Source: Chamaelirium japonicum
Lineage: Eukaryota; Streptophyta; Magnoliopsida; Liliales; Melanthiaceae
Assembly: GCA_947650365.1 (NCBI GenBank)
Contig: OX393552.1
Span: forward strand, 20,866,645 to 20,930,644
DNA: 64,000 bases
Direction of reading: 5' to 3'
Shown one piece after another: positions 1-64,000 of this stretch. The position numbers and the translations under genes are program-made. The stretch's first letter is position 1. Each line of letters opens with the position of its first letter. The notes under the pieces are model-generated. The model was not told the DNA's origin. It searched no databases and worked only from the letters and a program-made list of their open reading frames with translations.

Positions 1-253
1 CGCTACGCAGAACTTGTCCTTGAGTCCTAGGAAGTCAAATTGTGAAGCACTAGATGATAGATCAAGATCACCGTAGGGCGTCTCGAAGTCAGCATATAGT
101 GTTGTAGCCCCAATAGTGGATGGCGCGGCACACAATGGTGGTCTCCCGGGTCCCACACAAACTGTCCACTGGAGGTGCACTGGGACCAAGAATAGGAGAG
201 GCATTGAGGCAGAATGAAAAAGTCCGTCATCGCGGAGGGTATGATGGAGTAAC

Positions 254-1075
254 TCAAAAGTATCCATACCCAGGTACTGCAGAAAAAATAGTGAAGCCGT
301 TGGCCCACTGGTGGTCGCTTTGTCCAAAGAAAATCGACGTGCTGAAGATAAGACCATCTTGCTGGAGTAAACCGCAAGTGGAAACTTCGCTGAATGGGTG
401 GGGATCCACTAACGGTATCGTTGAATGCACTGCGACAGAAAGAGGCTCAACTGGCAGTGGACGCTCCTCGTGCAAGGTGGTCGGTAGTGGTGGCTCCTCC
501 AATAGTGCCTCTGATGGTGGGAGCTCAACTAGCGGTGCAAGTACCTCTGATGCCTCAGCTAGATGTGGAGGCTGGACAAATGACACAAGATCCACTGAAG
601 GCACAGCTAGAGGTAGAGATGTGCATTGATCATCAAGACCTCTGGGCAAAGGTTGGAACCAATCCTGCCATTGTCGGTGCTCTGCTTACATCCACTCTAG
701 TTGCTTCACCTGGAGCACATACTCAATGACGTCCAACATGCACTGAGCACGCTCATAATTTTCCTGATATCTTGAACCGATGACACTGAGTCGGAGGAAC
801 CACTGGAGAAAAGGCTCGGCGGACACATTGAGAGCATAAGCCCACTCACGAATGTAGGATGAATAACGCTACGCCAGAGGGGTACGAGGTAGATAGATGT
901 AACGCTCATGCTGTGTTAGGTTGAAGACATTAGAGTAGGAGATACCGTGATAGTGCGATGGGGAGCATGAAGACCATAATTTTTCTTGTCTGTGGATGAT
1001 GATCGGGGTACTCAGGAGAATAATCATGACTATGGTATGGAAGTGAAGAGCAGGAATTAAAGTGGGATTGGTCAC
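254..1075 (-). pseudogene. Decayed coding-like tract, identity unknown
   Basis: One minus-strand frame stays readable over about 820 bases but is cut by stops at 869-871 and 686-688. The translation has normal amino acid composition, with a stretch reading RYSSYIREWAYALNV followed by a proline- and glutamate-rich tail. I do not recognise the family. A broken transposon-encoded protein is the likeliest source, given the repeats around it, but no diagnostic motif is visible. The plus-strand ORFs over the same bases look like shadows. Confidence 0.3.
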
Positions 1076-1299
1076 GAAGATACAACATCGCGACCAGGGG
1101 CAAAAGCTGTAATTCTACACTAATGGACTGACTAAATTGAGGCACGAAGGGCACGACTGTATCGGGTTCAAAAAATCATGCAACTTTGGTACTTTGTTTA
1201 ACCAATTTCGGTAACGAATCAAAAGATACGATCGAACGAAGTAGTCGAGTCTGACTAGGCTATTCGGGTTTGGATCCAAATTTATAAACGAGTTTCGAA

Positions 1300-2286
1300 T
1301 TTAAGTGGAAAGCTGACGGTTGTTCTGAACTCTTTAAACAAAGGAGTGGGTTGAGTTGGTTTTGACCGTTAAGCTAAGATCGGATGGTCGAGGATTGGTG
1401 GGCCTAAACAGTAAATGGAAGGGTTGAATGGCAATAGGGACTAGGGCTTCTTTATATTTTGGTGCAAGGGGATTACTAGGAGAAGAGGAAACAGAGCAGC
1501 GACGGTGGCGCATGACATGGACAGTGGATGTGAGTAGGCATCTTCTCTCATTTTCTTTTTGTTTTTGCTCTTTCCTTTCTCCTTTCTTATTTCTTTTTTT
1601 TTTGTGTTTTCTTAAGGTAGTGCAGGAGAGGAGGACTAATCGTCGCGGTGGGAGGCTGGCAAGGCTACGGCACGACTGAGCAGTGCCAGCAGGAAGCAGA
1701 TTTCGGCCTGGGCTGGAGCAAGGTCGGCAGGGGCCGAGAAAATGGATTCGGGCCAGACAGTGATCGAGAAGAAAGATCCTAGGTCGACAGAGGGAACAGA
1801 AGGACCGGGCCATGACTGGAGGTGGCTGGGAGCGGGCGGCGATTGATGGGGGGTCGAGTGAGGTAAGATCTCCTTTCCTCCCTCTTTTTTGTTCTTTTCA
1901 TTTTTAATGTTTTTCAAGATTTGAATGCATCCCCTCTTTTTTATTGTTTCATAAGTGACAAGAAGGAAGAGAGGAGGACGGACCTAGGTGCAGGCAGCCG
2001 CTGGCTGACAAAATTGGGGGCAGTAAACCCTGTCGAGCAGCCCACCAATGGATCAGGTCACTGCCGGCGAGTGCAATCGAGGTCGAGCGCAGTCGAAGGA
2101 AGCTAGTAGTGGTGTGATTCAGTGATTTACAGTTATGAAGATGAATTGTAAGGAAGTCGGTTCCTCCCAGTGGTGGGTTTCACCTTATTATCTCTTTTCC
2201 CTCTTTTCATACTTTTTTTTCTTCAACATGTGAAACCCTAGCCATGTCATTTCCACACCAAAATGTAAAGCAAATCGCATTAGGAC
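1300..2286. other. Intergenic, no gene recognised
   Basis: The stretch holds a moderately GC-rich segment (about 1430-2110) with short ORFs on both strands, interrupted by T-rich runs near 1545-1610 and 1870-1915. None of the ORFs shows a recognisable domain. Confidence 0.4.
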
Positions 2287-2992
2287 CAAGGTTTGGAGTT
2301 TCGGCTGAAACCGATCCGTTTTGACCGTTTCGGATCGATTTCGGTTGGAGCCGATCCCAAAATGCTCTAGGTTCGAATTTTGAAACTCAGCACTCAATAA
2401 AAGCATGATTCGGTTCAGGATAAGTTATATTTCAGCATGACAAACATTCCCATTTATTTTAAGTTATTTTATGTAAATAAGTAAATACACCACATTTGGA
2501 TTTAATAAAAATATCAGAACAATCAAAATCCAAAGGAATCAAAATGTAAATTTTCAGTTCCTATACAAAATCAGACTTTACAACTTTTGGCTAAAAAAGA
2601 AATTCGGTGAAAAAAAAAACCAAAAAGTATTTTAGACCGGAAAAAATATCAGAAATCTAGAAGTATAAGATCAACTTAAAAACCCAAAGTCCGGTAAAAT
2701 ATTTTGAATCTATAAAAAAGTTATTTCACAGTAACTCTTTTTTCCTCCAGACTTTGCCAAAATTCAAAATCATGATTTTTCAACTTTTTGACAAAAAATC
2801 GGGGTAAAACAAAAGCCACGCTCTTTTGAAAAAAAGACCACTATAAAGTGGGTACCAATGTAATTATTTTATATTAATTTTATAGTTTGTAATTATTTTA
2901 AATTTAAAAACCGAAACCTCCAAAACTCCAAAACTGACCGAAACCGATCCTTAGTGGGCAGACCGAAACCGAAATTGAAACTACAAACCTTG
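2287..2992. mobile_element. Non-autonomous hAT-type element, 706 bp
   Basis: The element is bounded by a perfect 8-bp direct repeat, ATTAGGAC, at 2279-2286 and 2993-3000. Its ends are inverted: it starts CAAGGTTTGGAGTTTCGG and finishes GAAACTACAAACCTTG. Just inside, both ends carry diverged CCGAAACCGATCC-type motifs in opposite orientation. An 8-bp duplication with CA...TG ends is typical of the hAT superfamily. The interior is AT-rich and has no transposase ORF, so it must have been moved in trans. Confidence 0.85.
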
Positions 2993-3000
2993 ATTAGGAC

Positions 3001-3776
3001 ATTATGTATCCAAAATACATACCCTTACATAATTCACACCATAGAGACAACCACACATCAAAAGGGCGTGCATAAGGAAGAACTTCCACAAGAAAGGAGA
3101 AAAAAATTACATGCACGAGTATAAGCATATGTATATTGTACATCACTACATGTGATATCTCTAAGACGTGACACCTAACACCTACAAATATCTCAGCTGA
3201 AAATAAATATAAATAGCCCACTCAAACTGCTGATAAAAAAAAAACTATCACCGTTGCTGCCATCATCCTGATACCATCATGATTCATGCCATTATCAATG
3301 CTGCCACTACCCAGTAATCTATCCTACCAATAGTTGGAATAAATCAATACACAACTGATTTGTAATTTTGTACTATCTAAATAATAGTAGAGCTAGTTCT
3401 CAGGGTTTCTTAGAGAAGGTATAGGCTGCCCCCTTAGAATGAACTTTGATGGTCAGCATTCACAGGTTATAACAAATCAAAATGCCAATAGCAGCAAAAT
3501 GCAAAGACCTCCATAACTTGATCATAAGCTTCTTTCAATTGTGTCCTAATAAATGATAAAAAAGATCGTATAATGAAATATAAAGTAGAAGAGCAAGCAA
3601 GTCCAAATAATTTCACTCCGACACATCCTAGGTTAGGTCATGCATGTGCCTCGACCACCGAGTCATCATGAGCCAACAGGAATAGAATTCTTCTCAGTCC
3701 TCACAGTTCCATAGGAATCGACTCCTTCGTATCCTGGATTCCCTAGACTCGAGATCCAACAACATCACAGTCGTGA
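3001..3776. other. Intergenic, AT-rich, no gene recognised
   Basis: I see no coding signal, tRNA or clear repeat boundary here. A short C/A-rich part at 3600-3760 precedes the MULE-type element. Confidence 0.4.
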
Positions 3777-4332
3777 ACCTATGAAGCACCGACACTAGTA
3801 TGAACACACAGGTACGACACGACACGGCAAATCCTAAAAAAGGACACAGATACGGTGGGCACACGGCAAAATAAATTAATATTTTATATTTATATTTTAT
3901 GTGTGTTTATAATTCATATATATTTCAATAACCGAAAAAACCTCATAGAAAACAACAAAAATTATAATTTAATGCATACTGAATCGCAACCGTTAGTTAC
4001 ACCCAGCCCGATCGGTGAATCGCACATAGCCCTAAATGGCATGGAAAAGAACGGCATTGTTTCAGTTTTGGCTTCAACCTATCTGAAACCTCAGAGGATC
4101 AGATAGATTAAAGCCAAAACTGAATCGTAATCGTCCGTTATAACCGCCTGACAAGTGAATCGCACTCATGCCCAAATGGCATGCAAAAGAACAACTCGTC
4201 AAGACGTCAACCCGCCGTGTTCGACGAGTGTTCGGCTCTCGAAAGCGCGTGGAACACAGCAAATGCATGTCCGGCGAGTGCCGGTGTCCGACACGAGTAC
4301 GGAGGACCTAGGGAAGTGTATGTGTTTCATAG
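3777..4332 (+). mobile_element. MULE-type non-autonomous element, copy 1
   Basis: This copy is the inverted counterpart of the element at 14181-14892. They share the GACACGACACGGCAAATCC segment, the AT-rich block with CATATATATTTCAATAACCG, and the block reading GTTTTGGCTTCAACCTATCT. Near-matching 9-bp repeats CAGTCGTGA (3768-3776) and CAGTCGTCT (4333-4341) flank it, and both ends carry a GAAGCAC/GTGTTTC-like inverted terminus. The ends are more diverged than in the second copy, so the exact boundaries are provisional. Confidence 0.6.
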
Positions 4333-4399
4333 CAGTCGTCTGATGGCAGGCACACCAACAAGCAAATCGCACTAGACCCCAATTGCGCACTCTTGCAAC

Positions 4400-5430
4400 G
4401 GCTCTGATGCCATAGGACCCCGAATCCGAGAGACTAAAAATTTGGGGACTATAAAGGAGTCTCCCCCAGTTCCATTAGGGCTAAAAGTCTAACACTATAA
4501 AAAGAAGAGGATCCAAGTGAAACGTCTAGGAGAAATTTACCCCTGAAATATCAAGCAAACAACGTTATTGTGGTATTAAAATTATGCTCAAACCCCTCAA
4601 GCACGTAGGAATCAAAGCCAAACATGTGATGTCACCGGCCTCTCAAACCATAGGCAACTCAAGACCTGGATATGTAGGGCAAAGGAAACGAGGGTAGGCA
4701 GGCCAATTATGCCTTGAGATGCAGGTGACCTCTCAGCAAGGTCTTTGCCCTTGTATGGTTGGCACCCCAATCGAGACTAGGTCATCCCTGATATTACCCT
4801 AAATGTCCAAGATCACCTATCCCAACTGACAATTTGAGCAAGCACACAACCCCTGATATAGAATGATGTCTCAATCATCGGAGATCGTGTGATACAAGGT
4901 CATAGTGCCCATTCCACGCCAATTATATTCCGAAAATTGTGGCTCGGGATATCATGATTCTCGTCATCAATATGTGACAATGGCGTCCACGCCGTGTGCC
5001 ATATCAATCATGATCGGTTGTAGAACTCCGCCCAATCAAGGAAGGTAACTATAGCGACCAACCGTACAAAAGTTGTTGCAGAAGGAAGGATGAACGCTAA
5101 CTTGTCTTGCCAAAACAGTTAAGGCCCAGAGATAGGGGCGTTATAGGCGACAAGACTAGCACAAACTTTACAACATAAATCCCCACCGTCTATCCTATAA
5201 AACCAGCCCTTCGACCACCAAATAAAGGATTCGAATTCTAATCTTTCTCTATACACCACATTCACGCTCTAGACTGACTTGTGTGAAAGGGTCATCGGTT
5301 CCTCTGAGGTCTTGGCTTCTTTGCAAGTCGGGTACTCGCCAGCACCTCAGGATCCATCCCTAGTGAACAAGTTAAGCTAACCTAGAAGTTTGAGAGATGC
5401 GCTGGAACTCAAAAATTCCCACACAATTAC
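4400..5430. mobile_element. LTR-retrotransposon remnants
   Basis: At 4400-4412 GGCTCTGATGCCA is the reverse complement of a plant initiator-Met tRNA primer-binding site, so an LTR on the minus strand probably abuts it. Further right, CCTATAAAACCAGCCC near 5194 followed by a transcribed-leader-like tract to about 5390 looks like the TATA and R region of a plus-strand LTR. The two pieces are in opposite orientation and may belong to different elements. No gag or pol is present, and the outer limits are not resolved. Confidence 0.4.
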
Positions 5431-6464
5431 CACCTTAGAAAATTGCCACATCTAGAGCAGTGACTTACCTATTAGTTTCATAAGATGCTCCATATTATTA
5501 CATCACTAATAGCACACCGCCCGGATAGGGAATTCATCGCCTAGCAAGACAATCGAAACGAGTGAAATTGTTAAATTGGTTGAAATTGCAAGAAACAAGA
5601 AATAGAGAAAAGGAACCCAAGAACACACAAAGTTTTCCAAGGAAAAAAGATCGCACACTTATCCGTTCCACAAGTAATGTCATAATTTTTATATAATATA
5701 CTGGGAAGAGAATGCAGATCATCACAATATCTCAGTTGTTATTTAACAAAAGATATTAGATGGTTTCTCAAGATCAATGAAATGCCTAAATTTCGAAAGA
5801 AAAACATTGGTGATATTGACAGATCAAAAGCTAGAAGATTGTTAGTACTTGACTAATACAAAAAAGACTAATATTTTCAGTCAACATAATTCTCACCAGC
5901 TCTTGCAAACTTGGACATCTGTCATTTCACGATTATAGTGTCATTGGATATAATGGACCAAAAATGCAGTTACGATAAAACAGTAAAATAAATTATGCAT
6001 TGATAAATAACATAAGCAAGGTCATTTAATTTTGCTGAGCACAGACATGCTGCCTAGTGAAATGATAGTTACAACTAGTTTCCATCTCATCCTTAACCTA
6101 CAGGACTCATCCAATTTTAATGAAATAACACATTTAGAACAGCAGGAATTTTGCTGTCTTGAAAAGTAGGAGTTTATTTTTCAACAACAAATGAATCTCT
6201 TCTGTATATCATACAATCTCCTAATGTGTTGCTTATGGGGATACTGAAGAGCAATAAAGTAATATACTAATAGCACTTCAGAAAGAGACACAAACATGAT
6301 GAGAAATTCCAATGTGACAGATCACATGCCTTTCAGCTGATCGATAAACAAACTGATGAAGTACAATAATGCATACATCCAACATCTTACTCTTCCAAAT
6401 GTCAATGTAAAACAGACCGATTTAAAAAAAAAAAAGATAAACCACTCTAAAAGCACACTTACCC
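5431..6464. other. 3' flank of the pyruvate kinase gene
   Basis: This AT-rich stretch lies downstream of the pyruvate kinase stop codon on the minus strand. Its right part should contain the 3' UTR. A TTTATT at 6173-6178 is AATAAA on the minus strand, about 290 nt past the stop, and could serve as the polyadenylation signal. I see nothing else. Confidence 0.4.
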
Positions 6465-9400
6465 TTATGGCACATTCATCACTTGAATTGACTGCAGCGT
6501 ATCCGAAAGGGCGATGACCAGGTCACCAGACTGGATCATTCCCCTGGCCTTGAGCAAAGAAAAGGTGCGGTGGAGATTGCTATCCATGTCGTCCAAAAAA
6601 CTAAGGCGGAAGGGTATAAGACCCCACTGAAGATTCAGCCGTCTCCTCACAGACGTCGAGGTCGTGAATGCAAAGATTGGACAGTCAGGACGGCAGCGTG
6701 AAAGGATGGACGCCATGTGACCCGTCTTTGTGTAGACGAACAGTGCATCGACTTCCAAGTTATTAGCTAAAATGCAAAGGAAACAGAATCAACAACAATA
6801 AAAGCTGCTATAAATTGTAAATGTTAGCGCAACATAATGAATTCTCGACCATCTCAAAATTATTATTAATAATGAGTGTGCAGTGTCTTGGGAGTTGGGA
6901 AGTGTGACCCAGAAGGCAGCAAAAGTTTGGATCATTTCAATCATGTTGAAAGACGAGTCTGGTCATTTGCAGAGTGATGGAAACTAGAAGCTTATCACTA
7001 GCATGATCATGAAGAAAAAAGGAGTAACCAGAATCATCATCGACCAAAACGAAGGGATCCTACCACACCAGAGCATAAGACTACACGAATTGTTCAAAAC
7101 CAAGAAATATGGTTGTCCTTTTAGAGATCAAGGTTGTACAGATATTTTCACATATACAAATGAATTTACAACTGAAAAATTGAAAGGATATGACACATAG
7201 TTGGGTTTGAGGATTGTTTGGAGTCTTTGGACTAGGACAGTGTCCATAATTCAGGAGAAGTTTTGGAGAAGTTCAAGATATGTGAGACAAGACAGAGTTG
7301 TCGGGTTACACCTTGACAAAATAGCAGGATTTAACAATTCCAAAATGATCAGAACAAATTGTAAAATTGTGGCAAGTCACAGATTATTCACAAAAAGGAA
7401 AAGGAGTTCCATCATAATAAAAAAAGAAAAGAAATAACATCTTAAAAGTGAACAATTTAAGAGACAATTATGTTCCTAGTAACATAGTAAATGTGAGTAG
7501 ATAAATATCAAAACACTGCTTCATATGCTTCTGAACGGTGATTATTGGGTACAGTTGAATAAGTCCACATGCAAATAATTCATTGAGGAGTATACGATAA
7601 CTTATGGCAAGGAGGTCAATCCAGGTTATGTGAATCATAAAAACTTGGTTGAAACTAGCAATGTTTGTCACTTTAATGATATCAATGAAGTCGTTGACTT
7701 CTAGAAAAAAATTATTTCAGAATCCCTACCAACTTAGTAGTAGAAAGTAGATATATGGGCAACAATATGATGATATTGCTTACCCATTTTGGCAGCTGAA
7801 TTGCATATCTCCTCCGAGATTTTGTCTGAGAAAGAAGATGCAATATCTGGAAGCTCCATGGCTTCATGACGTTTCTCCTCTCTCCACCATCTTTCAATCC
7901 TTAGGCTCACGCTTCTCAGGACGGTAAGTGCCTTCTCTGGAAACTGTCCCATGGCTGACTCGCCAGAAAGCATTAGAGCATCTGCCCGCTGTCTTACTGC
8001 TTCTGAAACATCAGCAACTTCAGCTCTAGTAGGTGTAGGATACTCAATCATAGACTCGAGGAGCTGAGAAGCCACAATGACTGGCTTGTTGAGCTGCCTG
8101 CATGTTCTAACAATCTTCTGTTGGGCTGAAGGGACCTGCTCCAGTGGAATCTGAGCGCCCAAATCTCCTCTAGCTACCATGGCTCCATCTGATGCACGAA
8201 TGATATCTTCCAAATTTTTCAAGGAATCAATGCTTTCAATCTTCGCAATCACTGAAATATTGCTGTGGAACATAATAATCTCGTTCATTTACATTTTGAA
8301 CTAAGTAAATGTGTGAGGAAAAAAAAAAAGGATCCTGGGGATTAAAAAAAATGATCATGTGCAAAATGATTTAAGGTATTACACCAGTTGTGGACTAAAA
8401 AATTGTAAAATATGACCCTGAAAGTTGCAGGCTACTTTGAGCTATATGTGATGCTTTGCCCAAGCATAAAAAGCATTTGCGTAAAGGAAATGTGGAATGT
8501 AGATGGCTCGTGTTCTTGAATACTTTAAGTTTGGATGCTTTCGATATAAAAGAATATGATCTAAACTGACAATTTGTCACAAGCTGAAGATTTAAAGAAA
8601 CAATAGTGTTGTCTTGTTGGTACAATATTCATGATGCCATCACCAATCCTCATAACAAACAGGGAACCAGTTGTCCAAATAAGATGCCAAATGGATGGGC
8701 TGTATTTTGATTATGGTTCTTATTGAGAACAAAGATACAAGGAAAATATTAAAAAAAAACCAATCAGATATTGAAATGGGCAAAAAATGCTTGAGTTTAT
8801 TACGGGCTAACTACCCAATAACAATATATGACAAGAAAATATGTGTAGTCAATAATACTATGCATATGCAATATATTCCAACTTGCCAGCACTCTTAATA
8901 TCACGGAAAAAATAAAGCTATGTACCCCAACAGAAAATGTAATAGTCCCCCACAACCCCACACAATACCCATTCAACCCCACCCCACCCCTAAAAAAATA
9001 TTAATGGTGAGGCATGCACAGATCATTTTTCTATAGGATATAAAATACATGTAGCATCATATGATTTCCTGAAGCCGACAAGTCGAGAGGATAGAGTATA
9101 TCTCGGAGCCAGGATATAGATAACCAAATGACGACAAAGGTAACGATTGTTGATTTTATGTTACTATCACTGCTCATGGAAGACTAGAACGGCAGCAATC
9201 TGATGAACAAGATAGAGAAGGGATTGGAAATTTAAGTTACAAGGCAGGAAATACTGTAAAAACGTCAAGGTTAAAAATATAAATATTGTTAGGGATGAAA
9301 TTAGTTTTCAAAAAATAATAACATTAATGCAATTACTACGTATGCACAACAAGTATAATTGGATGAAAGAGTAAAGAGGCAATTTTGGAAGAGCCGGATC

Positions 9401-12400
9401 GAGTAATGCAAAGAATTCCAGAAGAAAAAAATATATTTATAGATGGTGATTTAGATAGTCAAGCTAGAAGTAGTAGAAGATATATTATACAAGAGATACA
9501 TAAGGAACATGAGCTTGGGGATAGGAATGCAATAGGAGATTCGATATTTGAGTTCGCAGTGGTGCAATCTAACTATTGGTATAACTTATTTTGAAAGAAA
9601 TAAACATTCGTTGACCTTCAAGAACTCAGCGTGTATGTTGCAGATAGATTTGTCTTTTATAAGAAGAGAGATCCACATTCAAAGATTATTAGGTGATGCC
9701 AGGAGAAGAATTGACCACACAACATAAGCAAGTAACGATGCATAAGTAAATTAGCAGCAAGAAGAAAAGAAAAGAAACTACAATAGGATCAAGAATAAGG
9801 TGGCGGAAGCTCAAGGGGAATAATGCGACATCCTTTAAACAGAATTTAGTGAAGAAGAGTAAATGGACCTTAAAAGGCATACCAATACGATGCAGGATGA
9901 AATTTTGAAAGTTGAGAGAGAGAAGGATGGAGGGGCAGAGACATGAATGAAACTTTTTTACCTTTCAGGGCATCGTGCAGCTATGTAGCTTTTGAGATGA
10001 TTAATGACGTCAGCGGACTTGACAAATGAAACAGAAATAAAATCTACACCCTCCGCAATCCCAAAATCTATGTCCAGCCAATCCTGCATAAGCAAAAAAA
10101 TAATACATGAGAGCATGTACGAGAACCTTTTCTGCCACCTACACTGTTCTGTGACAATAAACTTTCTGAAATGTAAGAGCTCTAACTGTGAATATTCAGA
10201 CAAGGATTCACTTGTTTTGTTAGTGACTTCAAAAATCATAAAATAAAAATTTAAAAAAAAATCAGCAGATCAAATATAGAATTAATATATCTGATGTATG
10301 CCCAATCCTGTTCTTGCATTAGAGATTTAATCTACCCTAAATTGTTCTTGGGATTCACATGATTATTACTAATATTCTATCTAAATGCAGTAAGAGTAGA
10401 CAATCAAAAACAACGTAAAAAAGTTTAATTCCTAAAATTAAAGATAAATGTTGAAAATGCAAACAGTGAACAAAGACAGAAACATGTCAAGGTTATCAGT
10501 GAACACATTTGTTTTGTGAGTAAAAGATCTAGTAGAAAAAAGATACGGGGAAGTGTTACTAGGAGTTACACAGTGGCAAAAACTTGTCTTTCAGTAGTCA
10601 AAGAAGATTCCATTTCTCCACTGAAACCTACCAGCAGCAACAAAGGTTTCACTAAAAGATTCATCATCAACATATCCACCTACAGTAGTATAGTTGCAGA
10701 AACAGAGGTAAAGGCATCCCTTTGAGCCCCCGGACACTCACTATTCCGAGGCATGACTGAACCTAGTGAAGATGAAGAACTTCACTGGAATGGATGAGTG
10801 GCAAATCATTTTACAGAGTTACAAATGAGGACATCCAAGGAATCCTAAAAGTGGCTTCAGTAAAAATTTAAGAGATACAATCCAATTATGGAAGGCCTTG
10901 ACTGTATCAGACTCTAAAACAGGCACAACTAGGAAAGACCAAGGTGAAAACCACAAAAAAGGACTAAACGAGACTTCATGACAGAGTACATGATCTGAGA
11001 TGCGAATTATTAAGGAAACGACTTTCTACGTGGTGTTCGCTTGTATTTCATCACAACTTCCACATTTGTGTTCAAAGCATGGTATAGTAGATTAGATACA
11101 TAGATTCCATTCATGCAGCATTTTGTATCCACAAACATTAATGTTAATAATTTGTACATTATAATAATGCCAGATGGGCACCAATCACAATGTCAACAAC
11201 AAATAAGGCCATAACGCATCATAGAATCCATAACATGAGGAGAGAAGAGCAAGATCAATAGACATACCATTCAGCCTCATCATGAAAATCAGCTTATAAT
11301 CACTGCAAGTGGTTCATTACAAAAGGCACTAACGGGATCAACCTAAAATTGAATTTTCAGTGTTTTTGTAAGAAACAGTACTAATATAGTTAGTAAGGAT
11401 GCATCACCTTTGAGGAAATTGTAGGAAGCATGGCATTACGCTCTCGAACCAGACTACCATCTCGCCAGAAAGTCAGGTTAGCCCGTGGCAACAACAGACC
11501 AGGATCAGTACAGCGACACTTAACATCTGGGCCTAACTTCTCAATCACCTCAAACCTGACCATTCCTCCATCCACAAGGAGTTCGTCACCAATTTTAACA
11601 TCTGTATCATAAATAAGCAAGTTCAAAATGAATAACGTAAGACATGGGTTTTCTTACTGGTAAGCAAAGAGAAAGAGTCTAAGAGATGCCTAAACCAAAA
11701 GAAGAATTTTTTAGGCTATAACCTTCAGCAAACCCATCATAGTTCACAATAATGGTGTGGTCTGGAAGAGGTGAATTAAAAGCTCTGACACTGAAAGTCC
11801 AAATCTCACCATCCTGCATAATGCATTCAAAAGTAACTGCATTTTTATCAGCCTAGAGATGGCATGTCAACAAATGAAGATAGGTGCCTTGTTCAAAACT
11901 GGAAAATCAAGTTTGCCATATTATCTGTAGTAAAATAATGTGCATATTTCCATAATGCATTTCCTTTAATTTTTCTTTTTTGGTGGCACCGTGGCAATGC
12001 ATTTCCTTTAATTGCAAGTTTGCAACAAACAGATGACACTAATAATGAACAACTAGAATACAAAGCAGTTAGCTAATGGTAAAAGTTCCAGAATTTTCTC
12101 GAGTTATCAAATTGATCCCCTAAACATTAAATAGCTTCACTTTTGATATTGACGAAAGCCATATCATGGTTACCACTGTTATGATAGTCCATATTGGTAA
12201 ATGGTAAGTGGTCCCAATATCAGATTCTAGGATGTCATGAACCATGCCCTGGAGGCCAAAAATCAAAAGGTATTCGTTTTTTCTTTTCTTCTTTTTTTTT
12301 TGGTGTGTGTGTGTGTGAAGGGGAGGGGGGGTGCGTATAAAACAGCAAAGCATGCAATATTTTGCAGTTTTTTCACTGTTATTTGATAATAATATCAATC

Positions 12401-15400
12401 CGGCAGCAATACTAGTGATGCTATAAGATGTCAACGTAATAATACCAATTCAAAGTTTCCATTTCCAACACGAGCTATTTACTGTTGAGAAAGCTTCATA
12501 GCATAAAAATACACACCAATGAAGGTGATGTACGCCTTAATATATCTAGATTACCTAGGCTGCATGTGAGATACATATTCAGGGATGAATAAAGCATTTA
12601 TCTACTACATTGACAATTCACTATAAAATAAATGTTTGGTCATTATGATGCACCCAAAATTCAGGGATCAAATGGAGGAAAACATAATAGCTGTCAAGCT
12701 GACTTACCTTAAATATATACTAGATCTCGGCAAAACTCGCTGTAGTAAGAAATGATCCTGTTGAAAATTCACAACAGTTCTCAGTAGGAGGGCCACTTTC
12801 TTATTGCTAATAAGCAAAAACAGAAAAGTTGGCTACTATCATCTTTCATTCATCTATTTTCCCAACTAAATTGTACTAAATCTCCTACTAATAAGTGGTA
12901 ATCTAGGGTCAAAGGAGAATTCGGATTTATTGGTCTCTACCCATTCTTGAAAAAACCTTTAAAGAACTTTGAATCACTCAGTTACAAGTCAAAAGGGAGA
13001 TGTAGAAGCACTTTACAAGGCATTCTTGGCTGTAAAAAGTTGTTTGACAATGCATCCCAGACCAACATAATCATCGAGACTGATTTCCCTAATTTTTAAA
13101 GAAGTGATACTTGATTTAGATTTGAAATACATTGTGGATTTTATTTTTGGGTTCCATGGGTTGATTTTGAGAAATTTGAGTCCAAGAAAGTTCAAGGTCT
13201 AGTTTGATTAGAATATTGGTTAGGATCCTTTTTCATTTCCTCATCAAGTTATTGCAGCTTAATCATTTACTGGTGAGGCAATTCCTAAGGAGGGAATTAC
13301 TTGGTCGAATTATCAAGGTGGATATGTAAATTTTCGAATAAGATACCATGCTTCCTCACCTCTCCATCACCTTTCCACGTATAGCTAAAAACCCGTCAAA
13401 ACCCTAAAAGAGCTTCCCCTCTTCATCACCATCACCATATTCTTACAAAACCCACAAAAACATGAAAGAGGGCACCATCCTTTGCATCATGTTTTGAACA
13501 TAATGCATGTAGAGTGTAAATGACTAGAAGGCATTTTTACGTAAATCTTCTAGAGTTTTACCAATTGCCTGTAGAAGTGGAGGGCAAAACAAAACATGAT
13601 GTCTAGCAAGATTTGTGGAAATACCAGAGGCAAGCAACCAACTCCATGCATTTCTGATTTTCAGGATTTTGATAACACCCTTTGTGAATGATTCTTCGCA
13701 TCATACGTTAATTTTTAGGGTAAATTAACAAAACCTCCCTTGAACTTTACACTTTGTTTCATATTGGTCTCTCAACTTTTTAAAAAAAACTTGATCCCTA
13801 AGAGCATCTCCAACCATCCTGCAAATCTCCAAAATGGAGGTGGATGGCACTCCAACCGCCCTTCATTTCCTCCTCCCTTTTGGAGATTTGAGGATTTGGC
13901 CTGCATATTTGGAGGGTTGGTGGGATTTGGAAGCCACCCACCATATCACTGTTTACTTTCAAAATTCCCCAAAACACCCCTAAAAAATCAAAGAGCCATT
14001 CATTTATTACATTTGTATCCTATAAGATAAATTCATTTATTACTTAAACTCGACCTAAGTTTAAATCTATTAATCCATTTTTTTATAAAAATTATATTGT
14101 TGGAAAGGTCTCATCGATACCGCCATAATGAGACTAATATTGAATAGTTTTTTTTTGTTAATTTTTAAAAGGGTTTTGGGCTAGGAAGCATGGACACTTC
14201 CCCAGGCCTCCCGCACCCGTGTCGGACACGTGTCGGACACCGACACTCGTCGGACACTCGCCGGACACGTACCGAACACGCATATGCCGTGTCCTACTTA
14301 CTTCCAGGAGCCGGACATGGTCGGACACTCGCCGGACACTCCTCGGACACTCGGGACACTGCGGGCTGACGGATTGTTCGATATAGGGTCGGGTTACAAG
14401 CTGTGGTGATTCAGTTTTGGCTTCAACCTATCTGATTCTTTAAGGTTTGGTTTCACAGCCATTCTTTTGCATGCCATTTGAGCCTGAGTGTGATTCACTT
14501 GTCAGGATGGTTATGATGGACTGTTATGATTCAGGTTTGGCTTTAACTTATCTTATCCTCTGAGGTTTCAGATAGGTTGAAGTCAAAATTGAAACACAAC
14601 CGTTATTTTCCATACCATTTAGAGCTATCTGCAATTCACCGATCGGGCTGGATGTAACTAACAATAGCGATCCAGTATGCATTAAATTTTCATTTTAGTT
14701 GTTTTCTATAAGGTTTTTTCGGTTATTGAAATATATATGAATTGCAAACACACATAAAATATAAATTTAAAATTAGTAATTTATTTTGTCGTGTCCCCGC
14801 CGTACCCGTGTCCTCCTTTTTTAGAATTTGCCGTGTCGGCGAACCCGTGTCGTGTCGTACCCGTGTCCCCGTACCAGTGTCAGTGCTTCTTAGGTTTTGG
14901 GAGATTAAAAAAAATATATAAAATGGAGGCCACCGTTTGGAGTGCAACTAAAATGGAAGCCTCCATTTTAGCATATACCCAAGTATATTCCACCTTTTTG
15001 AAGGCATTTTGCAAGTGTCCATTGGAGATGCTCTAAACTATGCTTCGTCTGCATTTAGCCCTCAATGTCAACTTTTACCCTTGTCCTAGTAAACATAAGT
15101 TAAATATTCTAAAACAAATTTGGGTCATTGGAAATTAATCAGGGTATTTTCGGGATAAAAAGTTGACAAAGGGGGCTAAATACAGATGGAGCATAGTTCA
15201 GGGATCAAATTGTTTAAAAAAAAAGTTGAGAACCAATATGAAATGCAGTGTATAGTTCAGGAGAGGTTTTTGTAATTTGCCCTAATTTTTAAGATCGAAA
15301 AGCATGGATTTGCATTAGGAGCAAAATCTTCCTTTGAAGATTCTATAAATTGTTGTCTATGTAATAATAGGATTAGAACTAAGCTCATTTAGACTCCCTC

Positions 15401-16251
15401 CATCTTTTCTCTAGACTGTATCCTACACATCATCTGCAGAATGTATCTTACAAAGCTATGAAGAACAAATAGTAAAATACACAGCCTGCAAGAATTTTTG
15501 AATTTATTAAACAGAATCAGTGATTTTAATAAACAAAATCCGGTAGATAAATTTTTTAATTGGAGATTTTTCACAAAGTTGACCTTTTTAGGCACCATAC
15601 CGTGCCAATCATTCCCACAAATTTAACATTAGCCCATCAGGAGGCAGTCGAGCATCATTGTCTGGCGAGTTGAAGGAAAGGAGATAAATTTACATTTAGG
15701 GAGTCGAGAAATCTCACCTCGGCCTTGGCGGAGGCGGCGCCGCCGAGGTCGCCCATGTGGATCTCGCTGCCCTCGGTGTCCATCATGACGGCCACGGCAA
15801 ACCCCTTCTCCTCGTTGAGGCGGCGGACCTGGCGGATGACGCGGCGGTGCCACTCGTGGGAGCCGTGGCACATGTTGACGCGGGCCACGTTCATCCCCCC
15901 GACGGCGAGCGCCTCCAGCTGCTCCGCCCCGCAGGTGGCCGGGCCGATCGTGCACACCAGCTTTGTCCGCCGCGTGCTCCGGAACCCGTTCTCCTTCAGC
16001 TCCGCCTCCGTCACGGCGTCCACGTCGATCGCCGCCACCGCGGCGCCGACGCCGTTGGCGGAAGCGAGGAGCGTTTGTCCGAGATCTGACGGCGGCGGCG
16101 GGGAGGCGGAGGCGCAGCAGATCCGGAGGCGGAGCGGGCGGTGGAGGAGGGAGGGGGTCGGCGGGCGGAGGCAAGGGGAGCTGGGGATGGGGAACTTGGG
16201 GAGGGATCGGGTGGGGGCTGGAGAGGCCAGGAGGTGGAGAGATTGTGCCAT
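6465..16251 (-). CDS. PKP1: Plastid pyruvate kinase, alpha (PKp1-type) subunit
   Basis: Pyruvate kinase converts phosphoenolpyruvate and ADP to pyruvate and ATP; the plastid form supplies pyruvate for fatty acid synthesis and works with beta subunits. Six exons on the minus strand are 15718-16251, 11723-11813, 11408-11601, 9962-10083, 7784-8262 and 6465-6766. All introns are GT-AG, phases match, and the 1722-nt coding sequence gives 573 residues. Residues 1 to about 48 are rich in S, P, L and R, like a transit peptide. Family motifs are [11 protein letters not shown] (96-106), NMCHG (126-130), DTEGSEIH (158-165), IAKIES (319-324, with the conserved Lys and Glu), [12 protein letters not shown] (342-353), [11 protein letters not shown] (389-399) and [10 protein letters not shown] (410-419). 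NMCHG and TEGSEIH differ from the usual NFSHG and TKGPEIR, which points to the plastid alpha branch rather than cytosolic enzymes. The GC-rich first exon contrasts with AT-rich introns. It ends QVMNVP. Confidence 0.95.
13802..15033. mobile_element. PIF/Harbinger (Tourist-like) element, nested
   Basis: The element has inverted ends GAGCATCTCCAACCATCCTG and TGTCCATTGGAGATGCTC, and a 3-bp TAA duplication at 13799-13801 and 15034-15036. A TWA duplication with GAGCATCTCC-like termini fits PIF/Harbinger MITEs. Subterminal CCTCCATTTT-type motifs are also inverted. It sits inside the foldback MITE at 13717-15283 and is itself split by the MULE-type element at 14181-14892. Confidence 0.75.
14181..14892 (-). 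mobile_element. MULE-type non-autonomous element, copy 2, innermost
   Basis: A perfect 9-bp duplication GGTTTTGGG at 14172-14180 and 14893-14901 flanks this 712-bp element. The inverted ends are CTAGGAAGCATGGACAC and GTCAGTGCTTCTTA. The left half has a GC-rich array of CGGACAC-type motifs (14210-14350). It is the same family as 3777-4332 in opposite orientation. A 9-bp duplication is typical of Mutator-like elements. Confidence 0.75.
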
Positions 16252-16334
16252 CGCTGGGTGCGCTGCCAGAACCCTAGCTGACGGAGGGAAACGGCGGGGG
16301 AATGGGAGCAGTACAGAGAGGAGGGAAGGAGAGC

Positions 16335-16345
16335 TTTTATATATA
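16335..16345 (-). promoter_or_regulatory. TATA box of the plastid pyruvate kinase gene
   Basis: Read on the minus strand this is TATATATAAAA, about 85 nt upstream of the ATG at 16251. That spacing would give a 5' UTR of roughly 55-60 nt, rich in pyrimidine tracts. I infer the transcription start near 16310; the sequence does not show it directly. Confidence 0.7.
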
Positions 16346-16399
16346 CGCGGGTGGGGAGGCAGAGAGTGCCGGGGAGGTGACGGAGTTCACGAAGTGTGA

Positions 16400-17360
16400 G
16401 GTGCTTTGGAGCTACACTTTGAAATAGTCGTCGCCTGTGACGAGGGAAAAGACAAAGCTTCCTTTTTTACCCTTTTTTTTTTTTTTTGTAAGAAAAGAAG
16501 ACAGCTTGCTAATTCAAACCAAAAATGGCGTTTTGGCATTACACGTGTGAGGAGGTTGTGGGTTCGACTCCTCCTCCCCTCCATTTACTCACGAGGTGGG
16601 CTTTATTTGTAGAGAGACTAGTCCGAGCCTGAAATAAGCCATCGCCCGAAAGATTTCAACTTTCGAGACAATCATAGATCTCAAAAATACTAATAATAAT
16701 AATGTTATTTGAACAAACCAAGGGACAATCTGATAGGGTAATTTCACAAAAAAATAGAGCACATATCATTATTGTCGAAACTATAGGTCATGGGATGAAC
16801 CCTAAGGGGGTTACCACATAGTGGTACAACTTGGGTCAAGTAAAACCGAGAACCGACCTAAATGGGTCGGGTTGGTTTGGATATTTTGACTAAATGAATC
16901 GGTTCAGTTCTAAGTTTTGTGGATTTGACTAAATATGGGCCAATTTCCGGTTGAGGCTCGAGTAGACCCGACCCAACCCGATAACCGAATTCATATATAA
17001 TAGATCACATATGTATGCCACGTGTTTTGGACTTTTGGGCTACGTCACATTAGCACCCGAGTAAACAATAGTTGGTTGCTACCGTTGAACCAACTACCAA
17101 GAGAATTCAACGAGTGGCTAAAGCCTAAAGCCCATCGTAGACCAGCAGTTTCCTACTAAATAGCCGATGATTATTATTTTTTTTAGACCAATTAGGAATC
17201 CGAGAACCGACCCGAACCAACCTAACCTTAGTGTGGGTTGGGTTGGTTCGGGTCTATCCCAAGTCAGATTGGTTTGTGTTTCAATATGGTCGAATCGAAC
17301 TAGTTCGGATTGACTCAAACAAGAACCAACCCGACCCGAGTTGCATCCCTATGGGATGGT
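16400..17360. repeat. Upstream repeats: SINE-like fragment and GGTCGGGTT-type element
   Basis: At 16535-16585 GTGAGGAGGTTGTGGGTTCGACTCC contains a pol III B-box-like GGTTCGA motif; its first 19 bases recur at 50614. At about 16820-17352 lies a degenerate element built of CCGACC/GGTCGGGTT motifs. Its ends (TAGTGGTACAACTTGGGTC and GACCCGAGTTGCATCCCTA) look inverted, but I could not find a matching target duplication. Confidence 0.4.
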
Positions 17361-20300
17361 GGTGGCTGATGTTGTGGGGAAATTTTTTTTGATCATACGC
17401 TACCACCCCTCTAAGCCACTGGATGCACTTTGGTAGGTAACAAAAAACCAGTGTATGGCATTCATGCCATCTTTTACAAGCACATCCAATGGTCCAGATG
17501 CGAGTGTAACGTTCACCAACCTTCCAGGAGGGTGTACAACATCGTTCTACGATGTGTGTGGGCATCGGTCAGCGCTCCCACGTCAGCATTATGTTTGCAT
17601 TTATGTCTGTTCTATGTCCAAATAGCATTTTCCAATGAGAATTTTCCAACAGAAGAAACCAATCACCTAGTACGTCAGTACGTGGGGTCCACGGCCAGCG
17701 AGTGCTTGTCCTACAGATCGGATCTTGTTGGGACATACATACAACGACAACAACACATTTAACCAATAAAAAAAAAAAGTAATTCTAAAAATCTCTAAGC
17801 AGCCCCCTCCCCAGCCACGGCTCCCATCCGTTTCCCATTAACTTATTTAAAAAAATTTAAATATCAATTATACCTTTTATCTTGTATCCCACATCCGGCC
17901 ACTGATGTTTGTTTACAAAACTCTCTGGAGCTCATCCTCTATGGTGGATGTAGGTCAGCACCACTATATCCTTCTCGTCAGCCGGAGGCGAGTCCGGCTC
18001 GTACGACTCGTGGCCCGGTGCTCAAAATCGTCCAGATCCCGATCCGTGTCATCGGTTTCGTCGCCATGTGTCCAGGTAACCATGGTAGGGATCGGGACCT
18101 TTGCGAGAACTCTATTAGAACTTTGCGAGGAGAAGAGATGGATATCCAAGTGTCGTGTCTCCTTCAGCTTCGTCGTGATCCCTGCATACTCCGGTACCAG
18201 GGTCTAGCCATGATCGACCAAAGGCGACTTCGGCTCATTCGACTCGTGGCGCTTGTCATTGAGCCTCTTGCAGTCCTTGTCGAAGCTGAGAACGATGAGC
18301 TTGGTGAGGCCCTTGATGTAAGGGGTGAGGGTATGTACTGTATTGGAATGGGGTATGATCAAAGATAACATGGTGGGTGCAAGTTTGAGGAAAATGGAAC
18401 CTGATCCTATCTCTCATCTCTTGAATCTCTCTCCCCTTCCCGACCCAAGCCCATCCGCCGATCCGACCCCCGCCTACACCATCCCGTCGCCCCCTCTCTC
18501 CCATCACCTCCCCTGCTCTCCCCTCACCGCCCCTTCTCCGACGTCGCTCTCCCCGTCCTTCTCTGACCTCCCCTCTCCCCCTAACTTAGCCCTAGCCCTA
18601 GGGTTCCAGTCCCCCTACTCCCTCACACCACCAACCAGCCCCCCCATTCCCCTATTAATAAACCCTAAACCCGACCCCCTCATCTCTGTCTGATCTCTCC
18701 CACCCCCTCCCCCTCGAGATCCCTCTCTCCTTCTGTGGATAATGATGCGCGGCAATCGGTGCGAGGAGCATGGAGGTGCAGTCGATCAATGCCAGAGAAG
18801 GCGGCGGAGCTGCTGCCGGCAAGGCTGAACCCGACCAGGTCAGCTCTCTCCTCCCCCTTCTACTATTTCTCTTGTTCTCTAATTTCTTGGGTTCCTTCAA
18901 GACCAGCCGAGACCCTTGTTTTTCCCTTCTCTTGTCGCAGCCACCCCGGCGACTGATCGATGACATCACCATCCCGAGTAGTCGCCGATCGAACCACTCA
19001 ATCCCCAGCAGGGTTCTGCCTCCTTCACCTTGCCGTCGTGGTTGTCGACGACTTACTGTCGGCAGCCAGGCAGCATGTGGCCCCCGACCAGCCACCGGCC
19101 ATACACCACTAGCCATGACGACTCCTCCCTCGTGTTCCTTTTACCGTGATAGTCGTCAGCTGTTAGACCGACAACTAATAGAGCATGGCAGCCAATCGGA
19201 CCAGTCTCAAACCCCATTTAGACATTTTTTCTTCAACCTTAGATGTGCCATTGCTAGGATGGCATTAGTCCAACTATTAACCCTCTTGATATCCGATTGG
19301 GCCAAAACCCTTTTTGCCATGATTAATTGCAGCTAATGACCCACTTTTTTGGTGCCTAAATGGTTTTGACCGTATCAGGCCAAGTAGCCGAACATTCTCA
19401 ATCTTATCAGCAGTGGACGTCAGACCCCATCCTCTCTGCCTGATTTAGTGTTAACAACGCCATGTCATGCCTGATCCCGACCTCGATCCATCCTTGTGAC
19501 CATATCACGACCTTCGACACCAGTGTTACTTGATAGCAATTGTTGAAGCCATCAAACCATGTGACTATGTAGTTGGGTCATGCAATCTTTTGGCCATTGT
19601 TGGCCGATGATACCTCCGTGTTACATACTTTTTATGTATTATGCACATCATCGTGTCATGCACGGCGGTGGACCACTAGCGGCCCACGTGCCAAACCTTA
19701 CCGATCCCGGGACCCAATTGGGTTAGGTGTAATAGTTGTCGTCAATCCGAGCTCAGGCTCGTGCGACTCGTTATAATTAAAGTAACAACCGTAGCATTCA
19801 AACCTTAGCATAAGGACACCTTGGGCGAACGACGAGTCGGATCGTTGACCTTGACTAGACCTGACCCAAGTTGTACACAAAGGCTCTTCAGAGCACAAGG
19901 AACGTTAGTAGTAGCATTCGACACGGATGTGGGTAAGACCACCTTGCATAGTCATTTGCGCACGAGACCGACCATTAACACCTAAGCCCGACCATGATCG
20001 GCTTTGCCGATTTCACCAATCGATCGACACAGTTACGACCGTTTGACCGGATTAGTGCTATTAGACCCTAGTGTGACTCTTGGCATCGGCAACGCCGACT
20101 AACCAAGATGGTACCTTTGGCGCATCGTTTTATGTGCCAGTAGATCGGTGTCCGATGATGCATAAATTCTTGACTCGGCCAACTCAGGCCTAACCCTGTT
20201 ATATTTAGCAGTGTTACACACCTTATAATAGTCTTATTAGTGATATATAAATGTATGCAAATTACCAGTTCGTGACCGGGACGATCCAGCCGCAGGCGGA

Positions 20301-22477
20301 GCGGTAGACAGTTGACGGGAGTTTATGCGTAATCGACCAGGTGACATCTACTCCCCTTCCAGTGGTCTTTAATAGTGGGAAATGAGAACAACTAGGGTAG
20401 GTGTCCATGGTACTGCATGCGGGTCCTGCCGGGCATCGCTGCATGTGGTCACGTGGACCCCTCATTGCATGCAAAGTCGCGAGTCCGACGATGCATACTT
20501 TAAAATATTATTAAAATAAGCATGCTTTAAAATATTAATAAAATAGTCATGTTTTAAAATATTAATAAAATAATCATAATTATTGCATTGATACCGTAAT
20601 TAGGTATTTTCTTAAATTAAAATATAATTTGATTAAATAATGATTATCGGGACCCACCCTACTAAAAGGAGTAGCAACCCTAATATATTGGTTCTGGGGG
20701 AGTGTAAGTCGAATCGCTTTAAGAGCGAGGTGACCTTTAGCTGTAGTGCTATTATGGGTTGTGAGAGCAGTGCGGGACCCGGGTTAAAATATTGCAAATT
20801 ATTAATCACCGTATGCATTTTTGTTTGTCTCAGTCTGTGTAAAAATAATTATTTACTGTATGGGGCATTTAATACTTTGTTAAAATGGGTGAAATTGAGA
20901 AGATTAGGACGTCGTGCGCGCAAGGGCCATGAACCACACTGCGCGCACAGCTGAAGATCAGTAGGCTAAGGGGTCACGGACAAGAATTGTGGTAAAGCCA
21001 ATAGGTGGTGCCCTCGAGTAGAGATTGGCCTAACAATTCCTGTTCCGGGATAGTTGTAGACCCTAAAGAAAATAAGTTGGGCGGCAGAGCTCCACCGTGA
21101 AAGACGAAAAATCCCTTATGATCATATGGGTAATTTGTGCATGGTCTTGGAGTATGCACGGCGAGAGAGTTGGGCCTCTACATCGAAATAAAAAGCTCTA
21201 TAGTAATGCCTGATCGGGGGCAGAAAAAACAAAATATCCGGGGTTCATATTAGGATAGATGTTAATTAAAATTTCTAATTAACAACTATGGAATCTTAAT
21301 GTTGGGTTATGGAATTGTAGAGCTTGATAATCTAGTGACATTTAGATGATCGGTTGAATTTATTAGTTCATTGATACTATAGAACATTGAATGATCTTTA
21401 TGTTAGATAATCTAGTGACAGTAGGTGTGGCATGAGAAAATAGACTGCTGGTAGGATTAGGTTATTCTTTTGTAAATATTAATATGTACTAGGACTGCTA
21501 ATTATAACGTAAATTAATTAGATCAGTTGTCTCATATTATTAAAGGCTACTAGGATGTCACTAGCCATTAATTTGGCTAATCTCCTAATTTTTTATTGGG
21601 GGCTACTCTTTCCCACGAGTAGACTCTTCTGCAGGTACGGTGGTTCAGGAGTAGCAGTGGGAGGCCAGAGGCAGAGTTAGGGTTGCGATAGTGTTCTATC
21701 TTCAGTGTATCGTCTTGTAGTTTTTCTTATTCTAGCAACGTAATCGATTGGTTTGGAATAAATATTATTTAGTCTAGTCAATTTTTATGATTGTTAGTGG
21801 TGATGATCCAGCTGAATCTTCTGGGTAGGCCTCTCCTTAAGGCCCCAATCCTAGAATAGCTCACTATGAAAATATAAATCTTTAAGTGACTTAATCGACT
21901 AGCCCCGTAGTTAGGATCCCTAACCCAGTGCCCGAGTGCTAGAGCGCGGGCGATGCTACTCGGCTTGCCGTCAGAGGCTTGAGCCTCGTGCTCCCTTAAA
22001 AGGAATTTATGTCAGCATGTGGGGCACCGGCAAACCGCACATGCTAAGAGGATAGCCCGATTGAAGGTCGAACGTGGTCATCTCTCTGTCAACAAAAAAA
22101 AAATTATCTCTCTATTTTACTTTCCTTCTTCTTCATTTATGAGAGAGCCACAGTCCTGAGAGATACCCAAATTGGTGTAGATAGTTGACCAAACCCTAAA
22201 TCCCTTGATTTTTCTTCAACTCACACCTCAGGAATCGGTTCCAGATTTCTGGGGCGTGACATGGTTATTGGATCATAGAAGGCAGACTTAGGCATTGAAT
22301 AGAAAAATAAGTTAGTGTTTATACTGGCCGACTTCTAGTTTATATCTTTAGTCCATAAGTTTGGCTACCTATTTGACTAGTGAAGTTACTTTTTATGCGA
22401 AATTTTACTTCTCTCATATTACATTGTTTATTGCTATTGAATACCCATAATTATTTAAATATTTACGACATTGGTAT
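17361..22477. other. Long intergenic region, likely decayed retrotransposon sequence
   Basis: No intact coding sequence is recognisable. A C-rich, pyrimidine-dominated leader-like tract (18400-18720), containing AAACCCTAAACCC, precedes a short ATG-led ORF at 18770 whose reading continues past a possible splice donor after CCCGACCAG. The rest, to 22477, alternates GC-rich and AT-rich segments without domain signal. A poly(A) run near 22087 ends a SINE-like or LTR-like piece. I infer old LTR-retrotransposon remains, without a diagnostic motif. Confidence 0.35.
20494..20574. repeat. Short tandem repeat, three 27-bp units
   Basis: Three consecutive 27-bp units of the form CAT-G/A-C/T-TTTAAAATATTAATAA and so on differ at only a few positions. 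The AT-rich array lies in the non-coding region between the pyruvate kinase and proline-rich genes. Confidence 0.8.
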
Positions 22478-22790
22478 CTATATCTATATATCTATGCTAA
22501 ATTGGAAGCCTTTTTTCTGTGTTGTAACACGTGGACGTCTTTTAAAGAGCTAGAATTTTTCTTCCGTGTGTGTATGCGGCTATCTTTTAAATCCATTTAA
22601 AAATCTACCATAAAGATGATAAATTTTCATTCAATGACATTAAATGGTCATTTGATGTTACTCTCTCTCTTTCTGTTACAAGTGAATCACACTCACTTTA
22701 GATTTCACACTTCTTCGAACAGTTGCGACATCGTCTTTGCCAAATGGCGTGCATCAAGCACATTCGGGCATTGCCCAGATTTCTTACTAG
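22478..22790 (+). mobile_element. Short non-autonomous Helitron, array copy 1
   Basis: The copy begins near TCTATATATCTATGCTAAA and ends in a GGGCATTGCCC hairpin followed about ten bases later by CTAG and then T. A TC start, a 3' hairpin, a CTRR end and no target duplication are the Helitron hallmarks. There is no Rep/helicase, so it is non-autonomous. The exact 5' base is uncertain because of the TCTATA repeats. Confidence 0.75.
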
Positions 22791-23095
22791 TATATACTAA
22801 AATGGAAATCTCACTGCCATGTTGTGACACGTGAACGTCTATTAAAGAGCTAGAATTCTTCTTTCGTGTGTAAACGCAACTCTCTTTTAAATCCATTTAA
22901 AACCTACCATAAAGATGATAAATTTGCATTCAATGATATTTAATGGTCATTTGATGTTAATCTCTCTATCTCTCTCTCTCTAACAGGTGAATCACAATCC
23001 CTTCAGATTTCACACTTCTTCGAACAGTTACGATGCCGTCTTTGCCAAATGGCGTGCATCAAGCACATTCGGGCATTGTCTGGATTTCTTACTAG
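22791..23095 (+). mobile_element. Short non-autonomous Helitron, array copy 2
   Basis: It follows copy 1 directly, without spacer. It shares the TACTAAAATGGAA start, the CACTTCTTCGAACAGTT block, the GCCAAATGGCGTGCATCAAG block and the TTTCTTACTAG end. Its 3' hairpin arm is mutated (GGGCATTGTCT), and it has an expanded CTCTCTCT tract near 22965-22980. Confidence 0.75.
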
Positions 23096-23386
23096 TCTAT
23101 ATATCTATACTAAAATGGAAGCCTCTCTCCCGTGTTGTGACACGTTTTTTAAAGAGCTGAAATTCTTCGTTCGTGTGAATGCGGCTCTCTTTTAAATCTA
23201 TTTAAAATCCTACCTAAAGATGATAAATTTTCATTTAATGGTCATTTGATGTTAATCTCTCTCGCTCTCTCTCTAACAAGTGAATCACTCACTTTAGATT
23301 TCACACTTCTTCGAACAATTGTGATATTGTCTTTGCCAAATGACGTGCATCAAGTACATTCGGGCATTACCCGGGTTTCTTACTAG
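23096..23386 (+). mobile_element. Short non-autonomous Helitron, array copy 3
   Basis: It starts TCTATATATCTATACTAAAA immediately after the CTAG of copy 2 and ends GGTTTCTTACTAG. The terminal hairpin is partly decayed (GGGCATTACCCGGG). It carries a CT tract at 23257-23275. Confidence 0.75.
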
Positions 23387-23660
23387 TATCTATACTAAAA
23401 TGGAAGCCTCTCTTCCATGTTGTGACACGTGGACGCCTTTTAAAGAGCTATAATTGTTCTTTCGTGTGTGAACGCCATAAAGAAGATAAATTTTCTTTCA
23501 ATAGCATTTAATGGTCATTTGATGTCAATCTCTCTTTCTCTCTCTAATAAGTGAATTACATTCACTTCAGATTTCACACTTCTTCGAACAGTTACGATAT
23601 CGTCTTTTGCCAAATGGCGTGCATCAAGCACATTTGGGCATTGATTGGGTTTCTTACTAG
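23387..23660 (+). mobile_element. Short non-autonomous Helitron, array copy 4
   Basis: This is the last copy, again abutting the previous CTAG, with a TATCTATACTAAAATGGAAG start and TTTCTTACTAG end. Part of the internal block following GTGTGTGAACGCC is deleted relative to the other copies. Confidence 0.75.
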
Positions 23661-24002
23661 TATTAGTATATTACTCCCTTAATCATATCACCGGTTATAG
23701 AAGTCGGTCATCAAATTTTTACACCAAATCAATATAGTCTTTTCAAATCGATCAATTGTCCAAAATGTCTTACGCACCTAGAAAAACTTTGGTATAATCG
23801 TGATTTTTGCTAAGATTGCATCACGGATCATTCACAACTGTTGTCTTATATGTTATTACCTATAATTATTTTCCGGACGACAAAATCAACATGATGTTGA
23901 GACCCATTGAAAATCAGATGATTACATTAAATCCCAATGACCCAACAAACTGCAATGACAATGATGTCCTAGGACTTCCTAAACGGCTTGGAAACTCGCC
24001 GC

Positions 24003-24436
24003 TAGGGGTGGCAATGGGTCGGGTCGGGTCGGGTCAGGTTCGTGTTGTGTTTAGTTTCGGGTTGTGTCCAAAACCCCTAGGCCCGGACCCGACCCGTTTA
24101 ACTAATTGGGTCTAGATCCTAAATCCGTACCCGACCCGTTTTATAAACGGGTAGACCTGATAAGACCCGTTTACCACACGGGTCTATTTAGTTGACCCGA
24201 TCCGACTTGACCCGATAGACCTGCTGATACTGTATAATACAATATCGAATTGCCGGTAGACCCGACCCGATCGTTGAATTTTAAACGGGTTTTACCGGGT
24301 CTACCATGTCGAGACCCTAAACCCGACCCCTACCCGTTTATTAAACGGATCTATCGTGTCGACCCGTTTACAACCCGAACCCGTTTAACCCCTAACTTTG
24401 TGTAGGCGCATGCCGGGTCCAAAATTGCCAGCCCTA
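24003..24436 (+). mobile_element. GGGTCGGG-family hAT-type element, 434 bp
   Basis: A perfect 8-bp duplication CTCGCCGC flanks it at 23995-24002 and 24437-24444. The inverted ends are TAGGGGTGGCAATGGGTC and ATTGCCAGCCCTA. The interior is dominated by short GACCCG/CGGGTC motifs in both orientations, with no ORF of note. It matches the elements at 32057, 37681 and 38484. Confidence 0.85.
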
Positions 24437-24677
24437 CTCGCCGCCCCCCACCTCCTTCACTTGGTCCAATTGCAGGCAAATTATGAAGAGCAGACTGCCA
24501 CAAATCATGGAATCCGAGAGCAATGAACCAAGTTTTATGAATTTCTGTTATGAAATATCGGACATGGCAGGAGCAAGAAAAACTCGATGTCATCGTATAA
24601 AGGTTTCTTTATATGTTATTTATTTATTTCCATGTTCGAAAAATAATTTTTTTTTATAGGAAATAACATATAATTAA

Positions 24678-24930
24678 GGGTTATTTTGACTTTGCCCCCA
24701 AACTTTGCCTTGAATTAGACTTTACCCCCCATCTTTTCATTAATTAGAATTTACCCCCCAAAACTAACTGTTCCGTCAGCTCAGAAAGGTGAGCTGACGG
24801 AAAAGAAATGAAGTTTTGGGGGGTGAGCTGACGGAACAGTTAGTTTTGGGGGGTAAAATCTAATTAATGAAATTATAGGGGTAAAGTCTAATTCAAGGTA
24901 AAATTTGGGGGGCAAAGTCAAAATAGCCCT
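24678..24930. mobile_element. Foldback MITE with long arms (shared ATAATTAA site)
   Basis: The two halves are nearly perfect inverted copies, from GGGTTATTTTGACTTTGCCC at the left to GGGCAAAGTCAAAATAGCCC at the right, with arms above 100 bp around GAGCTGACGG. Flanks are ATAATTAA at 24670-24677 and 24931-24938. The right flank is also the left flank of the next element. Confidence 0.85.
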
Positions 24931-24938
24931 ATAATTAA

Positions 24939-26037
24939 GGGAAATTTTATTCATACCCCATAAATCTGTAATTAGCCCCCATTTCCAACAAACTTGAACA
25001 CACCCCATTTTTTTTTTCATACCCCATTCCTATCCCAAAAATATCCTTCCCCCTTACACCCCAGTTAAATGGCCCGCCACAACTTGATTATACCCCAATC
25101 AAACACATACCCCTTAAATATACCCCAATTATATGCGCTCTTGAATACACCCCTCTTAAATAAACCCCATGCAGTTGGCTGATACTTGAAGGCACAAGTC
25201 GAGCTGCAACTTGGGCGGGCCAACCTGAACCCAACCCGAGTCCAATCTGAACCCAACCCGAATTTGGGCGGGCTAATCCGAGCCCAACCCGAATTATTTC
25301 TCCTCGACCCGACAAGACCCGGCACGAAATTAGCGGGTCTGGGACAAGGCTAAACGGGTTCGGGTCGTAAACGGGTCGACACGATAGACCCGTTTAATAA
25401 ACGGGTCGGGTCCAGGTTTAGGGTCTGGACACGGTATACCCGGGAAGACCCGTTTAGTATTCAACGGGTCGGGTCGGGTCGGGTCTACCAGCAATCCAAT
25501 ACTATAATATATAATACCAGTGGCTCTTTCGAGTCAGGTCGGGTCAAGTCGGATTGGGTCGGATCGGGTCAACTGAATAGATCCGGGTGGTAAACGGTCT
25601 TACCGGGTCTTATCGTGTCTACCTATTTATTAGCGAGTCGGGTACGGATTTAGGATCTAGACACGATTAGTTAAACGGGTCGGGTCCAGGTCTAGGGGTT
25701 TTGGACACGACACGAAACTAGACACGACACGAACCCGACACGACACGACTCATTGCCACCTCTAGCTGCAACTTGGGCGGGCCAACCCGAACCCAACCCG
25801 ACTTTGGGCGGGTTAACCCGAACCCACCCCGCACAACCCGACGGGTTGGGCTTGGGCTAAGTTTAAACAAACATTGGGTTGGGTTGGGGGTACAAAAGAC
25901 GCTGAGCAGCGGCTTTGGGGTTTGGGGTACAAAAAAAAGGGTATTGTTGGTATTAAAGGATTGTTGAGTAAGCTATTGAGAAACGCTAGGGATACGGGGG
26001 CTAATTACAGATTTTTGGGGTATGAATAAAATTTCCC
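24939..26037. mobile_element. Foldback element with TTTTATTCATACCCC ends, containing a GGGTCGGG copy
   Basis: The ends are inverted (GGGAAATTTTATTCATACCC and GGGTATGAATAAAATTTCCC) and flanked by ATAATTAA at 24931-24938 and 26038-26045. Inside, about 25310-25764 is a reverse-orientation GGGTCGGG-family piece whose right end reads CATTGCCACCTCTA. The sequence GCTGCAACTTGGGCGGGCC occurs on both sides (25201 and 25765), consistent with an insertion or a later duplication. The same TTTTATTCATACCCC end defines the element at 32525. Confidence 0.75.
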
Positions 26038-26156
26038 ATAATTAATTACCCTCAAAATGGACTAACAACACAACACACAGTACCAGTGAACTTAGTTCAT
26101 ATTGCCCTCTACATGACAGGAGGTGGGCTAACATCCGGCCGGTGGTTGCCGCGGGA

Positions 26157-26507
26157 TTACATCAGTGGCACACAATCCGGCGGTGGCCGACGTGGCAGAA
26201 CGTCAGGCGGCGGCCGCGGGATCCGCGGCTTGGTCCGCCGTGGGGAGTCCGGCGTTAGGGGCGGCAGGTCGATCCCTGGCGGGTGCTCGGGCGGGTCGAT
26301 GCGCGGCAGCTCGGTAGGAGGGCCCGGCGGCGGGCGGGGCGGAGCCGGCGGGACCTCCGGGTGGTCGTCCGGCAAGCCGGTCCCCGGTGCCGTGCAGTAA
26401 GCGGAGGTTGAGGGGCGAGAGGGTAGGCGGCGCAAGATCCTGCATGTGGCTGCGTAGTGGAGGGGAACGGAGGCTTTCAGGGCGGTGAAGGTGGCGAGAG
26501 GGGGCAT
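26157..26507 (-). CDS. Small proline-rich protein, possibly organelle-targeted
   Basis: A single-exon gene on the minus strand. The open frame runs from an ATG at 26540 (127 residues), but the TATA box at 26559-26567 would place transcription start near 26535-26530. I therefore prefer the in-frame ATG at 26507, giving 116 residues. The N-terminal part is basic and hydroxylated with no acidic residue, reading LRRLPSRPSTSAYC, like a mitochondrial presequence. The motif GTGLPDDHPEVPPAPP follows, then a tail of repeated PP-x-PP units ending PDCVPLM. Small plant proteins with this layout exist, but I cannot name a function. The strong GC content could be a shadow effect, since the plus strand is also open, yet TATA box, start and protein plan agree. 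The location is among transposons. Confidence 0.6.
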   Translation of the reverse strand: MPPLATFTALKASVPLHYAATCRILRRLPSRPSTSAYCTAPGTGLPDDHPEVPPAPPRPPPGPPTELPRIDPPEHPPGIDLPPLTPDSPRRTKPRIPRPPPDVLPRRPPPDCVPLM

Positions 26508-26558
26508 GGTTACTGAGAGGGTGACGCTATGGCCATCCAAGCGAGGTGGAGAGGACTG

Positions 26559-26567
26559 TATATATAA
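26559..26567 (-). promoter_or_regulatory. TATA box of the proline-rich gene
   Basis: Read on the minus strand the sequence is TTATATATA, followed by CAGTCCTCTCC. It is only about 20 nt from the first ATG (26540), which argues for starting translation at the second ATG (26507). Confidence 0.55.
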
Positions 26568-26838
26568 ATGTTCACAAGTTTTGAACCAGCACGTACGACC
26601 GACACGTTAGGCAAGGGCGGCATCAATGTACACGTGGCATGCGCCTGACGCGACACGTTTTACTATGCTGGCATCCAGGTTTACACGAACGATAAGGATC
26701 GGTTTTCTGCTTCTGAAAAAAAAAGGGTTTTATTTTTTAAAAAAGATTAAAAAAAATTTATTAGTAATAGATTCTTCTAACATATGGTATTTAGAGATAA
26801 AATCGGTCAACATCGGCTATTGGTGATAGATCCTTAAA

Positions 26839-26978
26839 GAGAGATGCTATGCAGCGTGCAACTTGTGGCTGAAACCCACTAGAGCTTTTAAAATCTGTAA
26901 CAGCACCAGCACCAGTTACATGTTGTCGCGTCAATCGGGCCGGATCGGGACAAACCTTTGGGCTGAATAGCATTTCTC
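26839..26978. mobile_element. MULE-type MITE, AATGCTATTCAGCC family, 140 bp
   Basis: A perfect 9-bp duplication ATCCTTAAA at 26830-26838 and 26979-26987 flanks it. The ends are GAGAGATGCTATGCAG and CTGAATAGCATTTCTC, and the interior contains TGGCTGAAACCCACTAG. Part of the left arm is missing compared with the copies at 52375 and 61176. Confidence 0.8.
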
Positions 26979-27089
26979 ATCCTTAAATGTCAACTTACCT
27001 CGAAGTCCAGATGTACAAGTGAGCACTTGTCCGAGCATGACCACTACGATTCAATACATATGGGTCCGGTCCGAGCTTCACATAAGCGC

Positions 27090-27470
27090 TATAGCAAAAA
27101 GAGTAACGTCTTTAAAAATTATTACTCTTTTGCTACCGTAAAATCAATGTAGTTATTTCTTTTCTTTGTGAAATTCTGTTGAATTTTTTTTTCCTACAGT
27201 GAAATCATTGTAGCAAAAGAGTAACAATATGTACAGATTGAGTACCAATTTTATTTGAGTAACAATTTGCACATATTGAGCAACAATATGTGCATATTGT
27301 TAATCTTTTGCTACAGTGAAATCACTATATTATTTTTTCTAAAAAATATCTTATCGAAATTTTTTTTATACAGTGAAATCATTGTAGCAATAGAGTAACA
27401 ATCTTCACATATTGTTACTCTTTTGCTAAAGTGAAATACTGTAGCAATTTATTTTTCTGTGAAATCGCAT
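27090..27470. repeat. Cluster of CTACAGTGAAATCACTGTAG-type palindromes
   Basis: At least five variants of a short interrupted palindrome (for example CTACAGTGAAATCATTGTAG) occur here, linked by GAGTAACAATATG-like segments. There is no coding capacity. The same motif family recurs at 33430-34750. Confidence 0.7.
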
Positions 27471-27939
27471 CAAAAAAAAAATGCTAACAAATCCGCGGAT
27501 TGAGTTTTGTAGCGACAAGGACGGAGGGACATGTTCTAAGGGACAATTTGATCGTTTAAAAGGGATAAAAGTCACGTGTTGGACTTGCACTAGTTGCATC
27601 CTTTGTCGGGAGGGACTTGGTGCAACACCATATGTTGGTTGTCCTTCCCCTTAAATCGATCTCTTGTCAGGGACCATTCACTAAGTCTCCCAAAAAAAAA
27701 AGACAGAAAATTGATAAGCTACCATCTATGTATAGTGTGTTATCTCCTTACCAACGGGTTCTTTCACTTCTTTTGTCCGAGCGGTACTTTCTCGCTGGTT
27801 GGGGAGGTTCCCTATTCGACTCCAGGCATGGACATTGGGGTGCAAACTTCCGTCAGGACCGTTGTTGCCTCATTCGAGCTTGTGAATCGTGGTCATTGAT
27901 GTCATGTTCTCAGGGTTATAAGAATAAATAAAAGTAACA

Positions 27940-28161
27940 GTTATGTTGCCTTCACCCCATTTTGATCTTTGCAGCTCTTTGAGCCCTTGCTCTAGTGCCC
28001 TGTTCTCTGACCGCCTGCATGATGTGGGGGAGGATTTCGGTAGTCGTACGGTCCCCCTTCAACAGTCGATTGAAGGGTAGAGTGTCAGGGATGTGGCGCG
28101 CTGTAGAGCGCTGAGCTATCGCGTGCTGAACTGTCATGCTAACACTATAGAGTAGAGAGGG

Positions 28162-28203
<42 letters not shown>

Positions 28204-28660
28204 TTAACCTTTGAATCCACTATCTCTGAAGAAGTAAAATTACTCTCGACAGACCGAGAAGTGCTTATACAAGTAGAAAGATGGTGGAATAGGCTTTGAC
28301 TGGAGTCTGATCACCAGAAGGCTCAGAGAACTCTGAAAAACAGAAAGTGGGATCTGAAATATCTGTCGGGTCTACTATTTATAGAGGTCTAGGAATATCG
28401 AGGGTTTTGGTAAATACCCGGGGGGATTTACTAGACCCCGAATAGTATGTGCGGACCCCAAGCAGGGTTGTGGGTCTCGTTGTTGTTTCCATCGGCCTCA
28501 AGCAGGACTGCGGGTCCCACTATCGTCTCCATTAGTCCCAGGCAGAGCTGCGAGTCCTACTATAGTCTCTGTGGGTCCCAGGCACGGCTACGGGTCCTAC
28601 TATCGGACGTTAGCCAGAGTTTGCACCCACACATGATAAAAAAAATGGAAATCTATACTA
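27940..28660 (-). mobile_element. Decayed LTR-type repeat, copy 1
   Basis: The segment is collinear with 40130-40920: a GTACGG motif, then AACCTTTGAATCCAC, CTACTCTCGACAG, AGTGCTTATACAA, a minus-strand TATA (ACCTCTATAAATA), a minisatellite of GGGTCCCAGGCA-like units, and the end GTTTGCACCCACA. The TATA orientation suggests an LTR on the minus strand. A (GA)n tract sits at 28175-28203. Exact LTR ends were not found. Confidence 0.5.
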
Positions 28661-28884
28661 CAGTATTGTTGGAGTTTAGTCCCGCATCGGCTAGTAAGCT
28701 ATGCAGTGTTGTCGTCATATACCCTCTATGGACCTGTGATGACCAAGATCCAATAGCCAATAGCCAATAGCCAAGAGCCAAGACTCCTAAGGCTGGGATG
28801 TCAAGATGGATAAGGTGAGGTGTACAAGGCCACGAGTTAGCCCACATCCCCTGGAGAGAAGGAGATCCTGAGCTACTTATATAA

Positions 28885-28997
28885 CTAGTAAGAAACCCGG
28901 GCAATGCCCGAATGTGCTTGATGCACGCCATTTGGCAAAGACGACATCGTAACTGTTCGAATAAGTGTGAAATCTGAAGTGAGTGTGATTCACTTAT

Positions 28998-29046
<49 letters not shown>

Positions 29047-29212
29047 TAACATCAAATGACCATTAAATAAAAATCTATCATCTTTATGGTAGATTTTTAA
29101 ATGGATTTAAAAGAGAGCCACGTTCACACACGGAAGAAGAATTCTAGCTCTTTAAAAGACGTTCACATGTCACAACACGGGAGAGAAACTTCCATTTTAG
29201 TATATATATAGA
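28885..29212 (-). mobile_element. Non-autonomous Helitron inserted in Cassandra LTR1
   Basis: On the minus strand it runs from TCTATATATATACTAAAATG to TTTCTTACTAG, with the hairpin CCGGGCAATGCCCG next to its 3' end (28898-28910). The host sequence on either side, TTATATAA and TTTCCCCTCC, joins to match LTR2 (TTATATAATTTTTCCTCC), so both insertion points are exact and lie between A and T. It is 328 bp, the same family as the array at 22478-23660, and carries a (GA)n tract at 29000-29044. Confidence 0.9.
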
Positions 29213-29244
29213 TTTCCCCTCCCGAATATAGAATGTGCGTTTTA

Positions 29245-29350
29245 AAACCGTGCGCCGCTACGGATTTCATAAGAACTATGTAGGTTAACGTGCTCGGGCG
29301 AGAGTAGTACTAAGATGGGTGACCCCCTAGGAAGATCTCGTGCGGGCATG
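29245..29350 (+). repeat. 5S rRNA-like segment of Cassandra LTR1
   Basis: The core reads TAAC-GTGCTCGGGCGAGAGTAG, then GATGGGTGACC and CGTGC, corresponding to the internal pol III promoter half of plant 5S rRNA. Several 5S positions differ, and the setting inside two LTRs shows that it is not a functional 5S gene. Confidence 0.85.
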
Positions 29351-29660
29351 GACAAAGCAGACAATATATATATTGTATGTTTGGGCGGATGTTACAAAAA
29401 TGGTATCAGAGTCGGTTCAATTCTCCTCGGGATGGGGGGATCTAACCCTACATATGGACGTGTTGCTCTAAGGGGGGTGGATTGTGACGATCAAGATCCA
29501 ATAGCCAAGAGCCAAGACTTCTGTGGCTGTGATGCCAAGATGGATAAGATGAGGTAAGTTGTACAAGGCCACGAGTTAGCCTCACATCGCCTGGAGAGAA
29601 GAAGATCATGAGCTAGTTATATAATTTTTCCTCCCAAACATAGAAGACATGTTTTAAAAT

Positions 29661-29766
29661 CGTGCGTCACTACGTATTTCGTTAGAACTCCGTAGTTAAG
29701 TGTACTTGCTCGGACGAGAGCAATACTTAGGATGGGTGACCCCTTGGGAAGTTCTTGTGCGGGCAT
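29661..29766 (+). repeat. 5S rRNA-like segment of Cassandra LTR2
   Basis: It contains AACTCCGTAGTTAAGTG, GCTCGGACGAGAG and AGGATGGGTGACCCC. It is closer to genuine 5S rRNA in the AACTCCG-AGTTAAG block than the LTR1 copy. Confidence 0.85.
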
Positions 29767-30651
29767 GGTCAAAGCGAACAATATCTTGTGTGTTTGGGGT
29801 GGGTGTTACAGGACCACCCCATACGACTCGGGTTATAGGACGTAAGGGTATCTAACATGGCATCGGAGAAGGCTTGACGTATGCCCATTAAGCCGAGTGC
29901 ATGGGAACCTACCCACATTACAAGGATCGGACGAAACCGACGTACACGTATGGGGGAGTTGCTGTTTAGTCCCACATCAACTAACTGTCTCAGCAGTGTT
30001 GTCTTTATACATCCTTTGTGGACCTACCCTACGATCCGAGATTTGGGGTGTGAGGGTAACTATAGGAAAGGTTGTGTTTTTTATTTTTAAAATTTCCTAT
30101 ATAATTCTGGTTGTCCGAATTTGATGCATAATGGCATCAGAGCTATCCAAGGAGGGCGCAGTCAGATTCACTTATGGGGTGATGGCCATCGAGCAATTGT
30201 GAGTTTGTGACATGAATCAGAGTGGCATACATGACTCTTGTGTGTCATCCGTCTTGCATAGGGTCAGACTAGTTGAAACCATATGTTACATATCTCGAAT
30301 CGCTAATGTTCCAACTTTTTTTTTCTTTTGCTGGATCGGCCCGGCGGTCAAAGGATAGGGCATTAGAGCAATAGCTCAATGAGATCCGGAGATCGAAACA
30401 GGAGGAGGAAGGCAGCAATTGCTAGTTATTTTTTTTATAATCCTATGAACATGATGACATCAACGACTGGATTTGCATGCGCAAACAAGGCACAATGTCC
30501 TTGGTCTTATTCCTCTTTATCCCTTTTGATATTTGTATTTCATATTATGTGTATACATAGGGTTTTTAAATATAAAATGAGGATATATATAAAATGGAGT
30601 TTTTTAATATAAAGTAAAAAGAAAATCTAATTATTCAGACTTGTGGTTGGA

Positions 30652-31058
30652 GCAGGGGTGGGAATCATTGACTCGACCCATCGATCCGACTCGAAGCTGA
30701 TTCGAAGTTAGCAGGTTTGGGTTTGACCTAAATAGGTTTGGATCATAAACGAGTTGACTCGACTGATCTGTCTATTAAACGGGTCGGTTTGGGTTTGTAC
30801 TTATAACCGATTGACTCGACTTGATCCGTTTACCAAATGGTCATGTCAACCCGACCCGACCCAACCCAACCAAACCCGATCGGTTTGTTTGTGTTCTGCT
30901 GACTCGACCCTACCCGACTCATTTATTAAATGGGTTAAAAGGGTCGGGTTGGGTTTGGATTTAAGTTTTTGACCTATTTATTAAACGGGTTGGATGTTTT
31001 GCCCTTGTACCTATATCTCAACTTGATCCGAAGACCCGATCAATGTATTGCCACTCTT
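30652..31058. mobile_element. GGGTCGGG-family element, diverged hAT type
   Basis: A perfect 8-bp repeat TGGTTGGA flanks it at 30644-30651 and 31059-31066. The left end reads CAGGGGTGGGAATCATTGAC and the right end TGTATTGCCACTC, a decayed version of the TAGGGGTGGCAATG terminus. The interior has many GACCCG and CGGGT motifs. Confidence 0.65.
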
Positions 31059-31170
31059 TGGTTGGAATGCATGCGTCTCCAAATCAACTCTATCTTCAAT
31101 TTGGAGCACGTGGCCCCCAAAATTAGACAGTTATAGATGCTCTCTGACAATTTTTTTTTTTTTAAAAAAA

Positions 31171-31301
31171 GAGTAATGCTATTTGAACAAACTGGATTGA
31201 CAATCTCATTGACAAACCAGACTCATGGGCCATGGAGTGGTGGCGATAGGGCCCACTTGACAATCTCATTGACAAACCATTTTGTTCAAATAGTATTACT
31301 C
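31171..31301. mobile_element. 131-bp MITE with GAGTAATGCTATTTGAACAA ends
   Basis: The termini are inverted with one or two mismatches, GAGTAATGCTATTTGAACAA against TTGTTCAAATAGTATTACTC. The 20-bp segment TTGACAATCTCATTGACAAA occurs twice as a direct repeat inside. A one-ended relative lies at 16698. Homopolymers at both flanks hide the target duplication. Confidence 0.75.
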
Positions 31302-31350
31302 TTTTTTATTTTTTTAAGACTACTTGGAATTCATGGTGCATTACTCTGTT

Positions 31351-31778
31351 TTTTTTTTTTTTTAAAAAGACTATGGGGATTGCGAACATTCTTGACTCAT
31401 TTTCCTCTTCACCAGGTTTGGATCGAAGGAGATTACCTAATGCATGGTCATTCATCGACTTTCAGGGTTGTTAGCCTCGGACGTGGTGATCAGGGAGTGT
31501 CGTACTCTCTTCCTGAGACTTTCGGGTGATCGTCAGTCTCACGTTTTCAGGGTGGCTAACGGTGTTGCTGACGTTTTGGCCAGACACGGTCACTTGCAGG
31601 ATAGGCTACGAATTGTCCAGTATGACATCCCTCATTCTGTTAGAGCAATTGCCTTGCAGGATGTGATGTTGGTTTACTATCCTAGAACTATCTATGATCC
31701 GGGATGACCGTTTGGGTGCAGGAGCTTTGGTTGTATTTTTGTTGTTTTGGTTATACTTTAGTCTTAAAAAAAAAAAAA
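31351..31778 (+). mobile_element. 5'-truncated LINE with RNase H-like end and poly(A)
   Basis: After a T-rich junction the plus strand encodes, with a frameshift near 31470, a fragment containing VIRECRTLFLRLSG and HVFRVANGVADVLARHG. That is the C-terminal part of the RNase H-type domain found in plant LINEs. The reading frame stops at 31705, a short 3' UTR follows, and a 14-base A run ends at 31778. ACTCTGTT at 31343-31350 and 31779-31786 is the likely target duplication. Confidence 0.7.
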
Positions 31779-32056
31779 ACTCTGTTATTAAATTAGTCCA
31801 AAACCAACCCAACTGGACCAAACTAGCATAATTGTATATTTACTTCTAGTCCAACCCAACCCAACCCAACCCAACCGGACCAAACTAGCATAATTGTAAA
31901 TTTCCTTCTAGTGGGTTTGCATGGACGCCGGTGACGTGAGGGGTGCACCGGGTTGCAATTTTAAGTTTAGCGTGTTCTTATCAATATTATGGGTGTAATA
32001 ATAGTAGCACATGGAGCCATGTGATCGTTTAAAAAATTACATTACTGTATGCTATA

Positions 32057-32444
32057 TAAGGGTGGCAATGGGTCGGGTCGGGTCGGGTCGGGTCGGGTCG
32101 GGTCGGGGTCGAATTGTGTCTAGTTTGGGTCGTGTCCAAAACCCCTTGACCTGGACCCGACTCGTTTAACCAATCATGTCTAGACCCTAAACCTGTACCC
32201 GACCCGTTTATAAACGGGTAGACCCGATAAGATCGCTGGTACTACATAATTGGATTGCGGGTAGACCCGACCCGACACGACCCGTTGAATTTTAAACGGG
32301 TCTTCCCGGGTCTACTGTGTCTAGACCCTAAACCCGGACCCGACCTGTTTATGACCCGAACCTGTATAACCCAGATCTAGACCAGCTAACTTCGTGTCGG
32401 GTCATATCGGGTCTGCCCTGTCGGGTCCAAAATTGCCGGCCCTA
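32057..32444 (+). mobile_element. GGGTCGGG-family hAT-type element, 388 bp
   Basis: Near-perfect 8-bp flanks ATGCTATA (32049-32056) and ATGCTGTA (32445-32452) enclose inverted ends TAAGGGTGGCAATGGGTC and ATTGCCGGCCCTA. Six GGGTC units run in tandem at its left end (32070-32105). Confidence 0.8.
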
Positions 32445-32524
32445 ATGCTGTATCGGCTGTTTAGCTGATTTTGCATTCCCATGTTTGTTCAAGGAGCTTT
32501 GCTATAACACCCTTATTTATTTAT

Positions 32525-35067
32525 GGGTAATTTTATTCATACCCCAAAATTACTTAGATATCCCTTTTTTCATTAGGTCTTCCTCTTCTCCTTTCATCTA
32601 CCATGATATTCCAAATACCCCTTGACCCTACTCCTTTTTATACCCCACCTTCATTTAGCCCATACCCCACCTTGCTGGCGACCATCAGCACCAGGGGAAG
32701 GAGGAGGAGGATGAAGAAGGTGGCGGTGGGGGAATGTGGAAGAGGACAAAGGGGAAGGCCGCAACGACGGTGGGAAAGATGGAGGTTCAAGGAAGGAGGA
32801 GGAAGAGGAAAGGTGAGTGTGGCGGCGGTGGGTGGTGCCCATACTCCGCCCCCTCCTCTTCTCCATGTCCGGTGAACCTTTCCTTCTCCGACAATATTCC
32901 GAAGCTTATTTTTTTTGGAATAGTTTAGGGCTTCAGTTGGGGAAGATGAAGGAGAAGGAGAAGGTGGTGGCGGTGGAGAATGAAGAGGAGGAGAAGGCGG
33001 AGTAGACGGAGGAGGATGAGAAGGCGGTGAGGAAGGTGGAGCAGGGAGGAGGTGGTTGTGGTAGCGGGCTCCATGAGCTCTCCCCTCTTGACTCCAGCAG
33101 TGGAGGCGACACCTACGGTGATGGGGAAGGAGGAGGAGAGGACAAGGTGGTGGCTCCGTTAGTGTGGAAGGGAGGAAAAAGACAGTTGAGGATAGTTGGG
33201 TATGTGTGTTTTTTTGTAAAAAATTAAGTGCAAGTCCAGTAGATAGCATCAAGAAAAGGTGCAGGACGGCTAATGATTTCATCTAAAACTAGCTTTATAG
33301 AATCAAAGTAGTTTTAAAAGTGATTCTCTCCCACGGTTTTGCATAAAATAGGTTATTTCCTAACAACTTTTGATGGCATATTTTTTTTAAATGCCAAAAA
33401 TATCCAGGGGATCTTCCTACATTAATTGATAGAAATAGTGGCACGGGTTGCTACAGTGATCTCAATGTAGTGGCTACAGTGAAATCACTGTAGCTGCTAC
33501 AATTATTTTCGCTATGACTTCTAAAAAGGACTTTACTACAGTAAAATCATTGTAGCAATGATACTCGATTTTATAAAAATAATACCTAATTTAATTGAGT
33601 ATTACTTTGTATATCTGAATACAAATTATAACCACTATAGCTGTTACAATGATTTTTGCCGTGTCTACTTATAGACTTCCTACAGTGAAATAATTGTAAC
33701 AATGATACTCAATTATTTATAAATAATACTTAATTTAATTGAGTATTTTTTATATATTTGAGTACCATTTAAAACTACTATAGAGATTTTGAGTACCTTT
33801 TTGTATAGGTGAGCATAGGGGTGTGAATCAGTCGGGTTCGGATCGAACCCTATCACTGCCCATACCTATACCCATACCCATTCGGGTATGGTAGGGTCCA
33901 TACCCAACTCATACCCATTCGGGTAGAAGAGGGTCCATACCCGATCCATACCTAATCGGGGTTTCAGGTATAAATTTGGGTATAATTTTGTTTCTTTTCC
34001 TTTATCATATATGCTATTACATTACTTAAGGGAAGAAAAAATCAAGGTATCACAATACAATGTTAAGAATCTCTTTTGGTTTCTTATTACAATGGTTTTA
34101 GTGTGGTATAAGTTTGGATAGGGATATGAGCGATTATAATATGGGTACATGATAATGAGTTTTGAGTCGAACTATATTATCTAGTATACACAAGTTAGAG
34201 GGGCAATCGGGTTTTGGGTATGGGTATTAAGATACCTATACCCATACCCAAAAGTCAATCGGGTAGAGTTTCTATACCCATACACTACCCAAATCATGTT
34301 GTGGGTACAAATCTGTACCCATACCCGATGTTTCGGATCGGGTATGGATCGATTTTTTGAGTTTTGGAGTCCATGACCACCCCTAAGTGAGTATTATTTA
34401 AATTGATAATCAATTATATGAAAATGATACTCAACACTACAATGATTTAATTATAGGGAATTGAGTATCATTTTTTTATAATTAAGTATCATTTTAAATA
34501 AATATAGCAGCTATAGTGAAATCATTATTGTATCAATTATATAAAATTATATTCAACGTTTCAGTGATTTCAAAATAAAAAATTGAGTATTATTTTTATA
34601 AAATTAAGTATCATGGTCATAATGATTTCACTGTAGCAAAGTTGTTTTTAACAGCCATGACGAAAATCACTATAGTTACTGCAGTTATTTCATTGTAGCT
34701 ACTACAGTAAAATCACTGTATCAAATATAGTGATTTTGCTATAGTTTTCGAAACTAGATATGCCGTGGGGATCGGATGTGGTTTTATAGGCTGTAAATAT
34801 TTAGTAAATTTATTAAGTTATTCTTAATATTTTAGTTTTTAACAATTAATTAAGTTATTGCAATGTAAACGTTGAAACATGGACCTGGACTTAAATGGAA
34901 AGGTTGTTGGTACCTATCCTAAAAAGAAACAGTTAAAAATGACTTATTGGTATTCGCCATTTTTTTTTTGAGGTTTTGAGGTATAATCGAGGTATGAGGT
35001 GGGAAACCGATTTTTTTCGGAGAAACGAGATATGTGAAGTAATTTTGGGGTATAAATAGTAATGTTC
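32525..35067. mobile_element. Large foldback element, TTTTATTCATACCCC family, with cargo
   Basis: The inverted termini are GGGTAATTTTATTCATACCC on the left and GGGGTATAAATAGTAATG on the right, both followed inward by AAAATTACTT-type arms. Near-matching 9-bp flanks TTTATTTAT (32516-32524) and TTTATTCAT (35068-35076) support a Mutator-like insertion. Between them lie a purine-rich, GC-rich block (32690-33180), an array of CTACAGTGAAATCACTGTAG-type palindromes (33430-33780 and 34480-34750), and a GGGTATGGG-rich element at about 33827-34384. No transposase is visible. Confidence 0.6.
33827..34384. mobile_element. GGGTATGGG-rich hAT-type element, nested
   Basis: The ends are inverted (TAGGGGTGTGAATCAGTCGG and CCATGACCACCCCTA) with similar 8-bp flanks GGTGAGCA and AGTGAGTA. 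The interior is dominated by CCCATACCC and GGGTATGGG motifs in both orientations, the counterpart of GACCCG in the related family. Confidence 0.6.
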
Positions 35068-35369
35068 TTTATTCATCTATTATTATTATTATTTTGCAAA
35101 AGGATCATAGTGGTTAGTACATAATCTGTTGGTTCATCAGACGCCAATGGGGTGTAAGGATGGTCTATTGGGCCATAGGCCGGCCTAACACAACCCGAAA
35201 TCAACGACTCAAACCTGACTTGATTGATGACCTCCTAGATCGGGCTGGGGCTGACTATCTTGGCCCATGGCTTGGCTCGAAATTCGGCCTGCTCTGGCTC
35301 TAACATCGATCCGTGGTGCTGAATACACGATATCAATATTCTATACAACAAAAGAAAACATAATATGGA

Positions 35370-37205
35370 CTAGTGGTGACTTGCCATTTCATCCCCTTAG
35401 CCAAGAGATTCCGGACTAGAAGGATGCTATGCCAGATATGAGAGGAATTGGAGGCTTGTGCCATCTGTCAAAATGAAGCTTGTTTCACGTATTTATAGTG
35501 TAGGATTTGGGCCCATAGAGCAGAGGGGTCTGAGATGAATTGCCAACTGAGTTTGGCCAATAAGGATTGGTTGACAGCTTCAATTTTCTGTATACCAAGC
35601 CCACCTTCTTCTTTGGCTTTGTGAAAATGGGACCAAGCTTTGAGATATAGATGTCTAGAGCCTTGTTTGTGTCCCCACCAAAAATCCCGTTGGAGAGCAT
35701 TGAGTTTCTTACAAATAGCCTTGGAGAACAGGAGTGTGGACATGAAAGAGATAGGTAATGTGCTCAGTACCGATTTGATGAGGACCGTCTTGCTAGCATG
35801 AGAGAAGAGCTTACATTTCCAAGCTTTCAGTCGACTTTGGAATTTTTCAACTATGAATGAAAATGATTTGGATTTCTTTCGCTCTAAGAACAACGATCCA
35901 CCTAAGTAGGTATCCTTGGAATTCATCAGGGGAACCTTAAGGATCAAAGTGATATATGTTTTGATGTGGAGTGGAGTTTTTCCACTGAAGAGAATGACAA
36001 ATTTCTCATAATTTACTAATTGGCCTGACCAAGCACCAAATTCTTGAAGACAAATATTGATCTTGGTTATATCCAATAATCTTGCACGCCCGAATATGAA
36101 GCGATCATCGGCGAAGAGGAGATGACTAATACTCAGCGAGGACTGGCTACCTTTGATTCCAGAAATGCTTTCAGTAGAATCCAGTTTATCAAGGGAGTGA
36201 GATAAGATCTTCATTCCCAAGATAAATAAGAACGGGGAGAGAGGGCAACTTTGGCGGAGCCCTCTTTCTGGGATGATAAGACCTTGAGGGCTGCCATTAA
36301 TGAGGACGGAGATTGAGGAAGTAGTGATGCACCCCATGATTAAGTTGATGAAGCTTCGGGAGAAACCAAAGAATTTAAAAGCATCATCGATAAAGCTCCA
36401 TTCCATTCTGTCGAATACTTTAGACATATCGAGTTTGAGAGCATATAAGCCACTTGTACCTCTTTTGAGCTTCATAGTATGAAGGATATCTTGAGCTATT
36501 GTAGTGCTGTAAGAGATTTGCCTTTTGGGGACGAAAGCACTTTGGTTTGGGGAAATTAATTTACCGATGATCGGGCGAAGCCGATTTGCTAATATTTTTG
36601 TGATGACTTTGTAAGCAATGTTGCACAATGAGATCGGCCAGTAATGAGTTGGTTCTTCTGTTGCGTCCTTGTTTGAAATAAGAACGATAAATGTGTGATT
36701 AACTCCAGATGGTAGCTCTTTATTGCAGAAGAAGCCTTGCACAAAGTTTACTAGCTCATCTTGGATGAGATTCCAGTAAGTTTGATAGAATAATGCTGGA
36801 AAGCCATCAGGTCTCAGACTTTTTAGTGGACCCATGTTCATGATTGCTTCCTTGATTTCTTGCAAAAGTGGCACTTGACAAAGAAAAAGATTGTCAGTGT
36901 TAGAGACAAGAGAGGTGGGTGGGGGGATGGAAGATGGTAGGAGAGGTAAAGGCTTGGTTGAAGTAAAGATGTTATGGAAGTATGAGGTGAATGTGTTGGT
37001 AATGGCCGGCGGAGTCATCCTCCACCCATTCTCCCGATTGATTGCGAATGTCATGGATGTGATTTTTCCTCCTTCGGTTAAGGGTAGAAACATGGAAGAA
37101 CGAGGTATTGTAGTCTTCCTCTTGAAGCCAATGAATTTTGGATCTTTGTTTCAAGAAAAGCTCTTCTTTGGTGTTGAGATCTTCATAATCTTTGGTTTGA
37201 CCCGA
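35370..37205 (-). mobile_element. Truncated L1-type LINE, reverse transcriptase fragment
   Basis: The minus strand is open for 541 codons (35468-37093). It carries RT hallmarks: SLRPDGFPALFYQ, ALKLDMSKVFDRMEW, GLRQSCPLSPFLFILGM and HLLFADDRFIFGRA, where FADD is the catalytic box. A thumb/connection-like part with WKCKLFSHASKTVLIKSVLS follows. An upstream piece in another frame (37070-37200) reads EELFLKQRSKIHWLQEED, so there is a frameshift near 37090. Downstream, the same frame continues past a TGA at 35471 with SSHIWHSILLVRNLL. The endonuclease domain and most of the RNase H end are missing. It is a non-functional fragment. Confidence 0.9.
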
Positions 37206-37680
37206 TCTGAACAGCTGAACAGGCTGGAAAACAAGTTCTGACAATTCTGACGGGCCTGGCCTGGCTCCACCTTTCTCAACTCAACCCAGCCCGACCCTTT
37301 ACTATTTAGCCTGGTCCGGCCCGCCCTGACCCTGCCCGATTTACACCCATAGCTAGGCTTATCAACGGGTTGTGTTTCAGGTCGGACCTTATTTGGGTCA
37401 AGCAAGAATCTGCTAGACCCATACACGACCCATTAGGTTAACGGGTTAGACTCTTTAGATCCAAATCCGAACCGTTTTTTGTTTTTCCAGTAGTAACCCA
37501 AAATGGCCTATTTAACCCGTTTGCTAAACATCATATGAGTGATGGATCCAGGGTCCACCGACTCCATTGGTTCAATTCCAAATATTACACGAGTCAGTGT
37601 GAGTGATAGGTCCAATAAGAAGCATGCACCTTCTACCTAGCCTAGCCAAGATAAACGGATTCGATGCAGTGGATTTCAAG
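37206..37680. repeat. GC-rich repeat-like spacer
   Basis: This holds further degenerate CCCGACCC/AACGGGTT motifs (37250-37520), probably an eroded member of the GGGTCGGG family, and no gene. Confidence 0.4.
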
Positions 37681-38438
37681 TAGGGCTGGCAATTCTGGAC
37701 CCGACACGACAGACCTGACACTACCTGACATGAAGTTAGCGGGTTTGGGTCTGGGTTAAACAGGTTTGGGTCTTAAAAGGGTCGATACGGTAGGTCCGTT
37801 TAATAAACGGGTCGGGTCGGGATTTAGGGTATGGACATGGTAGACTTGGGAACAGTGTTTTCAAAGCCAGACCGGAAGGCGAACCGAAAAGACATCCGGT
37901 TCAGTCCAAAATGGTTCAAACCGGTGGTTCAACCGTTTCAACCGCATAATAATATTTTTTTTTAAAAATAGATATTTACTAAATTCTTCAATGGCAAGGT
38001 TTGATTGCTGGGTTAACATACGAAATACGAACCGGTTTATTAAAAGAACGAACCGAAGCATGTTCCGGTTCCGGTACAAACCGATTGAACCGTCCAGTCC
38101 GGTCCGATTTTCAAAACACTGCCTGGGAAGACCCGTTTAAAATTCAACGGGTAGTGTTGGGTCAGATCTACCCGCAATCCGATACTGTAGTATGTAATAA
38201 CAACAGGTCTTATCGGGTCAGGTCGGATCGAGTCGGATCGGGTCAACTGAATAGACCCGTGTGGTAAACAGGTCTAATGGGTCTTATCGGGTTTACCCGT
38301 TTATAAGCGATTCGGGTACAGATTTAGGATCCAGACACAATTAGTTAAACGGGTCGGGTCCGGATCTAAAGATTTTGGACATGATTCGAAACTAGACTTG
38401 ACACAAACCCGACCCGACACGACCCATTGCCACGCCTA
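37681..38438 (-). mobile_element. GGGTCGGG-family hAT-type element, interrupted
   Basis: This copy is inverted relative to 24003, 32057 and 38484. Flanks are ATTTCAAG (37673-37680) and ATTTCAAA (38439-38446). Ends are TAGGGCTGGCAATTCTGG and GACCCATTGCCACGCCTA. A different hAT-type element (37853-38121) has inserted into it. Confidence 0.8.
37853..38121. mobile_element. 269-bp hAT-type element nested in a GGGTCGGG copy
   Basis: Inverted ends CAGTGTTTTCAAA and TTTTCAAAACACTG are flanked by CTTGGGAA (37845-37852) and CCTGGGAA (38122-38129), an 8-bp duplication with one mismatch. The interior has AACCGGTTC-type motifs around an AT-rich centre. Confidence 0.8.
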
Positions 38439-38483
38439 ATTTCAAAGGGTTATACACAATCCATTTCTTAAACGGGTAGAAGC

Positions 38484-38942
38484 TAGGGGTGGCAATGGGT
38501 CATGTCGTGTCGGGTTCGTGTCATGTCCAAAACCCCTAGACCCGGATCTGACCCGTTTAACTAATCGTGTCTAGATCCTAAACCCGTACCCGACCCGCTA
38601 ATAAACGGGTAGACCCGATAAGACCCATTTACCACCCAGGTCTATTCAGTTGATCCGATCCGACCCAATCCGACTCGACCCGACCTGACCCGAAAGACCT
38701 GCTGGTATTATATATTATAGTATCAGATTGTGAGTAGACCCGACCCGACCCGACACGACCCGTTGAATACTAAACGGGTCTTTCTGGGTTTACCGTGTCC
38801 AGATCCTAAACCCGGACCCGACCCGTTTATTAAACAGATATATCGTATCAACCCGTTTACGACCCAAACCCGTTTAGCCCTGACCCAGACCCGCTAACTT
38901 TGTGTCGGGTCTGCCGTGTCGGGTCCGAAATTGCCAGCCCTA
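38484..38942 (+). mobile_element. GGGTCGGG-family hAT-type element, 459 bp
   Basis: A perfect 8-bp duplication GTAGAAGC lies at 38476-38483 and 38943-38950. Inverted ends are TAGGGGTGGCAATGGGTC and GAAATTGCCAGCCCTA. It is the best-preserved copy of the family here and sits about 1 kb upstream of the G-gamma start codon. Confidence 0.85.
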
Positions 38943-39317
38943 GTAGAAGCGGATTTTACGGGTTAATCCGAAGACGATCCATTAGCCAAACGGGTCCAGA
39001 TAGATCGTGACAAATATTGATCCGACCGATCAGACGGGACCCAAGAATCTTTCTCGGATGTCGTTTTCGTACGGGTCAAGCGGGTCGTGCCCAAAGTCGG
39101 CACGCCTACTCCATAGACGTGGGATAGACCCGGAGATAAAGGCGGGCGTCCTGCCCCGGAAATGCAACCGCAGCTGCCGAGCACTGTTCGAGTGCTGAGC
39201 AGACAAACATGCGAACTTTTTAATAAGTTTTTTATTTTCTTTCTCTTTGTGAAAAGGTCGATCGAAGTGGAGAGATCTCTCTCTCTCTCTCTCCATTTCT
39301 TCGCTCGGTTTGCTCTA

Positions 39318-39368
39318 ATGGAGGAGAGATCTGTACTCGATGTGCGAGACGGGAGGCAGGCGATGTGA
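39318..39368 (+). CDS. Upstream ORF in the G-gamma leader, 16 codons
   Basis: An ATG at 39318 opens a short frame reading MEERSVLDVRDGRQAM and closing with TGA at 39366-39368, 100 nt before the G-gamma ATG at 39469. If transcription starts upstream, near the (CT)n tract at 39272-39292, this uORF would lie in the 5' leader and could dampen translation of the main frame. The transcript start is not known, so this is only a candidate. Confidence 0.4.
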   Translation: MEERSVLDVRDGRQAM

Positions 39369-39468
39369 GATCTGCCGCTGCTCCTGATCCGGGCGTCGCG
39401 GTACCGTAGCTGCCGGGCTTGAGCTGAGAGAGTCGAGATAGGGAGGGGCCATCGATTTTGCGATCGGG

Positions 39469-39616
39469 ATGCAGGAGAATGGGGTGGGGGAACTCACATC
39501 GCCCACTTCGATCGATCACATGCTTCCTCCGCCGGCCGCGGCGGCGGACACCAGGGGGAAGCACCGGATCTCAGCCGAAGTGAAGCGCTTGGAGCAGGAA
39601 GCCCGATTCCTTGAGG

Positions 39617-39656
<40 letters not shown>

Positions 39657-42600
39657 AATTTATGTGATTTGATCGAGTATTCAATATCTATGCCCGAGTT
39701 GATAAGAAGGGACACCTGTTTTTCTCCTAGTATTGTAGGGTGAATCTACATTGATACCTTACTTACTATAGGATCTGGGGTTGCAAGATCAGGGTGAATA
39801 TTCTCAAGATTAGATCTTTAGTTCACTTTCTTTTGTCATTCATGCGATTGCTCTCTAATTGATCGAAAACCGTTAGCTTTGAGATCGATCAACGTAGGGA
39901 CTAAAGCGAAAGCAGGGGATCGAGTTTTACCTCCGGTTATAACGTGCTGGGTCCTCGGCAACGAAGAAGATGACGCTTGCGGCGATGAACAATAAGATTA
40001 AAGATCTCGGGTGAAGGTCTTCAACCCCGGTCCTTCTTGGTGCTCAAGAACGTGAATAAATCGCTTCAAGGATCAACGAGAAGAGTGAAGAGCCACGAAC
40101 CGAAGAGCTCTCTCTCTCTCTCTCTCTCTCTAATGCGATCTATCCAAATGGACAAGCCCTAATGCAATTGTGCGGGGAAACTACGGTCGTCGTACGGTTT
40201 CCCGCCAACAATCAATGAAATTCAAGGCGATCTACTGTAGTGTACTAAGTGGCTACGTAGATGCTATTGAGTATAGAGAACATGATAGAAAGTAGTGCAG
40301 AGTAGAGTTGACTCATGATGTGATAACGAAGTTCGGCTGAAGCCTACGCCTTCGTGCAATAAGACGCAACCTTGAATCCACAAACTCTGACAAAAGTAGA
40401 GCTACTCTCGACAGGCCGATGAGTGCTTATACAATTAAGCAGAGGACAAAGTTAGTTTGATTAGAGTGTAGTCTCCAAAAACTTGTATGAGCTATGAAAA
40501 ACAAAAATTGAATCTTGGAATAATGAATTCCGGTCCGAATCTTGTGTCAGGTTTGCCATATATAGAGATTTGGGGGTTGTCGAGTCCTGGGCCGGTTTCT
40601 ATAGACCGTTTATCAGGATCCGGACAGTCCTCGAGGGATCCCTCGCAGGGCTAGGGGCCCCATCGTCGTCGGTCCTAGGCCGGGTTGGGGTTCCACTATC
40701 TTTGTCGTGGGTCCTAGGCAAGGTTGGGAGGTTCCATTTTTTTTGCCGTGGGTAGGGCTGGGGGGTCCCATTGTCTTCGTCGTAGGCCCTAGGCAGGGTT
40801 GGGGGGGGTCCCATTGTCTTCGCCGTGGGCCCTAGGCTTGGCTGGGGGGTCCAAATGTCTTCGTGGTGAGACTACAAGTGCCAGTGCCTTAACCAAATTT
40901 TGCACCCACAACGATCTACTTTTCTCTCTCCTTTGGTCTACCCGAACACAAAAGAAGGGGATGAGAGGGGTAGCCGCTCTCTCACGGTTTCGGTGAAAAC
41001 CGTGAGCCCAGAACCGGGGGGGGGGCTATATCCCTCTCTTCTTTTGTTTCGGGAAGAACAACGGATGGGGAGAAGGGGGGCCGATGCATGGCTTGTCGCG
41101 TGCTCCTTTCTTCCTTCCTTATTGGGTGTCCACGTGAGATGGTTTATTAATGGGGTGCGCAAGGTGTGGCGCACTCCTATTCGATCGCAGGTTGGGACCC
41201 TACACTCCCCAAACTCTAGACCTAATCCCGATAGGTACCTATAGAATTATGATTGTTTTAAGGGTTACTTTAGGGTGTATTGAGGCAAATCAGAACTTTT
41301 AAGTTAGTCACATCTTCAAGCGCTAAAATAGCAAAGAAAGTTGGGAATTTGTCTAGAGTAAATAATCATCATCCATTGTAAATCGTCAAATATTGTTCAT
41401 GGAGGTATTAGTATAAGCCTTCTTGAGTTGGCTCTTAACTAGCATAATCCCCTTGGCAATTGCTCTCTAGGACCACGAGCAGCATTTAGGGGTAGTCCAT
41501 TCTCTACCGGTTTCATTTAAACCATATTTCTTTACAAAAACCAACACAATGATTGTGATAGGACTTGATAAGATAAAAAATGTTTTTGCCCATCAAGGCA
41601 ATGTTTAAAGTCTCAATTTTGCGGATGTCGAGCCAACCATTCTACAGGATCACAATTCTCGCTCCACTTAGTCAAATTTATTCCATGATTGTTGCCATTA
41701 TTGCTCTAAAGGAGCTGATTTGTTGTTTTTTCAACCAATAATACTTCTAGGAACCCAATATTAGAATAAAGTGAAGATGAATGGAATTAAGCATCATTTT
41801 TATTAGGATAACCCTGTCGAGAAAGGAGAGAAACTTAGCTTTCCAGCCTGTGATACGACTTCTGAGTTAGCTCGGATTGCTCATGGACCAGAATACGTCT
41901 GGTGCATATCTTAATTCCTGTGTAATGGATGGGCCAATATTTCTAGGGATACAATGTCTCATGGTGAGCTTTTTGCGATGTTTATCGTGGGCTTTCTAAA
42001 TATTTGATTATTTTTAATAACATTTCAATAGGTTTGGCTCAAACAACCAAACTCAAACCGGAATGACCAGACCATTCATTTTGGTTCCAGGGGGAACACG
42101 AAATAGTACTCAAAATTGTAAACCTAGTTTTCAACCCTTGCCAAAATATGGCTTTCACTGGTCCTGAGGATCTACTCAATGCTAGCTTCAATACCATTTT
42201 TGCTTAGGAAAAGCTCAATTTAACCAAAGCACTCCTTGGTTCCTTGTAATCTCCAGTCCCCCCTCTCAACTTTATGATCTTCCTCACCACCTTGGTTCCA
42301 GAGTCTGGCCCTCAAGTATTCGTATGCTTGATGGACCACTTGCTTACAAGTGACTTTTAATTTAGAACGATTCCTTGGAATAGTTTCTTATTCTAGGCGT
42401 ATCAAATTTTCCACAAAGTCGTGGTTAGGTGTCCATGGCCAATCTTCTTTTCTAGAGCTCTCTAAGGCAGGATTGAGATGGAATTAGCGTGATATGAATT
42501 CAAGATAGATCCTAGGTAATAGGACCTAGAGATGTATGAATAGGTCTAACAGAGAATTATTCCTAATTAAAACTTTACCTATACACAACCCTAAAATATA

Positions 42601-43467
42601 TAGATATGTCAATCAAGCACGGTGGATTTTATATATTATATTACAGAACAAGTATATATGAAAGAACAAACATGGATATATTACAATTCAAGATTGTATA
42701 ATATATCTAAGAGACACACTGATGTTACGTGGTTCGGCCCCACACAAGTTGCCTACATTCACGGGACCTTTCATTCCTGATCCGCACTATAAACGAGAAC
42801 CAAGCAATTATAGACTTGACAAACTTCCCACCACAAGCTCATTCTTGCGTGCTATGTTGATCCCTTGCCCCTTGCGAGGTGCTTTACCAGTTTGCCTTCA
42901 CCCGCCTTGTAATTCCACCATCGCATGGACCAGCCATTTCTGGTTATGATATGTAGTGCAAACCAATTCAATCGACACATAGCTTGATCTCCTCAGTGAG
43001 CCACACATGAACGAAGAGGGCATCCGATTCTCCTACCAGCCACGAGGTCATGAATCAAACAGAAACGATCTCTCACAATGCACCCTGAAGGTTCACACTT
43101 CTCCACTTAGAAGGAACAATTTCCACTAGAAGATAAACAAAAGAATGGATGAAAACTAGATTTCACACTGATCTGTCTGGATGAAAACTAGATTTCACAC
43201 ATCAGGCGTCTATCCAAATAGATCTGCGGAGGAAGGCTAGGTTGGTCCACATAGGCATCTTTGACCAATTATAGATTTTGAAATAAATTTCAAAGCCAAT
43301 TTTGTAAAAACCCTTACAAGGGGTTTCTCAAATAAAATTTGCAATGAAAACATGACATTTTATCCATTCAAATATCCGTTAATTTTTTTTAAAAAAAATC
43401 CTTTCACAAAGTCCATCTCGCACTATATTAACAATCTGCACGTGTGTGTGTGTGTGTGCGTGCGTGC

Positions 43468-43530
<63 letters not shown>

Positions 43531-46500
43531 AATTATGTGTGTAATGTGATTGCAAACTTTGAACATAAAAGCAAAGTGCATTCAAGTGAGTGCAGACTAG
43601 ATACTAAGATACAATATGCAAATGCAATCTAAACCATTGGCAATCCAACTTCTCTAGGTCACTTTACTTTTTTCTAAAGGTGATTGGCATCAGCTCTGTG
43701 GATCTAGAGCTGCTTGAATCTGTATCTTTCTTCCGAGCTTTTGTTGAGCTTCCATTTGTAGCGCTGCAACATGGAATTGAAATTTGACAACTTGTAACAC
43801 GCCTTACTCAAAACTCACAACAGAATTTGTCAGCACTATTACACCTGATCGCGGATTTGATAACGCTATATTTTGGCCTCCATCCAAACAATCAACCAAC
43901 AAGGCGGGCTCTTTAAATTGTTGTCCCAAGCATGGCCCTAAAGATGATTTGCTAGGACCGCTACCATGTTCCAAACTTTTCCTTCCACCTAAAGAAACAT
44001 GATCAGTATCTTCCCCTATTCCAGACAACCTGGAATTTTCCTTTGAATAATACCATAATCCTAAGGCTAGAGGTTTGTTTTAGGTGTAAAAATTTTCAGT
44101 TAGTATTTATGAACTCCACAACAAATACTTCATTGGTTTTAAGTATTTGCTATGATGTGACGTATTATTAATCATAATGGAATTTCTTTTACCTTAAAGA
44201 GTTAATTTAAAATTCCACAAAAACTAGGATATGACAAAGCACATTTATTATTTTAGGTTAAATAAAAATCTTCTTGCAACAAATTTTGTTCCAAACAAAC
44301 GAGGTAATGTGTTTATTGTACTCAAGTATTTAGTAAACAAATTAAGATAATACCTTACTTTTTCCTTAGAACTGGTTTTACTTGAAAACAAAGGGAGCCT
44401 AAAGTAATTGCTTGTAAGAATTTCCCTATCCACTAATTTCCAATGGAAGGTTTTAGCTTTATGAGAGCATTTGATTTTCCACAGTCTGTTCCACCTTGCC
44501 CATTTTGTTTCGTGTTGCCTCTTTCCATTGATTTGACATATATATTCTTGGCGGTTCACTACCCATAGCTGTCATCGGAATTGGAGCAGACCAACCTTCC
44601 CTATCCAGATTGCAAGAACCATAATATACGTACCTTTGCCACTCGTCTTTGGAAAGTTCTGTGATATCCCAATTCCAGATGCCTTGTGACCCTCACACCA
44701 TCACTGCAAATGATAGCAGAGTTAAATTTAAGAGGAATGGAAATCTTATCCAGCTGGATACACATGATCCATGGATCTTAATGATAGATATTAGGGATAT
44801 TTGCATATAACACCCTAAGAAATATTTATTATAAATAACCCCCTCACCTTTTAAGTTTTATTAATAACCCCCTCACATATTTTTACATTTAATAAGATCC
44901 GGCTGCCGTGGGGCCCGTGTCGTTTTGCCCGAGTTAAATTAATAAAACTTAAAAATTGAGGGGCAAAAAGGTCACATCAAGGGGATTTTATTGAATGTAA
45001 AAATATGTGAGGGGGTTGTTAATAAAACTTAGAAATGAGGGGGTTATTTGTAATATCAATATTGTTAGGGGGTTATTTGCAAATATCACTATATATTATA
45101 CAGTTATACTGCAATCGCCAAACGGAGCATTTAATGCAGTTCCCAGACACCTTATTTTACATTTAATGGCCTTGTGACCCTGGGGACCTTAGTGTTCTTT
45201 GGCTATTCCATGACATTTTGTTATGTTATTATTTAATAGAATAAAAAAATGTTTTCGTTATACCCCATGATACTGTTCGAAAGGGAAATCTTGCCATGAT
45301 GCCCTTGGCCTTAGGTATTCAAGATAATCCTCGACCCTTGGGGTATGATTATGGTTTTCTGGCCGCCTCTTTTGGTTGATAAAACTTAATGTCCAATATT
45401 CTTACTGCTGCTTGTCAATTGGTTCTTTTTAATAATGATCACACTACCTTTTCTCAGCCACATTTGTCCACGCCCATCATAGCCGCCATAGAGGAACAAT
45501 TTTTGTATATTTCCTCACATCTTTATTATAATCATGCTACTTCAGATAGGTTGTTCCCTTGCAAATAATGTTTTTTGAGTGAACCAACCATCAAACCAAA
45601 TTATACTCAACTAACTGAGGTTAATCTCAAATTGCTTGTGCTCGAAAAAAGGTCATTGTATCGCTGTGTCATATCAATGATATCATTCACTCTTCAATAT
45701 GTTGTCTAATGGATCTTGGTTTCTTTCTTATTGAGCAGTCAAACCTAGGGTGTTTGTGATCGTGTTGATGAATTGTTTTCTCCTATGCGGTTGTTTCCTG
45801 GTGTTGAAATATGTGCCCAAACATTTGGCAGTGCGGATTTTCCCTGAAAAAAAAAAAGTTTCTCAACTCGATGGGTTAGATCGTTGGTCCTAACCATTCA
45901 ATCCATGATACCATCCACGAACGCAGTGTTTATTTGAAGGTTAACTGTATCGAACCATTGTATTCTAGAAAGAATGGTGTGGCAATTCAATGACCACTGG
46001 CCTTATCTGAGTTCTACTGATTTACGCTGACATTTAGGAACTAGTTCTTCTATCTTCATCACATTGGAATGTGTTGGGGTTGGACAGTGTTATCCTAATG
46101 AAGTCTTCCTCTGCATTGGATTCCATAAAAAAAAGATGGATGGCAGTTTTAACGACCCCAGTCCAATCGAAGGAATTATTGATGTGATCAGTAGATGTTG
46201 AAGTTTATAAGTCAAGCCCTGGGTCATGACCTTTCTCGGATTTCTGTTTATGGTTTTGCTCATCAGATTTATTTTCTCATGATATGGAGAGTTTCTATTG
46301 ACAGTAAATGTTTGGCCCCTTAGCAAGCTTATTGCCTGCTTTTAAGACTATGAGCAAGTTAAATAGCTGGCAAGGTCAAGTCTGATACATCAAAGAAGAA
46401 TACATAAAGGTGTCCTTGTTACCATGAGCCTAGTTGTTTGCATTTGATAGAATCACCTTCTACAATTGACAGCAAGTAAACATCCACACCAACCCCTGTT

Positions 46501-49113
46501 TGAGTGAATCAAGAGTGGCAAAGCCTCCCACTACTGTTGAGTCTCTTATTGCTTAACCCATATATCACTATGCTTGACCTTTTCTATGATGGTTATGTTT
46601 GCTAGCACTTCGATACTTGAATGATGTTTTCTTGCTTTCCATCAAATGCTCAAGATCAGTAGCGTTCTACCTTCAGATGATCTTACTGGCTTTCTTTCAC
46701 ATGTTCGGATGTTCCGCATTATGTCTCTACCAGGATTCTCCTTGGAATATAGCCAAACAGTTTTGTTGGCTTGTCTGCTGAAAACAGCCCGTTAACTGCA
46801 ACACCCATGTGATTCGTATATATCTCCTTAAGCATTTAGTTTGGATCTTATAGCCTCATCTGGATTAATAGTTTCTTGCAGTGTTCAAGAACTCGAAACA
46901 CGGACTCGACTCGAAAGCTAGCTGAGTCAAGTAAACTTGGTCCGGCTCGACCAAATTTTATCCCAACCTGGTCCGACTCGACCAAATAACTCGACTTGAA
47001 ATCTGACTGAGTTGAGTCGATTCGGTCCAACTCGGCCGAGTTTTAGAACAGTGGTTTCTTAGGCATTGCTACGAAGTAGGCATGTATAAAATTTGCTTAA
47101 CAGACTTGAGCTGCTTATATCTTATGTTTATGAAAAAAAAAATGTTGTAGATCCATAATCATTGTGTAATGCTCGTCATTACATTAAGATTACCTAAGCA
47201 TTTGAGTTTTTTCCCTTGTACTTGAGCCCATTGGGCTAATGCTTGAAACATGTAGCAACTACCCAATGTGCTTGCTCCATTCTGAAATCACACGTCATGC
47301 CTCTGTACCTAAATTGGAAACCAAAGCTCCCTCTCCTGCCTTTTGTGCAATTGCACAATATCGCAAGAAATTCAAAATCCTGTAAAATCCTCATGGGTCC
47401 AAAATTTTCCTATTCTCCTTGTGAGGAAAAATAGCGTAAAGCTACTGAAGGTTCAAATTAATATTCTGTAGCATTTCTTGTCAATTTTTTTAATACCTAT
47501 TTTTTTGTGTTATTTGGACTTGTAATTTTTCTTTTACGACTGTTTTAGCCTATGGTGCGGAGATGTCAGTACCCAATTAAGTGACTCGGTCTAACCAGTT
47601 GATCAATTAAATGATTTAATTAAACATATAACACAATGAAATAAATTGAGCACTGGATGAATTGATCGAAATGCCAGGATTAAAGACCAATTAATGTTAC
47701 ATCTTCCGTTGAGATGTTATCTGTGTATGAGATTTCCACAAATGTAATTCGAATTATAAAATATTTTGTTGAAGTGTCCTAGATTTCTCGGTTGCATTCA
47801 ATATCTTTCCCAATCTCATTTTTTGTTCTCATTCAACTTCACAAACATTAGCTCCATTGTCCAAATATTAGCCACATGGACAAGACCTTTCCAAATCTAT
47901 TGAAATCTTTATTCGATTTATTTAAGAAGATTCATTCCGTTTTCTTCAATGCTAGCCATGTGGATGGGAGCTTGACAAATCACATCATACATTGGAGTTG
48001 TAATCCCATAAGGTGTCACGTACCATAAGGTAGCTGGTAGCGGGACTTATGCATTTACCGTTGTCGGGTTCGGGCTGAGTGCCAGTTACCTTTCGGGTTG
48101 ACTACCATCAGATAGCTCTGATGAATCAGATCCACCACCTTACATTATGGGATGCCTTGTGGGATCATTTCTCGTCTTCGACAAGATACACTTCATTATC
48201 CTAGATATTAGTTGCACAGTTAAGATCTTTCCAAGTCTGATTAAATTTTTGCTCAAATTTAAAAAATACCATGTTGTCCTCTTATGTAGAAAGAAAAAAA
48301 AAAAAAAAAAAAGCCTAGAAAGTGTCATTAAAGAATTAAGAGAAGATTTGAGGATAGACTAGCTCTCCTTTTTTCTTTTGGTGGTTGCTCCCATTTATTC
48401 TACTTGATCACGCGTTGCACTACTCTCTGAATCCAACATCAGTTTCCTTTTGATGAACTTGTTGCAAGAAAGGCGTTTCAAAAGGTTTTGCAATTTCATA
48501 ACCTTAAGGAGAACATCTTGAATGTGCGACTGCAAACACTATCTTCCCAGTGAGATCTACACTTCTATTCTACCTTCCTCTTCAGCATCCCTCCTTTCCC
48601 TTCCATCTTTGTTCGCAAATCTCGGTTACGTACCTGTAGCAGTTTGAATCTTTATTCTCAGGTGTGAAGCCTTCATTTGTTGATAAAATTTTGGTTGCCT
48701 AAAAAATAAACTATCTATTTCGTCTCGATGCTTCATAATTGTTTGGCCTACCTTCTGCATTACTTTGGATTGCTCACTGAAATTTTGTGCTTAATGGCAT
48801 TAGTTTTGTAATTTCTTCTCACAGTAGGTGATGTAGCCGTAGCAATTTATTCGATATTATTATATTCCAAGTTTTCTCAAAGTAGAAAATTATGTTACCA
48901 TATGATCGACGTGACTCGAAAAGTAATTTGCTGCATCATGTGTAATGTGTGTTAAACTGCCCTATTGTAGGCTTATCTCAAGTTTCTCGACTGTCTTAAG
49001 TTTTATTAATCAGCTGTTCTTGGTTTGGTGTTTCAATTTAATGAATTTTGCATATACCCTCCTAAAATATGTTGATACTACAAACACCCCCTCTCATGTT
49101 TTAATTTTTATTA

Positions 49114-49155
<42 letters not shown>

Positions 49156-50073
49156 ACATATTCTGACATTAAATAAAATCCCCCCATTGTGGCTTTTTTG
49201 TCCTTGAGTTAAATGAATTAAACTTTAAAAACGGGAAAAAGGCCACAGTGGGGGGATTTTACTAAATGTCAGAATATGTGATGGGCTATTAATAAAACGT
49301 AAAAGTGGGGTTATTTGTAATACAAATATTTTATTAGGATTTTATATGCAAAAATTCCTTCAATTTAACTGGCTAAGTGAAAAAAACCTTGTTTCTCTCG
49401 AAAGGCAACTCAGCTTCTATTTGCTAATCCATTATATGGGATTTATCGATTGACAGGAAGAGCTGGAAGAGCTTGAAAGAACAGAGAAAGCATCAGCAGC
49501 ATTGCAAGAGTATGTACAACAACACTGCTAACTTCAAGAATACAGACTTTCTGCCATATTCCATTGTTACATCATAAAAAGAGAACTGCTACTCAGCCAT
49601 CCAGTTTTCCATCTTTGATCGGGCCATCCTGACGTGGCACTTGATCACATCGTTCTTTTGCCTGCCAATTGGGCTTAGTTTGATTCGCCCTGATCGGGGC
49701 TGGGTGCAGTGGACGGCTGTGACCAGCTGCCACGCCTGGATGACCCGATCTGGGTGGAAAACAGGATGGCTGAATCGTATTCTCCTACATTTCATTACTC
49801 TACTGTTGCTCATATTCAGTTTGGTGCCTGCCTCACCAGATTGCTGCACAAAGTCGACAGCAGGCCGGACCCTCTGCTCCCACTGTAATCAACCTTCCTT
49901 CCCCTTTGTTACACCAATCACTGTACATGTGTTTGATCCCTCCCTCCTCACCGTCTGATCATGCCTTGGTATCTTCTGGATTTGGCAGAACCAACGGGCC
50001 CGCAATCCCATCGTGGGATCGGTGGTTCGAAGGCCCTCAAGACCTGCACGGCTGCAAGTGCTGGATACTCTGA
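39469..50073 (+). CDS. GG1: Heterotrimeric G-protein gamma subunit, type A
   Basis: The gamma subunit binds G-beta through a coiled coil and anchors the dimer to the plasma membrane through a C-terminal lipid; in plants it helps set growth and stress signalling. Four plus-strand exons, 39469-39615, 49457-49509, 49840-49884 and 49989-50073, splice with GT-AG sites and matching phases into 330 nt, 109 residues. The coiled-coil region covers about 33-67 and includes RISAEVKRLEQEARFLE and EELEELERTEKASAALQ. DPLLP follows at 77-81. The family signature SWDRWFEGPQDL is at 90-101. The end is C-K-C-W-I-L, a CaaX box at Cys106 whose final Leu predicts geranylgeranylation; Cys104 could be palmitoylated. 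The short C terminus makes it type A (AGG1/RGG1-like), not the Cys-rich type C. Intron 1 is 9841 bp, full of repeats, and longer than everything else in the gene. The 3' end faces the hnRNP-like gene. Confidence 0.95.
39617..39655 (+). repeat. (CT)n microsatellite next to the exon 1 splice donor
   Basis: The donor of G-gamma intron 1 is GAG|GTCTCCCTCTCTCT, and the CT tract begins two bases after the exon. A second CT tract lies in the leader at 39272-39292. Confidence 0.9.
40100..41250 (-). mobile_element. Decayed LTR-type repeat, copy 2 (G-gamma intron 1)
   Basis: It is collinear with 27940-28660: GTCGTACGGTTTCCC, AACCTTGAATCCAC, CTACTCTCGACAGGCC, AGTGCTTATACAA, a minus-strand TATA-like CTATATATGG, then about five 41-bp minisatellite units (GGGTCCTAGGC-type, 40671-40872) and GCACCCACAACG. 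Orientation is the same as copy 1. No gag-pol follows, so it is a solo or fragmentary LTR. Confidence 0.5.
41251..42500 (-). mobile_element. Degraded LINE fragment (G-gamma intron 1)
   Basis: On the minus strand 41700-41880 reads RSRITGWKAKFLSFLDRVIL and then IKMMLNSI, which matches the W-K-x-K-x-LS...LIK-x-VL segment C-terminal to LINE reverse transcriptases. Stops and frameshifts break the rest. The outer limits are approximate. Confidence 0.5.
42540..43240. mobile_element. Possible LTR fragment with ACGTGGTTCGGC motif
   Basis: GTTACGTGGTTCGGC at 42725 followed by GCCTACATTCACGGG is a motif pair commonly met in LTRs of plant Copia elements. No primer-binding site, LTR partner or coding region was found, so the assignment is weak. 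Confidence 0.35.
43441..43527. repeat. (GT)n/(GA)n compound microsatellite
   Basis: GTGTGTGTGTGTGTGC and GTGCGTGCGTGA lead into an uninterrupted GA tract of about 58 bases (43470-43527), within G-gamma intron 1. Confidence 0.9.
44248..44680 (-). mobile_element. LINE zf-RVT domain fragment (G-gamma intron 1)
   Basis: The minus-strand frame reads WNRLWKIKCSHKAKTFHWKL with VDREILTSNYF, the pattern of the zinc-binding region found after plant LINE reverse transcriptases (W-x-x-x-W-K...K-x-x-x-F-x-W-K). Flanking coding sequence has decayed. Confidence 0.55.
44795..45092. mobile_element. Foldback MITE, TTATTTGCAAATATC family
   Basis: The halves are inverted: GATATTTGCATATAACACCC against GGGGGTTATTTGCAAATATC, and TTTTATTAATAACCCCCTCA against TGAGGGGGTTGTTAATAAAA. 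A related copy lies at 49042-49359. No coding capacity. Confidence 0.75.
45093..46878. other. G-gamma intron 1 sequence without a recognised gene
   Basis: Short broken frames occur at 45260-45640 (for example DTVRKGNLAMMPLALGIQ), which may be retrotransposon remains, but I cannot assign them. No RNA gene or clear element boundary was seen. Confidence 0.35.
46879..47053. mobile_element. 175-bp hAT-type MITE (G-gamma intron 1)
   Basis: Inverted ends CAGTGTTCAAGAACTCG and CGAGTTTTAGAACAGTG are flanked by GTTTCTTG (46871-46878) and GTTTCTTA (47054-47061), an 8-bp duplication with one mismatch. The interior has CCGACTCGACC motifs. The CAGTG termini resemble those of the element at 37853. Confidence 0.8.
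48003..48158. repeat. Short foldback repeat (G-gamma intron 1)
   Basis: AATCCCATAAGGTG at the left and CACCTTACATTATGGGAT at the right are imperfect inverted copies around a GC-richer centre. It is probably a small MITE; no target duplication was confirmed. Confidence 0.4.
49042..49359. mobile_element. Foldback MITE with 40-base C run (G-gamma intron 1)
   Basis: The element ends about 100 bp before exon 2. A 9-bp duplication TCAATTTAA (49033-49041 and 49360-49368) flanks inverted ends TGAATTTTGCATATA and TATATGCAAAAATTCC. It is related to 44795-45092. The segment that reads ACCCCCTCACATAT there has become an uninterrupted run of 40 C (49116-49155) followed by ACATATT. Confidence 0.8.
49116..49155 (+). 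repeat. Homopolymer of 40 C
   Basis: Forty consecutive C lie in the left arm of the MITE at 49042-49359. Such a tract can form an i-motif, with G-quadruplexes on the other strand. The length may be affected by sequencing or assembly error. Confidence 0.8.
49581..49784. mobile_element. MULE-type MITE, diverged copy, in G-gamma intron 2
   Basis: Inverted ends GAGAACTGCTACTCAGCCAT and ATGGCTGAATCGTATTCTC match the AATGCTATTCAGCC family, with inner arms GTTTTCC and GGAAAAC. It fills most of intron 2 (49510-49839). The target duplication is no longer visible, so it is older than its relatives. Confidence 0.65.
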
Positions 50074-50214
50074 TGATTCTAATGGAAGGAGAGATTGTCG
50101 CGGACTATCTGTTAACATGGTTTTAAACACGACATGTATTCAAATTGGTGCAAAATTCTTTTTAGAGGAATCATCTCATGCATCATAATATTAACCTAAA
50201 TTTTTGCACAGAAA

Positions 50215-50405
50215 ACACTCCTTCCTCGAATTTCGCAGGTCACGTAATCGAATCCATGTGGATCTTACTCCGCCCTCATGGTCGGCTTATCTCTTTATAT
50301 GCTCCTGTGTGGCAATCAATATTACAACCAAGGTATGATTCGAACCCTGGTCTATCTTGTGCTTTAATCATTACCATGCAGTGTACTTACAATGAGGTCC
50401 CTCAA
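50215..50405 (-). mobile_element. Possible tRNA-derived SINE
   Basis: On the minus strand CATGGTAATGATTAAAGCAC is followed by CCAGGGTTCGAATCATACC. These resemble pol III A and B boxes, at suitable spacing and with a canonical GGTTCGAATC B box. A poly(A) end and target duplication were not established. Confidence 0.35.
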
Positions 50406-50499
50406 CCTCAAGAAAAAAAAAATATAGACCATAACTAATTAAACTTACCATCTTACTCCAAATAAACCATCAAGTACATAAAGTTCAGTCATTACATTA

Positions 50500-52374
50500 C
50501 CGCAAAAAAAAAAAAAAAACTAGGAAAATGACTCCAACTGAAGTGTTACTGGAAAGTCTACAAGTAGGTCCACCAGGCTACGCTCCCTTAGACCCACCAG
50601 GAACTGATGCTTCGGTGAGGAGGTTGTGGGTTCAACGCCCTCTGTTGGGGATTCGATCCCACCACCGAGACTCCCCGCAACGGAAAGATCACATCGAAGA
50701 CGAGAACTCCATCGGAAGATGGCGACCACCACATTCGAGAAGAACGAACGATCAATGCACACCAAAGCACCAAACACAAGATGATTTCCAGCAACGACGA
50801 TCTATGGATTTACTTAGAAAAGGAATACAAGGAATAAAACTCCAACCAATCCCTCTCTCCCTGTTGAGATGGTCATGCCTCACACGGGCTTATTCCCACA
50901 TCGGTAATGGGAGAGGGGGATGAGCACTTATATACCCACCTTGGACCTCCCCTTACAAGCCGGTTTTGTGAGGAGGTGGGCATCCAAGGTGGGTTCGTCA
51001 CACTCCCAATACACAAAGAGATTTTCCCCAAGGAATACCGCAGCCCTCTCACCCCAAGAACAAGAGAAACCCTCGTTCTAACCTGATGATGGCTACCCTC
51101 TATTCGATCTCTCAAAGAGCTTTTAGATCCTTCCTTCTTGTACTTCTTCTCGTCCCTAGCAGCCCTTTTATAGCCCCAAGTTCGTGTAAGATATAGGAGA
51201 GAAAATAGAAACAAACCACTATAAGTTATCTCGAAAATCCACGAAAATCACAACCGAAACCGTGTCCCCCAGCATGCCTATCTGATGCCTGGCGCATTGG
51301 GCGCCAGTTTCCTGCAAATAGGGCCGGGTCGCCTCGGGTTGGCACCCAAGGTGCCATGCCCTGTTTTTGTGCCGTCTTCGCTCTATTTTCGCTTTGTAGC
51401 CGTTTTGTCTTCCGTCATCCTTCGCACACAAACATTGGACATGTTGAGGGTTTGTTTTAAGCCAACATCTTCAACCCCTCCCCCCCCAATACACACACAC
51501 ACTCGAGTTATCCAGGATTGCGAATGGAAACTTCCGAGTGGGTCTGTGGTGCGCATCTCCGGAGGAATTAGTCCATGCCCAAAGTGGGTCCATTGCATAA
51601 AAGGTTTCAGGACACCCACCATGTCAAAAAAACAAAAAGAACCTTGGAAAGAAATTGATCAAGCCTCAAACCCAATTGATCATTTTCCAAGTGGCGTCCA
51701 CCGCCTCCGAGAGGAACCAACAAGGATGCCGGGCATCGGCTTCAAATTTTTCCGAAAGTAGAGCATTTCGGAAGGGGGAAGAAGGGATACATCATATTCG
51801 ACTGGCTTTGCTATGTCTCTAATCGAAAAGGCGCGATCATCGTCCAGGAACCAGACCAGACACCCTACGACGCACCTCAACTTCTGCTTCTCCTTAGTAT
51901 CCCAGTCAAATCATGGACCCTCTCCTTCAGCATGCCAATCATCTCGAAGCATTTCACATCAACAGGTGTGTCCACCTCGCGCTCGGGCGCAAACATTCCG
52001 ACCTAGCGATGGCAATTATTCGAGTTTACCGGGTTACCCGACCCGATCCTATTGGGACGGATTTGGGATGCTCAAAAACGGATTTGGGATATGGATTTAA
52101 AACTCGGTCGGGTTCGGGTTTTACTCCAACCGCCCCGACCCAACCCGACCCGGGTATATAACTTATTAAGATCATATATTAAATTGACATGTGCATATAA
52201 CTGCATGATCCTAATATAGGAGGAACATTTGCTATGTAAAGCTGCGATTAGGTGGGCCCAAGATGTTACATATGTAGTTTTTATAAAGCCGACCCGACCC
52301 GACCCAACCAACAATGCATAAATGGGGCGGGGCGAGGCGGGGTGGGACGGGCATGATTTTTCCCAATGCTATAT
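50500..52374. mobile_element. Intergenic decayed retrotransposon/LTR-like sequence
   Basis: At 50930 the minus strand reads CCAAGGTGGGTATATAAGTG followed by CCCATTACCGATGTGGGA, an LTR-like promoter region. A segment ending GCCAACATCTTCAACCCC (about 51460-51480) looks like an LTR edge. GGTTCAACGCCC near 50629 is SINE-like. At 52005-52320 lies an eroded CCGACCCGACCC-rich element. ORFs here show no domain. Confidence 0.35.
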
Positions 52375-52556
52375 GAGAAATGCTATTCAGCCCAAAAGTT
52401 TTCCCGATTCCGCTTAGCCCGATTGACGTGGCAGCATGCAACTGGTGGTTTAAAAGATTTAAATGTTGGTAGTGGGTTTTAGTCACAAGTTGTATGCTGC
52501 CAAGTCAATCGGGCTGGCAGAATCGGGGGAAAACCTTCTGGCTGAATAGCATTTCT
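52375..52556. mobile_element. MULE-type MITE, AATGCTATTCAGCC family, 182 bp
   Basis: Inverted ends GAGAAATGCTATTCAGCCC and GGCTGAATAGCATTTCTC, with internal arms reading TTTTCCCGATT and AATCGGGGGAAAA. Flanks ATGCTATAT and TATTTATAT match only partly, perhaps because the next element inserted at the right edge. Confidence 0.8.
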
Positions 52557-52567
52557 CTATTTATATA

Positions 52568-53040
52568 GGATTTTTAACAAATCGACCCCTGTAATCTTCT
52601 CTATTTATATTCACTCCTATAAAGTCAATATTTACATATAAATCCCTTAAATCATCTAATGTTTATATATCGACCCCTACAGTTAGTTGACATCCAAAAT
52701 ATTCCTTTATTCGGCTGCTATTTCATTAATCTAAAGGGAAAATAACCGATTTACACATAGTTTAAATTACTTCAATTGACATATAGTTAGTCCAAAACAA
52801 ACATGTACATAACCCAAATCTAATTTGGACCTAATCCGAAGAATTCGCACATTGGAGGGGTATTTAGAGAGTTTAGGAAAATATTAAAGATGAAATCAAA
52901 AATATTCTCTCGTTTTGGATGTCAGCTAACTGCACAATATGTAATGTTTGAATGAATTAAGGGATTTGCATGTAAATATCACTTTGATAGGGGTTTATAT
53001 GTAAATAGAGAAGATTGCATTTGTCGATTTGTAAAAACTT
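52568..53040. mobile_element. 473-bp foldback MITE, MULE type
   Basis: A perfect 9-bp duplication ATTTATATA at 52559-52567 and 53041-53049 flanks inverted ends GGATTTTTAACAAATCGACC and GTCGATTTGTAAAAACTT. Inner arms such as AATCTTCTCTATTTATAT and TATGTAAATAGAGAAGATT continue the foldback. No ORF. Confidence 0.85.
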
Positions 53041-53049
53041 ATTTATATA

Positions 53050-54529
53050 TTTGCATAATGTACCATCGCAGATCAAAAGGCAAGCCAACTGACCACGAAA
53101 AAGACACCATACCGATCAATGAGGAAATCCTCCCCGGTGTGAATGAAGGGGCTTCTATGATTCTATCCATCCATCTACAAAAGAAAATCTTTCAAAAAAT
53201 AAAAAAGTTGAAGAAGTAGCCTTTAGCTACGAGTCCAAGAGTATACATATTGTAATAATGTAATATTGAAATATTGTCTGTCCTTTAGCTAATATAGCAT
53301 TTACTAAAAAAACAAAGAGCTGACAGACCTAGAAAGATGTGGGACTTGTTGTAGCATGCGCCGCTGGGGAGGGACTTGATGCGATATTGAAACATCGTCT
53401 ATCCTTTAGCTAATATAGCATCTACTAAAAAAATTTAAGACTAAGTCTCCAAAAGGAAATTAGTGATTAATCTTCAACAAAAGATTCGTTTGAGATAAAG
53501 GACATCAAAACTTTACATATTACATTAGGTCCTTACCCTTAAAGTGGGATCCCTAATTGTGGTTTCGCAGGAAAATTGTTTGGTCTTTTGGATTCGGCTA
53601 TTAATCTCGACTTTGCGCCCATAACAAAAAGGGAAAAACGGCAAAATTACAATGTGAAATCAGCTGCATTGTGGCAGCAGCTGCTTCCGCATTGCACAAT
53701 TCAGAACTCTGGCAACCTGTTACTGGCCGATATACTCGAGAGTCGAGTCCCGACTATCTGCGGTACTCATACTGCTCGGACCAGCTCAGCATGCAGCTAC
53801 ATATTACCAAGGGCAGCACAGTTTCAATAAGTCACACCTAAGGATGCAGATTATGTGGGTTGAACCCTAGGAGGTAAATCTCCATTGCTAGCTGCTCAGC
53901 CATTTTCGATCGAAGCTTCTTTCTCCAACTCTTTTGTCACACATGTGGCCTGAAACTCACAAGGGTAATGTAATTGGCAGAGTAAAATCCTCTTGCTTTC
54001 TGGTTAGCCACAACCCATGATCAACCTGAATCATGAAGAACCAAGGCAGGGTGCGACACAGGCTAACAAACGCATTAAACCCGAAGAGATCTGCATCACC
54101 ACGGCCATCCCCATCAATCTCAGCACACATTCTCCATCATCGATCCGTCAACCATGATTGACCCATGGATGCTTTGCGTGTGCATACTTATCAGACCTCT
54201 TCAGTCACAATCACAGCTGATTTCCTTTCGATCGATAAGCATGTTGCCCGAACCATTAGACAACTGGCGGTCGATAACAGGATACAAACTATACGGAAGC
54301 ATCGAACATCGCTATCTGAACACCATCAAACCACTGGGTTCGGGTTAACAAGTGGCAGAACAATCATTCAGGCACTGACTGAATCTAAAGAGCCATAAAT
54401 TACAGTAACAGTGATTGCTTCTATACATTACATGTAGTGTTGGGTGTTAATGATGGCTGTAAACCTTGAAATGATGGCTGAAGACGGTAAAACCCAATGG
54501 GTGCGGAGAAATGTATTACCGGATTTCGA
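53050..54529. other. Convergent spacer and hnRNP-like 3' UTR
   Basis: A direct repeat (ATCCTTTAGCTAATATAGCA-like) occurs at 53280 and 53400. The stretch 53900-54529 has mixed composition and lies directly after the hnRNP-like stop codon on the minus strand, so most of it is probably 3' UTR. The plus-strand ORF at 53576-53830 has no recognised domain. Confidence 0.4.
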
Positions 54530-57500
54530 TCAATCTGCAGATATAAGCAAGTTATCAGAAGAATTGGTGAGTATCCATGAAATAGCCGACCACACGGCTT
54601 GATGGTTATGGTTGTGATGAGAACACCCAGGAAATGTGTATTTAGCATAGGAAAGAGCCACATAGGAAATCAATTGGGATAACTGAGAATATTGAACTCA
54701 CATCTGCTGTAAAGGCTGCTTCCATATGGAGGAACCCCTCGTCGCCCCTGGAAAACGACAAAAAAAAGTCATTAAAATAGACAGAATAGTTCATGATGTG
54801 CTTGATAGATGTATCAACCGCCCCTTCGCATAGCCCTTCCCTGCCACCGCTTCCCCCACCTCCTTCTCCTTTGACTGCCTCCTCTACCGGCAGGTCCGGC
54901 ACTGCTCCAACACCCTCCACCGCCTCCCGGGCTCATCCCTCCTCCTCCCTAGTCCTGCACATGCCTCCAACTCCTCCCTCTTCCCCCTCCCTCCTCAGCC
55001 TTTCTCTGCCTACCACCTCAGCCTTGAACCTCTCAGGCCAAATAAACCCAAATGCTCATGCAAACCCCGAGAGGATGGACGGTGAGTCCAAGGCCGCCAA
55101 TTCAAATCTGTTGAGGCAGATCAGAAGCAGTGGCAGAGGAAGGCGTCGGCGGAGGGAGAGGGGATGCACAAGACAAAGTGGGAGGGACGAGGGGAATAAG
55201 ATGCCATGTCACAGGGGTGCAGGTCCTGCAGGTCACTTACGCAGGGTAGCAGGCAAGTATTGTTCAATTTGTAATTGTAAACATAACCAAATTAATGCAA
55301 AAAAGTTAATTTGCGGTCAGTACCTGAATGCTGGTTGAATGGTCTACAGCACCAGAAAGGGCATCTGATCATACAAAGATTATAAAAGATCATTACTGAG
55401 CCCGATTCCACAAAAGACCGCATCAACAGAAATCTGAAACCTACCAGTTGGATGTCCAACACCCTGATACTGATAATACGGCAGAGATGAGCCAGCCATG
55501 CCATGCGGCGGCACAAAATAGCTGAAATGGCGAATCAAAGATTAAATATCTATGCGTGTGTGAGTACATGCTAGTGTCCGTGGATGTGTGTGTGTGTGTG
55601 TGTGCGTGCGCGCGCGTGGGCTTGCATGTGTTAAATAGAGGCAGAAGAAAGCACATCATTTCTATAAAGATGAGTTCATAAAAAATTGAGACCTTGAGCT
55701 TGTAACTGGAAAAGAACTGTCCAGACGAGCACGAGGATACCCTCTCATATCGGAATAGGGTGTATCATTTCCCTGTAGCATCACATGGTTGAAGCATGAT
55801 GATATGGCACCATAAAAAGAGGAGTTGCGAGGTTTCTCAACTTACCGATGCAGAAAAGGGACGCTTTGCTCCATGTAAGGCATGTGTATAGTCTTGCACA
55901 GCGGGGCCTGCCATCATAAAAATGAGATAGCTTCATAAAGCACCTGTGCTAATATAGTTGCTTAAACTTGAGAGAAAAAATGGCTACAATTAAGAGTGAT
56001 GAGATAAATTGAAATCAAAGGTCTTCACCTAACAGCAAAAGAGGTACTCCGACTATATGCGCGTCATTTCATATAACTGTGTAAAAATATTGATTTGTAT
56101 TATCTGTGCTACCCTTTTTTTTTTTTTTTGAAAAATATGATCAGCTGAGAGATAATGGATTCACTAGTGTTGTGTTGAGTTTGACAGAAAATGAAGGACA
56201 AGAAAATCTAGCGCCTCTAATTTTACCGTTATTTTCTTTCGACGTAGAATGTTTGTTCTTGGGATTTATAAGTTAGCATGAGTTTGCATGGTAGAGTGTT
56301 AACCAAATGTAATAGGAAGTACGGGATCCAGAAGGGGGATTATTATGTGCACTTTTTTGCTTGTTTGCACAGGGGGGGGTAGGTTCTCAATGGCACATGG
56401 CAAGACGAGGGGGAGGGGGAGGTGGGGTACATTGGGACACCCACAGTAGCACAATAGGGGTGGAGGTATGAGAACATGGAAAGGGGAAGTAGAAAAGGAG
56501 GAAGGAGTCACCGATGGATAGGTGATGGAGGTGGGACAGAGGGAGGGAATAGTCTCTCTCTACAACAATGTCAACAAGGCAGGTGGGAGGGAGGCCGGGG
56601 AGTTACAATGCGAAGCCGGGGGAGTGGATCCCAATAAATTAGTTTTATGAATATTATAGTTCTACCAAAACCGGTGGGTGGCTTTTTTTTCTTTGCCAAA
56701 ACCATTTTGTTTTTGGGTTTTAGCTAGTTTTAATAAAACCTAATTTTACCTACCTCCTAAACAACAAAACTAATATAACCGGGTTTTATATAATCTAGTT
56801 TTATTGAAACATGGCTTTAAAATGTCAACCATGGATTTTAATATTTGCAATATTTCAATAAAAAACATTGAATATTTTGATTTTTCATGCTGCCGATAAA
56901 GAAAATAAAGGGTCATACGATGTCGTCTGAAAGATGTGACATATGAGGCAAGGATACTTCTAGACCCAATTCTATATGTATCAAATACTGATACTCGTCA
57001 AATACTTGGAGATCTTGATCCAATACATTTCATAAGTATCCCAAATTTTAAGAAAATTACATTTTAGATGGATACTTGGGGATAATTAAAGAGAAGTTTT
57101 TATGTTATTTTTGGAATCAATTAGTTTATAATAATGATGAACATAGTCGATGGTTAATTTGTATTGTTGACGTTATTTGGGTTTTCTAGGATTGGTGATT
57201 ATGATGGATGGTTATTTGTAATCGTAATGGCTTTTGTTGATTATGTACGTGTTTTGTGGTTATTTATTCTTGCATCTTGATTGGTTATATATATATATAT
57301 ATATAATGGTGATATATTGCTGCCGCTTAACGTGCGACCACCCCCCTCGGGGGTAATTTTGGAAAAAAAAAATTGGAGGTTGATCACCTACCCCTTGATA
57401 GTACACACAAAAAATTTCAGCTCAATCCAAGACCTATAAGCCGTTCAAATGTGCTTGACTTTTATCGGTCGTTCATTTTTACCGTCATTTTGATGAATAC

Positions 57501-57655
57501 ATTTGAATGGCCTACAGGTTTTGGAATGAGCTGAAATTTTTCGTGTGTGTTATCCAAGGAAAGGTGATCAATCTCCAAAAAAAAATTCGAAAAAAACCCT
57601 AGAAGGGGGTCCAGCACGTTAAGCCTCACGTTAAGCGGCCGCACAATATCACGAT

Positions 57656-57735
<80 letters not shown>

Positions 57736-58026
57736 CATTGCGGCCACCCCCCTAGGGGATTTTTGTTCAAAATTGTTTTTTGGAGATTGATCACCTCCCT
57801 TTAATAGCACACACAAAAAATTTCAGCTCATTCTAAGACCTATAGGTCTATCAAATATGCTGGACTTTTATCGATTGTTCATTTTTACCGTCAATTTGAT
57901 GAATGTTGTGCATGCAGTGTCGCACCGCAACCGTTCGATGCACCCCGCCTCGATTGGTGTAATACACTCATCCCCGATCGTGCGGCTGCAAGCGCACACC
58001 GCACCATAACAGCCCTCTCTCTCTCT

Positions 58027-58124
<98 letters not shown>

Positions 58125-58463
58125 CTGGGTTCCTATGACATGTCATAGGGAGTACCCTATGACATATGGTTAATTAGTAATGCTAGAATGTTTAGAATGT
58201 GCTGAATTTTTTTGAGGGTGATCACCTTACCTTAGATAGAATGTCTACAAAAAATCAAAGCATTCTAAAACTTGTTGGGGCATCAAATGTTAGAAGCTTT
58301 ATCGGCCATCCATTTTTTAGAATGAGCCGATTTTTTGCGAGGGTCCTATCTAAGATAGGGTGATCATCCTCATAAAAATTCAAAACATTCTAAATATTCT
58401 AGGGTTACTAACTCACCATATGTTATAGGGTACTCCCTATGACATGTCATAGGAACTCATTTC

Positions 58464-58520
<57 letters not shown>

Positions 58521-61500
58521 TTTTTGATGTTTGTTATTGATATTTCAGACAAAAAATATTTACTTATTAATTTAGTAGTGATTCATGACGAATCGTATCC
58601 TACATTTTCAAGAATTGTCATATTGACGTATCTGTATCGTATTGTATCCGTATCTTGTATCTGTTGAGGAAGTCCACCGATTAGTCCCACATCGGTAAAA
58701 GGGGCACCTAACGCTGTGAGGGTATCTAACATGGTATAACCATGCTTCATAGCATGCGACACATGTTAGATATTGTATCGTGTTTGTGGTTTCGGCGGAA
58801 GGTTATGTCAATAGCTCATTTGATCTATTATTTTGGCCAAAATGGCAAACAACATGCAACATATGTCCCATCATGTCACCATATGTCGATTGACGAGTGC
58901 TTTTCTCACTTCTATAATGCTTGAGCTTTTGTTTTGAAAGCTCTCAGACCAGCCAAACTATGAGCTTCTAACTGAGAAGGATTGTTTTGGGGTTGCAAGC
59001 CTTCGAGTCTTAAACGTCATCTTCAAACCTTGAACTTCAATTTTCCTAGTTGGGGGAGACTAGAAACAAGAGTAGAACTAGAGAACCACAATCCATAATC
59101 AGTCAATCAACTTCAAGCCTTCAAATTGCAAGTGCAACTTTTATTTTTGAAGGTCGAGTAGCCCAAGCTTAGTTTAGATTGTTTCTCTTAAAAATAATGC
59201 AATCTATAGTAGGTTTATGTTCTAAATTGGCATTTATAGCTCAATCAAAAGAAGAGTATACCCTCTACTATTATCCATCATTGTCCTATCTTTCGACCAT
59301 TGATAAGACCTAAATCGATGACAAATGCCAAAATCAACCTACATTTTTTCAAAAATTCCACCAAAATTGTCTTAAAAATCCAAAATTTCTAACAATTTTT
59401 GTTTTTGAAATTTTGATAAATTTCCTTTTCATGTCTAAGCAAAATCGACACCGAAAACAACATTTAAACCTTGACAGTGCCTGATAGTGCTATTCGTCGT
59501 GGTATAATACTTATAGTAAGGTGCATTCTTCTACAACTTTTGAATTCACTATAACTGATCAGTTGTATATCTAATCCTTGTTGCTTAAATTATTCAACTC
59601 TGACTGATGTTCCTGTGTGTTTTATCGTTGATGCAACAAAACCTGTTCTCATTTCTCCATCTGTTGCTGCATCCTGCAGCAACCCATAGCCCAATCACCT
59701 TCCCATGTGCACCAGGTGTTCGCCATCTATAGCTCATCCGGTACCCCTATTACCTTCTATATACAGTCAGCCCCTCCTTGGAGTCCTAAAGGACGTCAGG
59801 CGAACACTTGACCGGGTCAGCCCCCACTGTTGCCTAGTATAGCTGTGCGGTTCCATGGAGAACAATCCTACTCACCCAAGTTGGGAAATACTACTTACAC
59901 AGTTTGGGGTATATTAATCCTACAAAGAAGGGACTAATAATGGTTAGCCGACTTTTTTTGTATATACAAATAGGGACCAAACACCACAGTTGAATCAATC
60001 AATATGCGTTAGGTTTCTCTATGTAATTATTGTTTTTTATTTCGTTGATGAGTCGCCTTTGATGCGACATCATGGTAAATATTGCTGTGACGATTGATGT
60101 CCATTAGAAGTGAGATGCTTCTACTACTTATTCCTTTCTATGTCTGCAATTTTACCTTTAATTTCTGCATCTTTTACTTGCTTTAGTTTTTGCTTCATAA
60201 ATCCTTTGTTCGTAATCCAAAGTTCCCACCTTATAAAGTCCCCCAACCAGCGTCAATATCCAGAAATTTTTTTACAGAATTTTCTGGGCAATAAAGAATA
60301 GATCGTCCAATTTGACCCACTAATACTCTTCCAAAGGGAAAACCCTAACATACCAGCATCCCTACTACTTCAAAAATAGATCGTACTTGGATACATCTCC
60401 TATTACCAGAACAGTGCACAACCAAAATCCCTTCTAAACCCTAGTTCTTCCAAAGCTTCCAAAGCAATTAATCTCCCTCATAAAAGGAGAAGTTAAAGGA
60501 AACAACCAAGTGCTGGAGCTGAGAGTCTGAGACGGGTTAAGAATCAAGAACAAGCACATTGATAGTGTTTACATAGTTTGGTTGGTCTATTGAACCATCC
60601 CGTCTTATTCATCCCCAGCACATTCATTTAGTCGCAATATTTGTGTAGGTAAAATTTATGACTTGCTCCCAATATTGTTGGAATTGCTAACTTGAGCATA
60701 CTTATGAGCTATATACTACTCCCAATAGTTTAACAACCCATCAGTAGGTGTTTGCAACAAGAAATTAGGATTGAGCTGATACAGAAAAGCATAAAAGAAA
60801 ACAAGGGCAGAAGGAGAACTAGAAACAAGCAAATCATAACAAGAGAATTTAAAGAAGACTGGAAAGGTGAAGACTCAAAGAGAGCTCCGACCACCTAAAA
60901 TAACCAGATCATAAAATTTTGTCCCACAAGGGAATTCCTTGTAAAGATGCAAGTATACCTTTAGAATAACTCGTTTGTTCATGTTTCCAAGCTGCTTGCT
61001 CCCTCAAAACATGTAAAAGTTCAAGAGTTGTAGAAGACTTCTTATCTCCACCACTAGTAATAGGTCCTTTTAAAGTTTTCCCCTCGACCGAACAAGCATC
61101 CACTTTTGTACTGCCTGTAAAGGAATAATAAAGTGTCAAAGAAAAACCAAGTATAATGAGATTACAATATATCAATAGAAATGCTATTCAGCCCGAAGGT
61201 TTTCCCGATTTTGCCGGCCCAATTGACATGGCAGCGTGCAACTGATGGCTGAAACCCACTAGCAACATTTAAGTCTATTACACCACCAGTTGCACGCTGC
61301 CACGCCAATCGGGCTGAGCGGAATTGGGAAAACCTTCGGGCCGAATAGCATTGTCCATATATCAAATTCGTTTGCAACGGCAATTGCGATTAAAATAATT
61401 ACTTTCAATCTAGCATCTCATAGCAGTTTGGTAGACCAAAGGATAATAAGATTTAAGGAAAAGTATTTTCATCTGAATTTTGAGACCACACTTCTCATTT

Positions 61501-63606
61501 GGTGTAGCCTCCCCAGTCCCCACATCACAAATCTACGTGAGGAAATCACGTTTCTTCATTCCGTCCTCAGCTGCCTAGTAGCATGTTACCCATCGAAGCC
61601 ATTTCCCTATTCCAGTTTGAGACTAACATAATTTATTACCCTTCCTATACGTAATCAATAGCAAGAAGGTCAGCATATGTTTCACGCATAAAATTCATGT
61701 ACCAGACTCCATGATGTCTACAAACACCTTCATCAGTCGGCTACTATAAGATGGTCTCTCTTCCTTTTCTAACCAACTTGGTAAAGTATTATTTGGTTGA
61801 ACCCATTATATAGGTACCATATAGCACAAACAAAATTTACATCCACAGAATTATGCAATTAGGTGGCAAGTGTCGTTCACAAGCTCAATCTCAGCATCCC
61901 ACACAATAGGATACATATCAAAAGCACAATAATCTCAGTACTAGCACTGTGTTTCCTGATTATTACCATTATCAGCAAAAATTTAAGCAACAATAGATTT
62001 AGTAACAATAGGAATCATAGTAGAGAAATATAAGCAGGAAGGAGAACTGTCAAATCTTTTGGCCGGAAGGGTGTATCAACCAATCATCAATCACCCATAG
62101 GACAAGTTTTCCAAAATGCAATCTTATAAGAGGCAAATATACTAGAAGTGTTCGATATTGCAACATCTAAAAAGCCTAAAACTAGGATAGCTAAAAATAA
62201 ATAACTCTATACATTTTGTTGAAAAGGGGGATTCATGTCATTATTATATGAAAGCAAATGAAGGAAAGTCATTGCATTGCGTTGAAAGTGTCCAGACACC
62301 CAATATTAATCTTGAAAAGAGGGATTCATTTCTAGGAATTTTCCAGACTGAATGATGGGAAGATGCTTATTTATCATGGTTGTTGTTCTGAATTGCACTT
62401 CACAAGAATGATCCGAAATGAGATCGTATGGAACAATCAGAAGAAAATCACAATGTCTAACGGGAGCACAAAATACTAAAGGATATTGACCTACCACTAT
62501 TAATTAGTCATTACTTCTTAAGCATATATTAAAATCAAAGCACTAAATGATAGAAAAATCATATTTCTATTGTAAATCGTCTTTATGTTGCAAATTACAA
62601 TCCGACTCCTATAGAGAAAAACTTGCAAAAGAACCATTCCATTTCAACTAAATTCTTGAGTCTTATGTAAGTTAATGTGCAAATGCAAACATACATGTGT
62701 AATAAAGTAATAAAGAGCAATTGATGGACATTCAGTTGAGGTGTCATCAATATCTAAGGAAGCAAGCAAACAAGAAGAAACTATAACAACCCCCACAAAG
62801 GGGGCCTTCCAGAAGGCACTCCAAGGAAAAGTGAGGACGCACTTCAGCTATTGCAAGTGCTACACATCTACCATACTAACATAGAAAAACCCATTGGGAT
62901 AATAGTATGGGGCAGACTTGTAGAAGTTACCAATTTACAAGAAAAGGATCATGTTAGTAGCAAATAGGAAAAAAGATCCAATGTTAGCAACCAATGACCA
63001 TAAGGGTACACAAAAAATTGGTCATAATTGTTTAAAAAGGTAATGAACTGCACACAAGACCATTAATTCGAAGATAAAAACCTCAAAATAAGAGGATCTT
63101 CAGAAAATAGATATGCAAAAAGAATCCAAATGGCGACATTTGCATCAAAATTGGTTGTGCAAAAGACAAAAGGATATTAAATATGCTCACGCTGAACTGC
63201 CTTGGGTTTCTCTTTGATATTATCCTTATTACTAGACTTTGGCCCTTCTTTGTTTTGCTTGCTCTTTTGTACAGGCTTTGCCAGTGATACCTTCACATTA
63301 ACCTAGTAATCTCAAACATGGAGTGTTTGTAAATGAGATGTATCAGAAATTAAGCATCTAATATTCCTTAAAACAGCAAGACACCTTTGAGCCATTGTTG
63401 GTTAACTCATCTTTATTAAAAGATTCAACGCACGAAAGAGCCGCCTCTCGAGTTGTGTAGTTAACAAAGGCAAAGTCTTTTCTCTTAGCTGATTTGATAT
63501 TGCATGCAAGGACAATTCGCTTGATCTCCCCAAATCTTTTAAATGACTCCCTCACTTTGTTTTCATCCCAAGAAGATGGAATACCTTCAACATAAACTGA
63601 TTTCAC
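54530..63606 (-). CDS. hnRNP Q/R-like RRM protein, 3' nine exons (partial)
   Basis: An RNA-binding protein of the plant hnRNP Q/R type, expected to act in pre-mRNA or mRNA handling. Minus-strand exons are 63385-63606, 63191-63302, 60959-61114, 55846-55907, 55693-55772, 55445-55521, 55324-55364, 54702-54747 and 54530-54534. All junctions are GT-AG, phases agree, and 801 nt give 266 residues plus stop. The first exon encodes most of an RRM, with RNP2 SVYVEGI and RNP1 KDFAFVNY. A basic linker ([13 protein letters not shown]) follows, then [30 protein letters not shown], a G/Y/P/S-rich tail ([30 protein letters not shown]) and [15 protein letters not shown]. The last exon supplies only the end of Tyr and TGA. 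Upstream exons lie beyond the window because the RRM exon begins at a splice acceptor in phase 0. The 5051-bp intron (55908-60958) is full of MITEs. No start codon is seen. Confidence 0.88.
55575..55618. repeat. (GT)n/(GC)n tract in an hnRNP-like intron
   Basis: GTGTGTGTGTGTGTGTGT passes into GCGTGCGCGCGCGTG in the 171-bp intron between exons 55693-55772 and 55445-55521. Alternating purine-pyrimidine sequence of this kind can adopt Z-DNA. Confidence 0.85.
57309..57652. mobile_element. Foldback MITE in (TA)n, hnRNP-like intron
   Basis: Arms of over 130 bp are inverted: GTGATATATTGCTGCCGCTT against AGCGGCCGCACAATATCAC, with TTTCAGCTCA against TGAGCTGAAA inside. It sits between TA repeats, so a TA target duplication (Tc1/mariner-like, Stowaway type) is likely but cannot be shown. 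Confidence 0.75.
57658..57729. repeat. (TA)n microsatellite, about 70 bp
   Basis: An uninterrupted TA array separates two copies of the same MITE family in the hnRNP-like intron. Confidence 0.9.
57730..57905. mobile_element. Half copy of the GTGATATATTG MITE
   Basis: It starts GTGATACATTGCGGCCACCC and follows the left arm of 57309-57652 up to GTCAATTTGATGAAT. It then breaks off into unrelated GC-rich sequence (57906-58020) before the next TA array. The right arm is missing. Confidence 0.65.
58031..58120. repeat. (TA)n microsatellite, about 90 bp
   Basis: An uninterrupted TA array preceded by a CTCTCTCTCTTT tract, in the hnRNP-like intron. Confidence 0.9.
58123..58465. mobile_element. Second foldback MITE family in (TA)n
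   Basis: Long inverted arms (GGGTTCCTATGACATGTCAT against ATGACATGTCATAGGAACTC, and GGGAGTACCCTATGACATAT against ATATGTTATAGGGTACTCCC) define it. Each end contains CCTATGACATGTCATAGG, an 18-bp perfect palindrome. Both flanks are TA arrays. Confidence 0.8.
58466..58516. repeat. (TA)n microsatellite, about 50 bp
   Basis: The third TA array of the intron, directly right of the MITE at 58123-58465. Confidence 0.9.
58517..60958. other. hnRNP-like intron, repeat-derived, no gene seen
   Basis: GATTAGTCCCACATCGGTAA at 58679 recalls the TRIM-like segments near 28680 and 29960, and ATCTAACATGGTATAACCATG follows. The rest is AT-rich with no recognisable exon, and the flanking exons join in phase without it. 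Confidence 0.4.
61176..61356. mobile_element. MULE-type MITE, AATGCTATTCAGCC family, 181 bp
   Basis: A perfect 9-bp duplication ATATATCAA at 61167-61175 and 61357-61365 flanks it. The arms, from AATGCTATTCAGCCCGAAGG to CCTTCGGGCCGAATAGCATT, are nearly perfect for more than 40 bp. It begins 62 bases upstream of the splice acceptor of hnRNP-like exon 60959-61114. Confidence 0.9.
61366..63190. other. hnRNP-like intron, no further gene seen
   Basis: This AT-rich intron sequence lies between exons 60959-61114 and 63191-63302. I found no additional exon, RNA gene or element boundary. Confidence 0.45.
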
Positions 63607-64000
63607 CTAAAGAGATGCAAAAAGTTCCAATCAACATTCCGTATGATAAGCATTTCGGCTGAGAAACATATAAAGATCAGAAATTATGAAACCTTTTGAT
63701 GAATGTACAACTTCCAAGCAAAAGCAAATATTTATTTTATGTAGCTAGCAACAAGATGAGCAAGCAAAAAACAGGTTATTTAAAATGTGAGGAGAAAATA
63801 TGTTTCATGTGTATGAGTTAGACTTAACCTTTAAATATCTGAGGATGGATGGATCGTAGAAAGCTCATTTCATCCAGTTATTTGCTCATCCAACAAAAAA
63901 TGCAAGATGAATGGTGTAAATGCACCAGTGGTTTGATTATCGGACCATTGAGGGATCTACACAATACCTTCTAATCATATAATTATCCAATCACAAACCA

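Follow-up and report, generated by a model that had tools for sequence, protein, structure and literature searches.

Plant retroelements are commonly nested (PMC6911290), and by the account in PMC7251063 about a quarter of nested elements carry LTRs that are more diverged than those of their host. Tandem TRIM arrays and nesting in general are treated in PMC4717578, and lengths of 563-968 bp are given for angiosperm Cassandra elements in PMC10853983. Among the support cited for rolling-circle transposition are tandem Helitron arrays (PMC5876387). For a fungal array of three copies, both serial insertion at the 5' end and rolling-circle replication are named (PMC5148889), so the idea of serial insertion is not new. 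The titles and abstract openings of the literature searched contained no nest of a Helitron within a Cassandra within a TRIM.

Here we describe a locus in a window of 64,000 nucleotides (the whole stretch of DNA analysed) from Chamaelirium japonicum that almost certainly consists of exactly these three transposons, a Helitron within a Cassandra within a TRIM. An initial annotation had claimed a three-layer nest at 28667..30062; all three layers were found there, and its coordinates for Cassandra and the Helitron were exact to the single base. Each layer is an ordinary copy of an already known kind of element, and all three are multicopy in the window's own assembly of 1.52 Gb (3253 contigs).

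The outermost element spans 28667 to approximately 30065 on the plus strand and measures, without Cassandra, approximately 315 bp with no coding region. Its first LTR is split: the 5' part (28667-28734) starts with TGTTGG and runs up to the Cassandra target, and the 3' part (29816-29857) ends in TATCTAACA, as do most copies of the family. In an ungapped comparison the 5' part is identical to 29957-30024 at 49/68 positions, with no other place in the window exceeding 32/68. A degraded primer binding site (PBS) reading TGGCATCGGAGA, where the family mostly has TGGTATCAGAGC, lies at 29858-29869. It opens an internal region of approximately 99 bp (29858-29956) that, by family comparison, closes with a polypurine tract (PPT), the tract possibly extending to 29958. 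LTR2 (29957-30065), in which the Cassandra target is uninterrupted, follows.

The TRIM family comprises at least 67 matches in the assembly, the nest copy included, with 40 of 462 candidates scored. In eleven further loci (L010-L020) the family start TGTTGG was seen, and the LTRs mostly run from TGTTGG to TATCTAACA, followed by a site resembling TGGTATCAGAGC; before the second LTR stands a PPT, GCACGTGAGGGGGAG or a variant of it. Exact 5-bp target-site duplications were identified by eye in two of the eleven, GGCTA in L018, which is a three-LTR array, and GATGG in L017. The host had at first been described as TRIM-like; a family with PBS, PPT and 5-bp duplications in these two loci upgrades it to a TRIM. 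Its borders called for amendment: no target duplication was detected, LTR2 may start anywhere from about 29957 to 29959, and its 3' end is degraded at about 30058-30065. A scan of starts 28662-28670 against ends 30052-30071 yielded no 5-bp match and one 4-bp match whose ends are not LTR-like; the best pair from 28667 is AGTAT/ACTAT with one mismatch. The duplication of this copy may have decayed. Because it is lacking in the nest and exact in L017 and L018, the assignment to TRIM rests on the family. A third TRIM LTR beside the nest was sought and none was found in the window. An isolated relative, consisting of an LTR end and the start of a PBS, lies alone at approximately 58662-58737 and carries a TTAGTCCCACATCGG box as well as GAGGGTATCTAACA with TGGTAT after it.

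The 3' border of the TRIM is not closed. Beyond the decayed end of LTR2 (30058-30065), 70 bp of further sequence reach a second PBS-like site, TGGCATCAGAGC at 30132, and a likely relic of another LTR element (LTR end plus PBS) occupies 30063-30190, perhaps fused to the TRIM LTR2. Among the matches found in the assembly for 30077-30189 (3 of 3 candidates scored, itself included) there are just two diverged relatives (76% and 74%; L046 and L047), which read TGGCATCATAGC and TAGTATCAGAGC at the PBS-like point, one of them with a TTTAGTCCCACGTCGG box upstream. In another TRIM copy (L011) LTR2 nearly abuts TGGTATCAGAGCCC, a join that resembles the one in the nest. These sites and the absence of a target duplication favour the alternative that the TRIM is not cleanly bounded, its LTR2 having been joined to the downstream element at 30063-30190 by recombination or template switching so that the whole forms a larger or mosaic retroelement. 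We regard this as unlikely but deserving serious attention. Against it, LTR1, PBS, internal region, PPT and LTR2 follow one another in the usual order and spacing of the family, and some other TRIM copies have clean ends and target duplications. Such a fusion would moreover affect the 3' border alone and leave the nesting of Cassandra in the TRIM unchanged.

Several other features were observed around the nest and elsewhere in the window. A multicopy LTR-like stretch at 28250-28633, read as minus strand, ends at approximately 28633, some 33 bp before the TRIM; its family comprises at least 53 matches including itself (40 of 4486 candidates scored). The nest is flanked at 30316-30503 and 27892-28015 by two mutually related, oppositely oriented stretches that may be SINE-like. 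Their candidate reading as gag fragments was dropped, as 30316-30503 appears from its matches to belong to a dispersed repeat of approximately 185 bp (40 of 1698 candidates scored). Inverted repeats of the MITE kind are present at 27097-27440 (arms of 53 nt, 83% complementary) and 31165-31307 (51 nt, 84%). On the minus strand, open frames at 7737-8288 and 15658-16386 match pyruvate kinase (Pfam PF00224) and are probably exons of one gene. A 560-amino-acid minus-strand open frame at 35471-37150 with a reverse transcriptase domain (PF00078) probably belongs to what we take to be a LINE-type element.

Cassandra lies within the first TRIM LTR on the plus strand. The two LTRs, PBS, PPT and GGACC duplication that had been claimed for it were all recovered. 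The GGACC copies, identified by flank comparison at 28730-28734 and 29811-29815, sit directly at the two outer ends, and among 328 pairs of TGTGA and TACA spaced 500-1500 bp apart in the window only one, this Cassandra, has equal 5-bp flanks. LTR1 (28735-29396) is divided into a 5' part (28735-28884) and a 3' part (29213-29396); with 28885-29212 removed it is 334 bp long and runs from TGTGATGA to TGTTACA. LTR2 (29483-29810; 328 bp) runs from TGTGACGA to TGTTACA and lacks the Helitron. Between them is an internal region of 86 bp with a PBS, TGGTATCAGAGT (29401-29412), that agrees at 11/12 positions with the published TGGTATCAGAGC and stands at the same place in other copies, and a PPT, TAAGGGGGGTGGAT (29469-29482), read from the sequence. 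Without the Helitron the element measures 748 bp; its LTRs are of the TG..CA type and it has no coding region. A 5S rRNA-like stretch is found in each LTR (Rfam RF00001), at 29234-29351 in LTR1 with 38.6 bits, above the gathering score of 38, and at 29647-29769 in LTR2 with 28.0 bits, below it. Scored against published Cassandra motifs (PMC7215508), box C is intact in both LTRs (13/13) and box A is retained at 9/12 positions in LTR1 and 11/12 in LTR2, so the Pol III promoter is partly decayed.

The two LTRs had been predicted to align once the Helitron is taken out, and they do so from end to end, sharing 272 of the 312 aligned bases (the differences being 28 transitions and 12 transversions; K2P 0.143, bootstrap 0.100-0.191). 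The alignment score was 342 with the insert removed and 18 with the insert kept, against a shuffle maximum of -81 (n = 200), and when 328-bp blocks were removed in turn the best score was reached, in a tie, at starts 28884 and 28885. A search of the assembly with LTR2 gave at least 71 matches including itself (40 of 5650 candidates scored), many of them in tandem arrays with LTRs approximately 400-420 bp apart. LTR ends and PBS are of this type in all seven other loci read (L002-L008), and a PPT is present in 5/7, with CTAAGGGGGGTGGAT or a one-letter variant before an LTR in L003, L005, L006, L007 and L008.

Since Cassandra is often tandem, here and elsewhere (PMC7215508), LTR1 and LTR2 might be two separate insertions or a collapsed tandem array. 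A family alignment of both with 13 other full LTRs from seven loci, partial LTRs being excluded, contains points that would suit such an origin. In this alignment LTR1 and LTR2 agree at 262/317 sites and share one change against the majority; their K2P of 0.201 is at least as large as the distances to the 13 other copies (0.115-0.172). They do not pair in the LTR tree, which is nearly star-like and in which their end branches (0.12 and 0.096) are the longest of 15. A star-like tree is what is expected of an old single insertion whose two LTRs begin as copies of a common source, and is by itself no proof of pairing. LTR1 and LTR2 are taken as a pair because GGACC is exact at both outer ends and there is a single internal region, with PBS and PPT normally placed. 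The target is, moreover, uninterrupted in the TRIM LTR2 and in all 16 other aligned TRIM LTRs, one of which has 3 bases missing there. These 16 are near-complete LTRs from L010-L020; partial or broken ones were left out, and filled sites with them, so they document what the site looks like when empty and give no measure of how frequently it is occupied. We therefore consider an origin of LTR1 and LTR2 from separate insertions or a collapsed array very improbable, and the reading as a single Cassandra insertion is retained.

The innermost layer is a non-autonomous Helitron of 328 bp at 28885-29212 on the minus strand, identified by its termini, its hairpin and its absence from LTR2. CTAG at 28885-28888 forms the 3' end and TC at 29211-29212 the 5' end; read on the minus strand, the element runs from TCTATATATATACTAAAA to CGGGCATTGCCCGGGTTTCTTACTAG, with A before it and T after it, and contains a 46-bp CT tract. 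A GC-rich hairpin with a perfect stem of 5 bp, extended by G-T pairs, precedes CTAG. No duplication accompanies the insertion, which separates A from T at a point 21 bp upstream of the 5S-like part of LTR1, and the Cassandra LTR2 is its empty site. Scoring 40 of 3114 candidates gave at least 94 matches, the nest copy included, spread over 40 places. Compared with four relatives in the window, the nest copy has the fewest private changes of the five (3 in 224 columns vs. 5-9), which fits a fairly late arrival and gives no date of insertion. The CT tract is a microsatellite carried in the transposon family, its longest run varying from 4 to 72 bp among 53 monomers. That 28885-29212 is some other insert or filler, as its CT repeats and its lack of a coding region of the length that a Helitron protein needs (328 bp is too short for Rep/helicase) might suggest, is scarcely credible given its TC and CTAG ends, 3' hairpin, A/T target without duplication, and dispersed genomic family with the same ends.

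The order of insertion, TRIM first, then Cassandra, then the Helitron, follows from the geometry of the nest, which dictates the sequence of events. It is further supported by divergence and by empty sites inside the nest itself, namely the Cassandra LTR2 without a Helitron and the TRIM LTR2 without a Cassandra. The relative ages first proposed for the three layers are thus backed by geometry and by empty sites from the same genome. With the join corrected, the TRIM LTRs are identical at 75/109 positions. In the family alignments they show 34/109 differences (K2P 0.413) vs. 55/317 (K2P 0.201) for the Cassandra LTRs (Fisher p = 0.004). The same contrast gave p = 0.010 or 0.005 in pairwise alignments and p = 0.14 or 0.06, not significant, with mixed measures; the tests in these two sets that use TRIM counts of 24/99 start from a join that kept both GGACC copies and are slightly off. 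LTR divergence appears to agree with the nest order, as supportive and not decisive evidence, and does not contradict it, unlike the quarter of cases referred to in PMC7251063. By way of illustration, a grass rate printed as 1.3x10^8 in PMC3281118, taken here as 1.3 x 10^-8, would place Cassandra at approximately 5.5-8 and the TRIM at approximately 12-16 million years, although that rate may not be the host's.

The course of events would have been as follows. A non-coding TRIM of approximately 315 bp, retrotransposed by enzymes made elsewhere, would have inserted first. A non-coding Cassandra (748 bp without its insert, 5S-like in its LTRs) would then have integrated into the TRIM LTR1 through a 5-bp staggered cut, giving the GGACC duplication. 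Lastly, the 328-bp non-autonomous Helitron would have entered the Cassandra LTR1 without duplication, between the A and the T where TTATATAA meets TTT. Autonomous partners are the presumed source of the enzymes for these steps, and the TA-rich sequence may have attracted the Helitron.

By BLAST within the window, the nest Helitron has four relatives arranged head to tail at 22487-23660, on the opposite strand. Abutting matches occur at no fewer than 23 of the 40 places in the assembly and single matches at 16; on reading, two of the latter (L023 and L025) turned out to contain additional copies, which makes 23 a minimum. The arrays studied were the one in the window, those among 14 loci found by similarity to the nest copy (L021-L034, nest included), and ten regions chosen for several matches or abutting pieces (L056-L065). 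Every one of the 51 junctions that carry an exact CTAG starts with T (TA 37, TC 10, TT 3, TG 1), which agrees with the rule of an A/T target; the arrays C10 and C12, duplicates of each other, contribute one junction each. A precise circle or concatemer junction would need TC. Many junctions are cut within the TA-rich 5' tip, so that TATAT, TATATAT or TATCTAT stands before ACTAAAA.

Remnants of such tips were counted as TCTA motifs within 70 bp to the left of an array's first copy. There are 3 in the window, 3 in L022, 4 in L023, 2 in L024, 3 in L025, 2 in L026, 5 in L027, 1 in L028, 6 in L030, 3 in L031 (0 if taken before a doubtful first copy), 5 in L032 and 4 in L033; to the left of single copies there are 2 in L021, 0 in L029 and 2 in L034. 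A copy's own tip should supply at least one of these, and L021 and L025 each have one that is clearly outside that tip.

Monomers that share an array are not more closely related than monomers from different places. The nearest relative lay in the same array for 1/69 monomers, compared with a mean of 2.3 for shuffled labels, and mean K was 0.159 within arrays (86 pairs) and 0.167 between them (2840 pairs), with 20% of shuffles as low or lower. With the monomer nearest the query dropped from each array to counter fetch bias, the values were 2/39 and 0.172 within vs. 0.189 between (no shuffles), and a smaller locus set gave 1/49 and 0.187 vs. 0.193. As a positive control, 3/3 monomers of C10 were matched to their partner in C12, the duplicate of that array; two of the three C12 monomers were excluded from the main kinship counts.

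Because kinship within arrays is no closer than the shuffles allow for, the arrays look like stacks of independent insertions. We lean towards the view that they grow by self-targeting, copies from anywhere inserting at A/T within, or immediately beyond, the TA-rich 5' tip of a copy already present, and not as rolling-circle concatemers or by tandem duplication; the TA-rich TTATATAA next to TTT at the nest copy would be the same sort of site. Two results speak against self-targeting or fail to support it: L028, with two junctions, has no extra TCTA remnant, and the left-right age gradient predicted by self-insertion was not supported (Spearman 0.20, p = 0.16, n = 49). Extra TCTA copies could also arise by slippage in TA repeats.

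The nest provides a clean relative clock, with three families ordered at one locus and two inner insertions that have internal empty sites, and it allows a check on LTR-divergence dating, which contradicts nest order in about one quarter of cases (PMC7251063). The array result is more unexpected and of more weight than the nest, since serial, self-targeted insertion is what the arrays of this family suggest in this genome. As in the nested plant LTR retrotransposons described in PMC6911290 and PMC7251063, nesting serves as a relative clock; here, in contrast, the two retroelements are miniatures without coding capacity, and the third layer, nested in Cassandra, is a DNA element. With plant TRIM families as characterized in PMC4717578 the host shares its size of approximately 315 bp, LTRs of approximately 109 bp, a methionine-type PBS, a PPT and the absence of coding, as well as a three-LTR tandem relative (L018) and exact 5-bp duplications in two relatives, whereas the nest copy itself has lost its duplication and a clean 3' end. 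Cassandra corresponds to the elements of PMC7215508 and PMC10853983 in its 5S-like LTRs, methionine-type PBS, PPT, non-coding nature and a size within their range, and tandem relatives like those in PMC7215508 are present in the nest's own genome; compared with a typical Cassandra it is old, with box A decayed in LTR1 (9/12) and LTR1 split by the Helitron. The Helitron, finally, has the TC...CTAG ends, hairpin, A/T target, lack of duplication and many head-to-tail relatives of the non-autonomous Helitrons cited as tandem in plants and bats (PMC5876387, PMC5148889), but the arrays examined from its family do not have the appearance of rolling-circle concatemers.
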